Below the pieces are notes generated by a model. That model did not search any database, was not told where the DNA came from, and saw only the letters and a program-made list of their open reading frames with translations. A stretch of 64,000 nt of DNA from Desulfatiglans anilini DSM 4660 (GTDB lineage: Bacteria; Desulfobacterota; DSM-4660; Desulfatiglandales; Desulfatiglandaceae), in the NCBI RefSeq assembly GCF_000422285.1, contig NZ_AULM01000003.1, positions 124,001 to 188,000 on the forward strand. Direction: 5' to 3'. Shown piece by piece: positions 1 to 64,000 of this stretch (the first letter of the stretch is position 1; each line of letters begins with the position of its first letter). Both the position numbers and the translations under genes were made by a program.

Positions 1-41
1 TCTGGCTGGATCGGTATTTCGGGGGCAAGCCGTGCGCGTAG
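1..41 (+). CDS. possible 3' end of an upstream gene
   Basis: Reading frame 3 of the left edge is open for twelve codons and stops with TAG at 39-41, overlapping the GTG start of the next gene by about ten bases. Such overlaps are common inside sugar-biosynthesis operons, so this may be the tail of the gene before the WbqC-family gene. The piece is too short to identify the product. Confidence 0.3.
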   Translation, partial: WLDRYFGGKPCA

Positions 42-757
42 CCATCCTCCAACCCGGGTATCTGCCGTGGATGGGCTACTTCGACCAAATGAACCAGGTC
101 GATGTCTTCGTGCACGCCACGGATCTCCAGTACACTCGTCAGGACTGGCGCAGCCGGAACCGCATCAAGACCCGCACCGGCTGGCAGTGGCTCACGGTCC
201 CCGTGCACTCCAAAGGAAATTTCTTCGCCCCCATCCACAGCATCCGGGTCAACAATTCCACCCCCTGGGCCCGCAAGCACTTGAACCTCATCCGTGAACA
301 TTACCGGACCGCTCCCTTTTTCGACCTGTACTTTCCCCTCTTCGAGGAAGCGCTCAATCGTGAATGGGAGTACCTTCTCGATCTCGACCTTTATTTTATC
401 CATCTCTTTAAAGACATCCTCCACATTACCACGCGCTGCATCGACATCCGCGACCTGCAGCTCCCTCAACCGCTCGACCGCGTCCAGCGAATCATCCAAA
501 CCTGCCTTTATCTTCATGCAACGCTTTACCTTTCAGGAGACGCGGCCAGAAATTATCTCGATGAATCCTTTTTCGCCCCCCACGGAATCGTCCTGCAATT
601 TCACGACATGTCCCACCCCGTCTACCCTCAACTCCACGGACCCTTCATCTCCTACCTCTCCCTGATAGACCTTCTCTTCAACTGCGGCCCGGCGAGCGCC
701 TCCTATCTCTCCTCGGCCGCCGGCCAATCACCCGTACTCACCAAACAATCCCTATAA
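32..757 (+). CDS. WbqC-family protein
   Basis: The 241-residue product starts MRVAILQPGYLPWMGYFDQM and continues with a YTRQDWRSRN segment, the characteristic opening of the WbqC family. These proteins are usually encoded in O-antigen or other surface-polysaccharide loci, often beside aminotransferases and glycosyltransferases. Their exact reaction is not established. The start is GTG, preceded by a G-rich stretch, and it overlaps the stop of a possible upstream gene. No signal peptide or membrane segment is visible, so a cytoplasmic location is likely. The length fits the family. It is probably the last gene of a polysaccharide operon extending left of the window. Confidence 0.8.
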   Translation: MRVAILQPGYLPWMGYFDQMNQVDVFVHATDLQYTRQDWRSRNRIKTRTGWQWLTVPVHSKGNFFAPIHSIRVNNSTPWARKHLNLIREHYRTAPFFDLYFPLFEEALNREWEYLLDLDLYFIHLFKDILHITTRCIDIRDLQLPQPLDRVQRIIQTCLYLHATLYLSGDAARNYLDESFFAPHGIVLQFHDMSHPVYPQLHGPFISYLSLIDLLFNCGPASASYLSSAAGQSPVLTKQSL

Positions 758-855
758 GACGGCCATTTCGCCGCCTAGGCCACGCGCCTCTACGCATCGC
801 GTCCCAACTCTACGTCACACCGACCTTTCTCCTGCTCAGACCAGCTAAAAACCTC

Positions 856-885
856 TTGACAAAAAACCTTCTCCTGAATTATGCT
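856..885 (+). promoter_or_regulatory. sigma-70-type promoter candidate P1
   Basis: A perfect -35 box TTGACA (856-861) and a TATGCT -10 box (880-885) are separated by 18 bp. It lies upstream of the secreted 659-residue protein and is the distal one of two tandem promoters. Confidence 0.6.
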
Positions 886-945
886 TTCACGAGTCTTTTT
901 ACGTTCTATAGATAGTGGTTTTTGACGCGCCGGGCGCAAAAATGC

Positions 946-973
946 TTGACATCTATGCGCTCCGTGCGATAAT
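946..973 (+). promoter_or_regulatory. sigma-70-type promoter candidate P2
   Basis: TTGACA (946-951) and GATAAT (968-973) are separated by 16 bp. It is proximal to the secreted-protein gene, leaving a leader of about 130 nt that contains an SD-like GGAGGTGATG. Confidence 0.55.
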
Positions 974-1029
974 TCCCCAAAATGCCCATCAGCTGTAGTT
1001 ATTTCAAACCTAGACGCAGAAGGGAGGTG

Positions 1030-1116
1030 ATGAAGCCAACGGTTCTGAAAGGAAGACCCGCTTGTCCGCTTATTGTTTTTCGTTCGTTGAAATCTTCTAA
1101 GGAGGTAAAGAGATGA
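1030..1116 (+). CDS. possible 28-codon leader ORF
   Basis: An ATG at 1030 opens a 28-codon frame that stops at TGA 1114-1116, overlapping the ATG of the next gene as ATGA, the classic arrangement for translational coupling. The purine-rich AGGGAGGTG abuts the ATG directly, which is too close for a normal Shine-Dalgarno. Translation is therefore doubtful and this may be chance. The peptide shows no recognisable motif. Confidence 0.25.
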   Translation: MKPTVLKGRPACPLIVFRSLKSSKEVKR

Positions 1117-3092
1117 AAAAGGTTATTTTCAGTTTCCTCGTGTTGCTGTTAGGCATCGGCCTCGCGGCTGGGAACGTCACCGCGACATCGTACGATCCCA
1201 GCAACCAGGGTGGCTGGACCCTCAATGATGGTCCGCAGACCATGATTCCCCCGGTGACGCCCATGCTTTGGAACCACGGCAACTTGGGTGACGCCCTCTA
1301 CGGCGAGATCTACCGCGCCGTCAGCAGCGATGAAGCACCGGCTTACAACTTCGTGACGTATTTCAGCGTCCAGAACACTTCCGACTACTGGGTGGCCGCC
1401 CACATCAGGCTCCGCGCGGGACGTTACAGCATAGAAGTCTACGACTTCCCCATCCTGCTGTCCCCCCGGGATGTCTTCTGGATGCAGTTCGAAGCTGTGG
1501 AGACCCCGTCAGGTGCTTTTGGGATCAAACTCTTCAGCAATGACGCAAACACGCTTGGCCACAGCGGCCTGCCTTCTCCTTGGAGTGCGGACCTCAAGAC
1601 CATCCTGATCGACCAGTTCACCTATCTGATCGACTCGATGGGCTGGGACGAAGATGACATTCTGATGGAGACCACGCAGGGTCACATCGAAGTGTTCGGC
1701 CTTTTCGCGTTCAAGTGGCCCAGCAGCAATCTTCCCCCGGGTCAGAGTTTCAAGACTATCATGCCCAAATTCTACGCTAAAACTGCAGGCCTTGCCGCCC
1801 AAAACTGCACCGATTTTTACAACGAGAAGGGCGTACAGGTCGAGCCCACGGTATCCATTTTGGAGGATTACGGGTTTATCACCGCAGTCGACGTCGGCAA
1901 CTACCTGACGGGGCAGGTCCACGTCGGTGATTTCGCCACGGGCCACTACATGGGATACACCATGCGTGCCATCCAGAACTTCCGCGCCGCCTGCGGTACG
2001 CTGGACATTAAGGAACCCGGCAATAATGATGAGTGCGGTCTAGTAGAGACTCGCTGCGACATCCTTGATGCCCACTTTCCTTACCATCGGGATGACATTC
2101 TCCGCGGCTGGCTCTCGCCCCCGGGCGTAATCGTTTACAACGCCTATGGCAACGACTACCCCTACACGGAACCCGACTGGGCCACCAGCTGGGGGCCGAC
2201 ATGGAATGACGGCGACGACTATGTCAACAAGGGACATATGCCCCGTTGCGAAAAGGATCTCAACCCCATTTTCGAAGACGAACGGCGGCTTCTCGCCAGC
2301 CAGTCCTGGAGCCTTGACGAAGTGGACGATGCCATTGTCAAGCAGCAGGTCTGGGGCCCCTTCTTCAACGGTGGTTTTTCTGGACAAACCTACACGCTGG
2401 CCGCTGTGAGCTTCCCGACCAAGTACCTCCACTTTTTCTTCAACGCCCAGAGCGGCCTCAAGGATTGGCTTGGGAACGGCCTCGTCGGTCCGGACCTTGA
2501 TACCACCAATGCCTGGCCCATTTCTTCCAATCAGGCGAAGAATGTGCGGGCCTACATGGATGTAAAGTTCTTCCAGGATTTCCGTCCGGTCGATATCGGC
2601 TTCGGCCTCTGGGACCTCAAGGAAGTCCCCTGTAACGTTGGCCAATCTCCGTACCCCATCATCTCGCTGCCCTGGGAAGTCACCCTGGTTCCTATCGGTC
2701 GTGCCTCCCAGATCGCGCTTGCTGAATTCTGTTTCCTCATTCACGCTCCGACGACTCTAGGCAACTGCCTTGCCGCCGATCCGGCGTTGTTCCCGGCTGG
2801 CCAGTTCACCATGCAGGGTTTCGAGATCTCCGGTGGCGATCCCAGGAACCAGAATTACTGCCATGCTGGCGGACCCTTCTCCCAGTACTTCCCGATGAGG
2901 CAAGGAGTAGAACTGGGCTCTATGCTGAGCACCTTGTATAACTTGCCCGTCGGCGCGCTTGCGGATATCATCCCCGCCTCCGTCCAGTTGATGGATTTCG
3001 AGTTCACGGGTGGTCCGCACTCGCGTATGTTTGAGCCCGCTTGGAACAACCCGCGGATCAACTACTGGTTCGAATGTGAGAACGGCGATTAA
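1113..3092 (+). CDS. secreted protein of unknown function, probably abundant
   Basis: The 659-residue product begins with a Sec signal peptide: MKK, a hydrophobic core of about 17 residues, and probable cleavage near residue 24 after VTA. The mature part is rich in Trp, Tyr, Asn, Gly and Pro and contains scattered Cys, compatible with an exported all-beta or surface protein. I recognise no domain. Tandem promoters, a near-perfect RBS (AAGGAGG seven bases before ATG) and a dedicated terminator mark it as a monocistronic, highly expressed gene. An S-layer-like or other surface-coat role is possible but is only inference. No lipobox, sorting signal or beta-barrel C-terminus is evident. The start is well supported by RBS and signal peptide. 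Confidence 0.75.
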   Translation: MKKVIFSFLVLLLGIGLAAGNVTATSYDPSNQGGWTLNDGPQTMIPPVTPMLWNHGNLGDALYGEIYRAVSSDEAPAYNFVTYFSVQNTSDYWVAAHIRLRAGRYSIEVYDFPILLSPRDVFWMQFEAVETPSGAFGIKLFSNDANTLGHSGLPSPWSADLKTILIDQFTYLIDSMGWDEDDILMETTQGHIEVFGLFAFKWPSSNLPPGQSFKTIMPKFYAKTAGLAAQNCTDFYNEKGVQVEPTVSILEDYGFITAVDVGNYLTGQVHVGDFATGHYMGYTMRAIQNFRAACGTLDIKEPGNNDECGLVETRCDILDAHFPYHRDDILRGWLSPPGVIVYNAYGNDYPYTEPDWATSWGPTWNDGDDYVNKGHMPRCEKDLNPIFEDERRLLASQSWSLDEVDDAIVKQQVWGPFFNGGFSGQTYTLAAVSFPTKYLHFFFNAQSGLKDWLGNGLVGPDLDTTNAWPISSNQAKNVRAYMDVKFFQDFRPVDIGFGLWDLKEVPCNVGQSPYPIISLPWEVTLVPIGRASQIALAEFCFLIHAPTTLGNCLAADPALFPAGQFTMQGFEISGGDPRNQNYCHAGGPFSQYFPMRQGVELGSMLSTLYNLPVGALADIIPASVQLMDFEFTGGPHSRMFEPAWNNPRINYWFECENGD

Positions 3093-3166
3093 GGGCGTGT
3101 CTGTTGCCTGCCTTGGTTAAGGATGTCCCGGGCAGGCAGTGGAAAATGTAGCTGAGAACCTTTATT

Positions 3167-3216
3167 GGGCGGCAAACCTTCCTTTGGAAGTCTTTGCCGC
3201 CCTCTTCTTTTCTTCG
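3167..3216 (+). terminator. rho-independent terminator of the secreted-protein gene
   Basis: A 10-bp GC-rich stem (GGGCGGCAAA paired with TTTGCCGCCC, arms 3167-3176 and 3193-3202) is followed by a T-rich tract to about 3216. It lies 75 bp after the stop codon. Confidence 0.7.
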
Positions 3217-3282
3217 ATTTTCCGCGAACCCAGCGGCGCGATCGCCTCGTAGCCGCGTTCTCATCAGAAAGGCCGGTTTTTC

Positions 3283-3819
3283 ATGATCCAGATTTTGCCC
3301 GCCCATCCTGTAGCTATCTACCGCGTTTTCATTCTGTTCCTCTGTCTGCCTTTGGCACTTGCGCTCGCTTCCTGCAAAGAGTCCGCCAAACCAACTGTCT
3401 CGCTGTCCCCGCAGGAGGCGGTCGCCAGCCGCGCCCTCGAATACTGGGCGCACAGGATTAATGGCGACATGGAGAAAGCCTACGCCATGGAGGATCCCGA
3501 ATCATTGAAAGGCCTGAAGCTCGGCAAGTACATCCAGAGTGTCGGAAGTTCAGTCCATTGGAAAAGTGCGGATGTCTCCCATGTGAAGCTTTTGGAGGAT
3601 CAAAAAAGCGCCATTGCCTACATGAAAATCCGCTACGTCTATTCGTTCGCCAAGGAGGATCCAGATTCTTCCGAGCTTGAAAGCACGCTTGCGGAAAGGT
3701 GGCTATTGCGGGAAAATCAATGGCTACACCAATATCGCTTTCCGTTTGGCATTCAACCCGATAATGGCCCTGAAAAGCCCCCTGGTAAACAGTCTGAAGC
3801 CCCTCAGGACAACAACTAG
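3283..3819 (+). CDS. putative lipoprotein of unknown function
   Basis: The 178-residue product has a hydrophobic N-terminal segment ending in a lipobox (LASC, Cys31), so it is probably lipidated and membrane-anchored on the periplasmic side. The mature domain, residues about 40-160, has an alpha/beta look with a region resembling small NTF2-like or DUF4878-type lipoproteins that carry an extra cystatin-like fold. That resemblance is a guess. The C-terminal 20 residues are Pro/Gln/Asn-rich. The RBS is weak (AGAAAGG well upstream). It stands alone between the terminator of the upstream gene and the radical SAM gene. Confidence 0.6.
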   Translation: MIQILPAHPVAIYRVFILFLCLPLALALASCKESAKPTVSLSPQEAVASRALEYWAHRINGDMEKAYAMEDPESLKGLKLGKYIQSVGSSVHWKSADVSHVKLLEDQKSAIAYMKIRYVYSFAKEDPDSSELESTLAERWLLRENQWLHQYRFPFGIQPDNGPEKPPGKQSEAPQDNN

Positions 3820-4028
3820 GCGTTAGAGCCCCGCGGCGGCGCCCCCCTGCTTTGGGGGGGGGCTGGAAGGGGATTTTCCTGGCTTCTTCACGAAGCCCTA
3901 AACTGTTCTGATAGTCACTCCCGGCGACGCCTGACCTGACCGCCTTGTTTTGGCAACCGCCGCCATTCAGAACCGTCGCTCTTCACCCTTGCCCGCCCTT
4001 CGGCCCCGGCTGTCGGCACTCTTCTAGA

Positions 4029-5105
4029 ATGGACTATTCCGGAATATACCAGCTGCTATCCAGGTTCTCCGGTGCTCTTTGCCGTAGCCTGCCAGGAAAC
4101 TTTGCGCCTGCGCCTTTACAGATCTATGTCGAACTGACCTATCGCTGCAACCTCGCCTGCAGCTTTTGCCAATTTCGGGAAGTCTCCGCTCAATCCCCTG
4201 GAGCCAAGCTGGAACTCACTTCCAAAGAATTCGAGCGGGTGCTCAGCAACCTTACCAGAGGTGCTATCGTCTCGTTTTCCGGCGGTGAACCGACCCTCAA
4301 ACCCGGCTTCCTCGATCTGCTTACAGCCGTTTCCAAGAGAAACCGCACACACATTTTCACCAACGGCACTGGCATCGATCGCGTGACCGCAAGGCGTTTC
4401 GTGGATCTTGGCGCCCCTACGCCAATCCACAACGGGCTGGTTTTGGTGGGAATATCATTCGAGGGACTGGAAAAGACCCACAACAGCATCGTCCAGCGTT
4501 CCTGGGCCTTCGACCGGACGCTGTCGGGGATTCAGACTCTGTTGGAGGAACGTAGGCGGCGCGGGAAGCGCTTCCCCCTGGTCGAGATCAAGGCCGTGCT
4601 CACCCGTGAGAACCTGGGTGAGATCGAGAAGCTGTTTCAACTTGCCAAAGACCTCGGGGCGGACCTCTTCAACCCGATGGCCATGAACATGATGCCCCAC
4701 CTCGGGCGCATCGGGGGGTTCAGCCCCTCACCCTGGGACCCCCCCCCGCCGGTCGAGCCTCTGCCGCGAGCGGAGCTGCAGACAACCCTCGAATCCATCT
4801 TTCGGCAGGCCGGGCCGATCCAGGTCCGAACCACCCCCCAGGGGATCGGGCCGAAGGACTTCGCCGATTACTACAACGGCGCCTTTCGCCTGCAGGATTA
4901 CACCTGTTCCTTCCCGTGGCACGGCATGACCCTGACGGCGCACGGCGACATCTACATCTGTCCTTATCTCAAGGTGGGAAATATTCAGGAAGACAACTGG
5001 AAGGAGGCGCGCAACCACCAAAGCGCCAGGGCTTTCAGAAAGGCTCTCGGCAGCCGGGGGGTCTTCCCCGGCTGCCTCGGCTGCTGTTCGCTGGTGCGTC
5101 GCTGA
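4029..5105 (+). CDS. radical SAM/SPASM-type protein
   Basis: The 358-residue product starting at the ATG at 4029 carries the radical SAM cluster motif CNLACSFC (Cys40, Cys44, Cys47), followed by the GGEPTL segment that binds SAM. The last 70 residues contain several Cys (around CSFPW, CPY and CLGCC), which suggests a SPASM or twitch-like extra Fe-S site. The overall layout resembles the MoaA/PqqE/AlbA group, whose members modify peptides or small molecules. The substrate cannot be inferred because no precursor peptide or partner lies beside it. The frame is open upstream to 3945, but those 28 residues are Pro/Cys-rich and unlike the family. It converges with gspD, with only 19 bp between stops. 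Confidence 0.75.
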   Translation: MDYSGIYQLLSRFSGALCRSLPGNFAPAPLQIYVELTYRCNLACSFCQFREVSAQSPGAKLELTSKEFERVLSNLTRGAIVSFSGGEPTLKPGFLDLLTAVSKRNRTHIFTNGTGIDRVTARRFVDLGAPTPIHNGLVLVGISFEGLEKTHNSIVQRSWAFDRTLSGIQTLLEERRRRGKRFPLVEIKAVLTRENLGEIEKLFQLAKDLGADLFNPMAMNMMPHLGRIGGFSPSPWDPPPPVEPLPRAELQTTLESIFRQAGPIQVRTTPQGIGPKDFADYYNGAFRLQDYTCSFPWHGMTLTAHGDIYICPYLKVGNIQEDNWKEARNHQSARAFRKALGSRGVFPGCLGCCSLVRR

Positions 5106-5124
5106 ACGCGGCGGGCCTCGGCGC

Positions 5125-7398
5125 TCAATGCTGAAAGCGCTCGGTCACATGCCGGACCTTGTCCTTGAACTCCGTGGTCACGATGTCCACATCTTCGTCA
5201 TTGACGATGACGCGGGGGGTGATGAGGATGATGAGTTCGGTCTTCTCGAGGCTCTCCGAGCCTGTCCCCGTCAGGTAGCGGAGCACCGGCGCGTTGATCA
5301 GGCAGGGCACCCCTCCGAAGGATGAACTCTCCTTGTCCTTGATCAACCCTCCTATAACGAGGGTTTGGCCGTCCCTCACCGTCAGGGTCGTGTTGACCGT
5401 CCGCTTGAAGAAGGATGGATATTTCTGGCCGGCCACCTGCACGTCCTCACTCTGGTCGCTCACCTCCTGGCTGATCTCCATCGTCACCAGGCCTCGCTCG
5501 TTGATGTGCGGCGTCACGGTCAGGATGACACCGGTGTCCCGGTACTGGATGCTCGTTTCGGTCACGGGATCCGTGCTGGAGCTGTAACGGTAGGAGGCAC
5601 TCGCCACCGGGATTTCACGGGAGACGTCCATGCGCGCCTCCTTGTTGTCCGACGCGAGCACGTGCGGACTGGAAAGGACGTTGACCTTGTTTTTGGATGC
5701 CAGGGCATTCAACTCGGCGTACCACTTCTCCGTCACTCCCAGCGAGTATTTCAGGCCTGAAGCGCCGAGCGTGGCGGCGAACGAGGTCGGTTTGCCGATG
5801 ACCGCGCTCCCGAACGACCACTCCACCCCGAGCTGGTCGCTCTTGTCGAGGGTGATCTCGGCGATCGTCGCCTCGATCAGCACCTGACGCGGCAGGATAT
5901 CCAGTTTTTTCAGGATCTCCGCGATGACCCGGTAGTCCGACGGCACCGCGTCGATGATCAGGGCGTTGCGGATCTCGTCGGCCGTGATGGTCACATCGTC
6001 CTTCAGGGTGCCTCCGTTGCTTTTCTCTCCCTTGCTCAACGTGGCGCTCGTGGTTCCTTTGGCGGTGGTCGAGGTCGTACTCCCCGTCTCTCTCGTGCTG
6101 CCGAGCGAACTGGTGCGCTCGTCTTCGTCGCGGTCGCGCATGGAGCTTTCGCCGAACGGGTTCCGCGAGTAGGAGCTGCCGGTCGTCTTCTTGCTCGTCC
6201 CGGCTGACTGGCCGCCGACGCTCCCCCCTTCGCCGCTGAAGACGTTCTGGAGGATCTCCGCCAGGTTGGAGGACTCGCCGTTCTTTACATAGTAGACATA
6301 GATCTTGTGGACGACCTCCTCGGATGCGACATCCAGCTCCGCAATGAAGCTATCGATCCGAGGGAAGACATCCGGTGTGGAGCTCACGACCATCAGGAGA
6401 TTGAGGCTCGAGATGGCGATGAACTTCATCGGCAGATTTTCACGCGCCCCGTAGGCTGTAAAGATATCCTCCAGGATGCCGCCCATGTCCTCCGGCACCA
6501 TGTGCTTCAGGGGATAGATACGATAGTGGACATTGTCGAAGATGTTGACGTCGAAGACATCCACCAGCCGAAGGATCTTGTTGATGTTGAGGCTCTTGTC
6601 CACGACGACGAGGGTGTTGCTCCCGGGGTGGGACAGGATCACCCCGTTGGCCGATACAAAGGGCGTCAAGAGCTTCGTCATCTCGTCCGGCGATATGAAC
6701 TGCAGCGGGATGAGCTGGATGATGATGCGCTCTCCAGCTGCACCGATCTCCCCTTCCCGTCCGAAACGGGATACCACCGGCAGGCGCGAGGCGTCCTTCA
6801 ATGGAATGATCTTGTAAAAGTCCCCTTCCTTCACCGCCGCGAGGCCGTTGATGTCCAGGATCTGATTGAAGATGGGGAACAGATCCGCCTTGCTGAGCCC
6901 TTTGGCCGTATGGATGGTGACCTTTCCGCGCACCTCCGGGCCGACGATGTAGCTGATGTCGAGCAGATCGCCGACCGTCTTGATCACCTCATAGATGTCG
7001 GCATCATCAAAATTGAAGACCACCTCGCTGCCGTCGCCTTTCTTTACAGGTGCAGCCGGCTCAAAGATGGTCCCTTCCTCCAGCCGTTTCGTCTTCGCGG
7101 CGGCAGACGAGCCCCCGCCGCCCCTGACGGTGCGGGACAGAGTGTCGGGGCCTTCCGGTACTACCGCCCCATCGATCTCCGCCACGGATGTGGAATAACT
7201 CCTGCGGGATCGCGCTTCGGTCGCCTCCGCGCCGGACGCTTCAAGCGAGGTGGCGGGAGGCGTCTTTTCGGCCATGTCCGCCTCTCCGCCACGTTCCGTA
7301 ACCTTCCCTAACGGGGGAACGGCGCAGCCCCCGGCAAAAAGAAGGAGTGACAGGGCCAAAGCAACGATGGTGGTTGCAAACAGCAGCCTTTTTTTCAT
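5125..7398 (-). CDS. gspD: type II secretion secretin GspD
   Basis: This is the outer-membrane channel of the type II secretion system. The 757-residue product has a lipoprotein-type signal (LLLFAGGC, Cys25) and a Ser/Gly-rich linker to about residue 120. The N0 domain (about 126-196, starting VVFNFDDADIYEVIKT) is followed by N1 to N3 repeats and the secretin core from about 505 (VLIEATIAEI) to the end with VPCLINAPVLRYLTG. A 70-residue Ser/Thr/Gly-rich insertion (about 390-463) interrupts N3, as in many secretins. It is the last gene of the operon, abutting gspC. A lipobox on GspD itself suggests it may target to the outer membrane without a separate pilotin; that is inference. Confidence 0.93.
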   Translation of the reverse strand: MKKRLLFATTIVALALSLLLFAGGCAVPPLGKVTERGGEADMAEKTPPATSLEASGAEATEARSRRSYSTSVAEIDGAVVPEGPDTLSRTVRGGGGSSAAAKTKRLEEGTIFEPAAPVKKGDGSEVVFNFDDADIYEVIKTVGDLLDISYIVGPEVRGKVTIHTAKGLSKADLFPIFNQILDINGLAAVKEGDFYKIIPLKDASRLPVVSRFGREGEIGAAGERIIIQLIPLQFISPDEMTKLLTPFVSANGVILSHPGSNTLVVVDKSLNINKILRLVDVFDVNIFDNVHYRIYPLKHMVPEDMGGILEDIFTAYGARENLPMKFIAISSLNLLMVVSSTPDVFPRIDSFIAELDVASEEVVHKIYVYYVKNGESSNLAEILQNVFSGEGGSVGGQSAGTSKKTTGSSYSRNPFGESSMRDRDEDERTSSLGSTRETGSTTSTTAKGTTSATLSKGEKSNGGTLKDDVTITADEIRNALIIDAVPSDYRVIAEILKKLDILPRQVLIEATIAEITLDKSDQLGVEWSFGSAVIGKPTSFAATLGASGLKYSLGVTEKWYAELNALASKNKVNVLSSPHVLASDNKEARMDVSREIPVASASYRYSSSTDPVTETSIQYRDTGVILTVTPHINERGLVTMEISQEVSDQSEDVQVAGQKYPSFFKRTVNTTLTVRDGQTLVIGGLIKDKESSSFGGVPCLINAPVLRYLTGTGSESLEKTELIILITPRVIVNDEDVDIVTTEFKDKVRHVTERFQH

Positions 7399-8303
7399 TA
7401 ATTAACCCTCAAAAGTTTCTCTCTTATGTTGGCAGGAAGTTTTCGCACGGGTGCGTCCGGCGGGCTTTCAACCGCCCCGGGCGGGGCCGCCGGCTCAGGT
7501 GCGCTCGGAGGCGAGGGACTCGCGCCTTGGGCGGGGGCCGCTCCCGGGGCCGCCTCGCTTCCAGGCGGGGTACGCGGGGCGGGCAGGGGCGGGGCCGCCG
7601 GCTCAGGAGGAGAAGCGGCCTGCGCCGGTTCGCCGGGCTTCACCTCGACGACGATCGGCTTGCTCTCCGTTGCCTTCACTTTCTCGCGCTCTTTTGGGTT
7701 TCGGGTATCATAGAGAAAGACCTCATAACGACCCTCCGACGCGTCGGTCAGGACAACACGGTCCGCCAGGATCTCAGACAGCACAAACATGTCTACACTC
7801 TCGCCGACCTTCACCCAGCTCCGTTCCAATTGCTGCGCCCCGCGCCGCGCCCGCTTGTAGCGCAGCATCCGGAGTTGCTGCGGATCGAGGCCCGCCTCAT
7901 CGAGCACAGCCGGGTGCTGGAGCAGGGCGGCCCTGTAGTCGTCCACAATTACCACCCCGTAAAGGCTGATCTCTTTCAGGACATCCTCGGCACTTCGCTG
8001 CATGCGGGGGTCAACCCGCGCCTCGGGCTCCTTTTTCTCCTCCGGCTCCTCTTCCTTCGGCTCGGCCCGATCGGCCGCAAACAGGTTCTTCACGGCCACA
8101 AGCTCGTATTCCGCTTCGGAAGGAACCTCTTTCTGAAAGGCCTTCGGCAGGGGGGCCGCCGGTTGACCGGAAGAAGATTCCCCTTCACTCACCTCGACAA
8201 CCTCCTGGCGGTCGCTCACCCAAACCGCATATGTCTTGATCCCCAGGAAGATCAAGGCGAGCATCAGGAGCAGATTGACTATCCATATCCTTTTCAGCAT
8301 CAT
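7398..8303 (-). CDS. gspC: GspC-like inner-membrane component of T2SS
   Basis: The 301-residue product has one N-terminal transmembrane helix (about 8-28), an acidic linker, and a homology-region-like domain (about 115-210, around ISLYGVVIVDDYRAALLQ). A long Pro/Ala/Glu-rich tail follows. GspC joins the inner-membrane platform to the secretin. No PDZ or coiled-coil module is evident after the HR-like domain; the C-terminus is low complexity instead. The stop overlaps the start region of gspD, showing tight coupling. The identity rests on both sequence style and position directly upstream of gspD. Confidence 0.8.
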   Translation of the reverse strand: MMLKRIWIVNLLLMLALIFLGIKTYAVWVSDRQEVVEVSEGESSSGQPAAPLPKAFQKEVPSEAEYELVAVKNLFAADRAEPKEEEPEEKKEPEARVDPRMQRSAEDVLKEISLYGVVIVDDYRAALLQHPAVLDEAGLDPQQLRMLRYKRARRGAQQLERSWVKVGESVDMFVLSEILADRVVLTDASEGRYEVFLYDTRNPKEREKVKATESKPIVVEVKPGEPAQAASPPEPAAPPLPAPRTPPGSEAAPGAAPAQGASPSPPSAPEPAAPPGAVESPPDAPVRKLPANIREKLLRVN

Positions 8304-8447
8304 GCAAGGCCACTCTCAGTGGGTCCCAAAGAGTTCACCCCAAAAACCGCAACGGCAGGCTGACCTGAAAACCTGCGCTGAATCTACAGGGTCCGAAACC
8401 AGCGATTACGACTTGTGCAAAGGCCTTCATCCTGCCCGAAAAGCCGT

Positions 8448-8511
8448 GCTCACCCGGAAGGCAACGTGCGGATCGACACCCAGATTGGCAAAAAACACCC
8501 CTTCCGGATTG
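8448..8511 (+). repeat. right-end fragment of the CCATCCGG dispersed repeat
   Basis: About 64 bp between gspM and gspC resemble the right end of the dispersed element: an AACGTGCGGATCGACACCCA-like stretch, then GATTGGCAAAAAA and TTCCGGATT. It is diverged and the left part is missing. It fills much of the 213-bp spacer (8304-8516) inside the secretion operon. I see no gene or terminator in the rest of that spacer. Confidence 0.6.
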
Positions 8512-8516
8512 AGAAT

Positions 8517-9077
8517 TCATGAACTTTTCCTCATCAGGCCGACAACGGTCACATCTCCCTGAATTTGCTCCACTCTACCCCGCCGGACCACGTTAATCCG
8601 CACTTTTTGCACTGTCAAGTATTTCGGCGAGCTTTCGATTTGATACAGGATCTCCTTCAACTGCCGGATGCCGCAGTTCACCGTGAACTCGACCGGAACA
8701 CTCATGTAAGGCAGGCCTTCGACCGGTTCGGCCTTGAGGACCCTGACCGTTTTGGTCTGCACTTTGCTGCGGTCAGCAATGCCGTTCAGGATACTCTGGA
8801 TATCGGCGGCCGCAAGAGACGGCGTCGCACCCTTCAGAAGCCCCGCCTCCATCCGCCCGAGCATCTTTCGCAGGCTGTCGATGCGGGCATTCACGTCCTC
8901 CCCGGACTCCACCACCTTCCGGTGCTTCCTCAAAGTCAGCTCCCGTGAGGCGATCTCGTCGCTCCAATCGAACATGCCGCTCAGGGCGGGATAGAAGCGG
9001 AAAAGCACCCCCCCAAGAAGCGCCAGAAGGCCGCATATCACGATGATCCGGGTTCTCTTGTTCCATTCAATCTGCAT
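8517..9077 (-). CDS. gspM: GspM/PilO-like T2SS component
   Basis: The 186-residue product has a single N-terminal transmembrane helix (about 10-30), a coiled-coil stretch (about 40-75), and a C-terminal ferredoxin-like domain of the GspM/PilO type (about 85-180). In the assembly platform it pairs with the GspL periplasmic region. It resembles the shorter GspM-b/PilO group rather than classical enterobacterial GspM. It starts 7 bp after gspL stops. A fragment of a dispersed repeat follows its stop codon. Confidence 0.8.
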   Translation of the reverse strand: MQIEWNKRTRIIVICGLLALLGGVLFRFYPALSGMFDWSDEIASRELTLRKHRKVVESGEDVNARIDSLRKMLGRMEAGLLKGATPSLAAADIQSILNGIADRSKVQTKTVRVLKAEPVEGLPYMSVPVEFTVNCGIRQLKEILYQIESSPKYLTVQKVRINVVRRGRVEQIQGDVTVVGLMRKSS

Positions 9078-9084
9078 GCCCGCC

Positions 9085-10458
9085 CTACCCGATCTTCAAG
9101 CCGATCCGGAACGTTTCCTTTCCTTCACGCGACTTCGTAATCCCCGAGAGAAACGACACATCTTTAAATATCGGCGAGTCTTCCAGGAGCGTGATAAGCT
9201 CGGAGGCCGTGTCCGCGTAACCTTCGATCTCGACACTCCTCTCCGAATAGCTGAACCGCCTCAGCCAGGCCGTTTCCGGGATGAGCCGCGTCAGCTCCCT
9301 CAGGATGTCCAGGACCTGCGTGTCTCCCTGTTCCAGGCTGTTCAGGTATTTGATCCGCGCCTCGAGCGCCTCGCTTTCGGCGGTGATCTCCCGGATGCGG
9401 CCCACGTCGGCCTCGAGCTGTGTCTGCGCCTCTTCCAACTGTGCGAGGTAGTCCTTTTCCTGGTGGTACGATCCAGCTCCCCACGCAAAGGCCAGAACGA
9501 CAACCAGCACCGCCAGGACCGAGAACACGTACAAACCGGTCCGGCTCGCTTTCTTGCGGTAGCGGGGAGGCAGAAGATTGAGCTTGACGAACCCCTCCCC
9601 AAGGCCTCGCAATGCCATCCCATAGGCCAGGATAAAATGGCGCGACGGCAAACCGAGCCCATCCGGGTCCACCGGCCTCGGCTCGAAGCCGCTTAGACCA
9701 TCATCCGCCGAAAGGACCGGAAAGGCGGTCTCCTCCGCGCTGATATAGGCTGGGATGAGCCCTCCTCCATCCGGACCCTCGACCTCTTTTTTGAGCCTTC
9801 GGAACCCTTCCACCCAGGCCTGGACCTGACCCGGCCGGCCGGCTCCGGCTGGAAACGCCCGCGAATAGACGAGTCTTCGCCCTTCGACCACGTTCAGTTC
9901 GGCGTCGCCATCCCCGGAGAAGAGCAAGGCGGCAGAGCCCCGCCCCACGGATCCGATCCCCAAAAGGCAGAAATTGGCCAGTGCAGAGGCGCTCGGCTCT
10001 ATTCCGGAGAGCAGCAGGGAAGAGGATGCGCCGTCCCCGAAAAGCGGCTCGATGCTCCGAAGCCTCGCCACCGCCAGCAGCACCTTCATCTGCCCCGCTT
10101 TCCGGTCCTCAGCCACCACCTCGAAATCGAAACAAACCTCCTCCGCGGGAAAGGGGACATACTTTTCGATCTCGTACCCGATCGTTTCCCGGAGGTTTTC
10201 CTTGACCGCAAGCGGCAGATCGATGAACCGGACAAAGGCCCGGTCACGGCCGACGCCCGCGTAGATGTCGGTGCCGGCGATCCGATTCGCCCGCATAAAT
10301 TCGCTCAGCAGTTCATGCAGACCGCCCGGCTTTATTTCCTCCCCGATCGGAAAGACCGCATGGGCGGCGACTTGCACCTTCTTGCCGCTCTGGGTCAGAT
10401 AGATCATCCTGACCTTTTCACGGCCGATATCGACGCCGATGCAGGTTCTCAATGCCAA
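9085..10458 (-). CDS. gspL: GspL-like PilM-PilN fusion
   Basis: The 457-residue product starts with an actin-like ATPase fold (CIGVDIGREKVRMIYL, about 5-290) as in PilM. A transmembrane helix (about 315-335) and a PilN-like coiled-coil plus ferredoxin-like periplasmic domain (about 340-457) follow. This is the GspL architecture that recruits GspE to the membrane. The N-terminal region contains the ETIGYEIEKYVPFP segment typical of PilM. It lies between gspK and gspM in a continuous operon. Confidence 0.87.
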   Translation of the reverse strand: MALRTCIGVDIGREKVRMIYLTQSGKKVQVAAHAVFPIGEEIKPGGLHELLSEFMRANRIAGTDIYAGVGRDRAFVRFIDLPLAVKENLRETIGYEIEKYVPFPAEEVCFDFEVVAEDRKAGQMKVLLAVARLRSIEPLFGDGASSSLLLSGIEPSASALANFCLLGIGSVGRGSAALLFSGDGDAELNVVEGRRLVYSRAFPAGAGRPGQVQAWVEGFRRLKKEVEGPDGGGLIPAYISAEETAFPVLSADDGLSGFEPRPVDPDGLGLPSRHFILAYGMALRGLGEGFVKLNLLPPRYRKKASRTGLYVFSVLAVLVVVLAFAWGAGSYHQEKDYLAQLEEAQTQLEADVGRIREITAESEALEARIKYLNSLEQGDTQVLDILRELTRLIPETAWLRRFSYSERSVEIEGYADTASELITLLEDSPIFKDVSFLSGITKSREGKETFRIGLKIG

Positions 10459-10473
10459 GATCCACCTCCTTTA

Positions 10474-11511
10474 TCACACCCCATCGATCCACCGCACAAC
10501 CCGGTACTGCTTGGGATACCGGCTGTCGATCTCGACGAGCATCTCCACCGTCTGCCTGACATGGCTGTCGGGCAGCAGACCCGTCGCCGTCAGCGTATAG
10601 TATGGATTCAGCTGCAACGTCACGAAGGGCTGCATCATTCGAAAGACGTCCGGGCCGACGACACCGACGACGTCGCTCTCGGCCAGAAAATCCTGCGATT
10701 CCCGGTATTCGAGAAGCGCCCGTACGAGATCTTCGGTCATCCCCGGCAGCGCCAGCAGCACCTGCGGAGAGGCTGCATTGATGTTGATCCGATGGGGATC
10801 CCCCCCCGCCCCCCTCCGGCGCATGCTGAACCCAGGCTCATTAGGCGACGGATAGACCGTGACCAGATCCTTGAGCCCGCGGTAGAAGAGTTCGGGCGTG
10901 ACGCCCTTCACCAGAAGCAGTTCCTCGACGGAATCGAAGGGCCCGTTCTTCGCCTCGTAGGGGGGGCGCAGGCCCTTGTAATAGTCCGTCTCGGCCCCGT
11001 TCACCCGGTGCAAATCGTCTTCATCGCGCCAATCCTGGATGGAGTCCACAATGACCTCCCGGTCGCCCTCATCCATCTCGAAGCCGTTCAGCATCATCAT
11101 CAGAAGCTCCGGGCCGGCCTGATTCAGGTTGACCTTCCCGCTCTCGTTCCCGATCATCAACTCATAGCCGGCGCGCCCGAAAGGCGCCGGTGGCAGCTTG
11201 ACGTTGATCCGCACCTGGTCGCGCCCTTCGCCGTCCATTTCATCACCGGTCTGTACCTCCTCTTCGATGCGCATGATCTCCTGCGGGCGCAGCTCGTTTT
11301 CAATGACCATCTTCAGCCCCTGGCACAGCCCGGCCCTCGCCGCATAGTAGGCCTGGGTCGCCTCTTTGAAATTCCGGGCGATATTGAGCTCTGTCCGCAT
11401 GGCATAGCAGAACTCCCCCACGATCACGGAAAGAAACATGAGGACCCACAGCACCAGGAAAAGGGCGAACCCTTCCTCTTGGGGTCTTTGAGCGCGGCGC
11501 TGACTAGTCAA
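10474..11511 (-). CDS. gspK: type II secretion minor pseudopilin GspK
   Basis: GspK caps the pseudopilus tip with GspI and GspJ. I chose the TTG at 11511 because GGAGGT lies just upstream. It also gives a 14-residue basic leader ending EEG before FALFLVLWVL, a good prepilin peptidase site. The frame remains open to a TTG at 11541. The large inserted domain contains the conserved NLNQA and QDWRDED segments and a second helix-hairpin-like repeat (ININAASPQVLLALPG). The start overlaps the gspJ stop. The product is about 345 residues, normal for GspK. Confidence 0.88.
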   Translation of the reverse strand: MTSQRRAQRPQEEGFALFLVLWVLMFLSVIVGEFCYAMRTELNIARNFKEATQAYYAARAGLCQGLKMVIENELRPQEIMRIEEEVQTGDEMDGEGRDQVRINVKLPPAPFGRAGYELMIGNESGKVNLNQAGPELLMMMLNGFEMDEGDREVIVDSIQDWRDEDDLHRVNGAETDYYKGLRPPYEAKNGPFDSVEELLLVKGVTPELFYRGLKDLVTVYPSPNEPGFSMRRRGAGGDPHRININAASPQVLLALPGMTEDLVRALLEYRESQDFLAESDVVGVVGPDVFRMMQPFVTLQLNPYYTLTATGLLPDSHVRQTVEMLVEIDSRYPKQYRVVRWIDGV

Positions 11512-12154
11512 AGAAGACCTCCGGCAGGATAGGGGCGACAACCTCGATCACGGCCTCGTCCTCCGCCCTCTGAAACGAAATGCCGACCGCCTTCGGGTAG
11601 CCTCGATACTCCAGCGCGTCCCAGGCATCGACCCATTCGCCCGGCGAGCCGTCGGTTTCCGGCGTGAGGTAGGCGAACCGGACCGCCTCCGCCCCCTCGA
11701 GGAGCCAGACCGTATCCTTGTCCTTGATCCGGCCAAGGTCGGCATAGGGCCCCATAAAGACCGTGTTCTCCTCGAAAAGCCGGATGCCGGTGCCGCCCTC
11801 CCCATCCCGCATGACATCGTATCGGACATAAACCATCCCGAACTTGTGCCCCGGAGCCAGCGCCTTGTGAGAGATGAACGACATCGACCGTTCATCCCCG
11901 TTGAACAGCAGAACCTGCTCATCTTCATTCAGGCTTGGAGGCGGCACCCGGACCCACATCGAGGCGATCTGGCGCTTCATCAGATCCAAAACAATGCGCT
12001 GCCGCTCGGTGGAGCCGATATCCTTCTCGCCCTTTTCCCAGGCCCGGACACCCAACTGGAAGGCCCCGAGGATGAGCACGACCACCACCGCCATGATGGT
12101 CATCGAAAGCATCAATTCCAGGAGCGTAAACCCCCCTGCAGCCGGCCGATTCAT
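11504..12154 (-). CDS. gspJ: type II secretion minor pseudopilin GspJ
   Basis: The 216-residue product has an eight-residue leader MNRPAAGG followed by FTLLELMLSMTIMAVVV, a clean prepilin peptidase site with Glu5 of the mature protein. The globular part is beta-rich, as in GspJ. It forms the pseudopilus tip with GspI and GspK. The ATG is four bases after the gspI stop and the stop overlaps the gspK start, so the three tip pseudopilins look translationally coupled. Confidence 0.88.
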   Translation of the reverse strand: MNRPAAGGFTLLELMLSMTIMAVVVVLILGAFQLGVRAWEKGEKDIGSTERQRIVLDLMKRQIASMWVRVPPPSLNEDEQVLLFNGDERSMSFISHKALAPGHKFGMVYVRYDVMRDGEGGTGIRLFEENTVFMGPYADLGRIKDKDTVWLLEGAEAVRFAYLTPETDGSPGEWVDAWDALEYRGYPKAVGISFQRAEDEAVIEVVAPILPEVFFD

Positions 12155-12158
12155 CCCA

Positions 12159-12734
12159 CTAACCCCCGTCCGGCATCAAAACAGGCTCGATCGGTTTGGC
12201 TGTCTCGAGTTCGAACTGCCTCTCTTTGTCGCCCGCGCCCCAAAAAACCACGACCCGGACGTACAGGATATCGAACGGCAAATCAATGACAGGCATCGCA
12301 TCGTCCGCGACCGCCTCCTCCACCTCCGGAATCACCAGGACCGTCTCGGCCCACCAGCGGAAGCCGTCGCCGAAATCCCCTTGCTCAACGCTTTCCCCCA
12401 GGTTCTCGACGGCGAGGATCTGCTCCATTTTTTCGCGAGCGTGAAAGACCGCCCGGTTGTAATCCGCTGCGATCACGCTCGAACGGAGCCCTCCCGCAAA
12501 AAGCTGCATGATCGTCACCAGGCAGATCGCCAGCACAGCGACCGCCACCAGGATCTCCATCAGCGTGAAGCCCGCCTCCACCCTCGGGCGCTCCGAGCCC
12601 GGCGACGGCAGAAAACGGACGCAACCCTCCCCCCACCGGCATCCGTTCCCCGGCCGCGCGGAAATCCGCAGCGCCCGCCGGACATGCCCCCGGAACCACT
12701 GCGGTCGAAGGCGTCTTGTTCGAGGAGGAGCCAT
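12159..12734 (-). CDS. gspI: type II secretion minor pseudopilin GspI
   Basis: The prepilin motif EAGFTLMEILVAVAVLAIC lies at residues about 53-71 of a 191-residue frame whose ATG is one base after the gspH stop. This implies an unusually long, Arg-rich leader of about 55 residues. An alternative GTG at 12581 has GGAG nine bases upstream but would leave only MEAG as leader. Both are possible, and the upstream ATG fits operon coupling. The rest, about 110 residues, matches the size of GspI. Confidence 0.85.
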   Translation of the reverse strand: MAPPRTRRLRPQWFRGHVRRALRISARPGNGCRWGEGCVRFLPSPGSERPRVEAGFTLMEILVAVAVLAICLVTIMQLFAGGLRSSVIAADYNRAVFHAREKMEQILAVENLGESVEQGDFGDGFRWWAETVLVIPEVEEAVADDAMPVIDLPFDILYVRVVVFWGAGDKERQFELETAKPIEPVLMPDGG

Positions 12735-12735
12735 T

Positions 12736-13275
12736 TCAATCCACGACCTGAGTCAATTGCACACCGCCGGTGATAAAATCCACAGCTACGCGGTAGCGTG
12801 CCTCGCGCTCGTTGATGAAGACCAGTTCACCCCCGGTGCAGCCCCCGCTGGGGGAAAACACGATCTCGAAAAGCCCGCTCGCCCTCTCATCTTCGTCCCA
12901 AACCGCCTTTTCGAGGCGCACACCTTCGGGCAGCGTATAGGTCTTCAGGATAACGCGCCCAAGCTCGTCGCGCCGGACCTCGCGCCTGTCCGCCTCCGGC
13001 TCCTCCCGATCCCCCGTTTCGGGGCGGGCGGCCAGAAGCGCCAGGGCATTGTCTTCGAACGAAAACAGGACCACGTAAGGGACTCCCTCCCAACTGGCCT
13101 GGCTGCGGGCATAGCGAAGCGTCGCCGCCGTCTTCTTGGCGGCGTCCCGGAGCGCCGCCCCGCTCAATCCACCGCCGGCCCGCACCCCTACAACCGCCGC
13201 CACAACACTTATCAAGACGAGCACCACCAGCAATTCCATGAGGGTGAAGCCGGGGCATCCTGTCCTTCGAGGCAT
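12736..13275 (-). CDS. gspH: type II secretion minor pseudopilin GspH
   Basis: I chose the ATG at 13275 because it gives the leader MPRRTGCPG before FTLMELLVVLVLISVVAAVV, a textbook prepilin site. The frame is open upstream to 13326. The mature protein has the AALRDAAKKTAATLRYARSQA segment typical of GspH and a C-terminal beta domain (CTGGELVF). It sits between gspG and gspI, one base from gspI. The product is about 179 residues. Confidence 0.87.
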   Translation of the reverse strand: MPRRTGCPGFTLMELLVVLVLISVVAAVVGVRAGGGLSGAALRDAAKKTAATLRYARSQASWEGVPYVVLFSFEDNALALLAARPETGDREEPEADRREVRRDELGRVILKTYTLPEGVRLEKAVWDEDERASGLFEIVFSPSGGCTGGELVFINEREARYRVAVDFITGGVQLTQVVD

Positions 13276-13489
13276 TCGCCCCGTACCCCTCAACCCTTCC
13301 AATGGCTTCCCCCCTGGAGCATGCATGACGGCTCCCGTGCTTCACCTGTTGCGATCATCCCGGCTGCCACGGGCCGATCGGGCCGACAGCCCCGGGCGGC
13401 TCTTTACCCACGGGGCCGCATTCATCCGGTCTCCGCCGGCAACCCCACGCCTCCGGCAAGACCGGTCTCCTTGCAGACCACCGCCGGTG

Positions 13490-13921
13490 CTAGCCGATGT
13501 CCTTCCAGTTCACGATGTCCATATCCGAACCTTCACCCCCCGGACTGCCGTCGGCCCCATACGACGTGAGGTCGTAATCGCCATGCTCGCCGGGCGACTG
13601 ATAAACGTACTCGTTGCCCCAGGGGTCTTTCGGGACCTCTTTGTTCAGATACGGACCATCCCAACGCTCGACCCCGGACGGCTTCGTCCGCAGGGCCTCG
13701 AGCCCTTCATCCGTGGTCGGATATTTTCCCGTGTCGAGGCGGTAGGTGTCCAGGGCCGTCTCGAAAAGCGAGATCTGCGCCTTGGCCGACCGCTGCCTGG
13801 ACTCGTCCACCTTCCCGAACATGCGCGGCCCCACCAGGGCCGCCAGGAGGCCGATGATCACCATGACGATCAGAAGTTCGATCAGTGTGAAACCCTGTTG
13901 CCGTCTGCATCGATCTCTCAT
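13490..13921 (-). CDS. gspG: type II secretion major pseudopilin GspG
   Basis: The start at 13921 is supported by GGAGG nine bases upstream and gives the leader MRDRCRRQQG before FTLIELLIVMVIIGLLAALV. The mature 133-residue protein has the conserved DTYRLDTGKYPTTDEGLEAL, WDGPYL, PKDPWGNEY and SYGADGSPGGEG segments; the last includes the calcium-binding loop of major pseudopilins. It polymerises into the pseudopilus. A 214-bp spacer separates it from gspH, the widest in the pseudopilin block, and I see no clear terminator there. Confidence 0.95.
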   Translation of the reverse strand: MRDRCRRQQGFTLIELLIVMVIIGLLAALVGPRMFGKVDESRQRSAKAQISLFETALDTYRLDTGKYPTTDEGLEALRTKPSGVERWDGPYLNKEVPKDPWGNEYVYQSPGEHGDYDLTSYGADGSPGGEGSDMDIVNWKDIG

Positions 13922-14005
13922 TGTTTTTCCTCCGCGCTTTCCCAAGTATTCTCCAACAACACACATCAAATGGGGCGCCCTCCAGCCGACCGGTGCCCGG
14001 CGCCC

Positions 14006-15235
14006 CTAAAACGGCATATCGTTCATGCTGAAAATGGCCATCAGCATCGAGATCACGATGAACCCCACCACGACGCCCATCAGGAGGATCATGGCCGGCT
14101 CGAGGAAGCTGACCAGCCGCTTGATCAGGTTCTTGACCACCTTCTCATAGTTCTCCGCCACCCGCAGAAGCATGTCGTCCATCCGGCCGGTCTCCTCTCC
14201 GACCATGATCATCTGGATCGCCAAAGGCGGAAAGACTGCGATGTCTCCGAGGGGCTTCGACAAACGCTCCCCCTCCTTGACCCGCTCGTAGACCTCCGAC
14301 AGCGACTCGCGGACGATGACATTCCCCATGATATCCGTCGCCAGCTGCAGGGCCTGCAAGATTGGAACCCCGCTTCGCGTCAGCGTCCCGAGCGTGCGGG
14401 TGAAACGGGCCACCTCGACCTTGCTCACCAGGTCCCCGGTGAAGGGAAGGGTCAATTTGAGCCGGTCCAGCCTGCGCCGGCCCTTCGGGGAGCGGGCCAC
14501 CCGCCTCGAGACGAAGACCGCCGCCGCGAGCAAAGCCAGCAGGATCGGCCAATAACTCCGAAGCCCCTCACTTACGGCCAGCAGCATCTGGGTCGGCCAA
14601 GGGATCGCACCACCCATTTCGGCGAAGATCAGGGAAAATTTCGGGATGACGTAGGTCATCAGGATGATCAGCGATGCTCCGCCGACCAGGATGAGGAAGA
14701 TCGGGTAGATCATGGCCGATTTGATGAAATCGCGCAGGTCCTGGGAGCTTTCGAGGAAAATGGCCAGCCGCTCCAGCACGGCCTCCAGGACGCCGCCGGC
14801 CTCCCCCGCCCGCACCATATTGATGTAGAATCTGGAAAAGACCCGCGGATACTTCGCAAGGGCATCGGAGAGATAGCTTCCACCCTGAACCGTCTTGAGG
14901 ATATCCGTGACGATTTCCCGGAACCGGTCTTTCTCGACCGCCTCGATCAGGATGGACAGGGCGCGGTCCACGGGCAGCCCGCCGGAGAGCAGCGCCGACA
15001 GGTCCTGCGTGAACACCATGACGTCCTTGTTGGTGATGCGCTTGAAGACAGCGGACGCGGAGCCGGACAGATCCAGTCCGAACCGCCGGCCTTTCCCCCC
15101 CGCCTGGGAGACCCGGATGGGGATGTACCCCATTTCCTGCAGCCGTCCCACCGCCCCTTTCTGGTCGTCCGCCTCCAGGCTCCCCTGCACGATCTTGCCC
15201 GACGGGTCAGTGGCTTTATATGAATAGGCCGTCAT
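14006..15235 (-). CDS. gspF: type II secretion platform protein GspF
   Basis: The 409-residue product has two GspF/PilC-type helical bundle domains (about 70-195 and 270-395) and three transmembrane segments (about 170-190, 220-240, 375-395). The FTRTLGTLTRSGVPILQAL and EPAMILLMGVVVGFIV stretches are signatures. It is the multipass inner-membrane core contacted by GspE and GspL. The ATG lies one base after the gspE stop, so coupling is likely. Confidence 0.95.
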   Translation of the reverse strand: MTAYSYKATDPSGKIVQGSLEADDQKGAVGRLQEMGYIPIRVSQAGGKGRRFGLDLSGSASAVFKRITNKDVMVFTQDLSALLSGGLPVDRALSILIEAVEKDRFREIVTDILKTVQGGSYLSDALAKYPRVFSRFYINMVRAGEAGGVLEAVLERLAIFLESSQDLRDFIKSAMIYPIFLILVGGASLIILMTYVIPKFSLIFAEMGGAIPWPTQMLLAVSEGLRSYWPILLALLAAAVFVSRRVARSPKGRRRLDRLKLTLPFTGDLVSKVEVARFTRTLGTLTRSGVPILQALQLATDIMGNVIVRESLSEVYERVKEGERLSKPLGDIAVFPPLAIQMIMVGEETGRMDDMLLRVAENYEKVVKNLIKRLVSFLEPAMILLMGVVVGFIVISMLMAIFSMNDMPF

Positions 15236-15236
15236 A

Positions 15237-16751
15237 TCATTTTTCCAGCGTCACCCTCAGGACCTCGGCGATCGTCGTCAGCCCATCCTTCACCTTCACC
15301 CAGCCGTCCTGGCGCAGCGTCCGCATCCCCCGCTCCATGGCGACATCCTTGATCCGTTCCGTGCTCGCATGGGCGTTGACCTCCCGCCGGATCGCATCAT
15401 TGACAGGCAGATACTCGAAAATGGCGGTCCTTCCCTTGAAGCCCGTTCCGCGGCAGTGTTCGCATCCTTTTCCGGCCATAAAGGTGATGCCTTCGATGTC
15501 TTCCGGGCCGACCCCCATCGTGCGGAGAAGCTTTTCATCGGGCTGGGCCTCCGTCTTGCACTCCGGACAGATGATCCGGACCAGCCGCTGGGCCAGGACA
15601 CCGAGGAGTGTGGAGCTCAGGAGAAAGCTCTCGACCCCCATGTCCAGGAGCCGCGTGACCGCCCCTGCGGCATCGTTCGTGTGAAGGGTGCTGAACAGAA
15701 GGTGCCCTGTCAGGGCCGACTGGATGGCGATATCCGCCGTCTCCTTGTCCCGGATCTCGCCCACGAGGATGATGTCGGGGTCCTGGCGTACGATGGAGCG
15801 CAGGCCCCTGGCAAACGTCATCCCGATCTTGGAATTCACCTGGATCTGGTTTACACCCGCAAGCTGATACTCGACCGGCTCTTCGAGCGTGATGATCTTG
15901 TTCTCCGGCGAGTTGATCTTCGCGAGGGTCGTGTAAAGGGTGGAGGTCTTGCCGCTTCCGGTCGGCCCGGTCACGAGGATCATGCCGTAGGGCTGCGAGA
16001 TGAGGTCCTCCCACTGCTCCAGGATATCGTTCGGGAAGCCGATTTTCCGCAGATCCAGGATCAGGGTGTCCCGGTCGAGGATCCGCATCACCAGGCTCTC
16101 GCCGAAAAGGGTCGGGATCGTGGAGACGCGGAAATCGATTTCCTTGTCCCCGATCTTGAGCTTGATCCGGCCGTCCTGGGGCAGGCGCCTCTCGGCGATG
16201 TCGAGCTTCGCCATCAGCTTGACGCGCGATATGACGGCGGCCTGGAGCCGACGGGGAGGCGATTCCACGTCGTGCAGCACCCCGTCGATCCGGTACCTTA
16301 CCTTGAACTCCTTTTCGAAGGGCTCGAAGTGGATATCGCTCGCCTTCAACTCCACGGCATTCAGGATGAGGCGGTTGACCAGGCGGATGATCGGGGCCTC
16401 GGCGGCGAGATCGCGGAGGTGGTCCACATCCTCTTCCGCACCCGCCGACAACTCGTAGATATCCTTGCCCGCCTCTTCGATGATCGTCCCGATCGACTGG
16501 CTTCCGGCCCCGTAAAGACGTTCGATGACATCGTTGATATCCTCGTCGCGGCCCTGCACCACCTCGATCTCCAGACCGGAGGCCAGACGCAGGGCGTCGA
16601 CGGTGTAGAAGTCATCCGGGTCCGCCATGGCCACGTGGAGCGTACCGTCGTTTATGGCCAGCGGAACGAATCGGCTCTGCCGCATAAATTTTACGGAAAG
16701 GTTTTCGAGAACGATCGGTTCTTTTGGATAGTCCTGGTAGGATATCAGCAT
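15237..16751 (-). CDS. gspE: type II secretion ATPase GspE
   Basis: The ATG at 16751 has AAGGA ten bases upstream; a TTG at 16787 is in frame but less convincing. The protein has an N1E-like domain and then a RecA-like secretion ATPase core with Walker A GPTGSGKTS, an Asp box, Walker B ILVGEIRD and a His box. The C-terminal tetracysteine zinc module is present (CPEC and CEHC). It is a cytoplasmic hexamer that powers pseudopilus assembly. It is the first gene of the secretion operon, with an upstream promoter candidate at 16863-16892. Confidence 0.95.
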   Translation of the reverse strand: MLISYQDYPKEPIVLENLSVKFMRQSRFVPLAINDGTLHVAMADPDDFYTVDALRLASGLEIEVVQGRDEDINDVIERLYGAGSQSIGTIIEEAGKDIYELSAGAEEDVDHLRDLAAEAPIIRLVNRLILNAVELKASDIHFEPFEKEFKVRYRIDGVLHDVESPPRRLQAAVISRVKLMAKLDIAERRLPQDGRIKLKIGDKEIDFRVSTIPTLFGESLVMRILDRDTLILDLRKIGFPNDILEQWEDLISQPYGMILVTGPTGSGKTSTLYTTLAKINSPENKIITLEEPVEYQLAGVNQIQVNSKIGMTFARGLRSIVRQDPDIILVGEIRDKETADIAIQSALTGHLLFSTLHTNDAAGAVTRLLDMGVESFLLSSTLLGVLAQRLVRIICPECKTEAQPDEKLLRTMGVGPEDIEGITFMAGKGCEHCRGTGFKGRTAIFEYLPVNDAIRREVNAHASTERIKDVAMERGMRTLRQDGWVKVKDGLTTIAEVLRVTLEK

Positions 16752-17188
16752 GTCAACGCTTTCCTTGGATCGCGGCCTCCATCGCAAAAGCCGCTCTCTT
16801 ATCGGCGGCCCTGCGCCGGCCGGCGGATCCAGACCGGTACAGTGCCCAGATCTCGACGAACAATTCTACTTGAAAGATTCTCGGACATGCAAGCCTTACC
16901 ATGAAGAAAAAACATTACCTTTTTGAAAGGTTTACAGCCCGTGAACGGAAGGAGCCTCCTGCCCGGCGATCGATGCCAGTCCTCGAGCGAGCCGGCACCC
17001 GCCGCCGGGAGGCTGCCCGCTGCCCTTGCTGCCTCTTCGAAATCACCAGCGATAATGCCAAGCAGCGGGAGTTGGGGGCCAGGCGCCCCGGCGCTGTTGG
17101 ACAAGAAGGTTCAGAGTGCGCCAAGCTTCGTGGCCGTCAGGAAAAGAGCAGACTCGCTCGGCGCGGGGAAACCGGTTCCAGGCGGCTC
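16752..17188. other. intergenic region upstream of the T2SS operon
   Basis: About 440 bp between the epimerase stop and gspE. Open frames here have no recognisable product, RBS support or family features, so I see no gene. One minus-strand promoter candidate lies at 16863-16892. The remaining GC-rich sequence shows nothing recognisable. Confidence 0.5.
16863..16892 (-). promoter_or_regulatory. promoter candidate for the gspE-D operon
   Basis: On the minus strand, TTGCAT (complement of 16887-16892) and TAGAAT (complement of 16863-16868) are 18 bp apart. It lies 110 bp upstream of gspE and is the best sigma-70-like match in this spacer. Confidence 0.35.
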
Positions 17189-18148
17189 TCAGGCCTTGAA
17201 GTAATCGATCACCCCCTGGATGATGGCATCCAGATCGCGGGCCGGCTCGAAGCCGATCAGATCGCGGATCTTGCTGATGTTCGGACAGCGCCGCTCCATG
17301 TCCTCGAACCCCGGGCCGTAGGCCTTCTCATAGGAGAGGTGCTCGATCTCGGAGGGGCTGCCGGTCATCTCCTTCACCCGTGCGGCAAGCTCATTGATGC
17401 TGACTTCGTGGTCATTCCCGACATTGAAGATATCCCCCTCCGCCCGGGGCTCGGACATGAGGCGCGTGATCGCATGGACCACATCCTTCACGTCCGTGAA
17501 GCTGCGGGTCTGTTCACCGGTGCCGTAGACGGTGATCGGCTTGCCGAGGAGGGCGCTTTGCACGAAATTCGGCAGCACCATCCCGTACTGCCCGGTCTGC
17601 CGGGGGCCGACGGTGTTGAACAGCCTTCCGATGACCACCGGCAGTTTCTTTTCATCGAAGTAGGCGAGCGCCAGGAACTCGTCCAGGGTTTTGGAGCAGG
17701 CATAGGCCCACCGGCGTTTTTTCACCGACCCCATCACCCGGTTGTTTTCCTCGGAAAGATCGTGCTCCACATGCTTCCCGTAGATCTCCGAGGTCGAGGC
17801 GATGAAGACCTTTTTCTTGAAGCGGTTGGCCAGCCGCAGAACCGCTTCGGTCCCTTTGACATTCGTGTCGAGGGTTTCGACCGGATGGTCCATGATGTTC
17901 CGGACCCCCACCGCCGCCGCCAGATGGTAGATGTGGTCCACCTTGAAGACGAGCTCGTTCATGACCGACTCGTTCAGGATGGTCTCCACCACGAGGTGGC
18001 AACGCTTGTCCCCCTGAGCCGCCTTCAGGTTGGATAGACGCCCGGTCCACAGGTTGTCGATGATGAAAACCTCATCTCCCTGGGCCAGCAGGTGTTCCGC
18101 CAGGTGTGACCCGATGAAACCGGCGCCGCCGGTGATCAATACTTTCAT
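17189..18148 (-). CDS. NAD-dependent sugar-nucleotide epimerase/dehydratase
   Basis: The 319-residue product is an extended short-chain dehydrogenase. It has the Rossmann motif GGAGFIGSHLAEHL at residues 7-20, the Ser/Tyr/Lys-type active site (STSEIYG, then YACSK), and the family VIGRLFNTVGPRQ and VYGTGEQTRSFTDVKD segments. The pattern fits UDP-glucose 4-epimerase or UDP-glucuronate decarboxylase relatives. The exact substrate cannot be fixed from sequence alone. It follows the UpxY-like antiterminator by 28 bp, so it probably belongs to a polysaccharide pathway. Confidence 0.85.
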   Translation of the reverse strand: MKVLITGGAGFIGSHLAEHLLAQGDEVFIIDNLWTGRLSNLKAAQGDKRCHLVVETILNESVMNELVFKVDHIYHLAAAVGVRNIMDHPVETLDTNVKGTEAVLRLANRFKKKVFIASTSEIYGKHVEHDLSEENNRVMGSVKKRRWAYACSKTLDEFLALAYFDEKKLPVVIGRLFNTVGPRQTGQYGMVLPNFVQSALLGKPITVYGTGEQTRSFTDVKDVVHAITRLMSEPRAEGDIFNVGNDHEVSINELAARVKEMTGSPSEIEHLSYEKAYGPGFEDMERRCPNISKIRDLIGFEPARDLDAIIQGVIDYFKA

Positions 18149-18176
18149 ATCCGTATTCCCTTTCTTGGTGCCTCCA

Positions 18177-18704
18177 TTAATCGATCAAACCATGCTCGGG
18201 GACCTTTTCGAGGGCCCAGTCATCGATCTCTATCGCAAGGGACCGCTTCAGGAGTTCGATCGAAACGACCACTTTGCCTTTGCCCCGCGGGCGGATGTAG
18301 AAACCCACCAGCCCCTTGAACGGACCCTCCATGATCATCACCCGGTCGCCCTTGCGCATGTAGGCCCGGTTCTGAACCGTCCGGTCGGTCCCATCCAGGA
18401 TCATCAACGAAGCGATTTCCTCTTCTCTGGCAGGCACCGCCTTGCCTTTGAAACCGATCATGCGGACCACGCCGATGGTTCTGAGAATATGATGATACTC
18501 CTCCGGTTCGAGGCCGGTCCGGACAAAGACATAGCCGGGGAGAAGCGGCACCAGGAGTTTCCTGCGCCGGTCTCTGCGCCGGCTCATGACCTGTATCTGC
18601 GGAAGAAACGCCTCGTGCCCTTTTCCGGTCAAACCATCGAAGACCTTCTTCTCGAAGCGGCTGCGGGTGTGCAGCGCGTACCATTGCTTTTCGGCTTCTT
18701 CCAT
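18177..18704 (-). CDS. NusG-like specialised antiterminator (UpxY/RfaH type)
   Basis: The 175-residue product has an N-terminal NGN domain (WYALHTRSRFEKKVFDGL, then PLLPGYVFVR, about 8-110) and a C-terminal KOW domain (about 118-165, RKGDRVMIMEGPFKGLVGF). The length and the LHTRSRFE opening place it with operon-specific NusG paralogues that promote elongation through long polysaccharide operons. Here it is followed only by one epimerase gene before the secretion operon, an unusually short target. Housekeeping NusG is less likely because no secE or rplK neighbours are present. Confidence 0.82.
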   Translation of the reverse strand: MEEAEKQWYALHTRSRFEKKVFDGLTGKGHEAFLPQIQVMSRRRDRRRKLLVPLLPGYVFVRTGLEPEEYHHILRTIGVVRMIGFKGKAVPAREEEIASLMILDGTDRTVQNRAYMRKGDRVMIMEGPFKGLVGFYIRPRGKGKVVVSIELLKRSLAIEIDDWALEKVPEHGLID

Positions 18705-19003
18705 TCCTCGGATCCTGAAGGTCGGGCCCTTGAAGTTTCAGATTTCGGGTTTAAAATGAAGTCGTTTTTTTGATCCGCCGATTCCGGCGAATCAGGTACA
18801 GGGGACCTATCCGCAAAAAAGTCTCAAGGACAGGAACAGAACGTCTCGTCTGTAGAATAGACAATAGAATTCAATATGAAAGCCTTCATGTTCCAAAAAA
18901 TCATCGTTTGAAGCGCATCGCCGTCCGCTTTTCGAGGACTCCGGCCTTCCCATCGATCGAGGTCCAATCGAAAAAATCAAAGGGAAAAGGAGACAAGGGA
19001 ACG

Positions 19004-19207
19004 ATGGAATGTCAACAGGAAAAAAACCTCGCGCGCTGCAACTGCACCTACGATCCCTGTTCACGCAAAGGCATCTGCTGCCAGTGCATCGCCTACCACC
19101 TCAAGATGCGGCAGCTTCCAGGCTGCTGTTTTCCGAAGGACGCCGAGGCCACGTATGACCGCTCGTTCGAGCACTTCGCGCGTCTGGTCCAGAAGGGCGC
19201 GATCTGA
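19004..19207 (+). CDS. DUF6485-like cysteine-rich small protein
   Basis: The 67-residue product starts at an ATG with GGAG ten bases upstream; the frame is open further upstream but that part is unlike the family. Nine Cys residues lie in a compact pattern (CNC, CCQC, CC), suggesting a zinc or Fe-S site. The MECQQEKNLARCNCTYDPCS opening resembles small proteins annotated DUF6485 in anaerobes; function unknown. The 299 bp upstream (18705-19003) carries no other gene I can support. Confidence 0.75.
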   Translation: MECQQEKNLARCNCTYDPCSRKGICCQCIAYHLKMRQLPGCCFPKDAEATYDRSFEHFARLVQKGAI

Positions 19208-19238
19208 AAAAAAGCCGTCCCCTTTCGAAGACGGCTTC
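19206..19238 (-). terminator. terminator of tRNA-Pro
   Basis: On the minus strand an eight-bp stem AAGCCGTC/GACGGCTT (19212-19237) is followed by a run of T (A run at 19207-19213 on plus), 17 bp after the tRNA end. The T tail overlaps the stop codon of the convergent DUF6485 gene. Confidence 0.75.
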
Positions 19239-19254
19239 CGTGCATTTTGATAAC

Positions 19255-19331
19255 TGGTCGGGACGACTGGATTTGAACCAGCGACTCCCGCGTCCCGAAC
19301 GCGGTGCTCTACCAGACTGAGCCACGTCCCG
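19255..19331 (-). tRNA. tRNA-Pro(CGG)
   Basis: A 77-nt cloverleaf on the minus strand: seven-bp acceptor CGGGACG/CGTCCCG, anticodon stem CCGCG/CGCGG with loop TTCGGGA giving anticodon CGG, T-arm GCTGG-TTCAAAT-CCAGT, and encoded CCA. It decodes CCG proline codons. Confidence 0.95.
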
Positions 19332-19386
19332 ACACATCTTATGATTTATACGCTATCTGTTTTCGAGAGGCAAGTCTAATTTGTTT

Positions 19387-19605
19387 CCATCCGGAAATGG
19401 TCTTTTTGGCCAATCTCGGCGCCAATCTGCACGTTTGCTTGTGCGGCGATCTGCAGGTCGCCTCCGCGCAACCGCTTAATTTCCTTGATATTGGCCAAAC
19501 CGGGACCCGCCCCGCAGGGGTGGGACTGAGCACACGCAGCGTGTAAAAAAAATCCTCATTTCAGGATTGGAAACGGGGTTCTACCGCGAAATCATTTCCG
19601 GATGG
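19387..19605 (-). repeat. full-length CCATCCGG MITE-like element, copy 1
   Basis: The 219-bp element has terminal inverted repeats CCATCCGGAAATGG at the left and CATTTCCGGATGG at the right. It carries the same interior as the 59-kb copy in opposite orientation, including AATCCTGAAATGAGG, CTGCAGATCGCCGCACAAGC and GATTGGCCAAAAAG blocks. No transposase is encoded. Its end overlaps the Nudix gene and provides that gene's last codons and stop. Confidence 0.85.
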
Positions 19606-20269
19606 GATCTAATTTGCGTGCGACGATCCGCATGAAATTATCCATGATCCTGGCGGTGGCCCCCCAGACGACATCTCCCTCATAGGTATAGGCCCGTGTG
19701 CGATAGACTTCCCCCTCATACTCGACCGAATCGCAGCGGTAGCCGGTCTGGGCTGGATGAAAAACCTCGAGAGGCACCTTGACCAGGGCCGCCACCTCCT
19801 GGGGGTTCAGGCGGAAGGGATAGGACGGAGGCACCAGCCCGACAAACGGATGCACCACGAATCTGGAGACCAGCGTGAGGGTGTCGTCCATCCGGCCAAG
19901 CGGCACCACGTCCTCGGGGCAAAGTCCGATCTCCTCGTACGCCTCGCGAAGGGCGGTCCGCCAGGCATTTCCGTCCCGGGCCTCGAACTTCCCGCCGGGA
20001 AACGAGATCTGCCCTTTGTGATGGGGCACGAGATGCGTCCTCCGGGTCAAAATCACCGCGAAGCCGCTCTGCTCCTCCACAAGGGGAATCAGCACCCCGG
20101 CCCTCCGGTGCGTTTCGCGGGCATCGCGGAGCCGCAGGGGCTGTCTCGCGTTGAGAAGCGACCGGATCGTTTCCGAAAACCCGCTCAGGAGTTCACCAGG
20201 CGCCAACCCTTCCAAAGAGGGAGAGACGCTCGGATTACATATTTTTTCCGCGGCCCCCGGCTCGCTCAT
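19592..20269 (-). CDS. Nudix hydrolase, CoA pyrophosphatase type
   Basis: The 225-residue product carries the Nudix box GGKFEARDGNAWRTALREAYE-EIG (about 92-115) preceded by HHKGQISFP, the arrangement seen in CoA diphosphatases of the NudL/YeaB group. It probably hydrolyses CoA or related dinucleotides in the cytoplasm. It overlaps pyrE by four bases (ATGA). Its last residues (about PIRK) and stop codon lie within the terminal repeat of the adjacent MITE-like element, so the original C-terminus has probably been altered. Confidence 0.88.
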   Translation of the reverse strand: MSEPGAAEKICNPSVSPSLEGLAPGELLSGFSETIRSLLNARQPLRLRDARETHRRAGVLIPLVEEQSGFAVILTRRTHLVPHHKGQISFPGGKFEARDGNAWRTALREAYEEIGLCPEDVVPLGRMDDTLTLVSRFVVHPFVGLVPPSYPFRLNPQEVAALVKVPLEVFHPAQTGYRCDSVEYEGEVYRTRAYTYEGDVVWGATARIMDNFMRIVARKLDPIRK

Positions 20270-21033
20270 GGTCTCTGCGTCACCCCGTAAATTGCCACGT
20301 AGCGGTCGAACTCCGCTTTCGTGGCGGCGTCCATCGGACGGCTCTCTCCGTTGATTCTCAAGGGGATCCTCTTTTCATGGAGATACGCGACGATCTCGCG
20401 AATCCCCGCGACAGCATAAACCGGCACTCCGGTCCGGGCTTCGAATTCGGCGATGGCGTCAGCGCCCCGGCGCCCCTCGACGACCCGGCCCGCAGCATCG
20501 TAAACCGCCGTCGTCTGCTCGCGGTCGACCGCGATGCCCACCCCGGTCACCTGGCAGGCGATGCCCCGCGCCCCGGCCTCGTCGGCGATCTTCTCGAGCA
20601 GTTCGATCTTCGTCCCCATGGAGGTCGCAACATCGTCCACGACAAAGATGCGGCACCCGTCGAAAAGCGTCTGGTTGACCAGAAGACTCTTTATCTTGGA
20701 GGCCTCCCCGTGGGTCTTGGCCTCCTTGCGGTCGTATTCGAAGGGCAGATCGCGGCCGTACTCCTCCCAGAGGGCGATGCTGGTGGCCAATGCGATGGCG
20801 CTCCCTTTGTAGGACGGTCCGAGGATGACATCCACCTGGCTGCTCAGCCCTTTCGCCGTCATCATCTGCGCGAAAAAACGACCCATCCCGAGCACCAGCC
20901 GGCCGGTGTTGAAGCGTGCCATGTTTACGAAATAAGGCGTCGGCCGTCCATCCTTCAGAACCAGGCCCTGCTCAAAAAAAATAGCCCCGGTCTCCGCAAG
21001 GGACCGGGCCAGTTCTTCCTTGTAGGTTTCCAT
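20266..21033 (-). CDS. pyrE: orotate phosphoribosyltransferase
   Basis: The product makes orotidine 5'-phosphate from orotate and PRPP in pyrimidine synthesis. I chose the ATG at 21033 (METYKEELARSLAETGAIFF), giving 255 residues; an ATG at 21039 is also possible. The frame runs up to 21126 but those residues are translated from a dispersed-repeat fragment. The PRPP loop RIFVVDDVATSMGT and the flexible-loop DRKEAKTHGE are present. It overlaps the Nudix gene by four bases and lies in a cluster with pyrG. Confidence 0.92.
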   Translation of the reverse strand: METYKEELARSLAETGAIFFEQGLVLKDGRPTPYFVNMARFNTGRLVLGMGRFFAQMMTAKGLSSQVDVILGPSYKGSAIALATSIALWEEYGRDLPFEYDRKEAKTHGEASKIKSLLVNQTLFDGCRIFVVDDVATSMGTKIELLEKIADEAGARGIACQVTGVGIAVDREQTTAVYDAAGRVVEGRRGADAIAEFEARTGVPVYAVAGIREIVAYLHEKRIPLRINGESRPMDAATKAEFDRYVAIYGVTQRP

Positions 21034-21074
21034 CGGCATATCATAAGCAATCTTCGCGCCTACTTCAACAGTTT

Positions 21075-21109
21075 CCGATCCGGAAATGGTCTTTTTGACC
21101 AATCGGCGC
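21075..21109 (-). repeat. right-end fragment of the CCATCCGG repeat upstream of pyrE
   Basis: About 35 bp (CCGATCCGGAAATGGTCTTT and onward) match the right end of the dispersed element. It lies between the unknown gene and pyrE and creates a spurious in-frame extension of pyrE. Confidence 0.75.
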
Positions 21110-21135
21110 GTCTCGCGAAGCGGCATCGATGGGAA

Positions 21136-21663
21136 TCAGAGGTCCTGGATGGCTTTGAGGGCTTTAGGGATCAGCTTGCGGACGAAGGCCTCGCGGTCAA
21201 AGGTGCTCAGCCCTCTGTACTCATCGTAGCCGGGATGGCCCGAGCTGAGGCGGGGGATCTCGGCCTGCAGACCCGGTGCCACCTGCTCGAACTGCAGGAC
21301 GATTTCGACCAGCGTGTAATCCTCTCCCGGGTAGGACTCGATCCAGCCGAGGCGCTTCATGCACTCGAACCGGATCCGATCGAGGATGAAGAGGTACTGG
21401 TCGATGACGTCCATCTTGTTCTTGGCCGACAGGTCGGCGAACTCGAAACCCGACCCCATCCCCCGCAGGGTCATGATCAGATCATAAATGTAGAAGGTCC
21501 CTTTCTCCCTCCCCTGGGCAAGGAAGGTCAGGGTCTGAAGGGATAGGCCGGACAGGCACGTCTCCGCACCGAAATCCTCGCCGAAGCGGGCCCCCCAGTT
21601 GCGGTAGGCCCGCTTGACGAGAAGATCCTGCCGCCTTGCAGACAGATCGATAACTACCGTCAT
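21136..21663 (-). CDS. conserved-looking protein of unknown function
   Basis: The 175-residue product is not one I recognise. It is soluble and mostly helical-looking, with a central GFEFADLSAKNKMDVIDQYLFILDR region, and has no signal peptide or membrane segment. It is codirectional with pyrG (130 bp upstream) and pyrE (100 bp downstream), so it may be cotranscribed with nucleotide genes. The codon usage looks like that of its neighbours. Confidence 0.65.
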   Translation of the reverse strand: MTVVIDLSARRQDLLVKRAYRNWGARFGEDFGAETCLSGLSLQTLTFLAQGREKGTFYIYDLIMTLRGMGSGFEFADLSAKNKMDVIDQYLFILDRIRFECMKRLGWIESYPGEDYTLVEIVLQFEQVAPGLQAEIPRLSSGHPGYDEYRGLSTFDREAFVRKLIPKALKAIQDL

Positions 21664-21793
21664 AGCCTTCTTCGTCTTCCGCCACGCCGCGCCGAAACCT
21701 CCGATCCCAGGCCGCCCCCCCGGCGGCCGCCGGTCCTCTTTAGGACCGGCTCATCCTCGCCCGTCCCGCCCCAAGCCATAATCGGGGCCCGTG

Positions 21794-23389
21794 CTACCGG
21801 TTCAGACATGCCCTGACAAACCCGTAGAACAGGGGCGCTGGCCGCTCCATGCGGGAGGTCAGCTCGGGATGCGCCTGGGTCGCCGCAAAGAACCGGAGCT
21901 GCGGGAGTTCGATGAATTCCACCAGCCTCCCGTCCCGCGACAGGCCCGAAAAGGTCATCCCGTTGTCGGCGATCCGCTGGTGGTAGTCCGGGTTGACCTC
22001 GTAGCGGTGGCGATGGCGCTCCGATACCTCGGCGGCACCGTAGAGTTCGCGCACCAGGGTCTCCTCCTTCAGAACCGCCGGATAGGCGCCGAGCCGCATC
22101 GTCCCCCCCTTGTCCTTCACCGTGCGCTGCTCGGGCAGGATGTCGATCACCGGGTGAGGGGTGTCGGGGTCCATCTCGGTCGAGTTGGCGCCCTCGAGCC
22201 CGCAGACATGGCGGGCGAACTCGATCACGGCCAGCTGCAGGCCGAGGCACAGCCCCAAAAAAGGGATATCCCGCTCCCGCGCCATGCGGATGATCTCGAT
22301 CTTGCCTTCGGTCCCCCTCACCCCGAATCCGCCCGGCACAACAATGCCGTCCACTCCTTCCAGCACATCCGATTCATCGAGGTTCTCGAGTCCGGTCGTC
22401 TCCACCCATTTCAGATTGACCTTGCACCGAAGATGGGCCGAACAGTGGTTGAAAGCCTCGATGATCGACGCGTAGGAATCCTCGAGCTTCGTATATTTAC
22501 CGCACATGGCGACCGTCACGGCATATTCGGGGTTGCGGATGTTCTCGATGTACTGCCGCCACTTGCGCAGGTCCGGGGGGCTGTAGATGTGGAGCTTCTT
22601 GTGGATGATCTCCGGCAGGCCCTCCTGCTCGAAGATCAGGGGGATCTCGTAGATGTCCTCGACGTCGAGCCCGGTGATCACCGCATTAGGATGCACATCG
22701 CAGAAGCTCGCGATCTTGGACTTGATCTCCCGGGTGAGGAACTCCGAACAGCGGCCGATGATGATATCCGGGAAGATGCCGCGCTGCTTCAGCAGGTTCA
22801 CGCTCTGCTGCGTCGGCTTGGATTTCTGCTCGTTGACCCCGTAGGGGATGGGCACGTAGGTCAGGTGAACGTACAGGATGTTTTCGCGGCCCACATCCTC
22901 TTTCATCTGCCGCATCGCTTCCAGGAAGAGTTCGTTTTCGATATCCCCGACCGTTCCCCCGATCTCGACGATCACGAGGTCCGGCTGCTCTTCCTGGGAA
23001 ATTTCGAAGATGTGGTGCTTGATGATATCGGTCACATGCGGGATGTACTGGACGGTCTTTCCGAGGTAGTCCCCGCGCCGTTCCTTCTGGCGGACCATGT
23101 CGAAGACCTTGCCCATGGTGAGGTTCCACTTGGACTTGCAGTTGACGCCCAGGAACCGCTCATAGTGCCCGAAATCCATGTCCACCTCGCCCCCGTCCTC
23201 CAGCACGAAGACCTCGCCGTGCTCGAACGGGTTCATGGTGCCCGGATCCACGTTCAGGTACCCGTCGCACTTGATGGGGATGATCTTGAGCCTCGAAGAT
23301 AGGAGGTGGCCGATGGAGGCCGCGGCGATCCCTTTTCCCAGACCGGAAAGGACACCGCCCGTGACGATGATGTATTTCGTGGGCATCAT
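21794..23389 (-). CDS. pyrG: CTP synthase
   Basis: The 531-residue product converts UTP to CTP using glutamine. The N-terminal synthetase domain (GGVLSGLGKGIAAASIGHLL, residues about 11-30, then KCDGYLNVDPGTMNPFEHGE) is joined to a C-terminal glutamine amidotransferase domain with the catalytic Cys in FLGLCLGLQ and a late His-Glu pair (AFTQAHPE-like ATQAHPELTSR). Length is normal. The cytoplasmic enzyme heads the pyrG-unknown-pyrE-Nudix set. Confidence 0.97.
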   Translation of the reverse strand: MMPTKYIIVTGGVLSGLGKGIAAASIGHLLSSRLKIIPIKCDGYLNVDPGTMNPFEHGEVFVLEDGGEVDMDFGHYERFLGVNCKSKWNLTMGKVFDMVRQKERRGDYLGKTVQYIPHVTDIIKHHIFEISQEEQPDLVIVEIGGTVGDIENELFLEAMRQMKEDVGRENILYVHLTYVPIPYGVNEQKSKPTQQSVNLLKQRGIFPDIIIGRCSEFLTREIKSKIASFCDVHPNAVITGLDVEDIYEIPLIFEQEGLPEIIHKKLHIYSPPDLRKWRQYIENIRNPEYAVTVAMCGKYTKLEDSYASIIEAFNHCSAHLRCKVNLKWVETTGLENLDESDVLEGVDGIVVPGGFGVRGTEGKIEIIRMARERDIPFLGLCLGLQLAVIEFARHVCGLEGANSTEMDPDTPHPVIDILPEQRTVKDKGGTMRLGAYPAVLKEETLVRELYGAAEVSERHRHRYEVNPDYHQRIADNGMTFSGLSRDGRLVEFIELPQLRFFAATQAHPELTSRMERPAPLFYGFVRACLNR

Positions 23390-23544
23390 GAAGAAAACCT
23401 TATCGGCGGGGGAACCGTGCTCCCGGCAGGACGCCGAAGGGCCTGCCGCCTCATCCCCTCGGGACCCGGGATCGAGCCGCCTTTTTCGGCGGCGTGTCCT
23501 GCATTTCTGGAATCCACCGCCTAGAGGCTCTCATATTCAGGCGA

Positions 23545-23746
23545 TCACCGCCTTGCCGGGAATCATCACTCTGCGTAAAACGCACGTGCCTGGACTGCCG
23601 CTCCCGCAGCAGAGCGCGAAGCCGAAACAACCCTTACCCATTAAAAAGGAAACCAAGCATGGGTACGGAGGAGACCTGCAGGCCGCCGCACAAGCAAACG
23701 TACAGATGGACACCGAGATTGCCAAAAAGGCCCTTTCCGAACAGGA
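23545..23746 (+). repeat. decayed copy of the CCATCCGG element
   Basis: The right two thirds align with the 59-kb copy: a GGAAACCAAGC block, CTGCAGGCCGCCGCACAAGC, a GTACAGATGGACACCGAGAT block and GCCAAAAAGGCCCTTTCCG. The left end and the right terminal repeat are eroded, and one base is lost from the GGCCAAAAAG motif. Boundaries are approximate. Confidence 0.65.
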
Positions 23747-23897
23747 AAACAACCCCATCGGCACGTGCGGATCAGATCCGTTCGCAGTCAACCTCGTAGG
23801 TTTCTCAGAGAGGAAACTAACCGCCCCCAACCCAATAGTCAAGCCCAATTCCTGGTGCCGCCGTGGCCCCCGAAACAGCCGGCCGCAGGGATTGCCC

Positions 23898-23925
23898 TTG
23901 ACCGCCTCGACAAAAGGGGTACAAT
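23898..23925 (+). promoter_or_regulatory. promoter candidate for der
   Basis: TTGACC (23898-23903) and TACAAT (23920-23925) are 16 bp apart and lie 40 bp upstream of the der start. Confidence 0.45.
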
Positions 23926-23965
23926 GAAAAACTTTTTTATTTTACGGGGAAATCAGGAACAATCC

Positions 23966-25285
23966 ATGCCCGAACCGATCATCGCCATCGTGGGCCGCCC
24001 GAATGTCGGCAAGTCCACCCTTTTCAACCGCATCTCGCGCTCGCGCGACGCCCTGGTCGACAACCGCCCGGGCGTGACCCGCGACCGCATCCATGCCTCG
24101 GTCCTGTACGAAGGGGTGCGTTTCACCCTGGTCGACACCGGCGGGTATGACGATCTCGGCCAGGATCCCCTCCTCGGCCAAGTCCGCCGTCAGGTGGACC
24201 GGGCCATGCAGGAGGCCGACCGCGTCATCCTCGTGGTGGACGGCCGCCAGGGTGTACTTCCCGGCGACGCCGAGATGGCCCAGACGCTCCGCCGGAGCCG
24301 GAAACCGTTCTTCGTCGCGGTCAACAAGATCGACGGCCCTGAGCACGAGCATCTGTCGAACGAATTCTTCGGCCTCGGGGTGGAGCAGGTGCACCCGGTC
24401 TCGGCCGCGCACGGCTATGGCGTGCGCGCGCTCATGGAGGCCGTCACGGCCGATTGGCCGTTCGAAGAGACGCCCCTGCAGGAACAGCAGGAAGGCGGCC
24501 CCATCCGCGTGGCCGTCCTGGGGAAACCCAACGTCGGGAAATCCTCCTTCATCAACCGCATCCTCGGCGCCGAGCGCCTGGTGGTCAGCGATCTTCCCGG
24601 CACCACCCGCGATGCGGTCGACACCCCGTTCTCCTTCAAAGGGCGGAACTATGTCCTGATCGACACGGCGGGCATCCGCAGGAAGGCCCGCGTCAAGGAG
24701 AAGATCGAAAAATTTTCCGTGATCAAGGCCTTGAAGCGCCTCGAACAATGCCACATTGCGGTGCTGATGCTGGATGCCTTCGAAGGGGTCGCCGAGCAGG
24801 ACGCCCGGATCTGCGGGTACGCCCTCGAAAAGGGCAGGGGCCTCGTTCTGGTGATCAACAAGTGGGACCTCGTGAAAGGAGACCGGTCGAAGCAGGCGGA
24901 CCTGAAGCGGACCCTGGACCGCGAGCTGTCCTTCGTCTCTTTCGCGCCCCGGATCCATGTCTCGGCCCTGACCGGGGAGCGCGTCATGAAGGTCTTCCGT
25001 GAAATCGACCTCGTCTACAGCCAGTTCGCGAGTTCTTTCACCACCGGGGTGGTCAACGCAGCCCTTCAGGAGGTGGCCGGACAGCATCCCCCGCCGCGCA
25101 TCGGACACGGGCGGGTGCGGTTGTTCTACGCGACGCAGGTCGGAAGCCGCCCCCCGGCCTTTGTGGTCTTCGCAAACCGCCCCGACAAGATCACCCCGGC
25201 CTATGAGCGCTTTCTCCTGAACGGCATCCGTCAACGGCTCGGCCTGGAGAAGACACCCATCCGGCTCTTTTTCAGGCGGAAGTGA
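23966..25285 (+). CDS. der: ribosome biogenesis GTPase Der (EngA)
   Basis: The 439-residue product has two tandem G domains: GRPNVGKST with DTGG near the N-terminus, and GKPNVGKSS with DTAG and NKWD in the second. A C-terminal KH-like domain follows. Der acts in 50S subunit maturation. The ATG at 23966 has AGGA at good spacing and gives the family opening MPEPIIAIVGRPNVGKST. The frame is open further upstream through repeat-derived sequence, which I exclude. It converges with the anti-sigma gene. Confidence 0.96.
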   Translation: MPEPIIAIVGRPNVGKSTLFNRISRSRDALVDNRPGVTRDRIHASVLYEGVRFTLVDTGGYDDLGQDPLLGQVRRQVDRAMQEADRVILVVDGRQGVLPGDAEMAQTLRRSRKPFFVAVNKIDGPEHEHLSNEFFGLGVEQVHPVSAAHGYGVRALMEAVTADWPFEETPLQEQQEGGPIRVAVLGKPNVGKSSFINRILGAERLVVSDLPGTTRDAVDTPFSFKGRNYVLIDTAGIRRKARVKEKIEKFSVIKALKRLEQCHIAVLMLDAFEGVAEQDARICGYALEKGRGLVLVINKWDLVKGDRSKQADLKRTLDRELSFVSFAPRIHVSALTGERVMKVFREIDLVYSQFASSFTTGVVNAALQEVAGQHPPPRIGHGRVRLFYATQVGSRPPAFVVFANRPDKITPAYERFLLNGIRQRLGLEKTPIRLFFRRK

Positions 25286-25301
25286 CAGCCGGCGATCCGG
25301 C

Positions 25302-25553
25302 TCATCCGGCAGGCTCATTCCGCCCGATGCAATCGAGAAGGGTCTTCCTGAGACGCTCCCTCACATCATCCGGCATGGACTCGCAGGGGACCCTGCGGCA
25401 GAGGGCGATGGTCTTTTTCAGAGACTCGACGCAGGCCTTGCAGGGCGGGCACTCTTCGAGATGGGCCTCGATCTCCAGGCAGGTCTCCGCAGTCAACTCG
25501 CCGTCCAGATATTCCGAGACCCGTTCGAAGTATTTCCGGCACTCTTCGCTCAT
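25302..25553 (-). CDS. zinc-finger anti-sigma factor
   Basis: The 83-residue product has an anti-sigma zinc-binding (ZAS/zf-HC2) motif: HLEECPPCKAC around residues 31-41 plus upstream Glu/Cys. There is no transmembrane helix, so it acts as a soluble redox- or metal-sensitive anti-sigma factor, like RsrA-type proteins. It overlaps the sigma gene by four bases, as expected for a cognate pair. Confidence 0.85.
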   Translation of the reverse strand: MSEECRKYFERVSEYLDGELTAETCLEIEAHLEECPPCKACVESLKKTIALCRRVPCESMPDDVRERLRKTLLDCIGRNEPAG

Positions 25554-26158
25554 CGGGCGCCCTCCTCCCAGCCGTCCTCGGCTATGGCCTGGCGCAGGAA
25601 CAGCCGCGCGCGGTGCAGCCGGGTCTTGACCAGTTGCGTCGAGATCCCCATGATTTCAGCCGTTTCCTCCGTACTGAACCCCTCGATATCACGCAGATTG
25701 AACACCATCCGGTATTTCGGCGGAAGCGCGGCGATGGCCTGTTCGATCCGTTCCTTCAACTCGGCGCGGATCAGATGATCGGATGGATTTTCGGACCAGT
25801 CGGGGATCTCATAGGCAACCGGACCATCCTCACCCGGTATCAGGGCGTCGAGCGACAACTCCCGGTCGGGCTCGCATTTCTTTTTCCGCCGCTTCTTCAG
25901 ACACGCCCTGGCGGCTATCTTGAAAAGCCAGTTCCGGAGTTTGGTCTCCCCCCGAAAACCGTCCAGATAGCGGAAGGCACTGAGAAAAGTCTCCTGAGTG
26001 ACATCCTCCGCATCCTCGGACTGACGGCACATCTTCAGGCCAAAATTGAATAGACGGTCTCCATAGCGGCGGACGATCTCGTCCATGGCCTCCGGCGCCC
26101 CTTCTTTGAACCGCCCGACCAGATCGCTGTCCGAAGCATCCCGGAGTTGATTTTCCAT
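25550..26158 (-). CDS. ECF-family RNA polymerase sigma factor
   Basis: The 202-residue product has sigma region 2 (about 30-95, YGDRLFNFGLKMCRQSEDAEDVTQETFL) and region 4 (about 135-190, ALPPKYRMVFNLRDIEGFSTEETAEIMGI). It is paired with the ZAS anti-sigma gene directly downstream. A basic KKRRKKK stretch lies at the end of region 2. Its regulon cannot be seen here; no clear ECF-type promoter is visible in the 245-bp upstream spacer. Confidence 0.92.
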   Translation of the reverse strand: MENQLRDASDSDLVGRFKEGAPEAMDEIVRRYGDRLFNFGLKMCRQSEDAEDVTQETFLSAFRYLDGFRGETKLRNWLFKIAARACLKKRRKKKCEPDRELSLDALIPGEDGPVAYEIPDWSENPSDHLIRAELKERIEQAIAALPPKYRMVFNLRDIEGFSTEETAEIMGISTQLVKTRLHRARLFLRQAIAEDGWEEGAR

Positions 26159-26403
26159 GCCAGCCCACCATATTAATCTTGCATCATCGCGGGGATTTTC
26201 TTACCCTGAAATAAACTCTTAACAAAAAGACCCGGGCATTTCAAACGAAATGAGGCTTGGACGGGCGTCGGGCGGCAATCGGACGTTCGGGGCGAACGTC
26301 CTGAAACGCTCTGCATTCCCCAGCGCAAGAGCCCGATTCTTCAAAGCGGTGCGGGTCTTGCACAACAGTCCCGGACCCGGAGCCAAACGGCAAGGTTGGA
26401 TAG

Positions 26404-27198
26404 ATGGGACTCATCTTCGGCCAAGAGACCTCCGAACTTTACGAATCCTGGTACCTGTCCCCTCACGGGCGTGCAGTCGATCAATCCATCGAACGCCTCC
26501 TCCGCTCTCAAATCCGCCCCAAATCAGGCGATCGGGTCCTGGACGTCGGGTGCGGGACGGGGCATCATATCCTGAACCTCGCGCGGCTGGGACTCGATGC
26601 CTCCGGTGTGGATGCCTCCCCTTATGTCATCCGGCGCGCACGTGAAAGGCTCGGCCCAGGCGTTGAACTCCTGACGGGCTACGCCGAAGACCTCCCTTTC
26701 GATGACAATGCCTTCGATGTCGTTGTGCTGATCAACACTTTGGAATTCCTGGACAACCCCTTGGCGGCGCTTCGCGAGGCAGGACGGGTCGCCCATCGCA
26801 GGGTGTTCGTCGGCGTCCTGAACAGCCTTTCCTGGGTGGGCCTCATCAAGCGGATCCAAGGGTACATGGGCGATCCGGTTTTCCGCCGGGCAAAGTTCTA
26901 TCACCTCTGGCAGATCAAGTCCCTGATGCAGGCGGCCTTCGGAGACGTCCCCATTTCGTGGGGCTGCATCAACATCGGGCCGGCCTTTTTCGGCCGCAGT
27001 GAATCCCAGGGGGATCAGAGCCCTTTCGGTTCGTTCCTCGGAGTCAGCGCCACCATGACCTATCGCTTGCGCACCGAAAACGTCCCGCTCACGGTGCGGA
27101 TCAAGAACGGACAGCGCAGTCTGGTCTCTGTCCGGACTGCCGGTGAAATCAACCGCAAGACAGGAGACTGGGTCGATGAAAGAAGCCTACCTTTATAA
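26404..27198 (+). CDS. class I SAM-dependent methyltransferase
   Basis: The 264-residue product has the SAM-binding motif I VLDVGCGTGHHILNLA (about 46-61), an acidic motif near GVDAS, and the motif IV-like FDVVVLINTLEFLDNP. It resembles UbiE/COQ5-like small-molecule methyltransferases. The substrate is unknown. Its 3' end overlaps the start of the AmrS-like gene by about 23 bases, implying linked expression. Confidence 0.82.
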   Translation: MGLIFGQETSELYESWYLSPHGRAVDQSIERLLRSQIRPKSGDRVLDVGCGTGHHILNLARLGLDASGVDASPYVIRRARERLGPGVELLTGYAEDLPFDDNAFDVVVLINTLEFLDNPLAALREAGRVAHRRVFVGVLNSLSWVGLIKRIQGYMGDPVFRRAKFYHLWQIKSLMQAAFGDVPISWGCINIGPAFFGRSESQGDQSPFGSFLGVSATMTYRLRTENVPLTVRIKNGQRSLVSVRTAGEINRKTGDWVDERSLPL

Positions 27199-28189
27199 CG
27201 GCCTGGAGGATGAGCGGGTCCGTTGCGCCCTTTGCAACCACCGCTGTGTGATCAAACCGGGAAAACGCGGCATCTGCGGCGTCCGTGAAAACCGAGGGGG
27301 GACCCTCTACAGCCTCGTTTACGGAAAGGTCATCGCCGCGCACACGGACCCCATCGAGAAAAAACCCCTTTTTCATTTCCTTCCCGGGAGCCTTTCCTAT
27401 TCGATCGCCACGGTCGGCTGCAATTTCAGATGCCGTTTCTGTCAGAACGCCGATATCTCGCAGATGCCCGCCGAGACCGGCCGTATCGAGGGAAAGGACA
27501 CCACCCCGGAGGCCGTCGTCGAGGCCGCGCTCGCAAGCGGTTGCGAATCCATCGCCTACACCTACACCGAACCGACGATCTTCTTTGAAATGGCCCACGA
27601 CACCGCCCTGCTGGCGGACAGCAAAGGCCTCAAGAACGTCTTCGTCTCGAACGGGTACATGACCCCTGAATGCCTTGAATTCATCCACCCGCATCTCCAC
27701 GCCGCAAACGTGGACCTCAAGGCCTTCACCGACCGTTTTTACAAAGAGCAGTGCGGTGCCAAGCTCGCCCCGGTCCTGAAAACCCTCGAGACCATGAAAC
27801 GTTTGAACGTCTGGCTCGAGGTGACGACCCTCCTGATCCCGGGTCACAACGACGATCCGGGCGAACTACGGGAGCTGGCCGATTTCCTCGTAAACCTCGA
27901 TCCCTACATCCCATGGCACATCAGTCGCTTCTACCCGACCTACAAACTCCTGGACGCCCCTCCGACCCCGCCCGAAACCGTGCGGCGGGCCCGTGACATC
28001 GGCTACGAAGCCGGTCTGAAGTACGTTTACACCGGCAACCTGCCGGGTGATATGGGGGAGAAAACCTACTGCCCCGACTGCGGCGAACTCCTGATCGACC
28101 GCGTTGGGTTCCGGGTCGGTGGCATGCGGATCAAAGACGGGAAATGCGCCCAATGCGGCGGCAGACTCGCCGGCGTGTGGACGCATTGA
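27176..28189 (+). CDS. amrS: AmmeMemoRadiSam-system radical SAM enzyme
   Basis: The 337-residue product has the radical SAM motif CNFRCRFC (about Cys84-Cys91), an N-terminal double-Cys region (CALCNHRC, then CGV), and a C-terminal CPDCGE...CAQCGG pair. This is the AmrS architecture. The ATG at 27176 has GGAG at good spacing. In many genomes it is near the AmmeMemoRadiSam A and B proteins, but neither is in this window. Its partner here is the overlapping methyltransferase. The modified substrate is unknown. Confidence 0.88.
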   Translation: MKEAYLYNGLEDERVRCALCNHRCVIKPGKRGICGVRENRGGTLYSLVYGKVIAAHTDPIEKKPLFHFLPGSLSYSIATVGCNFRCRFCQNADISQMPAETGRIEGKDTTPEAVVEAALASGCESIAYTYTEPTIFFEMAHDTALLADSKGLKNVFVSNGYMTPECLEFIHPHLHAANVDLKAFTDRFYKEQCGAKLAPVLKTLETMKRLNVWLEVTTLLIPGHNDDPGELRELADFLVNLDPYIPWHISRFYPTYKLLDAPPTPPETVRRARDIGYEAGLKYVYTGNLPGDMGEKTYCPDCGELLIDRVGFRVGGMRIKDGKCAQCGGRLAGVWTH

Positions 28190-28256
28190 TATTCGCAGGG
28201 TTTTGTGATAGCGTTCTGGTCGTGGGGAGGGCTCTCAAAGGGTTCTTCTCAAACCG

Positions 28257-28300
28257 CCCCCGCTGAATCCGTTTTTCGGCCTTCTTCCATTCAGCGGGGG
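28257..28300. repeat. perfect 12-bp inverted repeat
   Basis: CCCCCGCTGAAT (28257-28268) pairs with ATTCAGCGGGGG (28289-28300) around a 20-nt loop that itself contains CCG-TTTTT-CGG. There is no T tract on either side. It sits between amrS and the 53-residue gene, 36 bp before the latter's start, so it may be a leader structure or factor-dependent terminator. Confidence 0.55.
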
Positions 28301-28335
28301 ATTCCCCTTATCAGGGCGCCAAAGGAGTCCGGTCC

Positions 28336-28497
28336 ATGCAGCCAAAAGACGAGCTATCGCTCAAGATCACCAAGGAAATCGTCGTCAAATTCATCGAGGT
28401 AGGCCGCCTGTCCGTAAGTTCCTTCGAGATGGTCTGGAATCAGGTCTACAACACCGTGCGTAAATCGGTGGAGAAGAACACGCCTTCCAATCAATAA
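28336..28497 (+). CDS. small conserved-looking protein of unknown function (53 residues)
   Basis: An ATG preceded by AAAGGAG at 8-bp spacing opens a 53-codon frame (MQPKDELSLKITKEIVVKFI onward) ending in TAA. The product is a short amphipathic helical protein with no Cys and no signal peptide. Small proteins with a KITKEIVVKFIEVGRLS-like core occur in other delta-group genomes, in my memory; some are mislabelled as transfer proteins. It overlaps the convergent truA stop by a few bases. The strong RBS is the main support. Confidence 0.6.
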   Translation: MQPKDELSLKITKEIVVKFIEVGRLSVSSFEMVWNQVYNTVRKSVEKNTPSNQ

Positions 28498-29243
28498 GTC
28501 ACATCCACCAGGAAAAGGCCATGGGCGGGCGCTGTAGCCCCCGCCGCCCGCCGATCCCGGGCCTCCAGAACGCCCTCGAACTCCCCTGACGTCAATTTAC
28601 CCCTCCCGGCGGACACCAGGGTGCCGACGATGTTGCGGACCATGTGGCGCAGAAATCCGTCGGCCTCGAGTTCGATCGTCCAGAGCCGATTCGCCTCAAT
28701 CAGTAGATCCGCCTTGAAGATCGTTCTCACCGGGTTGCGGTTGGAACTCCCGGCCGCTCGGAAGGATGAAAAGTCGCGGGTCCCCACGATCAAGGCCAGA
28801 CAGCCCCTCATTCTTTCCGCGTCGAGCGGTTGCGGAATGTGCCAGGCCGTTCGCCGCAGGAAGACATCGTGCACCTCGCCGTTGAAGATGCAGTAACGAT
28901 ACCGCTTCTTCCGAGCGCTGTAGCGCGCATTGAATGAAAAGGGCACATCTTCGGCGCCCAGAACGCGGATGTCCTTTGGCAGGAGCGCGTTCAGCCCCTT
29001 GCGGACAATCCAGGCATCCAGGGTGGTGCCGGTCTTGAAATTGCAGACCTGATTCATCGCGTGGACACCGGCATCGGTGCGCCCCGAGGCGATGACGGCC
29101 ACGGGTTCCCCCAGCATCCGGGCGAGTTTCTCCTCCACCACCTCCTGGATGGTCACGCCGTTTTTCTGACGCTGCCACCCGTGGTAGTTCATGCCGTCAT
29201 AGGCCAGGATCAGTTTGATGTTTCGCTCGGGCACCTTGAACAA
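28491..29243 (-). CDS. truA: tRNA pseudouridine(38-40) synthase TruA
   Basis: The 250-residue product contains the catalytic Asp in ASGRTDAGVHAMNQV and the family LAYDGMNYHGWQRQ opening. It modifies positions 38-40 of tRNAs. The start is uncertain: TTG at 29243 or GTG at 29234. Neither has a clear RBS, and the TTG lies within the terminator hairpin that follows rpsI. Expression may depend on read-through from rplM-rpsI. Confidence 0.93.
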   Translation of the reverse strand: MFKVPERNIKLILAYDGMNYHGWQRQKNGVTIQEVVEEKLARMLGEPVAVIASGRTDAGVHAMNQVCNFKTGTTLDAWIVRKGLNALLPKDIRVLGAEDVPFSFNARYSARKKRYRYCIFNGEVHDVFLRRTAWHIPQPLDAERMRGCLALIVGTRDFSSFRAAGSSNRNPVRTIFKADLLIEANRLWTIELEADGFLRHMVRNIVGTLVSAGRGKLTSGEFEGVLEARDRRAAGATAPAHGLFLVDVTY

Positions 29244-29267
29244 AAAGGGGAGCCAAAAGCTCCCCTT
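29241..29267 (-). terminator. terminator or attenuator between rpsI and truA
   Basis: On the minus strand AAGGGGAGC (29259-29267) pairs with GCTCCCCTT (29245-29253) and is followed by a short T tract at 29241-29245. It lies 79 bp after rpsI and directly at the truA start. Confidence 0.7.
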
Positions 29268-29345
29268 CCAAATGCATCTCTCCCCGTCGAACCGCTGCGG
29301 TTTCCAGCGGCGCCACGGGGATGAATGATCATCTCGATGAACCGT

Positions 29346-29738
29346 TTACCGCTTGGAATACTGATAACGGGCACGCGCACCGGGCTGACCGTATTTTTTC
29401 CGCTCTTTCATACGCGAATCACGGGTCAGGAAGCCCCGCTTCTTGAGGACTTCCCTCAACTCAGGATCGCCGGAAACCAAGGCGCGGCTGATGCCGTGCC
29501 GGATGGCACCCGCCTGGCCGGCGACGCCGCCGCCCCTCACATTCACATACAGATCGAAGCGATCCATGAGCTCAGCGGCCTTCAACGGCTCCAGGACCGT
29601 GCTGCGGTCGGACTCCTGCACCAGGTATTCCTGCACCGGCTTCTTGTTGATGATGATCTGGCCGGTTCCCGGGCGCATAAACACGCGCGCGACGGCCGTT
29701 TTCCGTTTACCTGTGGCGTACCATGTTCCTTCTGCCAT
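29346..29738 (-). CDS. rpsI: 30S ribosomal protein S9
   Basis: The 130-residue product has the S9 features YATGKRKTAVARVFMRPGTG near the N-terminus and the conserved C-terminal basic tail ending KR. Length is normal. It follows rplM immediately with no spacer, the usual L13-S9 operon, and is ended by a strong hairpin. Confidence 0.97.
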   Translation of the reverse strand: MAEGTWYATGKRKTAVARVFMRPGTGQIIINKKPVQEYLVQESDRSTVLEPLKAAELMDRFDLYVNVRGGGVAGQAGAIRHGISRALVSGDPELREVLKKRGFLTRDSRMKERKKYGQPGARARYQYSKR

Positions 29739-30170
29739 TTAGATCTCCCACTGATCGGGTTGTTGAGCCTGATGCGGGTGTTCCGGGCCGGCGTAGACCT
29801 TCAGCTTCTTGAGCTGACGGCGCCCCAGGGGGCCCTTGGGAAGCATCCCTTTGACCGCAAAACGCACGAGATCCTCCGGTCTTTTTTCACGGAGTTTCCC
29901 GGCGGAAATGGCTTTCAGCCCGCCGATATATCCGCTGTAACGGTAGTAAAATTTTTGGTCCCACTTGTGACCGGTCATCAGCACCTTGTCGGCGTTGACC
30001 ACAATCACGAAATCGCCCGTGTCCGCGTGCGGGGTGAAAATAGGCTTGTCCTTGCCCCTGAGCCGCATGGCGATCTGGGTCGCAAGCCGCCCCAGCACAT
30101 GATCGGCGGCGTCCACGACGACCCACTTCTTATTGACCTCGTGTTCCTTCGCGACAAACGTCTTCATCAT
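29739..30170 (-). CDS. rplM: 50S ribosomal protein L13
   Basis: The 143-residue product starts [20 protein letters not shown], with the L13 signatures DVLGRLAT-like [12 protein letters not shown] and [19 protein letters not shown] use the first of two adjacent ATGs, which has AAGGA at ten-base spacing; the frame upstream to 30263 is promoter region. A consensus promoter on the minus strand lies at 30202-30230. Confidence 0.96.
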
Positions 30171-30201
30171 GACATTCCCATCCTTCAGAGTTGAAAAGAG
30201 C

Positions 30202-30230
30202 TTTTTAAACGAAAAACCCGCCGGTGTCAA
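30202..30230 (-). promoter_or_regulatory. promoter of rplM-rpsI
   Basis: On the minus strand TTGACA (30225-30230) and TAAAAA (30202-30207) are 17 bp apart, 32 bp upstream of the rplM start. It is divergent from the tRNA promoter. Confidence 0.6.
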
Positions 30231-30252
30231 GCCATTTCTTCGAAAAATAGGG

Positions 30253-30281
30253 TTGACAAACAAAATCGATGCTGGTATCTA
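30253..30281 (+). promoter_or_regulatory. promoter of the tRNA-Arg/tRNA-Lys unit
   Basis: TTGACA (30253-30258) and TATCTA (30276-30281) are 17 bp apart and end 14 bp upstream of tRNA-Arg. Confidence 0.7.
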
Positions 30282-30295
30282 ATTCACTCACATGG

Positions 30296-30372
<77 letters not shown>

Positions 30373-30387
30373 GGGTACTATCACGAT

Positions 30388-30463
<76 letters not shown>

Positions 30464-30473
30464 GGAAAATCAA

Positions 30474-30508
30474 GGGGTTGCGGTGATGAACCGCAGCCCC
30501 TTTTTTCT
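30474..30508 (+). terminator. terminator of the tRNA-Arg/tRNA-Lys unit
   Basis: An 11-bp stem GGGGTTGCGGT/ACCGCAGCCCC with a five-base loop is followed by TTTTTTCTT. The lead-in GGAAAATCAAGGGGTT is identical to the lead-in of the terminator after tRNA-Arg(CCG) at 47.99 kb. Confidence 0.9.
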
Positions 30509-30599
30509 TGCACTCTGCGGTTTTCCTCCACTGCTTTCCCCTGCCTTTTCCAAGAATCCTTCGGTTTCACGGAAGATCGCGAAACAGTTCGACGCGCGT

Positions 30600-31028
30600 T
30601 TACAGTTCCTCGCAGTATGCCTGCACTCTTTCGAGAAAGGCTGGACTGATGGGAACCGTCCTGTTTTCCTTGTAGTCGAAAAGGACCATGGTCGATTCAC
30701 CCGCCGCGTAGATCGTATCGGGGTCACCCCGTTTCACAATCCGGTATTTGAAGACGAAGCTCTTTTTCCCGACCCGCCCGATCCAGACCTGGATGGCGAT
30801 CCGGTCCCCCAGCTTCAAGGGCGTGATGTAGTCGCAACTGATGCGCGCCAGGATGAAGGGATACTCGGACGGATCCACGATCTCCAGCACACGGGCAAGG
30901 AAAGCGCTTCGCCCCTCCTCGAAATAGGTCAAGAAAACGGCATTGTTCACGTGGCCCATAGCATCGACGTCCCGGAAACGCACCGTGAGATCGTCTACGA
31001 TTATCTGATGATTTTCCATCGTTTTCAC
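30600..31028 (-). CDS. acyl-CoA thioesterase of the YbgC/FadM hotdog family
   Basis: The 142-residue product has the hotdog-fold thioesterase motif VRFRDVDAMGHVNNAVFLTYFEEGR with the catalytic Asp and His. The start is GTG at 31028, favoured by AAGGA ten bases upstream; an ATG lies nine bases further in. It is cytoplasmic with no signal. The specificity is unknown. It is convergent with the tRNA terminator and stands alone. Confidence 0.85.
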   Translation of the reverse strand: MKTMENHQIIVDDLTVRFRDVDAMGHVNNAVFLTYFEEGRSAFLARVLEIVDPSEYPFILARISCDYITPLKLGDRIAIQVWIGRVGKKSFVFKYRIVKRGDPDTIYAAGESTMVLFDYKENRTVPISPAFLERVQAYCEEL

Positions 31029-31306
31029 CCGTCGCAGTTCCTTCCTTCCAGTTCCCGACCCTACAGCATGCTGCCGGGCCGGTTTAAACCGCCGGTCTGA
31101 CGTCCCTATGCGGATTCATTAAAACCGTTGCCATTTACCCGATCATTGTGAAAGAAGACGGTTGAGGGATCTAGCCACAAGATCTAGAATAGATGCACAC
31201 AAGGCAGTCGAATCATGCCGCACCCTTGTTGGATCAAGGGTCGAATACTATTTTTATATCCAATTATTACAGCACTTTTTTCGAACAAATCGCAAGGAGA
31301 AGATCC

Positions 31307-31870
31307 ATGAATCATACACCGGATGCCCATTGGCCGGACATGCACCTCCACCCCGTCGGCATCGTACGCAGCGACATCACGTCGCCTGTGCTTGCAGCCG
31401 GCGACGGGGACCTCGAATTGCAGGAGAAAAAGGAAGCGATCCGCCAGCACCACGAACAGGTGGAGGGCGGCGTCTGCGAACTCGTCATCTTTCCCGACTT
31501 CGCCGAGTTGCTGGAAGGCATCGAGGATTTTTCGCACGTCATGGTGCTTTACTGGCCGCACCTGATCGACCCATCGAAGCGGCAGCTGAGAAAAGTCCAC
31601 CCCATGGGCCGCAAGGACCTGCCCCTGAGGGGCATCTTTTCCACCTGCAGCCCCGCAAGGCCGAACCCGATCCTGGTGTCCGTGGTCCCGCTGCTCGAGC
31701 GGGACGGCAACATCCTGCGAGTCAAGGGGCTGGAGGCCGTCGACGGCAGCCCGATCATCGACCTCAAACCGTTTGTCGAACCTTCCCACGGAGCAAAAAA
31801 CCCCAAGGTCCCCGAGTGGATGAGCCGCATCCACCGGGACCTCGGCCTCGAGACCAAAGAGAAGGCCTGA
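31307..31870 (+). CDS. trmO: tRNA (N6-threonylcarbamoyladenosine37-N6)-methyltransferase TrmO
   Basis: The 187-residue product belongs to the TsaA/TrmO beta-barrel family: PVGIVRSDI, GIEDFSHVMVLYWPH and the GIFSTCSPARPNPI signature. TrmO methylates t6A37 in tRNA(Thr). The ATG at 31307 has AAGGAGA at good spacing; the upstream in-frame extension is not family-like. The C-terminus is short. A metal-binding or other role is less likely than tRNA methylation. Confidence 0.85.
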   Translation: MNHTPDAHWPDMHLHPVGIVRSDITSPVLAAGDGDLELQEKKEAIRQHHEQVEGGVCELVIFPDFAELLEGIEDFSHVMVLYWPHLIDPSKRQLRKVHPMGRKDLPLRGIFSTCSPARPNPILVSVVPLLERDGNILRVKGLEAVDGSPIIDLKPFVEPSHGAKNPKVPEWMSRIHRDLGLETKEKA

Positions 31871-32001
31871 AGAGTCTTTTACCGGATGAATGGCTGTATA
31901 GGCATCTGTCCCATCGCACCTTTTGTTAAAATCAAATGGGGCGAGGCGCCAAAAAAGGAAAGAAACCCCGTCACCAACCCGACAGAAAGGAGCCCCCGGA
32001 A

Positions 32002-32274
32002 ATGGAAGGCGATCACAAGCATCAGCACGAGCACGGACACGAACACACTCACGTTCACGAACATCCCCACGAACACGGCGGCAAGGCGCACTCCCATCCG
32101 CACGAACACGCCCATAGCCACGAACATACGCACGAGCATGCTCATCCGCACCACCATGAGCAGGACAGCCGCGGGCACGATCACGATCATGCCGGCAATC
32201 ATGACCCCCACGATCACGACCATCCCAACCATTTGAAAGAGCCGCATGAGCACGCTCATGACGCAGGGGAGTGA
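32002..32274 (+). CDS. histidine-rich small protein, probable metal-binding
   Basis: The ATG at 32002 has AAAGGAG nine bases upstream and gives 90 residues, 35 of them His, arranged as HxH and HEH repeats with Glu, Asp, Pro and Ala. There is no signal peptide, Cys or fold-like segment. Such sequences chelate Ni, Zn or Co, as in Hpn-like nickel-storage peptides or the His-rich tails of HypB and SlyD. No hydrogenase or metal transporter gene is adjacent, so the metal is unknown. The region is low complexity, and the start and RBS are what support it. Confidence 0.65.
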   Translation: MEGDHKHQHEHGHEHTHVHEHPHEHGGKAHSHPHEHAHSHEHTHEHAHPHHHEQDSRGHDHDHAGNHDPHDHDHPNHLKEPHEHAHDAGE

Positions 32275-32305
32275 ACCCGAGGTCAGCCGCATCCACGACC
32301 GTAAG

Positions 32306-32347
32306 ACCGTGCTGCGCCGCCCGGTGATCCGGGCGGCGTAGCACGGT
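32306..32347. terminator. 19-bp hairpin between convergent genes
   Basis: ACCGTGCTGCGCCGCCCGG (32306-32324) pairs with the arm at 32329-32347 around TGAT with one mismatch. No T tract follows on either strand. It lies between the convergent His-rich and mscS genes, so it may act as a bidirectional termination or mRNA 3'-end element. Confidence 0.5.
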
Positions 32348-32403
32348 TCCGTCGCAAGGCACTGGCAAACCCGATCCGGACAACGCCCGGCGGCTACCCA
32401 GCC

Positions 32404-33720
32404 TTATGCAGAGGAAAGGGTATGTGCATGGAGCGGCGCTTCCTTGATGTGCACATCGCGCTGGGGGAAGGGGATCTCGATGTTGTGGGCCTTGAAGGTG
32501 TCCCAGATCGCCAGGCGCAGGTCACTGCTGACATTGGCCACGCCATTGGCGGGGTCAGTAATCCAGGCACGGAGTTCCAGATCCACCGAATTGTCACCGA
32601 ACCCCGTGAGCCGGCAGGAAGGCCCGGGCTTTGCAAGGACGCGGGGGATGCCTGTGGCGGCCGCCACCATCAGATCCATGGCTCGATGGATGTCCGTGTC
32701 ATAGGAGACGCCCACGCCGATCTTCAGCCTGACCAGGTTGTTCGAAAAGGACCAGTTGATGACCTGGTGGGTGATGAGATCCTCATTGGGTATCAGGTAT
32801 TCGAAGCCGTCCCGGGTAAGCACCGATACATAGCGCGCCCCGAGGGATTTGATGCGGCCATAGCTGTTTCCCACTTCGATGACGTCGCCCGGTTTGATCG
32901 ATTTGTCCATCAGGAGGATGATCCCGCTGATCAGGTTGCTGACCACTTTCTGAAGACCGAACCCGATTCCGACACCCACAGCCCCGCCGATGAAGGCGAA
33001 AGCCGAAAGATTGATGCCCAGGCTGCCGAAGGCAACCGCCACTGCGATCACGAGCAACGTGACCTTCAGCGCCTTGCTGAGCAGGACCTGGACCGACGGC
33101 GTCAGATCCTGAAGGGTGTGAATCCTCTTTTCGAACAGCCCCGCAGCTCCAAGGGCCAATCGCAGCAGGACCGTGAGGACGATCATTCCCTTGATCACCA
33201 GCAGGACCGAGATTCGGATGCCGCCGAGATCGACGCCGATCCGGTCGAGCAGAACCATGGCAGGTCCAAGCAGATTGAGGATATGCAGGGCCGCCAGGGT
33301 CCAGGCGCCGGCGGCGATCAAGCGGCCCCACCGCGCCCCTCCCAGAATGGAGGCGGTGAAACGGATCATGACCCAGGCTGTAAGGAGGCGAGCCACAAGG
33401 CTCAAAAGGGGTCCCGTCAGGTCGTAGGCGAGAAAGACCGCACGCACGGCGTAAAGGATGAAGATGGCCGCGAGAAAAGGGACGACATGGGCGAACGCCG
33501 ACAGAAACCGCTCAAAGAAGCCCCCCTGTCCCTCCGGAACAGCCGCCCGGAGTTCGAGGCGCTTCTTGACCGGCCTGACAAGGAGGAACGCTGTCGGAAT
33601 CAGGACCACGATCACGGCCGCCTCCATCAGCGTCTGCGCCGTAAACACCTGGTCCACGACCCACGCCCACCCGTTCGAGGCGAGCGATGACCAGTAGCCT
33701 ATTTCGAGATATTTGTCCAA
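32404..33720 (-). CDS. MscS-family mechanosensitive channel
   Basis: The 438-residue product has about five predicted transmembrane helices in the first 270 residues. The pore-lining TM3 helix (AFAFIGGAVGVGIGFGLQKVVSNLISG) and the MscS beta domain with GDVIEVGNSYGRIKSLGAR follow. The C-terminal alpha/beta domain runs to the end. It gates ion flow under membrane tension and sits in the inner membrane. The start ATG at 33720 is the first in frame. It stands alone. Confidence 0.9.
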   Translation of the reverse strand: MDKYLEIGYWSSLASNGWAWVVDQVFTAQTLMEAAVIVVLIPTAFLLVRPVKKRLELRAAVPEGQGGFFERFLSAFAHVVPFLAAIFILYAVRAVFLAYDLTGPLLSLVARLLTAWVMIRFTASILGGARWGRLIAAGAWTLAALHILNLLGPAMVLLDRIGVDLGGIRISVLLVIKGMIVLTVLLRLALGAAGLFEKRIHTLQDLTPSVQVLLSKALKVTLLVIAVAVAFGSLGINLSAFAFIGGAVGVGIGFGLQKVVSNLISGIILLMDKSIKPGDVIEVGNSYGRIKSLGARYVSVLTRDGFEYLIPNEDLITHQVINWSFSNNLVRLKIGVGVSYDTDIHRAMDLMVAAATGIPRVLAKPGPSCRLTGFGDNSVDLELRAWITDPANGVANVSSDLRLAIWDTFKAHNIEIPFPQRDVHIKEAPLHAHTLSSA

Positions 33721-33862
33721 ATGCGTCTACATCCCTGCAATTATGTGGTGATCCGGTGCAAATGTCATGGCATGGACGACCATACTGGATTTAGCAGCCT
33801 CTGACAACCTTCTTCCCCTTTCAGCTGCATTCTGAAGCACTCGTGACCATCCGGTCCTGGTT

Positions 33863-34132
33863 CTATCCCCCCGAAACCGGGATGTGTATATCCAATACCT
33901 CCCCGGGCTGGATCACATGATCGAAGCCGTGCACCCGCCCATCGATAAAGACATGGAGCATCATGTCTTCGAATTCTTCAGGGTCCCCGATGCCGGGGAT
34001 AGATTGGAGCAGATCGGCTATGGTGCTGCCGGGTGCCACCTCCAAAACCAGTTCGTCGCCACCGCCGAGGGCTGCCTGAAGTTTTTCGGTGGATCCGACC
34101 GCATAAAACGATTTGATTCTGACCTTGATCAT
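33863..34132 (-). CDS. MoaD/ThiS-like sulfur carrier
   Basis: The 89-residue product has a beta-grasp fold pattern (MIKVRIKSFYAVGSTEKLQ) and ends in the diglycine VSGG that is adenylated and thiocarboxylated in ubiquitin-like sulfur carriers. It is closer in length to MoaD or archaeal-type SAMP proteins than to ThiS. A second carrier (36037-36237) and a ThiF-like E1 (36635-37390) lie nearby, separated by prfC. The acceptor pathway cannot be assigned. Confidence 0.7.
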   Translation of the reverse strand: MIKVRIKSFYAVGSTEKLQAALGGGDELVLEVAPGSTIADLLQSIPGIGDPEEFEDMMLHVFIDGRVHGFDHVIQPGEVLDIHIPVSGG

Positions 34133-34160
34133 CCTTCTCCCCTTTTACATTGATTAGTGC

Positions 34161-34189
34161 TTGACTATGATTATAAATTGCGTTATGCT
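34161..34189 (+). promoter_or_regulatory. promoter candidate for prfC
   Basis: TTGACT (34161-34166) and TATGCT (34184-34189) are 17 bp apart in an AT-rich stretch, about 215 bp upstream of prfC. The long leader beyond it (34190-34402) has no recognised element. Confidence 0.55.
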
Positions 34190-34402
34190 TTTTTGTTATG
34201 TAATTTTGCGACCCTACCACGATCAGGATAACTTGCATGAGTTTCGCGCGATTGCTCTCCTTATTGACGCCGCCTTGATTTCTTTTCAAAGGCGTCCGTC
34301 CGCCAAGATTCCCAAAAGACGACGATCCGCCCGGGCGGGCCTTCCCGCCTCGAAAAAATCCTGCTCCACCTATCCGAACATGACGTATCAAGGGACCGTG
34401 CC

Positions 34403-36022
34403 ATGAATCCAGCCACTGCTGCTTACCGGGTGTCGAAAAACACCCTTTTGCATACGGAAATCCAACGCAGGCGCACCTTCGGCATCATCAGCCACCCCGA
34501 TGCCGGCAAGACCACCTTGACCGAGAAACTGCTGCTCTTTGGCGGCGCAATCAACATGGCCGGAGCGGTAAAGGCCCGTAAGGCCAGCCGGCACGCCACC
34601 AGCGACTGGATGGCCATCGAGCAGCAGCGCGGCATCTCGGTGACGACTTCGGTCATGAAATTCAATTACCGCGATTACGAGATCAACCTGCTCGATACGC
34701 CCGGGCACCAGGACTTTTCAGAGGACACTTACCGGGTGCTCACCGCAGTGGACAGCGCCGTCATGGTCATCGACGGCGCCAAAGGGGTTGAAACGCAAAC
34801 GCGTAAACTGATGGAGGTTTGCCGCATGCGCAACACCCCGATCCTCACCTTCATCAACAAGCTCGATCGCCAAGGCATGGCGCCGCTCGACATCCTGGCC
34901 GACATCGAGGAAAACCTGCAGATAGAGTGCGTCCCGCTTTCATGGCCGATCGGCATGGGCAAGCGTTTCAAAGGAACCTACAATCTTTACCGCAAGGAAC
35001 TGAACCTCTTCAAGCCCGGCGAGGAAAGGATCTCCGAAGATATCCTCACCATCCGCGATCTGGACGACCCGCTTCTCGATGAGGTCCTTGGCACACAGGC
35101 CGAAGAACTCCGTGAGGACGTGGCCCTTCTGGAAGGGGCGGCCGACCCCTTCGATCTGCAGGAATATCTCAAGGGCAGCCAGACACCTGTCTTTTTCGGC
35201 AGCGCCATCAACAATTTCGGCGTCCGTGAAATGCTCGACGCCTTCGTTGAAATCGCCCCGGCGCCCCAGCCGCGCCCGACAACCACCCGCACCGTCCACC
35301 CTGAAGAAGAGTTGTTCTCCGGATTCGTCTTCAAGATCCAGGCGAACATGGACCCGGCCCACCGGGACCGGCTGGCCTTCCTGCGTGTCTGCTCGGGCCG
35401 CTTCGAGCGCGGGATGCGCGCACGCCATCACCGGATCGGGAAAGACATCCAGATCGCCAACCCGATCATCTTCATGGCCCAGGACCGGGCCCTGGTCGAG
35501 GAAGCCTGGCCGGGGGACATCATCGGCATCCACAATCACGGAACCATCAAGATCGGCGACACCTTCTCCGAAAAGGAACCCCTTCAGTACACGGGGATCC
35601 CCAATTTCGCCCCTGAGCACTTCCGGCGGGTGCGCCTGAAGTCCCCTCTCAAGGCCAAACAACTTCAGAAGGGGCTGACCCAGCTGGCCGAAGAAGGCGC
35701 CGTGCAGGTGTTTCGCCCCCTGAACCGAAACGATTTTATCCTCGGTGCGGTCGGAGCGCTCCAGTTCGAGGTGACGGTCGCCCGCCTCAAGGCCGAGTAC
35801 GGCGTGGACGCCGCCTACGAGCCCATCGGCTACAACACCGCCCGATGGATCGATTGCCCTGACAAGGTCCGGCTCAAGGCCTTTGAAACGGCGAACCGGG
35901 CGCAATTGGCACGGGATACGGGAGACAACCTGACATTTCTGGCCGAGGGCGAGTGGGAAATCAAGTTCGTGGCCGAGCGCTGGCCGGAGGTGACCTTCCT
36001 GAAGACCCGGGAGCACCTCTGA
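34403..36022 (+). CDS. prfC: peptide chain release factor 3
   Basis: The 539-residue product is a translational GTPase: G1 [13 protein letters not shown], switch region [11 protein letters not shown]3 [14 protein letters not shown] and G4 NKLDR. The C-terminal domains are typical of RF3 ([35 protein letters not shown]). RF3 recycles RF1 and RF2 after peptide release. Length is right for the family. The ATG is well placed, although the RBS is weak. Confidence 0.95.
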
Positions 36023-36036
36023 TCCGCGGTCCTTTT

Positions 36037-36237
36037 TCAGCCGCCGAAATTGGGGTTGATGAACTCGATCCGGTCTCCGTCCTCCACCCGTACATGCTCA
36101 TAATCCTGCGGGTAGACGAACCGGCCGTTGTGTTCCACGATGAGGTGCTTGTCCCCTTCCTTGAAGTATTCGATCAGCTGCACAATATCGAGAGCGTCGG
36201 GGAGCTGCTCCATCATCCCGTTCACGGTGATCTTCAT
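36037..36237 (-). CDS. thiS: sulfur carrier protein ThiS
   Basis: The 66-residue product starting at the ATG at 36237 (AAAGGAG upstream) has the beta-grasp ThiS pattern MKITVNGMMEQLPD, DGDRIEF, and ends NPNFGG. ThiS carries sulfur as a C-terminal thiocarboxylate for thiazole synthesis. The nearby ThiF-like gene is 398 bp upstream on the same strand. The frame extends further upstream only through a dispersed-repeat fragment. It is convergent with prfC. Confidence 0.8.
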   Translation of the reverse strand: MKITVNGMMEQLPDALDIVQLIEYFKEGDKHLIVEHNGRFVYPQDYEHVRVEDGDRIEFINPNFGG

Positions 36238-36634
36238 GCCTGAACCCTCTCCTTTCGAAATTCGGACGGCTCGGGCACCGCAGACGCAATCCCTGAACTT
36301 CCATCCGGAAATGGTCTTTTTGGCGGATATAGGCCATCGTACCACGCGATTTCGTCAGCCTTGCATCCGCCCATTTTTCGACGACGCGTGCCCGGGACAT
36401 TTTTCGACAAGCTCTTCACCTATATTCCAATATTCTAATCTTTCAATATAGATTTTCAAACCTGAAAATCATTCAAAAAGCCGTTTTACCCTTTCCAAAG
36501 CAGCAGATTTAAGGGACGGGTTTGAAATGCATGCGGCGCAACCCGCAACCTGACGTCAAAACACCGAATTTATGAGCCGAACTGGGGCAGATCCTACGCC
36601 ACGAAATCCGGCTACGTCTCGAAGCGGATTGTTC
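36238..36634. other. intergenic region between thiF-like and thiS genes
   Basis: About 400 bp with a right-end fragment of the dispersed repeat (36301-36332) and an AT-rich patch near 36415-36480. No gene, terminator or clear promoter is visible. Confidence 0.5.
36301..36332 (-). repeat. right-end fragment of the CCATCCGG repeat upstream of thiS
   Basis: CCATCCGGAAATGGTCTTTT followed by TGGC matches the right terminal repeat of the dispersed element exactly and then diverges. The same 30-bp end also lies upstream of pyrE. Confidence 0.8.
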
Positions 36635-37390
36635 CTAATGGTTCGAACACCCTCCGCACACAGCGCAGGCCGGATTCCGCTTCACCTTGATCTCCCGAAA
36701 CGAGAGATTCCTGCCGTCGAAGATCAAAAGCCTTTCCTTCAAAATCCCGTCGAGCCCCAGCAGGATCTTGACCGCCTCGATGCTCTGGAGCGAGCCGATC
36801 ACCCCGGGGACCGCTCCCAGCACACCGATCGTTCGTCCACTCGGGCGGTCTTCCATGGGAAAGAGACACTCGAGGCAGGGTCCCTCTCCTGGAATGAAAC
36901 TCGATAGCATGCCGCCGAAGCCCTCCACCCCGCCGTAGATGAAAGGAATCCCCGCCTGCACGGCGGCCCGGTTCAACGCCTTGCGGGCCGCGAGGTTGTC
37001 CGTGCCGTCCAAGAGGAGGTCGCAGCCGTCGGCAAACCTGGCAGCGCTTCCGACATGGATCTCCGCCTGGACCGCTTCGATTCGGCAGTGGGGATTGAGC
37101 GCCCGGAGTTTCTCTTCAGCCGAGAGCACCTTGGGCCTGTCTATGTCAGCCGTCGTGTGGATCAACTGCCGGTTCAGGTTGCTCATTTCCACGCAGTCGC
37201 GATCCACGATCCGCAGCGAACCGACTCCGCACGCCGCCATCTGATAGGCGAGGATCGAACCCAACCCCCCGACCCCGCCGATCAACACGCGGCAGCGTGA
37301 AAGACGATCCTGGCCTTTGCGGCCGATCTCCGGCATGATCAACTGCCGCCCATAGCGGGCAACCTCTGTCTCAGCAAAATCTTTGACCAC
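36635..37390 (-). CDS. ThiF/MoeB/HesA-family E1-like adenylyltransferase
   Basis: The 251-residue product has the nucleotide-binding GGVGGLGS (about 38-45), the conserved DRDCVEMSNLNRQ segment, the GTDNLAARKALNR helix and two zinc pairs (CLEC and CAVCGGC). It activates the C-terminal Gly of a ThiS or MoaD carrier with ATP. It most likely serves the ThiS encoded downstream, so thiazole synthesis is the leading pathway, but MoaD or another carrier is possible. Confidence 0.85.
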   Translation of the reverse strand: MVKDFAETEVARYGRQLIMPEIGRKGQDRLSRCRVLIGGVGGLGSILAYQMAACGVGSLRIVDRDCVEMSNLNRQLIHTTADIDRPKVLSAEEKLRALNPHCRIEAVQAEIHVGSAARFADGCDLLLDGTDNLAARKALNRAAVQAGIPFIYGGVEGFGGMLSSFIPGEGPCLECLFPMEDRPSGRTIGVLGAVPGVIGSLQSIEAVKILLGLDGILKERLLIFDGRNLSFREIKVKRNPACAVCGGCSNH

Positions 37391-37483
37391 CCTATTCCTC
37401 CCCGCTGACCTGCCTTGCAGGAAAACAGTGTTCAGCCCATGATTTCAATAGACACGATTTTCGTGCTGCACTATTATTTTTTT

Positions 37484-37726
37484 ATGAAGAACGTCACGAT
37501 CACGCTTGATGAAGAGGTCGCCCGTTGGGCTCGTATCCGTGCAGCGGAGAAAGACATGAGCCTTTTCCGACTCGTGGGTGACTTGCTCCGAGAGAAAATG
37601 CTCGACAAAAGCAACTATGATCTTTCAATGCAGAATTACCTCGCCCACCCCGCCCGTGCGCTGAAGGAAAAAGATCACGCCTACACCAACCGTGAGGCGC
37701 TTCATCACCGAGAAGGTCTTCGTTGA
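37484..37726 (+). CDS. ribbon-helix-helix antitoxin-like protein
   Basis: The 80-residue product starting MKNVTITLDEEVARWARIRA is an RHH/CopG-type DNA-binding antitoxin: a short beta strand followed by two helices (about 5-40), then a toxin-binding tail. The ATG is preceded by a T-rich run without an RBS, so it may start near the transcript 5' end. It overlaps a truncated PIN-domain gene, the usual antitoxin-toxin arrangement. Confidence 0.75.
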   Translation: MKNVTITLDEEVARWARIRAAEKDMSLFRLVGDLLREKMLDKSNYDLSMQNYLAHPARALKEKDHAYTNREALHHREGLR

Positions 37727-37871
37727 CACCCATGTTCTCGTTTACAGCAGGGGCACATCCAAGCCTGCGAGGCAAATCCTCAACGTTGGACACCTTCTGA
37801 AGAACACTTATCGCCTGATAAGGTTTAGATGGAATCAACCCCGGCCTTGGGTATTGCGGACCGTCAGATGA
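37692..37871 (+). pseudogene. truncated PIN-domain (VapC-like) toxin remnant
   Basis: A GTG at 37692 overlapping the antitoxin end opens a frame beginning RRFITEKVFVDTHVLVYSRG, close to the start of PIN toxins with the first metal-binding Asp in FVDT. After about 27 residues the PIN resemblance stops and the frame ends at 37871 after 59 codons. The remaining PIN core with its other three acidic residues is missing, so the toxin is inactive. Confidence 0.6.
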
Positions 37872-37918
37872 CAGGGACCACAGGAATTCACTCCCGCATG
37901 TAGAAAAGAAGAGCAACC

Positions 37919-38533
37919 GTGGAAAAATCCGATATTTTTGACGAGATCTATCGCACCTACCTGGCCGGTGTCTCGTCCATCGATCTCAAAGAGGCCCAAA
38001 AGAGGCTTGGCATCGAAGCTGCGGAAGGCGTTATCCGCATTCCCTTTTTCGGAGGCGTTTACCGCGTCTCATCCGAAGGCATCACCGACCCCTCCGGTCA
38101 TCGACCACGCCACCTCGTCAGCGTGATCCTCTGCCAATATCTCCTGCTTTGCCCACAGGAAGAACCGACGGATTCGGAATGGGTCACCTATAAGGATTTC
38201 AAGGATGCCGCCCCGTTTGTGGGTGGTTTCAGGACCAATGCCGAAAACCCGATCGCCGCCCTGTTCGCCGGCCGCCTCCCGGAGCTCGAAGGCGCAGCGA
38301 GAAGTCTCACCGGACGCCCTGTCGACATCGGAATAGCGAGCGATATCGCCCTGAGATTCGACGCACTCCCCAAGATCCCCCTCCTGATGCTTTTCAACGA
38401 CCGTGACGAGGATTTCGCCGCTCAGTGCACGCTCCTCTTCGAAAGGCGGGCCGAAAGCTATCTCGACATGGAATGTCTTGCCATGATCGGCTGGGCGCTC
38501 GCAGACGGACTGAACCAAATCGCGAAGCAATGA
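37919..38533 (+). CDS. DUF3786-domain protein
   Basis: The 204-residue product matches the DUF3786 pattern in my judgement: GGVYRVS near residue 48, QYLLLCP, DFKDAAPFVGGFR, ALPKIPLLMLFNDRDEDF. DUF3786 proteins occur mainly in anaerobes and their function is unknown; some are fused or linked to Fe-S or corrinoid proteins. No such partner is here. The GTG start at 37919 has a weak GAAGAG RBS. A GC-rich hairpin pair near 38597-38643 may terminate it. Confidence 0.75.
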   Translation: MEKSDIFDEIYRTYLAGVSSIDLKEAQKRLGIEAAEGVIRIPFFGGVYRVSSEGITDPSGHRPRHLVSVILCQYLLLCPQEEPTDSEWVTYKDFKDAAPFVGGFRTNAENPIAALFAGRLPELEGAARSLTGRPVDIGIASDIALRFDALPKIPLLMLFNDRDEDFAAQCTLLFERRAESYLDMECLAMIGWALADGLNQIAKQ

Positions 38534-38730
38534 CACAAGTTGGACCCTTGAAAAGCTGGGAACCGGCCTGACAACCCGTTCAGGATGCGACCAAACGCAA
38601 CCCCCCGCCCAACCGGCCAAAATCGGGTAGGAGGCGGGGTTGCTCCCGCCCTCCTCCCACACCACCGGGGATGCGGTTCGGTACCACGGAGGACCTTCAC
38701 CTCCAAGTCAGTGCGCCCTGCCGGGCGCAC

Positions 38731-38766
38731 AAAAGCAAGAGGCGCAACCTATTGAGATTGCGCCTC
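38731..38766 (-). terminator. terminator of the tpiA-secG-tRNA-Leu unit
   Basis: On the minus strand GAGGCGCAA/TTGCGCCTC (38739-38766) is followed by TTGCTTTT, 13 bp after tRNA-Leu. A second tight hairpin GTGCGCCC/GGGCGCAC lies just beyond at 38711-38730. Confidence 0.75.
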
Positions 38767-38778
38767 ATTTCACACCCA

Positions 38779-38865
38779 TGGTGCCGAAGGCGGGATTTGA
38801 ACCCGCACGGCCGTCGGCCACTACCCCCTCAAGATAGCGTGTCTACCAAATTCCACCACTTCGGC
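38779..38865 (-). tRNA. tRNA-Leu(GAG)
   Basis: An 87-nt class II cloverleaf with acceptor GCCGAAG/CTTCGGC, anticodon loop TTGAGGG (anticodon GAG), a long variable arm (about GTGGCCGACGGCCGT) and encoded CCA. It lies six bases after the secG stop, the common secG-tRNA-Leu arrangement. Confidence 0.95.
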
Positions 38866-38871
38866 ACTGAT

Positions 38872-39216
38872 CTACTGGTTTTCAGCCGGGGGCGCGGGGG
38901 CTTCCGGCTGCGCTTCCCCCCCGGGTGTCGCCTGGTCTGTCACAGGAGGATTGGTACTCTTCACCCCTTCCATGATGGACGAGGTAGTCCCTTTCCCGAA
39001 GAAGAAGGAGAGAGTCAGGGACGTCACCATGAAGAGGATCGCGACGAGCGTAGTGACCTTGTGCAGAAAAGACGTAGCCCCTGTGCTTCCGAATACGGTC
39101 TGGCTCGATCCTCCGAAAGCCGCCCCCATCCCGGCCCCTTTGCCGCGTTGAAGGAGGACGATGATAATCAGGGCGATGCACGCCGCGATATGCAGGATAA
39201 TAAAAATGGGCTTCAT
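38872..39216 (-). CDS. secG: preprotein translocase subunit SecG
   Basis: The 114-residue product has two transmembrane helices (about 3-22 and 52-74), the QRGKGAGMGAAFGGSSQTVFG loop that marks SecG, and a Pro/Ala/Glu-rich C-terminal tail. It is the small subunit of SecYEG. Upstream is tpiA and downstream tRNA-Leu, a conserved order. Confidence 0.95.
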   Translation of the reverse strand: MKPIFIILHIAACIALIIIVLLQRGKGAGMGAAFGGSSQTVFGSTGATSFLHKVTTLVAILFMVTSLTLSFFFGKGTTSSIMEGVKSTNPPVTDQATPGGEAQPEAPAPPAENQ

Positions 39217-39388
39217 TTAAAAAACCAATCCCCTAAAAAGTTACCTGAAATCTCGAAACGTTGATTGTACCTTCCCGATTTATTTTTGCAAGAAAAAATT
39301 TGCAACCGTCTTCATCGAGTGAAGAAGGGCAGGAAAAAACGGACCCTCCTCAACGAAAAAACTCCAAACTGCCGGCAAAACAAGGAGG

Positions 39389-40162
39389 TCATCCCTTTTT
39401 CCTGAATTGGACGATGCCGAGAAAGCTCTCCGCTTTCAGGCTCGCGCCGCCGACCAGGGCGCCATCGATGTCTTGTTCGCTCATGAGGGCCGAGATGTTG
39501 TCCGGCTTGACACTGCCGCCGTAAAGGATCCGCGTGTGCTCCGAAATCTTCTCGCCGAACCTTTCTCCGAGCCACCGCCTTATGGATCGATGGACTTCCT
39601 GCGCCTGCGCCGGCGTGGCGGTGCGACCCGTTCCAATCGCCCAGACGGGTTCGTAAGCGACGATCGTTTCCGCCGGCAGGTCCCTTTCGGCCGTATAAGC
39701 GGCGAGCGAACCGGCCAGCTGGCCCGCAATGACCTCGAAAGTACGCCCGGCTTCGCGCTCCTCGAGCGTTTCACCGATGCATAAGATCGGGATCAATCCG
39801 CTTTTTGCCGCCGCCTCGACCTTCCGATTCACATCTGCGTCGCTTTCGCCGAAGATATGCCGGCGCTCCGAGTGCCCAAGGATCACGTGCGTACAGCCGG
39901 CCGCCCGCAGCATCGACCCTGAGACCTCTCCTGTAAACGCACCGCTCCCCTCCCAGTGCATGTTCTGGGCACCGAGCAGGATTCGGGCATTCTCCGCAAA
40001 CGGCTTCACGACCGACAAGTTCGTGAACGGCGGCGCCACCAGGACATCGGCCTCCTCGTCACCACGGAGCCCGGCGCTGACCGCCTTGACCAGATTGACG
40101 GATTCGAAGATATCTGTGTACATCTTCCAGTTGCCGGCTATCATCGGCCTTCGTTCAATCAT
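39389..40162 (-). CDS. tpiA: triose-phosphate isomerase
   Basis: The ATG at 40162 has GAAGGAGG upstream and gives 257 residues starting MIERRPMIAGNWKM. The TIM-barrel active site is present: Lys in GNWKM, His in ILGHSERR, Glu in AYEPVWAIGTG and the phosphate loop YGGSVKPDN. It interconverts dihydroxyacetone phosphate and glyceraldehyde 3-phosphate. The GAPDH gene lies upstream on the same strand. Confidence 0.96.
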   Translation of the reverse strand: MIERRPMIAGNWKMYTDIFESVNLVKAVSAGLRGDEEADVLVAPPFTNLSVVKPFAENARILLGAQNMHWEGSGAFTGEVSGSMLRAAGCTHVILGHSERRHIFGESDADVNRKVEAAAKSGLIPILCIGETLEEREAGRTFEVIAGQLAGSLAAYTAERDLPAETIVAYEPVWAIGTGRTATPAQAQEVHRSIRRWLGERFGEKISEHTRILYGGSVKPDNISALMSEQDIDGALVGGASLKAESFLGIVQFRKKG

Positions 40163-40354
40163 CAGGCAATTCCCCTCCTTCTCCAAGGCGGCACCAAAGC
40201 TGCCGCCGGGAAAATCCTCGGATGAGTCCACCCGCAAAAGCGGCCAGGCGGCCCACCCGCTGCGGCTAGAAGCCTCTTGCGCTCGAGCACGGCTTTACAG
40301 CAGGCCCTGGGCTGCGCTCCACGCGGAGCAGCAGCCCGCGGACCAGGGGGTCTC

Positions 40355-41377
<1,023 letters not shown>

Positions 41378-41454
41378 TTATGCTTTGAGTATCGTCCGCT
41401 GCGTATTCGGACCGCGGGGCTGCAGAGCCTCCCGGCTCGCCTGCGCTGAAAGGG

Positions 41455-41931
41455 CTAAAGCTTTCCGGCGGCGCCGCGCTGAAGGATCGGCCGGCTCATG
41501 AGCACGGCATCTTCCCCGGAATCACTGTAATACGATCGCCTTCGGCCGATCTCCTCGAAACCCTGCCGCACATAGAGCCGAAGCGCCGCGGCATTGGAAG
41601 GCCGAACCTCCAACCAGGCCGAGCGGGCGCCTGCCGCACCGCCTTCAGCAACAATCCTCTCCATGAGCTTCGAGGCCAGACCGCGCCCACGCATCGGCGC
41701 GATAAGGGCGATCTTCATGATATGCAGTTCCTGGGCGAAAATCCAGAAACAGGCATACCCGGCAAAGCTTCCGCCCTCTAAGAGGACCCAAAGCCTCGAT
41801 ACGGGGTTATCCAGTTCCTGCCGGTAGGCCGCTTCGCTCCACGGGGTCCTGAAAGCGGTCTTTTCAAGGCGGCAGATTTCGCTGCCGTACCTTTCGAAAT
41901 TCGCCGCTGTCACCTCGACACAAGCGATCAT
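41455..41931 (-). CDS. rimI: ribosomal-protein-alanine N-acetyltransferase (GNAT)
   Basis: The 158-residue product has a GNAT fold with the acetyl-CoA loop MRGRGLASKLMERIV and the RimI-type LEVRPSNAAALRLYVRQGFEEIGRR-like region. RimI acetylates the N-terminus of S18. It overlaps the EIIA(Man) gene by four bases, as the last gene of the PTS-regulatory operon. A different acetylation target is possible. Confidence 0.82.
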   Translation of the reverse strand: MIACVEVTAANFERYGSEICRLEKTAFRTPWSEAAYRQELDNPVSRLWVLLEGGSFAGYACFWIFAQELHIMKIALIAPMRGRGLASKLMERIVAEGGAAGARSAWLEVRPSNAAALRLYVRQGFEEIGRRRSYYSDSGEDAVLMSRPILQRGAAGKL

Positions 41932-42329
41932 TCCATCCTGAGCAGTTTGCCGGCCAGCGCGATGCTTCGTCGACCGGCTTCCTGTGCCTTTTCACCAAGT
42001 TCGCTCAGCGACAGACGATCCCGGTCCCCTGCGACCGCAATGACCATCGGGAGATTGACGCCCGTCAAGACCTCGACACGGTTCTCTTCCAGGAAGGAGA
42101 GGCTGAGGTTCGAAGGCGTTCCCCCGAACATATCGGTCAGCACCAGGACCCCTTTGCCGCGGTCCAGGCGTTTGATCTTCTCGGCGATAGTTTTCAGCAG
42201 CGGTTCGCTCTCCGTAATTTGGGTGATTGGAATCGAATCCGCCGCATCCAGCCGGCCAACGATCAACTCTGCCGCACGCAGCAATTCCCTGCCCAAGTCA
42301 CAATGGGAAATGATCAGGATCCCTATCAT
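41928..42329 (-). CDS. PTS EIIA component of the mannose family
   Basis: The 133-residue product has the EIIA(Man) fold start IGILIISHCDLGRELLRAAE with the phosphorylated His9 and the LVLTDMFGGTPSN loop. No EIIB, C or D gene is nearby, so it probably has a regulatory rather than transport role. It is the second PTS EIIA in the same operon, after ptsN-like EIIA. Confidence 0.88.
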   Translation of the reverse strand: MIGILIISHCDLGRELLRAAELIVGRLDAADSIPITQITESEPLLKTIAEKIKRLDRGKGVLVLTDMFGGTPSNLSLSFLEENRVEVLTGVNLPMVIAVAGDRDRLSLSELGEKAQEAGRRSIALAGKLLRME

Positions 42330-42365
42330 AACGCCACCCCAAAACCCTCCCCTTCGCGAACAGGA

Positions 42366-42830
42366 TCAAGATGATTCTTCGTCTGTCTGAACAATCGCGC
42401 TATAGATCTCCTGCTGATTATGGGCCTGCATCAATCGTTTTCTGAAGGCGCTCGTCTTGAGGATCTTAGCCAGCCGCGCCAAAACCTGCAAATGAATGCT
42501 GGATGAGTCTTCCGGGGCAAGCAGAAGGAAAAAAAGATGGGCGGGTTGCCCGTCCATGGCGTCAAAATCAACACCCTCGAGACTGCGTCCGCAGGAGATC
42601 ATCGGCTGACTGACTCCGCCGAGCTTGCCGTGAGGGATGGCTACGCCGTCGCCTATCCCCGTGCTCCCAAGCTTTTCCCGCTCGAGCAATACCCTGACCA
42701 GAGTGTCCTTGTCAATAACAGGGTCCCGGGCACAAACCCGCTCGGCCAATTCGCTCAGAACAGCTTTTTTGTCTTTCGCCTTCAGTTCAGGAACGATGCT
42801 GTCTTCATGAAGTATTTCAGATAGTTTCAT
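42366..42830 (-). CDS. ptsN: PTS IIA-like nitrogen-regulatory protein
   Basis: The 154-residue product has the PtsN/fructose-EIIA fold with the phospho-His in GVAIPHGKL and the family opening MKLSEIL. The ATG at 42830 is chosen; a TTG nine bases upstream is in frame. It lies directly after hpf and rpoN, the typical sigma-54 neighbourhood, and probably participates in PTS(Ntr) regulation. Confidence 0.9.
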   Translation of the reverse strand: MKLSEILHEDSIVPELKAKDKKAVLSELAERVCARDPVIDKDTLVRVLLEREKLGSTGIGDGVAIPHGKLGGVSQPMISCGRSLEGVDFDAMDGQPAHLFFLLLAPEDSSSIHLQVLARLAKILKTSAFRKRLMQAHNQQEIYSAIVQTDEESS

Positions 42831-42850
42831 TTGCCGCAACCAGATGACAA

Positions 42851-43381
42851 TCAGCTCGCCGGCTCGATCAGGCCTAGGCTGCCGTCTTTCTTCCTGTAAA
42901 GGACATTGACCTCCAGGCTCTTGGCGTTCCGGAACACCAGGAATTCCTGCTTCGACAGATTCAGTTGCATGACCGCTTCTTCAGTATCCATCGGCTTGGC
43001 GATCATCTGCTCGACCGCGATCACGGACTCGGTATCCGCTGCGGCCGACGCCTCTTCTCCTTCACCCTCTTCCTCCGGTCTCGCACCTTCCGGACGGCGT
43101 TCTCTGATCTTTTGCAGATGGCGCTTCACCTGCTTCTCGATCTTGTCCATCACCTGATCGATGGCTGAATACATGTCGCCGGTCTCTTCCATGGCCTTGA
43201 TACGCGTCCCGTTGACGATCAGGGTAACATCCGCCTGGTGCCTGAACTTTTCGACGCTCAGAACGACATGGGCCTCGACCGGAACATCGAGATACTTCCT
43301 GACCTTGGAAACCTTCTCCTCCGCATACACTTTCAACGCTTCGCTCGGTTCGGTGCGTCTGAAGGTCACAGTGATATCCAT
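42851..43381 (-). CDS. hpf: ribosome hibernation-promoting factor, long form
   Basis: The 176-residue product has an N-terminal HPF/YfiA domain (about 1-98, MDITVTFRRTEPSEALKVYA) and a C-terminal long-HPF dimerisation domain (about 120-172, MDTEEAVMQLNLSKQEFLVFRN), joined by an acidic linker. Long HPF forms 100S ribosome dimers in stasis. It lies between rpoN and ptsN. Confidence 0.93.
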   Translation of the reverse strand: MDITVTFRRTEPSEALKVYAEEKVSKVRKYLDVPVEAHVVLSVEKFRHQADVTLIVNGTRIKAMEETGDMYSAIDQVMDKIEKQVKRHLQKIRERRPEGARPEEEGEGEEASAAADTESVIAVEQMIAKPMDTEEAVMQLNLSKQEFLVFRNAKSLEVNVLYRKKDGSLGLIEPAS

Positions 43382-43448
43382 AAAAGACTACCTCCACATT
43401 TTCGGAATAAGGTGATTCAGCGGCACAAGAGCCAAAAACCGCAGGTCT

Positions 43449-44891
43449 TCAAAAAGGGTCCTTTCTTTTTTTGGAAGGCAGGATACCGGCGGCCTCTCGA
43501 TATTTGGCGACCGTCCGCCTGGCTACTTTGATGTTTTTCCCCCGCAGCATGTCCGAGATCTCCTGATCGCTGTATGGCTTCTTCTTTTCCTCCGATTTAA
43601 CGATGTTGCGTATGAATTCCTTCACGGTTTCGGAAGCCAGATCATCTCCATCAACACTCTTGATGGCGCTGTTGAAGAAAAATTTGAGTTCGAAAATACC
43701 TTGGGGCGTATGGACATATTTATTGGTGGTTACCCGGCTGACCGTCGATTCGTGCATCTCGATATCCTCGGCTACCTCACGGAGCACAAGGGGCTTCAGA
43801 TGAGCAATCCCTTTATCGAAAAACTCCCGCTGAAACCGGACGATGCTCTCGGTCACGCGGTAGATCGTCCGCTGCCGCTGGTGAATGCTCTTGATCAACC
43901 AGGCCGCCGATCGCAGTTTTTCCTTGATATAGCCCTTGGCGGTTTCGCCGATCTCGATCTGCCCTGAAAGGACCTCCCTGTAGTAACTGTTGACCTTCAG
44001 GCGGGGCAGGCCGTCTTCGTTGAGCAGGATCTCGTACTTGTCGCCCACCTTGATGACATAGATATCCGGCGTGATATAGATCGTCTCTTCGCTGGAGTGG
44101 ACCCGGCCGGGTTTTGGATCCAGTCCCTGGATGACGGTTACGGCCTCGCAGATCTCCCCCACCGTAACACCGAGTTTGCGTGAAATCTCCTCATAGCGCC
44201 TATTCTCGAGGTCGTGCAGGTGATCCTGTATCAGGGTCTCCACGAGGCTCCCTCCGAGCCCGTGAAACCGGGCCTGGATCAGAAGCGACTCCCGCATATC
44301 ACGGGCGGCGACCCCCACCGGATCGAAGTTCTGGACCTGACTGAGCGTCTCCTCCACTTTTTCGAGCGGATACCCTGCGACCTCCGCGATCTCTTCAAGC
44401 CCGACATCGAGATAGCCGTCCTCATCGAGGTTGCCGATGATGTGAGAAGCGATCGTGCGGGCGTCATCGTCCATGCGGCTCATATTGAGCTGCCAGGTCA
44501 AATGATCACTCAGGTCCGTCTTCGTAGCCGTCATGCTCTCGTATGACGGGGCGTCCCTCTCCTCATAAGGGGCTTCAGCCCAACCCGTGTTGTACTCCGA
44601 GACGTAGCTTTCCCAATCCACGTCCTCTCGGGCGCGCTCCTCGACACGCACCTCCGTTACGGCTGGAACCGCCTCGACGACAGGAGCTTCGGCATCCTCT
44701 CGTGGACTCATCTCCTCTTCCGGGTCAATCCCGAGTTGTTCTTCGAGGATCGGATTCACTTCGAGTTCCTGATAAATGGCATCCAGAAGTTCGAGGCGCG
44801 AGAGCTGCAGGAGCTTGATCGCCTGCTGCAACTGCGGCGTCATCACCAGTTGCTGCGAAAGCCCCAGAGATTGTTTGAGTTCCAATGCCAT
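43449..44891 (-). CDS. rpoN: RNA polymerase sigma-54 factor
   Basis: The 480-residue product has region I (LKQSLGLSQQLVMTPQLQQAIKLLQL, glutamine-rich), an acidic region II, the core-binding domain (about 120-310), and the C-terminal RpoN box in ARRTVAKYRE. Recognition of -24/-12 promoters is expected. It is upstream of hpf and ptsN and downstream of lptA. Confidence 0.96.
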   Translation of the reverse strand: MALELKQSLGLSQQLVMTPQLQQAIKLLQLSRLELLDAIYQELEVNPILEEQLGIDPEEEMSPREDAEAPVVEAVPAVTEVRVEERAREDVDWESYVSEYNTGWAEAPYEERDAPSYESMTATKTDLSDHLTWQLNMSRMDDDARTIASHIIGNLDEDGYLDVGLEEIAEVAGYPLEKVEETLSQVQNFDPVGVAARDMRESLLIQARFHGLGGSLVETLIQDHLHDLENRRYEEISRKLGVTVGEICEAVTVIQGLDPKPGRVHSSEETIYITPDIYVIKVGDKYEILLNEDGLPRLKVNSYYREVLSGQIEIGETAKGYIKEKLRSAAWLIKSIHQRQRTIYRVTESIVRFQREFFDKGIAHLKPLVLREVAEDIEMHESTVSRVTTNKYVHTPQGIFELKFFFNSAIKSVDGDDLASETVKEFIRNIVKSEEKKKPYSDQEISDMLRGKNIKVARRTVAKYREAAGILPSKKRKDPF

Positions 44892-44975
44892 CAGACGATT
44901 ACAACCACCCCTCCATCGATTACCAGCACCCGGTCCGGCAGACGCCCAATCCCCTGCCCACTTCCAGAACAGGGT

Positions 44976-45578
44976 CTATTCACGCCCACTTTCAGACTGC
45001 GCCACCCCAGGCTCAGCGCCGGGCTGCTTATCCTTGTTGTCGGATTTCGGAAACACGACGGCCTTGACCCTCTTTTTTTCGGATCCTTCCACAACCACCC
45101 GGTCATCTTCGATAAAAAAGATGACCCTTTCCCCCTGAACCGTATCGTTCTCCTGCTTCAGGACGGGGTTGCCCGACAAAACCACCTTGCTCTCATTCTC
45201 GTAGTAAACGGCCTCTTCGGCAGTCGCCGTGCCGCCCTCCGTGCGATCCACCCGCACATTCCCTCTGGCGACGATCTTTTCGATGCTGCTGCCCTCTGTT
45301 GCATCTCCAGGCGCACCGGCATTTTCCGAACGGGTATAGTGGACCACCATCCGTTCGCAATGAATGATAAAATCCTCTCTTTCAGCCTTGACCTTTCCGG
45401 AAAAGGTGACAGTCCGCTGAAGATTGTCCGCTTCGAGTGTGTCCGAATGGATTACCATGGGGCCGCCCCGCGACGCCTTGGCCGCGATGCCCTGCGCTTG
45501 CGCCGCGGGCTGCGCCGCAGACAGCACAAAAATCAGCAGGCTAGCCCACCCAAGTATCTTCAAAGCCTGGGGCTTCAT
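44976..45578 (-). CDS. lptA: lipopolysaccharide transport periplasmic protein LptA
   Basis: The ATG at 45578 has AAGG at eight-base spacing and gives 200 residues starting MKPQALKILGWASLL, a signal peptide ending near AAQA. The OstA/LptA domain (MVIHSDTLEADNLQRTVTFSG to about 160) follows, then an acidic tail. It bridges LPS across the periplasm. It sits between lptC and rpoN; lptB, normally next, is missing. Confidence 0.88.
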   Translation of the reverse strand: MKPQALKILGWASLLIFVLSAAQPAAQAQGIAAKASRGGPMVIHSDTLEADNLQRTVTFSGKVKAEREDFIIHCERMVVHYTRSENAGAPGDATEGSSIEKIVARGNVRVDRTEGGTATAEEAVYYENESKVVLSGNPVLKQENDTVQGERVIFFIEDDRVVVEGSEKKRVKAVVFPKSDNKDKQPGAEPGVAQSESGRE

Positions 45579-45633
45579 CTCGCTCACCTTGACAATGCTG
45601 ATCAATGGAAATGGCGGATCCTACCGGCAGGCG

Positions 45634-46188
45634 TCATCGGATATGCGTTGTGACCTCCGATAAGATCTGGACCCTCTCTTGGTTCAAATCAAAGAAGAGA
45701 CCTTTCCCCTCAACAGAGAAAAAGGGGCCTTCCAACTGAACAGGGACGTCCGTCCGTACGGTCTTCTTCCCTTCGTCGATCAGAAGATGCTCGGTCAGGA
45801 GCCGATAGCCGTCCCCCGTCTCTCCTTCTATCGCACCACGGATTTCGATCTCACCGGTATCCCGGGAATAATCTCCCTCGTCCCCTTTAAGCTTCACCCA
45901 GGCGCCTTCTTCCGGTTCCACGGTGAGCAAGAAACGCGAAAAGTGAACGAACCGCTGATCCCCGGAGAAGCGGACAGATTCGGCATCGAGAATCCATCTC
46001 AGACCCCGCTCGGGATCATCCTGCGTATAATGGATCTCATTCAGTTGAATGCCTTCCCTACTGACTACATCGTCCAGCAGGGCGGCACCGCGACCCACCC
46101 ATTTCGCCCCGATCAGATAGGCCGCCACAACGGCAAGAAGGAGCCCTAGACCTACCATGGGCCAATGTTTCAGTAGAAAGCGCCCCAT
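45634..46188 (-). CDS. lptC: LPS export protein LptC
   Basis: The 184-residue product has one N-terminal transmembrane helix (about 10-28) and a periplasmic LptC/OstA-like domain (about 45-180, VSREGIQLNEIHYTQDD, WVKLKGDEGDYSRDTGEIEIRG). It anchors the LptA bridge to the LptBFG transporter. It lies between kdsC and lptA. Confidence 0.87.
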   Translation of the reverse strand: MGRFLLKHWPMVGLGLLLAVVAAYLIGAKWVGRGAALLDDVVSREGIQLNEIHYTQDDPERGLRWILDAESVRFSGDQRFVHFSRFLLTVEPEEGAWVKLKGDEGDYSRDTGEIEIRGAIEGETGDGYRLLTEHLLIDEGKKTVRTDVPVQLEGPFFSVEGKGLFFDLNQERVQILSEVTTHIR

Positions 46189-46233
46189 GCAGTCCTTATT
46201 CAGTATATCAACCCGAAAAATCCATTGTAAAGA

Positions 46234-46761
46234 CTATTTTCCGGCATACGCCGCAACGACTTCAAGCCATTTTCCCTGGCATTTGAGCAGCCACTCACTC
46301 ACCTCCCGCACCGCACCCTGCCCGCCGTTCCGGCGGGTGATGAAATCGGCCATTTCACGGACCTCTTCGGCGGCATCGTTCACCGTCATGCGCAACCCGG
46401 CCTCCAACATCATCCCGAGATCCGGCAGGTCGTCCCCCATCGACGCAACATTCTCCACCTTCAAGCCACGCTCGGCGATCAATCGCCGGCAAAGGGCCCG
46501 CTTGTCGCCGACCCCCTGGTAAACGGCCTCGATCCCCAGTTCGCGTGCCCTGTAGGCCAAGGCATTCGAGGACCTGCCCGTGATGATGACGACTTCGATG
46601 CCGGAGGCGACAAGCATCTTGAGCCCCTGCCCGTCCTTGGAGTGGAAGGACTTGATTTCGACTCCGCGGTCGTCCAGCGTCACCCTGCCATCCGTCAGGA
46701 CACCGTCCACATCCAGAAAAAGGGTTTTGATCTGCTTCGCCTTCTCCTCCATCGGTTCCAT
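46234..46761 (-). CDS. kdsC: 3-deoxy-D-manno-octulosonate 8-phosphate phosphatase KdsC
   Basis: The 175-residue product is a HAD phosphatase with the motif FLDVDGVLTDGRV, ITGRSS (motif II), and MGDDLPDLGMM (motif IV). KdsC removes phosphate from KDO 8-phosphate made by KdsA. The pair kdsA-kdsC followed by lptC and lptA forms an LPS module. Confidence 0.92.
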   Translation of the reverse strand: MEPMEEKAKQIKTLFLDVDGVLTDGRVTLDDRGVEIKSFHSKDGQGLKMLVASGIEVVIITGRSSNALAYRARELGIEAVYQGVGDKRALCRRLIAERGLKVENVASMGDDLPDLGMMLEAGLRMTVNDAAEEVREMADFITRRNGGQGAVREVSEWLLKCQGKWLEVVAAYAGK

Positions 46762-46903
46762 CCGGGTTCCTCCATCAGCGGGATAGCTTCAATTCGTGCC
46801 TCGTGCGGGTCCTCCACCAACACAGGTCCGAGGCGGGCGAACGCGGCTTTTTCAAGGCATGTGCTTCGTGTGCTAAAGCCTTGCCGGCAGGTCTTTTCAG
46901 GTT

Positions 46904-47806
46904 TCAGGATCTGACGAGGGCGTGGATGTCTTTCAGCAGCCGGAGAAGGGGCCGCACATCCTGGATGGGCAAGGAGTTGGGCCCGTCGCAAAGGGCCTGA
47001 TCCGGGTCCGGATGGACTTCCATGAAGACGCCGTCAGCCCCGGCGGCAACCGCCGCCCGCGCCAGGTGGCCGACAAATTCACGCTGCCCTCCCGAACACG
47101 TCCCCTCCCCGCCCGGGAGTTGAACGCTGTGGGTGGCATCGAACACGACGGGAAAGCCGAGTCCGCGCATGACGGCTATCGCGCGCATATCGACGACAAG
47201 GTTATTGTATCCGAAGGATGCTCCGCGCTCGGTCAAAAGAATCTGCTCGTTGCCCGCAGCCAAGATCTTTCCCGATGCCGGCCCCATCTCCCAGGGCGAG
47301 AGGAACTGCCCCTTTTTGAGATTGACCGGAAGGCCTGTCCGGGCGGCGGCTACGACCAGGTCCGTCTGCCGGCACAAAAACGCCGGGATCTGGATCACAT
47401 CGAGGACCTCGGCGGCGGCGGCCATGTCCTCCGGTCGATGGACATCGGAGAGAACCGCCAGCCCCGTCGATTCCTTCACCTTCCAAAGGATTTCCAACCC
47501 TTTTTCCAGACCCGGGCCCCGGTATGAGCCGAGGGAGGTCCGGTTGGCCTTGTCGTAAGAACTTTTGTAAATCACGGGGATATCCAGATCATCCCCCAGC
47601 TCGCGCAAGCGATCCGCCACATGGAGTGCGACCGCCTCATCTTCTATCACGCAAGGACCTGCAATAAGAAAAAATGGGCCTTCAATGCCCAGCAGCTTCG
47701 AACCGATTCTGATCGATCTGACTTCGCGTTCCCCCAAACCTGTTCCATCCCCCTCTTCTGACGGCAAAACACCACCAAACCCTGCAACCGCTTTTCCAAT
47801 CATCAT
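46904..47806 (-). CDS. kdsA: 3-deoxy-8-phosphooctulonate synthase KdsA
   Basis: The 300-residue product has the KdsA signatures FLIAGPCVIEDEAVALHVAD, YKSSYDKANRTS, LSDVHRPEDM and the C-terminal GVFMEVHPDPDQALCDGPN. It condenses arabinose 5-phosphate and PEP. The N-terminus is about 25 residues longer than usual; a later GTG start cannot be excluded. A 142-bp spacer with no recognisable element separates it from kdsC. Confidence 0.95.
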   Translation of the reverse strand: MMIGKAVAGFGGVLPSEEGDGTGLGEREVRSIRIGSKLLGIEGPFFLIAGPCVIEDEAVALHVADRLRELGDDLDIPVIYKSSYDKANRTSLGSYRGPGLEKGLEILWKVKESTGLAVLSDVHRPEDMAAAAEVLDVIQIPAFLCRQTDLVVAAARTGLPVNLKKGQFLSPWEMGPASGKILAAGNEQILLTERGASFGYNNLVVDMRAIAVMRGLGFPVVFDATHSVQLPGGEGTCSGGQREFVGHLARAAVAAGADGVFMEVHPDPDQALCDGPNSLPIQDVRPLLRLLKDIHALVRS

Positions 47807-47864
47807 TAGCCCAACCCCATCGGGAAGTCAAGGAACCTCACCCGTGGGAGCGGCAAACAGATGC

Positions 47865-47893
47865 TTGACCCGCCCTTAAAGAAGTGTTATTTT
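47865..47893 (+). promoter_or_regulatory. promoter of tRNA-Arg(CCG)
   Basis: TTGACC (47865-47870) and TATTTT (47888-47893) are 17 bp apart, ending 11 bp upstream of the tRNA. Confidence 0.6.
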
Positions 47894-47904
47894 ATTTTTG
47901 TTAA

Positions 47905-47981
47905 GGGCGGTTAGCTCAGGTGGATAGAGCGTTGGTCTCCGGAACCAAAGGTCGCGCGTTCGAGTCGCGCATCGCCCACCA
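47905..47981 (+). tRNA. tRNA-Arg(CCG)
   Basis: A 77-nt cloverleaf with acceptor GGGCGGT/ATCGCCC, anticodon loop CTCCGGA (anticodon CCG), T-arm GCGCG-TTCGAGT-CGCGC and encoded CCA. Confidence 0.95.
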
Positions 47982-47991
47982 TAGGAAAATC

Positions 47992-48026
47992 AAGGGGTTA
48001 CATTAGTTCGTAACCCCTTCTTTTTT
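47992..48026 (+). terminator. terminator of tRNA-Arg(CCG)
   Basis: A ten-bp stem AAGGGGTTAC/GTAACCCCTT with an eight-base loop is followed by CTTTTTT. The preceding GGAAAATCAAGGGGTT is shared with the terminator at 30.47 kb. The convergent 48.0-kb gene ends inside this terminator. Confidence 0.9.
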
Positions 48027-48557
48027 GGGCTGGGGGCCGCACCCTGATCCGTTTCGCGACCTTGCGCTTTTCCAGAACCGTTTCTCGACATCCCACATTT
48101 CCTTGCTGCAACCTTCAGGGTTCATATGGGATGCGAGCGTTTCGAATTCAGCGCAGGCGAGTTGGGCTGCCTGGAGCGTCTTTGTCTGCGCCGAAAAGCG
48201 AGGCCGGATGTGGTCTTCTTGGAAGGCGGCAAGCAGCTTCAGGGAATCTTGAGCATCGGCGAAGGCCTTCAGGTGTTCTTCCCAGCCGAAGCCATCCCCG
48301 CTTCGGTCCCATGATGCCTTCGCCAATCTGCGTTGCTCATCCCAGAATGCATCCAACCGCTCGGGTGCGGCATTCTCCCCTTCGCTCAAGTACTCGCGCA
48401 GAACGGACAAGCGCCAGATGCAACGCGCCCAGAGGCGGACAAGCCTTGATTGAGGCGGGAAGGCCTTGACAACCTGGTGGTGGAAATGCTTTGCGAAGGG
48501 CTCCGCGATCGCATCGAGAACACTTATCGCCAGAGACGCTTCCTTGGCTTCCGTCAT
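48003..48557 (-). CDS. hypothetical protein beside tRNA-Arg
   Basis: The 184-residue product is soluble and helix-rich with many Trp (WARCIWRL, WDEQRRLAKASWDR). I recognise no family. The ATG at 48557 has GGGGA upstream; a GTG at 48605 is in frame. Its last codons and stop lie within the terminator of the convergent tRNA gene, so its C-terminus may have been set by insertion or decay there. An accessory origin is plausible. Confidence 0.55.
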   Translation of the reverse strand: MTEAKEASLAISVLDAIAEPFAKHFHHQVVKAFPPQSRLVRLWARCIWRLSVLREYLSEGENAAPERLDAFWDEQRRLAKASWDRSGDGFGWEEHLKAFADAQDSLKLLAAFQEDHIRPRFSAQTKTLQAAQLACAEFETLASHMNPEGCSKEMWDVEKRFWKSARSRNGSGCGPQPKKEGVTN

Positions 48558-48772
48558 TTTGTTTTTATCCCCGATCCCGCTTTTCTCCCGCCTAATTATC
48601 CCCACCCCTCGCAGAATGCGTCATACCCGGCAAGCCCGCGCTCCTGCCGATGAAGACCCAACGGCGCAGGTTCGGGTTTGACGCCATGGGCCGGGGGTTC
48701 CCCGGCGCAGGGCTTCCGGGTGGGGCTTCATTGAAAGGGGTGAGACAGGACCGAATGAAGCCCCATGGCATT

Positions 48773-49204
48773 TTACTGAAGCGGAATGCGGATTTTCTGA
48801 CCGGGATAAATCAGGTCAGGATCCTTGATGACCTCCCGGTTGGCTTCGAAGATCCTTGGATAATCACTTGCTTTGCCATAGAACTGCTTTGCGATCGCCG
48901 ACAAGGTGTCGCCTTTCTTGATGACGTAATATTCCACCTTCTCCGTGACGGTCGGTGCCTGCAGGCTATCGGCCCGTACATCCGAAACGCCCTGGACGTT
49001 GCCGGCCATCAGCACCGCCTTTTCCATGGCCTCTGCGCTGGCCGCTTTGCCCGAGAGGGAAACCACCCCGTCGGTGTAGTCGACCCCTAGATCGGTGATC
49101 CCGGGGTTCGCTTTCTCGATGTGCTCCTTGATCTTTTCAGCCGCTTCGGCATCGCGGTTGAACAGCCTCTGGCCTATCTCCTTGACAAAATCAAATAATC
49201 CCAT
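48773..49204 (-). CDS. kbp: BON-LysM protein (Kbp/YgaU-like)
   Basis: The 143-residue product has a BON domain (about 20-80) and a C-terminal LysM domain (about 92-140, YYVIKKGDTLSAIAKQFYG). This matches Kbp (YgaU), a cytoplasmic potassium-responsive protein. GGAGGAGACC precedes the ATG at 49204; the upstream frame is excluded. No signal peptide is present. It is the downstream-most gene of the 48.8-53.9 kb set. Confidence 0.85.
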   Translation of the reverse strand: MGLFDFVKEIGQRLFNRDAEAAEKIKEHIEKANPGITDLGVDYTDGVVSLSGKAASAEAMEKAVLMAGNVQGVSDVRADSLQAPTVTEKVEYYVIKKGDTLSAIAKQFYGKASDYPRIFEANREVIKDPDLIYPGQKIRIPLQ

Positions 49205-49335
49205 GGTCTCCTCCGTCTGAATGGACTGATTTTCATCTCTCAGTCGGTTAGCGTCATCCCGGAAACGGTTCTCCGGGCAGCCCCAGCCAGATGTCGGCAT
49301 TGAGCCTGCGAAAAGTCGGGTGATGCCGCAAAAAA

Positions 49336-50106
49336 CTATCGGTTCAGGCCGACGGCAGCCTCAAGGTGTTTCATGACTTCCGGCTGCAGCCCGAGTCCTT
49401 CACCAAGGTTCCTGACGTAGGCTTCCTCCGCCGGCGTGTCGACCTTGATGGCCAGGAGCGAGGCGATGTAAAGCTGCGCCGCCAGTTCGGGCCGTCCTGC
49501 GCCTGCCCGGATCAGGGTTTCCGTGTCCATGGGTTTATGCATCTCAACGTTCAGAAAAGCCTTGGCCTCCTCTGCGATCCCCATCTCACTGAGCTTGCCC
49601 ACGATCCGCTGCACTTCGCCCTGGTCGATCTCGCCATCGGCCTTTGCAGCGTTAATCATCGCCTGCAACACGAGCCCGGCATTCTCCTCCAGCCTCTTCT
49701 CCTCCTGCGGCTCAGCCGGCGCCCGCAACCCGAGCGGGACCTCCGCCTGCGGCTGCCCGGCCTTTTTCAAGGCTGAAAAGGCCAGCGCGCCGAGGAGCGC
49801 CATCAAGCCGCCCCCCACGGCCCCACCCATGGAGCTTTTGCCTCCACCGAGCAATGCGCCCGCAAGGGCGCCGATTCCCCCGACGGCGAGGTTCTTCTTC
49901 CCCCCGACAGCCTGCCCCGCCTCCTGCAGGATATCACCGAGCATACCTCCTATGCCGCCGCCCGAGCCGCCCCCTCCAAACAGGGAAGAAAGCAGCCCCT
50001 CCGAAGACCCCGAGCCACGTGAGCCGAGCGTGTGCTGCAAGCGCTGGCCGGCTGCAGAATTCACTCCCGGCTGCATCATTGCCCCAAGCAGTTCCATGAT
50101 ATTCAC
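49336..50106 (-). CDS. DUF533/TerB-like protein
   Basis: The 256-residue product starts with a Gly-rich hydrophobic region (about 35-115) holding GGGGSGGGIGGMLGD and a possible membrane-associating segment. A C-terminal TerB-like helical domain follows (about 140-250, LVLQAMINAAKADGEIDQGEVQRI). DUF533 proteins such as YebE have this layout. Function is unknown. It shares a strand with the coiled-coil genes upstream and kbp downstream. Confidence 0.78.
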   Translation of the reverse strand: MNIMELLGAMMQPGVNSAAGQRLQHTLGSRGSGSSEGLLSSLFGGGGSGGGIGGMLGDILQEAGQAVGGKKNLAVGGIGALAGALLGGGKSSMGGAVGGGLMALLGALAFSALKKAGQPQAEVPLGLRAPAEPQEEKRLEENAGLVLQAMINAAKADGEIDQGEVQRIVGKLSEMGIAEEAKAFLNVEMHKPMDTETLIRAGAGRPELAAQLYIASLLAIKVDTPAEEAYVRNLGEGLGLQPEVMKHLEAAVGLNR

Positions 50107-50351
50107 GATGTCGTCCCTCCCATTGCGGATGTTTAGAAACTCCGCCGCTAAAGCAGCCGATCAGGTTGTGTGACTTTAAAAGAACGCTTAAAAAAACCGT
50201 TATTCATATTAAATTCAATCATGTCCCTAGGTCGGGTTCGTGGCATCCCTTGGCATGAACTGTCCATGCCGTTGCCTCGCCATGACGGAGGCGTGCAAAA
50301 CGCATCCGATGATCGCTGATCAACGTCCGTCCATGGGGACCCACCGTTTCT

Positions 50352-51764
50352 TCACATCCGGCCCCCCGTCCGGAAACCGCCGCCGCCAAACCCGCCGCGG
50401 CCGCTCGAACCCCCTCCCGGCCCCGCCCCTCTCCGGAAACCTCCCCGAAACAACCCTCCTCCAAAGTTTTCCGGCGTTCGTGGTTTCCGGAACTGCTGTT
50501 CTCGCTGGATGCGATCCCACACATCCCCGCCCGATGCGGCACCCCGCAGCAGCATGCCTAGCAAGGCCCCAAGGTCAAACCCGCCGGGGAAATAGGAATG
50601 ACCTGAATCATACCGGTTCTGCCTGAACCTCCGCCTCAGTTCCTCCAATTCCTGGAAGGCCCCCTGGCTCCTCCTCGCCTCCGCCTGGACCCGCTCGATC
50701 TCGGCGGTGATCTTCGCTTCCTCCTCCTGAAGATCGCGGATCCGGTTGACGATCATGTCATCATCCGGCCTCGGGGTCATCTTGGCCGCCAGGTAGAGGT
50801 CCGCAATCGACCCCTTCGTGATCTCCGCAACCTGAAGTTGCACAGCCTCTTGAAACAAGGCGTCGGCCCCGGCTGCGAAGGCCTGTTGTTCCTGCAGCAG
50901 GGCCTCGTATTTCTTTTCCTCTTCCTCGATTTCGTTCTCGATCTTGTCCAGGGCCGCCTCGCCCGCTTCCAGCGCCGCCCTGCGTTGAGAGAAGCCGGCG
51001 CCTTCGAGGGCCCTGGCTTCCATCTCCCGAAGTTTCCGCTCCTCCTCGGCCGCGATGGCCTCCTGCCGCTCGGCATGGGCCTCGAGGTGCACGGGCAGCT
51101 TCGTCAGCATGTAATAATTTCTGCGGGCCTCGTCGAAGCGGATCATCTTCGCCACCCAGCCATCGAGGGTCCTGGTCAGCGGACCCGCTTTGTATTCGGG
51201 TGTGAGGAACCGGCACTGCCAGAGATACATGAACAGAGGGTCCTCCTCATAAGGTCTTCCCTTCTCGGCACGGTCGGCATTGGCCTGCTCCGCCTTATCC
51301 CTCGCCCGCACGATCCTGGCAGCCGCCTCCGCCGCGCGCTTTTCCTGCGCCAGGTACGCTTCCTGCGTGCTCAGTTCCGTCTTGACCCCTGCCGCTGCAT
51401 CATCGAGCGCCTTCAGCAGATCGTCCCTCAGCCGCACACTTTCCGCCCGCGACCCAGCCAGTTCAGCCTGCCTTTTCAAGGAGCCGGAGATGGATTTTTC
51501 CATGTCCTGCAAGGCGCCGGCACGCCGGTCGAGCAGTTCGACCACCGTCCGGCCGGTTCGATCCAGGTGCGCGATGACCTGATTCGCAGCCAGTTCGTCC
51601 AGACGGAACTTCGCCAGACGGCGGGCTTCTTCGGCCATCCCCGTACGCGTGGCCGCCAGACGCCGGTTCAAGGCCTCCAACCGCCCGCTGATCTCGTCCG
51701 CCCCGGCCTGTGCACCCGACAGGTGCTGCTCGATGACACCAAGCGTGTCCCTGCCATATCTCAT
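50352..51764 (-). CDS. coiled-coil protein with RGG-like tail, unknown function
   Basis: The 470-residue product is dominated by long helices (about 1-175 and 225-390) rich in Glu, Ala, Arg and Lys, with a short globular-looking WQCRFLTPEYKAGPLTRTLDGW segment between them. The last 50 residues are Gly/Arg/Phe-rich (GGGLFRGGFRRGAG, GRGGFGGGGFRTGGRM). There is no signal peptide or transmembrane helix. It is followed by a 245-bp spacer before the DUF533 gene and preceded closely (10 bp) by the DUF6384-like gene. Confidence 0.75.
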   Translation of the reverse strand: MRYGRDTLGVIEQHLSGAQAGADEISGRLEALNRRLAATRTGMAEEARRLAKFRLDELAANQVIAHLDRTGRTVVELLDRRAGALQDMEKSISGSLKRQAELAGSRAESVRLRDDLLKALDDAAAGVKTELSTQEAYLAQEKRAAEAAARIVRARDKAEQANADRAEKGRPYEEDPLFMYLWQCRFLTPEYKAGPLTRTLDGWVAKMIRFDEARRNYYMLTKLPVHLEAHAERQEAIAAEEERKLREMEARALEGAGFSQRRAALEAGEAALDKIENEIEEEEKKYEALLQEQQAFAAGADALFQEAVQLQVAEITKGSIADLYLAAKMTPRPDDDMIVNRIRDLQEEEAKITAEIERVQAEARRSQGAFQELEELRRRFRQNRYDSGHSYFPGGFDLGALLGMLLRGAASGGDVWDRIQREQQFRKPRTPENFGGGLFRGGFRRGAGPGGGSSGRGGFGGGGFRTGGRM

Positions 51765-51774
51765 CGCATCCCCA

Positions 51775-52686
51775 TTACCATTGCGTGATCGCGCCGCCCC
51801 TGGTCGGCACGACGTATTCCGGCGTGATGAAACCGCGCTTCTTGATCCCCACCTTTCGCCGGTCTACGATCCCGTCCTCCGCCTTGTCCCGCCTGACCTC
51901 TTCATAGATGTCGGCGGGGACGCGGAGCCCCCACTCTTTCACGACCGTGACCTTGCCGTCCTCCTCGGAGGTGACCGGCAGCGCCAGCCGTCTCCCGTCG
52001 ACCGTGACCGCCTCTACGATGAGGTAATAGTTCCGGCCGGCAGGGTTATCGACCGGGTGCCGCCAGACGCCGCTCGGGGTCCCGGGGCGGGAAACGACCT
52101 GCAGGGTGTATTCCATCAGGATCAGGCTGTGGATGCCTTTCAAGGCCTCGAGGGCGTCACGGGCGGCATCGGAATCCCCTCTGCGGAGAGCCGAAAGAGC
52201 CTGCGTGTACAAGGCTTCCGCCTTTTGCCGCGCGCCTGGTTCGAGCGCGTCCTTCACGGCAGCGGGCCCCAGCTCACCGACCTCCCTGGCAATGCGGACC
52301 TTTTCCCGCTCCGAGGGCCCGGCGTAGAGAAAGTGATATCCGCCCCAAAGCGTCAAGATCACCAGCAAGAGGATCCCGATCCGTTTGACCCAGCGGCCCC
52401 TGCGGACGTACAGACGGGCAAGCGCGGTTTTGAGTCCCGGTTCGGGCGGGCGATACGTGAAGCGCTCTTCCCGCAAGGCCCGCACCCCTTCGAGCAAAGT
52501 CTCGTCCGAAACCTCGATGCCCTGCCCGGCATAGATCCTTCTGAGCTTCTCGATCAGCGCCTTTTCGCTGTCCTCTGACTGCAGTTCCCGCTCGACCAGC
52601 GACCGCTCATGGCGCAGCGTGTCCACCACGTCCATGGCCAGCAGGACTTCGGAAAAATCAGGCTTCGGCTCATTGTGTTCAGGCAT
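51775..52686 (-). CDS. DUF6384-like membrane protein
   Basis: The 303-residue product has an N-terminal helical region (about 10-90), one transmembrane helix (about 102-120, IGILLLVILTLWGGYHFL), a helical hairpin domain (about 125-200) and a beta-rich C-terminal part (about 205-300). I associate this layout with DUF6384, with moderate confidence. It overlaps the upstream coiled-coil gene by eight bases, so the two are probably translated together. Confidence 0.65.
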   Translation of the reverse strand: MPEHNEPKPDFSEVLLAMDVVDTLRHERSLVERELQSEDSEKALIEKLRRIYAGQGIEVSDETLLEGVRALREERFTYRPPEPGLKTALARLYVRRGRWVKRIGILLLVILTLWGGYHFLYAGPSEREKVRIAREVGELGPAAVKDALEPGARQKAEALYTQALSALRRGDSDAARDALEALKGIHSLILMEYTLQVVSRPGTPSGVWRHPVDNPAGRNYYLIVEAVTVDGRRLALPVTSEEDGKVTVVKEWGLRVPADIYEEVRRDKAEDGIVDRRKVGIKKRGFITPEYVVPTRGGAITQW

Positions 52687-53857
52687 GGCTGAGCGCCGGC
52701 CCCGCTTGCATGAGTTCGACCATACGGCGTTTGCCCTCTTCGACGGCCTCCGCGATCTCTTTTTCGTTGCGTGTGGCCAACTGGCGCATCTCGTTGATGA
52801 GGCTGTGGGATTTCTCCTGGAAGCTGATCACGGCGGCGACAAGCGCTTTGACGGACTCGGCCTTGAGCGTCGGGCCGTAGCCCGCGCGCAGCGCCTCTTC
52901 CTGGACTTTCCCGCCCACTTCCGCGATGGTCTCCAGGCCCTTGTTGATGCCCTCTTTCATGGCTTCCAGCGTGCGGGTGCTCTCGTGCAGGCCCTGCATG
53001 CTCGTAAAAGAGGCGTTCAGGGCCGTGAAGACGGTTTCATTCGTGCCGAAAAAGGACACCGCCTGGGAGTAGACACGCTCCTTTACAGAGGTCGACTGGA
53101 CCAGCCGGGCCATCACGACCTCCGTCGTATTGTAGCTCACCGACAGGTTCTCCGCGAGGTCCTTGGCAATCTGGTAGCGCTTGTCCTTTTCCTGGAGTTC
53201 ACGCAGACGCTCGTCACGTCCGAGCTCCAGCCGGGCGATCTGCTCGCGGTCTCCCTCCGTGTAGGCCTCGAGCGAACGGGATGCCTCTTCGAGCCCGGCC
53301 TTGCTGCCGGCCACGGCCTCCTCCGCCTTTTTCAGGATCTGAAAAGCCATGACCTGGGACTCTTTCAAGGCCCCGCGAAAATCCTGGTAGGCCTCGAGGA
53401 TCCGGTGCTCGCGTTCGATCTGATCCTTGGTGTCGGCGGTCACCTCGAGATAGGTTTCCTTGATGTCCTCGAACCGGCTCGGGATGCTGCCCCGGGTCAC
53501 CTTCATCCAGGCATTCTGGATCCTCTCCATGGTGGAAATCCGTCCGTCTTCCAGCTGGTCCACCATCGCTTTTGCATCATCCCGAATGCTGTCGAAGGCC
53601 GAGGTGATCTTTTCGTAACGCTCACCCACCTTCATCAGGGTGATTTGTTCGCGGACCACCTGGTTGAAGACCGAACTGTGGCTCAAGGTCCGCGCGACAG
53701 CCACGGCCTTTTCTTCGTCCAGGTCGCTGATCTGACTGATCAGCGCAACGATCGGCGCCTCGTTCGGCTTCTCCGGCAGAAGCCCCATTTCCCGCAATCC
53801 GCCTAATGCCTTGTCGAGATACTTCAGAGGAGTGTTGATCAGTTCCGTGGCAGTCAT
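52679..53857 (-). CDS. coiled-coil protein of unknown function, first gene of the cluster
   Basis: The 392-residue product is almost entirely helical, with a PLLPEKPNEAP-like linker near residue 27 and continuous coiled coil from about 60. It has no signal, no transmembrane helix and no Cys. The style is reminiscent of TelA/YaaN-type toxic-anion-resistance proteins, but I cannot place it firmly. GGAG precedes the ATG. It begins the set with the DUF6384-like gene. Confidence 0.65.
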   Translation of the reverse strand: MTATELINTPLKYLDKALGGLREMGLLPEKPNEAPIVALISQISDLDEEKAVAVARTLSHSSVFNQVVREQITLMKVGERYEKITSAFDSIRDDAKAMVDQLEDGRISTMERIQNAWMKVTRGSIPSRFEDIKETYLEVTADTKDQIEREHRILEAYQDFRGALKESQVMAFQILKKAEEAVAGSKAGLEEASRSLEAYTEGDREQIARLELGRDERLRELQEKDKRYQIAKDLAENLSVSYNTTEVVMARLVQSTSVKERVYSQAVSFFGTNETVFTALNASFTSMQGLHESTRTLEAMKEGINKGLETIAEVGGKVQEEALRAGYGPTLKAESVKALVAAVISFQEKSHSLINEMRQLATRNEKEIAEAVEEGKRRMVELMQAGPALSHA

Positions 53858-54225
53858 GGAGGTCTCCTTTCAGGCCATTATAGTCATGGTGGCGCGTCTC
53901 ACACAGAAAATCCGCTGACTATCATACGCCAGAAACCCTTTTTAATGTACCGGATTTTTTCGTTGTCACGCCGGATGAGTCCGAAGCGGTTATCCCCATG
54001 CGACCCTCACTCGCATCCGACCTTAGCCGTGAAGAGGGTGCTTCTCTCATGGAAAAGCCTACACTCGGGGAAAGGACTCCTTCCGCAAAAAACCCCGCAA
54101 GCCTCATTCAGCCTGCGGGGTCCACGGAAGGGGTAAAACGAAGGGTTTCAACAATCTTGCCGGCGTCTGCGCGCTCTTCGGGAACAAGGCTCCACCCGGT
54201 GTCCCAGTCCAGGAGCCGCTGCGGC
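53858..54225. other. intergenic region between the coiled-coil cluster and the reductase
   Basis: About 370 bp with the terminator of the reductase gene (54085-54121). No gene or clear promoter is seen in the rest. Confidence 0.5.
54085..54121 (-). terminator. terminator of the FAD/rhodanese reductase gene
   Basis: On the minus strand ACCCCGCAGGCT pairs with AGGCTTGCGGGGT in a near-perfect stem, followed by TTTTT (A run at 54087-54092 on plus). It lies about 105 bp after the gene. Confidence 0.8.
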
Positions 54226-55932
54226 CTACAGATCCCCCGGCCATTTCTTGACGGCGGCCATCCCCCCCTGCAGGTTGAAGGTGTCGTGGAACCCCATTTC
54301 ATCCAGGAAGACCTGCGCCTCGTACGAGCGTACGCCCGTATTGCAGATCAGGACGATCCGTTTGTCTTTGGGCACCTCGGAGAGCCTGCTGCGAAGCTCG
54401 TCCTGCGGGATGCTCTTCCAGTGATCCGGATACTTCTTGACATAGGCCTCGGCGTTGCCCCAGTTCCGGCAATCCATGAAAAAGGTCTCCCCCTTTTCAC
54501 GCTGATCCCACCACTCGGCAAACTGATCGGTGTCCATGACACGGTTTTTCCCATCGAGCATGTTTTCCGCCGCGTTCCCCAGGGCGTTCAACACGTCCAT
54601 CGCCGACGAGAAAGGCGGCGAGTAGGGCAGTTCCAGATTGCTGATGTCCTCCGTCGTCGGCCTGTGCTTGAGGATGGCCGCCACGGCGCTGATGCGGGCC
54701 AGAAGGCCGTCCCCCTTGTTGCCGATCCCCTGGATCCCCAGGACCCGCCGGGAGCCTCTTTCCACCACCAGTTCGAGGTAGAGGAGGTCCTTTTCCGGGT
54801 AGAAATGGGCCCTGTCGAACTGCACCACGAAGGTGGCGGCGGCATCGAACCCTTCCCGTTCGGCCACGCTCGGGCACAGGCCGCTGCTGGAGACCGACAC
54901 GTCGAAGAGCTTGACCACGAAACTGCCGACGGCCCCTTCGAATTCGGCCCGCCCCCCGGCAAGATTGGTCCCGATCACGCGACCCTGGCGATTCGCGAGA
55001 GAACCGAGCGGCCAATAACCCGGTTTGCCCGTGATGAGATTCGGGATCTCCACGCAATCGCCTCCGGCGTAGATCAGCGGATCGGAGGTCTGCATGCGCT
55101 TGTTGACCATGATGGCTCCCCGCTCCGAGACCGCCAGTCCGGCCTCCCTCGCCAGGTCCACGTTGGGCGTTACACCCACGGCCATCACCACCAGGTCGGC
55201 CTCCAGAGTGCCTCGTCCAGTCAGCACCCCCGCGACATGCCCTTCACCCTCGATCCGGCGCACCTCCTCACCCATCTGGAATGCCACGCCGTTCTCCTCC
55301 ATGTGCCGCTGGGCCATCCGAGCCAAGGTGGGGCTGACGATGTTCGGGAGGATCTGGTCTTGAATCTCCACCACAGTGGTTTCGATCCCCCAGAGATCGC
55401 TCATGGCCTCAGCCATCTCGAGCCCTATCGCACCCGCTCCGATCACGACGGCCCTGCCGACCTGCCCCTCGGCGATCCGCGCCTTGATCTGGACCGCTTC
55501 ATCGAGGCTGGAAACCGTGAAGACCCCCTCGAGTTCAGCGCCGGGGATCGGCAGGCGCCTGGGCCTGCTGCCGGTGGCCAGCACCAGCTGATCGTAGGCG
55601 ATCTCGCTCTCCCTGCCCGTCTTCCGATCGACGATGCGGAGCTTCCTGCCCTCCCGATCGATCGCTGTGGCACGGGTCTCCGTCATCACCTCGATCCCTT
55701 TGGCGTCCTTGAAAAACCGCTCATCGCGCAGCATATGAAAACTGGTCGACTGCAGCTGGTCCGGGTCGCTGACATCCCCCGACACATAATAAGGAATCCC
55801 GCAACCGCCGTAAGAGATCATACTGCCCTGATCGACCATGATGACACGGGATCCAGGTTCGAGCCGCTTGAAACGGCAGGCCGCCTTGGGACCCAAGGCG
55901 ACGGCTCCAACAATGACAATCGTCTGAGACAT
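54226..55932 (-). CDS. FAD-dependent CoA-disulfide/persulfide reductase with rhodanese domain (NPSR-like)
   Basis: The ATG at 55932 with GGGAG upstream gives 568 residues. The N-terminal flavoprotein disulfide reductase has an FAD site (IVIVGAVALGPKAACRFKR; note GAVALG instead of the common GGVAGG), the redox Cys in YGGCGIPYYVSG, and NAD binding around VIGAGAIGLEMAEAM. A C-terminal rhodanese domain (about 460-568) has active-site Cys in LICNTGVRS. This is the domain order of NADPH-dependent sulfur/CoA-persulfide reductases. It suits sulfur metabolism in a sulfate reducer. The frame upstream to 56211 has no RBS support. Confidence 0.87.
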   Translation of the reverse strand: MSQTIVIVGAVALGPKAACRFKRLEPGSRVIMVDQGSMISYGGCGIPYYVSGDVSDPDQLQSTSFHMLRDERFFKDAKGIEVMTETRATAIDREGRKLRIVDRKTGRESEIAYDQLVLATGSRPRRLPIPGAELEGVFTVSSLDEAVQIKARIAEGQVGRAVVIGAGAIGLEMAEAMSDLWGIETTVVEIQDQILPNIVSPTLARMAQRHMEENGVAFQMGEEVRRIEGEGHVAGVLTGRGTLEADLVVMAVGVTPNVDLAREAGLAVSERGAIMVNKRMQTSDPLIYAGGDCVEIPNLITGKPGYWPLGSLANRQGRVIGTNLAGGRAEFEGAVGSFVVKLFDVSVSSSGLCPSVAEREGFDAAATFVVQFDRAHFYPEKDLLYLELVVERGSRRVLGIQGIGNKGDGLLARISAVAAILKHRPTTEDISNLELPYSPPFSSAMDVLNALGNAAENMLDGKNRVMDTDQFAEWWDQREKGETFFMDCRNWGNAEAYVKKYPDHWKSIPQDELRSRLSEVPKDKRIVLICNTGVRSYEAQVFLDEMGFHDTFNLQGGMAAVKKWPGDL

Positions 55933-56595
55933 GGCACTCACTCCCTGGATAATCCTTCCCAGGCTCTTGCCGCGCCCTGGGAAGTCAAAGGGTTTCCACC
56001 CGTAAACGCAATTGCACCGACTGGTTGTCCTTCCAACTCCTGCCGCACACATCCCGAGTTTTTGAGACGTACGGACACCGGCAGCATCGAGCCGCGGCAA
56101 CCGCCACGGCCCTCCGCCGCACAACACAACGGCCGCCTGATCAGCCGATAGGGTTCTTTTCGGGTCGAAAACCGTTTTGAGACATGGCGCGCCTGACTCC
56201 TTCGCCCGCACGCACCGCAGGCGGATCGAATCGGGGTTATCCTAGAGCATCGGCTCGGAAAGGTTAAACTTTTTTTGTCTTTCGCCGCATTTCCTTTGGT
56301 GATATCGTAGGATTGAAGAACGCTAGGAGCGATCATGCGGAGATGATTTCCCGGCACAACCCCGTTTCCGATCCGGAAAGGAGAGTTTTTCTTCACACCC
56401 TTCGCATGTTCGATCCCACCCGTTCGGGGCGGGTCGCGGTTCTGCCAATACCAAGAAAATCAAACGTTTGGGCGGAGGCAGTCTGCAGGCCAACACACAA
56501 CCAAACCTGCAGATCGACGCCGAGATTGGCCAAAAAGACCCTTTCCGGATGAGGACTTCTCGAATCACATGACCCCCACCGCAGGAGGAAAGATC
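55933..56595. other. intergenic region with a full MITE-like copy
   Basis: About 660 bp between the divergent reductase and FGE-like genes. The right part is the MITE-like element (56332-56553). The left part (55933-56331) has a long open frame on the minus strand but no start with RBS or recognisable product. Confidence 0.55.
56332..56553 (+). repeat. full-length CCATCCGG MITE-like element, copy 2
   Basis: About 222 bp. The left end (GCGGAGATGATTTC) is diverged and the right end (GGCCAAAAAGACCCTTTCCG then GATG) is well kept. The interior holds the CTGCAGGCC, CTGCAGATCGACGCCGAGAT and CACCCGTTCGGGGCGGGTCG blocks in the same order as the other copies. It ends 42 bp before the FGE-like start codon. 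Confidence 0.8.
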
Positions 56596-57429
56596 ATGCG
56601 TTTTTCCCTGAAGCCGGCCTGCCGCCAAGCCCTGGTTTTCCTGCTCGCCGTCACAGCGGCCGCGGTTTTCCCTTATCTGAGCCGGGCCGCCGATGCAACC
56701 TTTGAAAACAGTCTGGGAATGACGTTCGCTCTGATCCCGGCCGGATCTTTCATGATGGGAAGCCCGGAAAACGAAGCAGGACGAGATGCCGATGAAGCCC
56801 TGCACGAAGTCCATATCTCGAAGCCGTTCTACCTCCAGACAACCGAAGTCACGGTGGGGCAGTGGCGCAGCGTGATGGGGTCCAGATGGTGGAAACGCGA
56901 CCGCGAGAGCATGAAGCCCATGACCAAGGTCTCCTGGTTCGATTGCGAGGACTTCGTCAAAAGGTTGAACGCCATGGGCGAGGGTACCTACCGCCTGCCA
57001 ACAGAGGCCGAGTGGGAATATGCCTGTCGCGCCGGAAGCCGGACCGCCTACGCCTGGGGAGACACCTTGACGTGCCGGCAGGCGCTCTTCGGGAACAACA
57101 GCATCAAGTCTCCCGAATGCATTCCCGCCGTGAAAGAGGCCGGGCTCGAGCCGGACGGGCCGGCACCGGTGGGCAGCTACCCCCCCAACGCCTGGGGCCT
57201 ATACGATATGCACGGGAACGTCTGGGAGTGGTGTCTCGGGTGGTACGGGAAATACCCTGCCGGACCGGTAACGGATCCTGCCGGCGTGGCGGATGACTCC
57301 ATGAAGGTCCGGCGAGGCGGCAGTTGGTTCAAAGGTCCACTGACATGCCGCTCCGCCAACCGTAACTTTGCGCACCCCGCCAGCCGATACCGGACACTGG
57401 GCTTCCGGGTTCTGCGGGTGGCCGATTGA
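56596..57429 (+). CDS. exported formylglycine-generating-enzyme-like (SUMF1) protein
   Basis: The ATG at 56596 with AGGAGGAAA upstream gives 277 residues with a Sec signal peptide (about 1-33, LVFLLAVTAAAVFPYLSRA). The FGE-sulfatase domain follows: FMMGSP, LPTEAEWEYACRAG, YDMHGNVWEWC, RRGGSWF and a C-terminal GFRVLRV. Only one Cys (TCRSANRN) sits in the usual active-site region, so genuine FGE chemistry is unproven; many paralogues are structural or peptidase-associated. No sulfatase gene is adjacent. Confidence 0.85.
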   Translation: MRFSLKPACRQALVFLLAVTAAAVFPYLSRAADATFENSLGMTFALIPAGSFMMGSPENEAGRDADEALHEVHISKPFYLQTTEVTVGQWRSVMGSRWWKRDRESMKPMTKVSWFDCEDFVKRLNAMGEGTYRLPTEAEWEYACRAGSRTAYAWGDTLTCRQALFGNNSIKSPECIPAVKEAGLEPDGPAPVGSYPPNAWGLYDMHGNVWEWCLGWYGKYPAGPVTDPAGVADDSMKVRRGGSWFKGPLTCRSANRNFAHPASRYRTLGFRVLRVAD

Positions 57430-57545
57430 GCGGGTAGCCCGATCAGGGCCGAACCACCGCAGACCGCATTCCCTGTCGAGGACCATCCCCGGGCAGCAAA
57501 CCCCGGCGACACCCTTTCCATGCAGGCGCAAACCGATAAATATCC

Positions 57546-58982
57546 ATGGGATTACGCAAAGGCCAACACATCCGGATCGAAATCGTCAAGGCCGCTTTCG
57601 GAGGTCGCGGGATCGGCCACTTCGAGGGCCGCGTTGTATTCGTCCAGCATGCCGTCCCCGGCGATATCCTGCAGGCACAGGTTGTCAAGAAAAAGCAGAA
57701 CTGGGCGGAGGCCCGCTTCGTGGGGCTGATCCGGCCGTCCAGCGACCGTATCGTCCCTCCCTGCCCATTCAGCGGGTATTGCGGCGGCTGTCAATGGCAG
57801 CATCTGACGTATGCAAGGCAGTTGGCGTACAAGCAATCTTTCGTATCGGAAAGCCTGGCCCACATCGGAGGACTTAACCATGTCACCGTGCACGAAGTCC
57901 TCCCATCCCCCGCCCGCTTCGGCTACCGCAACAAAATGGAATTTTCCTTTTCCGACAGACCGTGGCTCCTTCCTCATCAACTTGGCTCTGGCCTAGCCCC
58001 ACCCCCTTTTGCGCTCGGTCTGCATGTTCCCGGGACCTTTTTCAAGATCATCGATCTGGATTCGTGCCTTCTGCAGAATGAAGAAGGCAACGTCATTCTC
58101 TCGGTGGTCAAAGACTTCGCCCGGCAATCGGGGCTTCCTGCATACGGGCTGAAGAGCCACGCGGGCTTCTGGCGTTTCCTGACCGTCCGTCGTTCGGACG
58201 CATCCGGGCAATGGCTGGTCAATCTCGTAACGGCCCAAAGCAGGCCGGACACCATGCGCGCCCTCGCGGCGATGCTGGTCGAACGGATCGAAGGGGTCGC
58301 CACCGTGGTCAACAACATCCATTCAGGGAAGGCCTCCGTGGCCATCGGCAGCCGTGAAGACCTGATCTTCGGCGAGGGATTCCTCGAGGATCGGATCGGC
58401 CCTTACCGCTTCCGCATCTCAGCGAACTCCTTTTTCCAAACCAATACGGCCGCAGCCGAACTCCTTTACCGAACCGCCGGTCGATACGCCGGACTCACGG
58501 GGAAGGAAACCATCCTGGATCTCTACAGCGGGACCGGGACCATCCCGATTTTCCTTTCCGATCAGGCTGCACAGGTCACGGGGATCGAGATCAACCCCTC
58601 TGCAATCGAGGACGCCCGCAGGAATTGTGAAGTGAACCACATCCGAAACTGCCGCTTCCTATGCGGCGATACCCGAGAAATCCTCAAAACGATCGGGCAG
58701 GCCCCGGATGTGCTCATCGTCGACCCGCCCCGCGCCGGACTGCACCAGGCCGTTCTTCAGCAAATCATCGACCTGAGGCCCGAAAAGGTCGTTTATGTCT
58801 CCTGCAACCCGTCCACTCTCGCGCGGGATCTGGCCCTTCTCGCACCGGGATTCGAAACACTGGAGATCCAGCCTGTCGACATGTTCCCCCACACATACCA
58901 CGTCGAATCGGTGGCGCGCCTCGTCCGCCGCAGACCTTTCAGCGCTTTGGGCTCAACCCTCCCGGAGCATTCGACAGCCTGA
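57546..58982 (+). CDS. rlmD: 23S rRNA (uracil-C5)-methyltransferase RlmD/TrmA family
   Basis: The 478-residue product has an N-terminal TRAM domain, a [4Fe-4S] site CPFSGYCGGCQW with a later Cys (DSCLLQ), and the SAM-binding LDLYSGTGTIPIFL. The catalytic motif is VSCNPSTLARDLALL. It methylates a uracil in 23S rRNA; RlmD or RlmC assignment is not certain. The start at 57546 lacks a clear RBS. Confidence 0.9.
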   Translation: MGLRKGQHIRIEIVKAAFGGRGIGHFEGRVVFVQHAVPGDILQAQVVKKKQNWAEARFVGLIRPSSDRIVPPCPFSGYCGGCQWQHLTYARQLAYKQSFVSESLAHIGGLNHVTVHEVLPSPARFGYRNKMEFSFSDRPWLLPHQLGSGLAPPPFALGLHVPGTFFKIIDLDSCLLQNEEGNVILSVVKDFARQSGLPAYGLKSHAGFWRFLTVRRSDASGQWLVNLVTAQSRPDTMRALAAMLVERIEGVATVVNNIHSGKASVAIGSREDLIFGEGFLEDRIGPYRFRISANSFFQTNTAAAELLYRTAGRYAGLTGKETILDLYSGTGTIPIFLSDQAAQVTGIEINPSAIEDARRNCEVNHIRNCRFLCGDTREILKTIGQAPDVLIVDPPRAGLHQAVLQQIIDLRPEKVVYVSCNPSTLARDLALLAPGFETLEIQPVDMFPHTYHVESVARLVRRRPFSALGSTLPEHSTA

Positions 58983-59035
58983 AACCAAACCCATCCTGAT
59001 TCGTTTTCTTGGGCGGTCGGAACCTTAAAAAGTAT

Positions 59036-59316
59036 CCATCCGGAAATGATTTCCAAGTAGAACCCGGTTTCCAATCCTGAAATGAGGCTTTTTCTTCAAA
59101 CGCTGCGCGTGCTCAGGCCCACTTCTCTAATTGCACGGCTGCTGGCACCACATCAGCCACACGCTGCACGCGCTCAGTCCCAGTGCTTCGCGGCGGGTCC
59201 CGGCTTGGCCAATTTAAAGGAAATCAAGCGCTTCCGCAGAGGCGGCCTGCAGGTCGCCGCACAAGCAAACGTGCAGATTGACGCCGAGATTGGCCAAAAA
59301 GGCCTTTTCCGGATGG
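59036..59316 (+). repeat. full-length CCATCCGG MITE-like element, copy 3
   Basis: The 281-bp copy runs from CCATCCGGAAATGATTTCC to GGCCTTTTCCGGATGG. It matches copy 1 (reverse orientation) block by block, with an extra roughly 60-bp segment in the middle (around 59110-59175) that looks like a partial internal duplication (CTGCGCGTGCTCAG and CTGCACGCGCTCAG). It ends 14 bp upstream of the rpsU promoter -35 box. Confidence 0.88.
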
Positions 59317-59330
59317 AACCCAAAAAAAAG

Positions 59331-59358
59331 TTGACAGAGTTTGCGAAACTTGTATGAT
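59331..59358 (+). promoter_or_regulatory. promoter of the rpsU leader
   Basis: TTGACA (59331-59336) and TATGAT (59353-59358) are 16 bp apart, just after the MITE-like copy. It lies about 330 bp upstream of rpsU. Confidence 0.75.
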
Positions 59359-59364
59359 GGTTGG

Positions 59365-59667
59365 TCTAGAGTTTATCCGACGGAGAATCCCTGTCAGGGC
59401 GGGAGCCTTTCAGCCCCGGGTTCGAAGAAGGTTAAAGGGGGTGATTATTATATGAACAGATCCTTTCTTAGACACCATCCGGTGATGGATCCTTTCGGCA
59501 TAGGCAAGCTGGAAGCTCTTCTTTCCCGACGTGGGTGCCCCTTTCCTTCACGGCAGGTCGAAACCTCTCATCAGGTGGGCTGATGTGAAAACCGCACTGT
59601 AATGGGCTGTTAAGGCCCCGGAAGGTTAGGCAAGCACCTTCAGCTGTGCGCTGAGGTGCTTTTTTTA
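59365..59667 (+). promoter_or_regulatory. structured rpsU leader with attenuator
   Basis: The leader between promoter and rpsU contains a 43-codon ORF (59452-59583). A small GGGC/GCCC hairpin (59604-59618) follows, then a terminator (59632-59667: AAGCACC/GGTGCTT plus TCAGC/GCTGA, loop TGTGC, then TTTTTTT). An alternative stem GAAGGT (59621-59626) with ACCTTC (59636-59641) would break the terminator. The arrangement suggests transcription attenuation; the ligand or signal is unknown. I find no convincing match to a named riboswitch. Confidence 0.6.
59452..59583 (+). CDS. 43-residue leader peptide upstream of rpsU
   Basis: An ATG preceded by AAAGGGGGTGA at seven-base spacing opens a 43-codon frame (MNRSFLRHHPVMDPFGIGKL onward) ending in TGA 50 bp before the terminator. 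The strong RBS argues for translation. The peptide has two RR or HH pairs and no recognised motif. Its stop position relative to the hairpins suits ribosome-coupled attenuation. Confidence 0.5.
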   Translation: MNRSFLRHHPVMDPFGIGKLEALLSRRGCPFPSRQVETSHQVG

Positions 59668-59691
59668 TTTTTTGCATCGAGGTACGTCATT

Positions 59692-59877
59692 ATGAAGGTG
59701 ATCGTTCACAACAACCAGATCGAGAAAGCCATCAAGGATCTGAAACGGAAACTGACCAAGGAAGGATTCTTCTCAGAGATCAAGGAGAGACGCTTTTACG
59801 ACAAACCGAGCGTCCAGAAGAAGAAAAAGCAGGCCAAAGCTGCCAAGCGCCGACGTAAAAGGATGAAACGCATCTAA
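59692..59877 (+). CDS. rpsU: 30S ribosomal protein S21
   Basis: The 61-residue product MKVIVHNNQIEKAIKDLKRK onward, with a C-terminal Lys/Arg-rich tail, is S21. The ATG at 59692 is the family start; upstream in-frame codons lie in the terminator and T tract. GAGG precedes it. S21 is often regulated separately from other ribosomal proteins, in keeping with the leader. Confidence 0.95.
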   Translation: MKVIVHNNQIEKAIKDLKRKLTKEGFFSEIKERRFYDKPSVQKKKKQAKAAKRRRKRMKRI

Positions 59878-60015
59878 CCCCCGAAACCGTCTTCGGCAAG
59901 GCCTTGCCTGAGATACCGCTCTGGCTTCCTGGCAGAGCCTTGCCGCAGAACCCTGCACCAACCCCTGCCCCCCCCTCGTCCAGCCCAGAATGCCCTTCCC
60001 AAGTGGTTTTTCCGC

Positions 60016-60044
60016 TTGACAAAAATCAGCCTAATAGGTAAATA
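60016..60044 (+). promoter_or_regulatory. promoter candidate for the qrc operon
   Basis: TTGACA (60016-60021) and TAAATA (60039-60044) are 17 bp apart, about 65 bp upstream of qrcA. Confidence 0.6.
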
Positions 60045-60108
60045 CGCAAAAATTGTCAGTCAGGTGCCGGAGCAGATTGTAAACCCTTTCCGTAAGAGGC
60101 CTTACCAC

Positions 60109-60768
60109 ATGAAAAATCCAGCAGATTCCTCCGAAAAACCTTCGAAGGGTGGGTGGATCTTTTTCCTTATGGGTTTCATTGGATCACTGATCGTGGGGTG
60201 GGTGATCTTCCCCATGGTGCTTTACTCCAAACAGGCCCAGCCGATGAATTTCGACCATGCCTTGCACATGGATCCGGAGCGGGTGTTCGGCATCGACGGC
60301 GACACCGAGACGGAGCGTTGCCTGTTTTGCCACGCATTCCGGGACGACGGCACCTTTGCCGGGATTCCGAAACTGGAGAACTGCACCCAGTGCCATGACG
60401 ACCCTGACATGCCCCTGGGTGAAAGCGAAGAAGAGCAGGCCTTCTTGAACGAATATGTCGCTGATGAAAAGGAAATCCCCTGGCTGTCCTATTATCGCCA
60501 GCCCGATTGTGTCTATTTTTCCCATATCGCTCACGTCAACATGGGGCAGATGGAATGCGGCGTATGCCACGGAGATCACGGCCAGAGTGAAATCCTCCCG
60601 CCCTATGAGGAAAACCGGCTCACAGGTTACAGCCGCATGATTTGGGGCAAGCGGATCTCCGGATTCAAGGAGAACACCTGGGACCGGATGAAGATGGACG
60701 ACTGTGCCGAATGCCACACCGAAAAGGGGCAGGAACAGAACAACGCTTGCTTCGTCTGCCACAAGTAA
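60109..60768 (+). CDS. qrcA: menaquinone reductase multiheme cytochrome subunit QrcA
   Basis: The 219-residue product has one N-terminal membrane helix (about 16-40, FFLMGFIGSLIVGWVIFPMVL) and five CxxCH heme sites (CLFCH, CTQCH, CGVCH, CAECH, CFVCH). A further lone Cys (CVYFSH) may attach another heme. QrcA takes electrons from periplasmic cytochrome c3 for menaquinone reduction. The ATG at 60109 has AGAGG upstream; the upstream frame lies in the promoter region. Followed closely by qrcB. Confidence 0.9.
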   Translation: MKNPADSSEKPSKGGWIFFLMGFIGSLIVGWVIFPMVLYSKQAQPMNFDHALHMDPERVFGIDGDTETERCLFCHAFRDDGTFAGIPKLENCTQCHDDPDMPLGESEEEQAFLNEYVADEKEIPWLSYYRQPDCVYFSHIAHVNMGQMECGVCHGDHGQSEILPPYEENRLTGYSRMIWGKRISGFKENTWDRMKMDDCAECHTEKGQEQNNACFVCHK

Positions 60769-60781
60769 GGGGATGATTGCG

Positions 60782-63208
60782 ATGAAACTAGACAGAAGGA
60801 ATTTCATCAAACTGATGGTCGGGGGCGCCGTAGGTCTTCAGGTGACGCCGTTGCCCTGGAAAATCACCGACGATATAGCCATCTGGACCCAGAATTGGCC
60901 TTGGGTGCCCGTCCCTGCCGAAGGGGCCTACGATCATGAGGCCTCAGTATGCTCCCTGTGTCCGGGGGGCTGCGGCATAGAGGTCCGCAAGGTCGATGAA
61001 CGTGCCGTCAAAGTCGAGGGCCGTGAAGATTACCCCATCAACCCTGGCGGACTCTGCCCTTTGGGTATGGGCAGCCTTCAGCTCCTGTACAACGAAGACA
61101 TCCGCTTCACTGGTCCGATGAAGCGTGTCGGCCCCCGAGGGGCAGGCGTATTTCAAAACATCTCGTGGGATGAAGCTCTAGAGATATTGTCGGGTCGCGT
61201 GAACGTCCTGCGCAGAGACAGCCGTCCCGAGGCCGTTGCCGCCATCGACGGAAACCCGGTCGAATCGACGGCCTCCCTGTTGATCCAGCGTCTGATGCAA
61301 ACCATCGGCAGCCCGAACTATCTCCGCGTCCCCTCCTTCGAAGACACGGACCGGATGGTCAACCTCTTGATGCAAGGCGTAGACGGGCCGGTTGCCTATG
61401 ATCTGGAGAATGCCGATTTCATCCTCAGCTTCGGCTGTGGACTTCTCGAAGGCTGGGGCGCCCCGGGCCGCATTTTAGGGCTTTGGGGAAAATGGCACGA
61501 CCGTGAGAACAAACGCAAGCCGACCGTGGTTCAAGTGGAATCCCGGGCATCCAACACGGCCTCCAAGGCGGATCAATGGGTTGCAGCCGCTCCTGGAACG
61601 GAGGCCGCTCTGGCCCTCGGCATCGCCCATGTGATCATCAAGGACGGACTGTACGACAGGGAATTCATCGAGCAGAAGACCTTCGGCTTCCATCCATGGA
61701 ATGCCGCCGACTGGAAGGAGCATCAGGGCTTCCAGGGCCTGGTCCTCTCCGAATATTCGCCCCGGAAGGTCCAGGACATCACCGGGGTCCCCGCTGAGCG
61801 CATCGTCTCTCTGGCGCGCTCTTTCGCCAAAGCCAAGGCCCCCATCGCCATCTGGGGAAAGGGCAAAGGGGATCTGAATGGAAGCCTTTACGAATCCATG
61901 TGCGTCCACAGCCTCAATGCCTTGGTGGGCAACATCAACAAGCCTGGGGGAGTGCTGGTCCTCGATCGTCTCCCTCTGAAGCAGTTGCCTGAAACACCCC
62001 TCGATCCGATCGCCGAAGCCGGACTCAAAAAGACCCCTGTCGGAGCGGCGGCTGGCGAAGACAGCCCCTTTGCCGCCAATCTGTTGACCCGTTTCAATGA
62101 AGCCCTGTCGGCGGGCGGCCCTTCCCCTGTCGAACTCCTGATGGTTTTCGGGGCCAACCCGGCATTTACCATGCCCGACGGCGGTTCTATGCGCCGGGCG
62201 CTCAAGGCCGTTCCTTTCATCGTGAGCTTCTCTCCATTCCGTGACGAGACAGCCTTCATGGCCGACCTCGTTCTGCCTGATCACATGGCCTTCGAAAAGT
62301 GGAGCGAGATCATTCAGCCGCGAGGAGTGCAGTACCCTCTCTACGGCCTTGGTAAACCGGTGGTCAAACCCCTGTATCAGACACAGGACGCGGGTGAAAC
62401 CATCCTGAAACTTGCCCGTAGACTGGACAAAGCGGCCCCAGAGGCCTTCCCTTGGAAAACCTTCGAAGACATCATGGCCTATCGTGCGGAAGGCCTCTTT
62501 GAGGCCGGCGCGGGCCTTGTGCGATACAAACCCGCGCAACCTCCGTGGAGTTGGAAACCCTTTGCCGAGCCTGCGGCCGGTTTTAAATCCTCCAAGGACA
62601 TGTGGCAGAAAATCAAGGCATCCGGGTTGTGGTACCAGCCGCTCGATCATCAGCGGGCCGCCATGACAACCTTCAAAACCCCATCCGGCCAGTTCGAATT
62701 TTACTCCACCCGGCTGGAAATGAAGCTGAAAGATCTGAACAAGGCCCCATCCTCGGATCTCGTCTGCATGCCGCATTATGCACCGTCCTCGCCGCCGTCG
62801 GATTCTTCGCGGTACCCGCTGGCAATGGTGCCTTACGACATGGTGAACCTCGTCAGCTCCTGGCTGCCCAACCCGCCGTTTTTGAACAAGACCCTGCTCC
62901 CGGAACAGCTGCTGAAAGACGCATCCTACGCCGAGATCCATCCCGATACAGCCAAGGCGTACGGGTTGAAGCAAGACGACCTGGTTCAGGTGGAATCGGT
63001 GGCCGGAGAAGTCCGGGTGCGCGTGTGTCTTTTCGAAGGCGCCATGCCGGGTGTTGTCTATCTGCCCTTTGGATTGGGGCATACCGCTTACGACGAATTT
63101 TCACGCAACAAGGGCGTCAACCCCAATGACATCATCGCAGCCGGGGCCGATCCCCTGAGCGGTCTGCCGGTCTGGTGGAAGACCCCTGTCCAACTAAACA
63201 AAGTCTAG
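60782..63208 (+). CDS. qrcB: menaquinone reductase molybdopterin-oxidoreductase-like subunit QrcB
   Basis: The 808-residue product starts with a Tat signal (MKLDRRNFIKLMVGG) and a [4Fe-4S]-type site CSLCPGGCGIEV...CPLG. The molybdopterin-oxidoreductase fold follows (VQVESRASNTASKADQWVAAAPGTEAALALGIAHVI type segments are conserved). In QrcB the cofactor is absent and the subunit is thought to act as electron transfer scaffold in the Qrc complex. The ATG has AAGGGGA upstream, 13 bp after qrcA. Confidence 0.92.
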   Translation: MKLDRRNFIKLMVGGAVGLQVTPLPWKITDDIAIWTQNWPWVPVPAEGAYDHEASVCSLCPGGCGIEVRKVDERAVKVEGREDYPINPGGLCPLGMGSLQLLYNEDIRFTGPMKRVGPRGAGVFQNISWDEALEILSGRVNVLRRDSRPEAVAAIDGNPVESTASLLIQRLMQTIGSPNYLRVPSFEDTDRMVNLLMQGVDGPVAYDLENADFILSFGCGLLEGWGAPGRILGLWGKWHDRENKRKPTVVQVESRASNTASKADQWVAAAPGTEAALALGIAHVIIKDGLYDREFIEQKTFGFHPWNAADWKEHQGFQGLVLSEYSPRKVQDITGVPAERIVSLARSFAKAKAPIAIWGKGKGDLNGSLYESMCVHSLNALVGNINKPGGVLVLDRLPLKQLPETPLDPIAEAGLKKTPVGAAAGEDSPFAANLLTRFNEALSAGGPSPVELLMVFGANPAFTMPDGGSMRRALKAVPFIVSFSPFRDETAFMADLVLPDHMAFEKWSEIIQPRGVQYPLYGLGKPVVKPLYQTQDAGETILKLARRLDKAAPEAFPWKTFEDIMAYRAEGLFEAGAGLVRYKPAQPPWSWKPFAEPAAGFKSSKDMWQKIKASGLWYQPLDHQRAAMTTFKTPSGQFEFYSTRLEMKLKDLNKAPSSDLVCMPHYAPSSPPSDSSRYPLAMVPYDMVNLVSSWLPNPPFLNKTLLPEQLLKDASYAEIHPDTAKAYGLKQDDLVQVESVAGEVRVRVCLFEGAMPGVVYLPFGLGHTAYDEFSRNKGVNPNDIIAAGADPLSGLPVWWKTPVQLNKV

Positions 63209-63222
63209 CAGCGAGGTAGATC

Positions 63223-64000
63223 GTGAAAGAGAAACCTGCCAACGGCCACAGCTACGGCATGGTCATCGATCTGGACAAGTGCACGGGATGTGGCACTTGT
63301 ATGGTGGCATGCAGTGCCGAAAACAACGTGTCGGTCCGCCCCGATGAATCGGATCCTCAGCGTCGGCTCACGTGGATGCGCCTTTACAAGGTCACCAACG
63401 GCAAACCCTTCCCCGAGACCGAAGTCAGCTATTTTCCGCGGCCTTGTATGCAGTGCGACCACCATACCCCATGCGTATCCGTCTGCCCTGCCACAGCCAC
63501 AGAAATGGATTACGAAACCGGGATCGTGAGCCAGATCTACACCCGCTGCATCGGCTGCCGGTACTGTATGGCCGCCTGCCCGTACCATGCCCGCGTCTTC
63601 AACTGGTGGGACGGCTATTTTCCGAAGAGCAAAGGGATGACCCGCTACCTGTCACCCGAGGTCTCCCCCCGGATGCGGGGCGTCGTCGAAAAGTGCACCT
63701 TCTGTCATCATCGCCTGATGCGCGCCAGGACAAAGGCTTATGCCGAAGACCGGCGCGAGTTGGAAGAAGGCGAATACATCACCGCCTGCACCGAGGCTTG
63801 CCCCGCACAGGCGATCACGTTCGGGGATCTCAACAATCCCGATCACCAAGTGGCGAACTTGATCAAGAGCCCTTACGCCTTCCGCCTGCTGGAGAAGCTC
63901 GGCACCGAACCCAAAGTGTATTACCTCTCGAGCAAGGATTGGGTGCGGAAGCTCGGAGACAACTTTCTGCCCGGCCAGTTTGAACCCGTTACAAAGGTGA
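63223..64000 (+). CDS. qrcC: menaquinone reductase iron-sulfur subunit QrcC (partial)
   Basis: A GTG at 63223 with GAGGT upstream opens a frame that runs off the right edge (259 full codons). It contains four ferredoxin-type clusters: CTGCGTCMVAC, CMQCDHHTPCVSVCP, CIGCRYCMAACP, and the KCTFCHHR...CTEACP set. This is the NrfC/PsrB-like subunit expected after qrcB. The remaining C-terminus and qrcD would lie outside the window. Confidence 0.9.
   Translation, partial: MKEKPANGHSYGMVIDLDKCTGCGTCMVACSAENNVSVRPDESDPQRRLTWMRLYKVTNGKPFPETEVSYFPRPCMQCDHHTPCVSVCPATATEMDYETGIVSQIYTRCIGCRYCMAACPYHARVFNWWDGYFPKSKGMTRYLSPEVSPRMRGVVEKCTFCHHRLMRARTKAYAEDRRELEEGEYITACTEACPAQAITFGDLNNPDHQVANLIKSPYAFRLLEKLGTEPKVYYLSSKDWVRKLGDNFLPGQFEPVTKV

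Follow-up and report, generated by a model that had tools for sequence, protein, structure and literature searches.

A conserved leader with a candidate ribosome-mediated transcription attenuator precedes rpsU in Desulfatiglans anilini and its relatives

The window, i.e. the whole 64,000-nt stretch of Desulfatiglans anilini DSM 4660 DNA that was analysed, comes from a genome of 4.67 Mb in 107 contigs and carries rpsU, the gene of ribosomal protein bS21, behind a leader whose parts are collected in the table below. A consensus promoter, a 43-codon ORF with an excellent RBS and a terminator stem had been predicted ahead of S21 from the DNA letters, and all three were recovered: the promoter was found as stated, the Shine-Dalgarno of the ORF (SD1) paired with the genome's own 16S tail at −19.4 kcal/mol, and the terminator hairpin with its T-run has an equivalent in 52 relatives. 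A comparable promoter was located 20–127 nt 5′ of SD1 in 40/52 relatives. The MITE-like copy noted near the promoter is real as well; the repeat spans 59036–59318, ending about 12 bp before the −35 element, occurs in >30 copies of 77–91% identity in the own genome, recurs within the window in several more complete or partial copies (among them 19385–19605 and 56334–56551), and is no part of the putative rpsU attenuator. Also upstream of rpsU, an RNA m5U methyltransferase gene (TRAM and tRNA_U5-meth_tr domains) occupies 57546–58982 of the window, and many relatives likewise show a recognisable 3′-end of such a gene ahead of rpsU.

Table. Features of the rpsU leader and its putative target gene (window coordinates).
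Feature	Position	Strand	Remark
Sigma-70 promoter TTGACA-16-TATGAT	59331..59358	+	11/12 to consensus
SD1, extended Shine-Dalgarno AAAGGGGGTGAT	59434..59445	+	13 bp with the genome's own 16S tail, one G-U
Leader ORF, 43 codons (MNRSFLRHHPVMDPFGIGKLEALLSRRGCPFPSRQVETSHQVG)	59452..59583	+	ATG at 59452, TGA at 59581-59583
Strand A, candidate antiterminator 5′ strand, GGGUGCCCCUUUCCUUC	59533..59549	+	Duplex and co-variation tests; covariance model match from SD1 to B
SD2 AGGTGGG and minimal ORF ATG-TGA (AGGTGGGCTGATGTGA), overlapping the leader ORF stop	59573..59588	+	
Strand B, candidate antiterminator 3′ strand	59621..59640	+	3′ part is the terminator 5′ arm
Intrinsic terminator AGCACCTTCAGC-TGTGC-GCTGAGGTGCT and T-run	59633..59666	+	Hairpin 59633-59660
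rpsU (bS21), putative controlled gene	59692..59877	+	Pfam Ribosomal_S21, E=1e-16

A blastn search with the leader DNA retrieved only the sister species of the same genus, at 95% identity, so that the search for relatives had to be anchored on rpsU. Alignment of the regions upstream of rpsU from 52 relatives revealed a common plan, namely SD1 followed by the terminator, and the recurrence of terminator, ORF and SD 5′ of rpsU across two families is, on this sequence comparison, more than chance. The covariance search upstream of rpsU that the original prediction had proposed was carried out with a model built from 34 aligned leaders, and matched 51/85 genomes of the host order, probably Desulfatiglandales, at E≤0.1, with each match just 5′ of rpsU and all from families f1 and f2; the sole additional match within the order was weak (G019, E=0.07), and 0 matches were obtained in families f3–f6 among these 85 genomes. 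A sample of 395 genomes of the phylum yielded no convincing match outside the order: three matches (G335, G346 and G382, E 0.004–0.009) were rejected upon inspection of the loci L250, L251 and L252, as L250 was devoid of the SD motif, L251 was the leader of a different gene and L252 had the SD motif alone, before an unrelated ORF. Every part was present in the leaders held out of the model and the tests (G002 contig 385 and G054 contig 36), and the divergent G023 retained SD1, the open frame and the terminator. The ORF, stems and terminator, on whose conservation in relatives the original prediction had staked itself, were conserved in the 52 leaders and both families, and the leader appears to be a conserved RNA switch specific to rpsU, found essentially nowhere else. 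Some further occurrences were observed. AAAGGGGGTGAT lies at two more sites of the own genome (L222 and L224), before very short ORFs just 5′ of larger genes, and in two tandem copies before the unrelated gene of L251; G054 has a second rpsU with a full leader at a contig edge (L248), possibly contamination; and the rpsU leader of genus g29 (L076/L078) kept SD1, the ORF and an SD2-like site and lost the terminator.

Across the relatives' leaders the conserved extended Shine-Dalgarno reads AAAGGGGGUGAU. In the window, SD1 was stronger than the best (−18.7 kcal/mol) of 57 long-ORF starts scored, a comparison lenient to the ORFs since the best start was picked for each, and over 52 leaders its mean was −19.9 kcal/mol (range −22.1 to −16.8). 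The SD of rpsU itself was weak, at −8.5 kcal/mol in the window and −8.1 kcal/mol on average over the 52 leaders. When the −13 kcal/mol threshold of the Bacteroidota extended SD was applied, with an energy program differing from that of the source paper, an SD at or below it was determined in 52/52 leader ORFs versus 2/52 rpsU genes.

The leader ORF has roughly 25–55 codons in the relatives, and the start codons inferred after SD1, which were assigned by a fixed priority rule, are ATG (27), TTG (11), ATA (8), ATT (3) and GTG (2). The frame set by the start stayed open over 30 codons or more in 47/51 leaders versus 12.2 expected from dinucleotide shuffles, a count that includes three starts (L047, L052 and L100) re-chosen after the frames had been seen; without these it was open in 44/51, versus 17/102 for the other frames. 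After the inferred ATA/ATT starts it was open in 10/12 leaders versus 2.8 expected. Within genera, substitutions were spread over the codon positions (113/90/108) with no third-position excess, and 47 synonymous and 181 nonsynonymous codon changes gave no synonymous excess, upon which counts a peptide function was dropped. That the ORF encodes a functional small protein or an arrest peptide is indeed very improbable: a weak common pattern, M-x-G-S..YECFQTF, speaks for it, but the shared residues fall on RNA pairing segments, the ORF frame of L039/L043 is not the ECF frame, and the peptides have neither repeated codons nor a Pfam match. Nor was a regulatory codon run detected, i.e. no peptide had ≥4 of 5 equal residues in its first ~30 codons. 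With the frame kept open and no selection on the peptide, it seems to be the translation of the leader ORF, rather than its product, that matters, and the conserved frame and SD argue for a translated leader ORF with its own RBS.

Strand A lies ~93–96 nt after SD1 in most leaders. The competing GAAGGT/ACCTTC stem of the original prediction was half right: GAAGG (59621) does belong to the conserved antiterminator, but its conserved partner is the CCUUC that closes strand A (59545–59549), inside the ORF, and the partner named at 59637 was wrong, that pair being a local hairpin inside B whose sequence is not kept in relatives. The own-species A:B duplexes averaged −19.1 kcal/mol versus about −11 kcal/mol in control windows, and own-species pairs were 3.4 kcal/mol more stable than cross-genus ones, with 29/35 genera in this direction (p=5e-6); taken singly, both halves of the helix were significant (p=0.003 and 0.0065), while flanking control windows were not significant in the same own-versus-cross-genus test. 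When the leaders were aligned by MAFFT without regard to structure, 74% of cells were paired in the P1/P2/A:B structure, dropping to 42–57% when the partners were slid, and 59 cells had changed on both sides versus 41.5 in shuffles (0/500); kinship may inflate the shuffle statistics, the cross-genus test and the slides being the better controls. Neither a helix between SD2 and the linker (P3) nor an A:SD2 pairing had co-variation support, and both were rejected.

Since A:B and the terminator both use strand B, the two are mutually exclusive, as expected of an antiterminator and an intrinsic terminator. In folds of leaders that stop short of the terminator 3′ arm, A:B was the default pairing, with a median of 0.62 of A bound to B, and at equilibrium the terminator was favoured over the antiterminator by about 5 kcal/mol, so the choice of the switch must be kinetic. 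Folding with a ribosome at the ORF stop left A uncovered and A:B intact, and A:B was abolished solely by a ribosome over A; translation across A is thus favoured as the off-state. Near the ORF end, 26/35 genera versus 3.1 expected have an SD-like tetramer and a start codon that runs into a stop within five codons, and this second RBS with its near-immediate stop probably delays or re-seats ribosomes there.

The original prediction had left attenuation by ribosome position and attenuation by a ligand side by side. The ligand branch was not supported, and a metabolite riboswitch was dropped for want of a conserved core: apart from SD1, A and B, the aligned leaders had almost no conserved columns and showed no aptamer-like core separate from the ORF, and Rfam had no match to the window leader up to E=5 and none, up to E=1, when the leaders of 12 relatives were searched. 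The ribosome branch gained support from the conserved and co-varying ORF, SD, antiterminator and terminator. Judged from sequence and computed folds, the leader is probably (roughly 0.6) a ribosome-mediated transcription attenuator controlling rpsU. When no translating ribosome is on A as B emerges, A would pair with B, giving readthrough and rpsU on; with efficient ribosome starts on SD1, A would be occupied and B left to the terminator, turning rpsU off. A ribosome at the ORF stop would leave A free, so timing would matter.

What such an attenuator gauges is a more tentative matter. We propose, at somewhat less than even odds, that it reads bS21 status, with S21-dependent initiation on an SD-reliant ORF setting rpsU transcription, a circuit evolved apart from that of Bacteroidota. 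As the frame depends on SD pairing (a 13-bp SD, often with a poor AUA, AUU or UUG start), leader initiation would report how competent 30S subunits are in SD/anti-SD pairing, a property that we infer to depend on bS21; when S21 is scarce, the leader would be poorly translated and antitermination would raise rpsU expression, i.e. negative autoregulation. In E. coli, SD pairing is reportedly aided by S21 (PMC10931766). In Flavobacterium, however, S21-free ribosomes have a preference for the extended SD that rpsU carries (PMC9976891), which is opposite to the sign assumed for the leader and counts against the sensing proposal.

The polarity of the same attenuator may also be reversed, with A freed by a ribosome on SD1 or on the second RBS so that rpsU expression needs translation. 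In the window genus, CCCCUUU of strand A is complementary to SD1, and this A:SD1 pairing could turn the untranslated state 'off'; of 57 matches to CCCC runs, potential partners of SD1, 36 cluster at +70 to +89, the RNAalifold structure of the alignment has SD1 paired with A, and SD1 occupancy reduced the terminator probability in several species. We nevertheless consider this polarity unlikely, as a ribosome at SD1 left A:B unchanged on average over 44 folded species (0.59 versus 0.59, p=0.65) and SD1:A had no co-variation support, SD1 being nearly invariant. Rather unlikely, too, is sensing of general translation capacity or growth rate, via the supply of ribosomes or initiation factors, in place of bS21. 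It draws on the control of infC by IF3, which the AUA/AUU starts recall, and on the ampC attenuator of E. coli, where an RBS with a start-stop minimal ORF precedes the leader terminator; in the rpsU leader the corresponding element is a second RBS that ends a longer ORF, and an antiterminator is present. A growth-rate device would be expected at other ribosomal genes as well, whereas the covariance model matches lie before rpsU, and SD1 equals in strength the rpsU-specific extended SD of Bacteroidota. As for a classical autogenous leader, with free S21 or another r-protein binding hairpin P2/P1 and setting the switch, P2, right after the start, co-varies across genera (p=0.004), but in the window genus and in several further ones the hairpin is weak or missing, its loop lacks conservation, and in the reviewed case of S21 control the protein acts as part of the ribosome (PMC10931766), which leaves this option quite improbable.

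The putative attenuator shares with the trp/his type a translated leader ORF and mutually exclusive antiterminator and terminator with one strand in common, and differs in having no regulatory codon run, in that strand A lies inside the ORF, in controlling a ribosomal protein gene, and in that the sensed step is probably initiation. It would thus function like a leader-ORF attenuator outside the amino-acid-sensing subtype. In the B. subtilis rplJL leader an r-protein gene is likewise controlled by termination, and there an r-protein complex binds the leader RNA (PMC4538822); the rpsU leader differs by its translated ORF, and no protein-binding mimic is evident in it. The bS21 autoregulation of Flavobacterium johnsoniae and other Bacteroidota also ties rpsU control to an exceptional SD, reported at −14 to −21 kcal/mol and 9–13 bp (PMC9976891), a strength like that of SD1. 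In Bacteroidota, however, the extended SD is on rpsU itself and control is translational, whereas here it is on a leader ORF before a transcription terminator, in another phylum and probably with the opposite sign; since the own SD of rpsU is weak, the leader is not the Bacteroidota extended-SD system. Regulation of rpsU outside Bacteroidota has been described as unknown (for E. coli; PMC10931766), and within the open literature, subscription papers being outside the scope, we found no description of rpsU attenuation or rpsU leaders; rpsU is unmentioned in PMC2965389. A conserved rpsU-specific leader with an equally extreme SD in another phylum suggests that evolution may have used anti-SD pairing on more than one occasion to read the composition of ribosomes, S21 present or absent, and in this leader the readout would act at transcription termination.

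A different arrangement was observed in family f4 (L085, L088, L090, L091, L095 and others), where rpsU has neither the attenuator nor an SD close to its start, and an SD of the extended kind (−17 to −21 kcal/mol) is placed 34 or 61–76 nt upstream; in the longer spacers a hairpin is seemingly present that would bring this SD near the rpsU start. In one genome of this family, a cobalamin riboswitch (Rfam E=2.5e-20) lies close to rpsU at L090:1788–1999.
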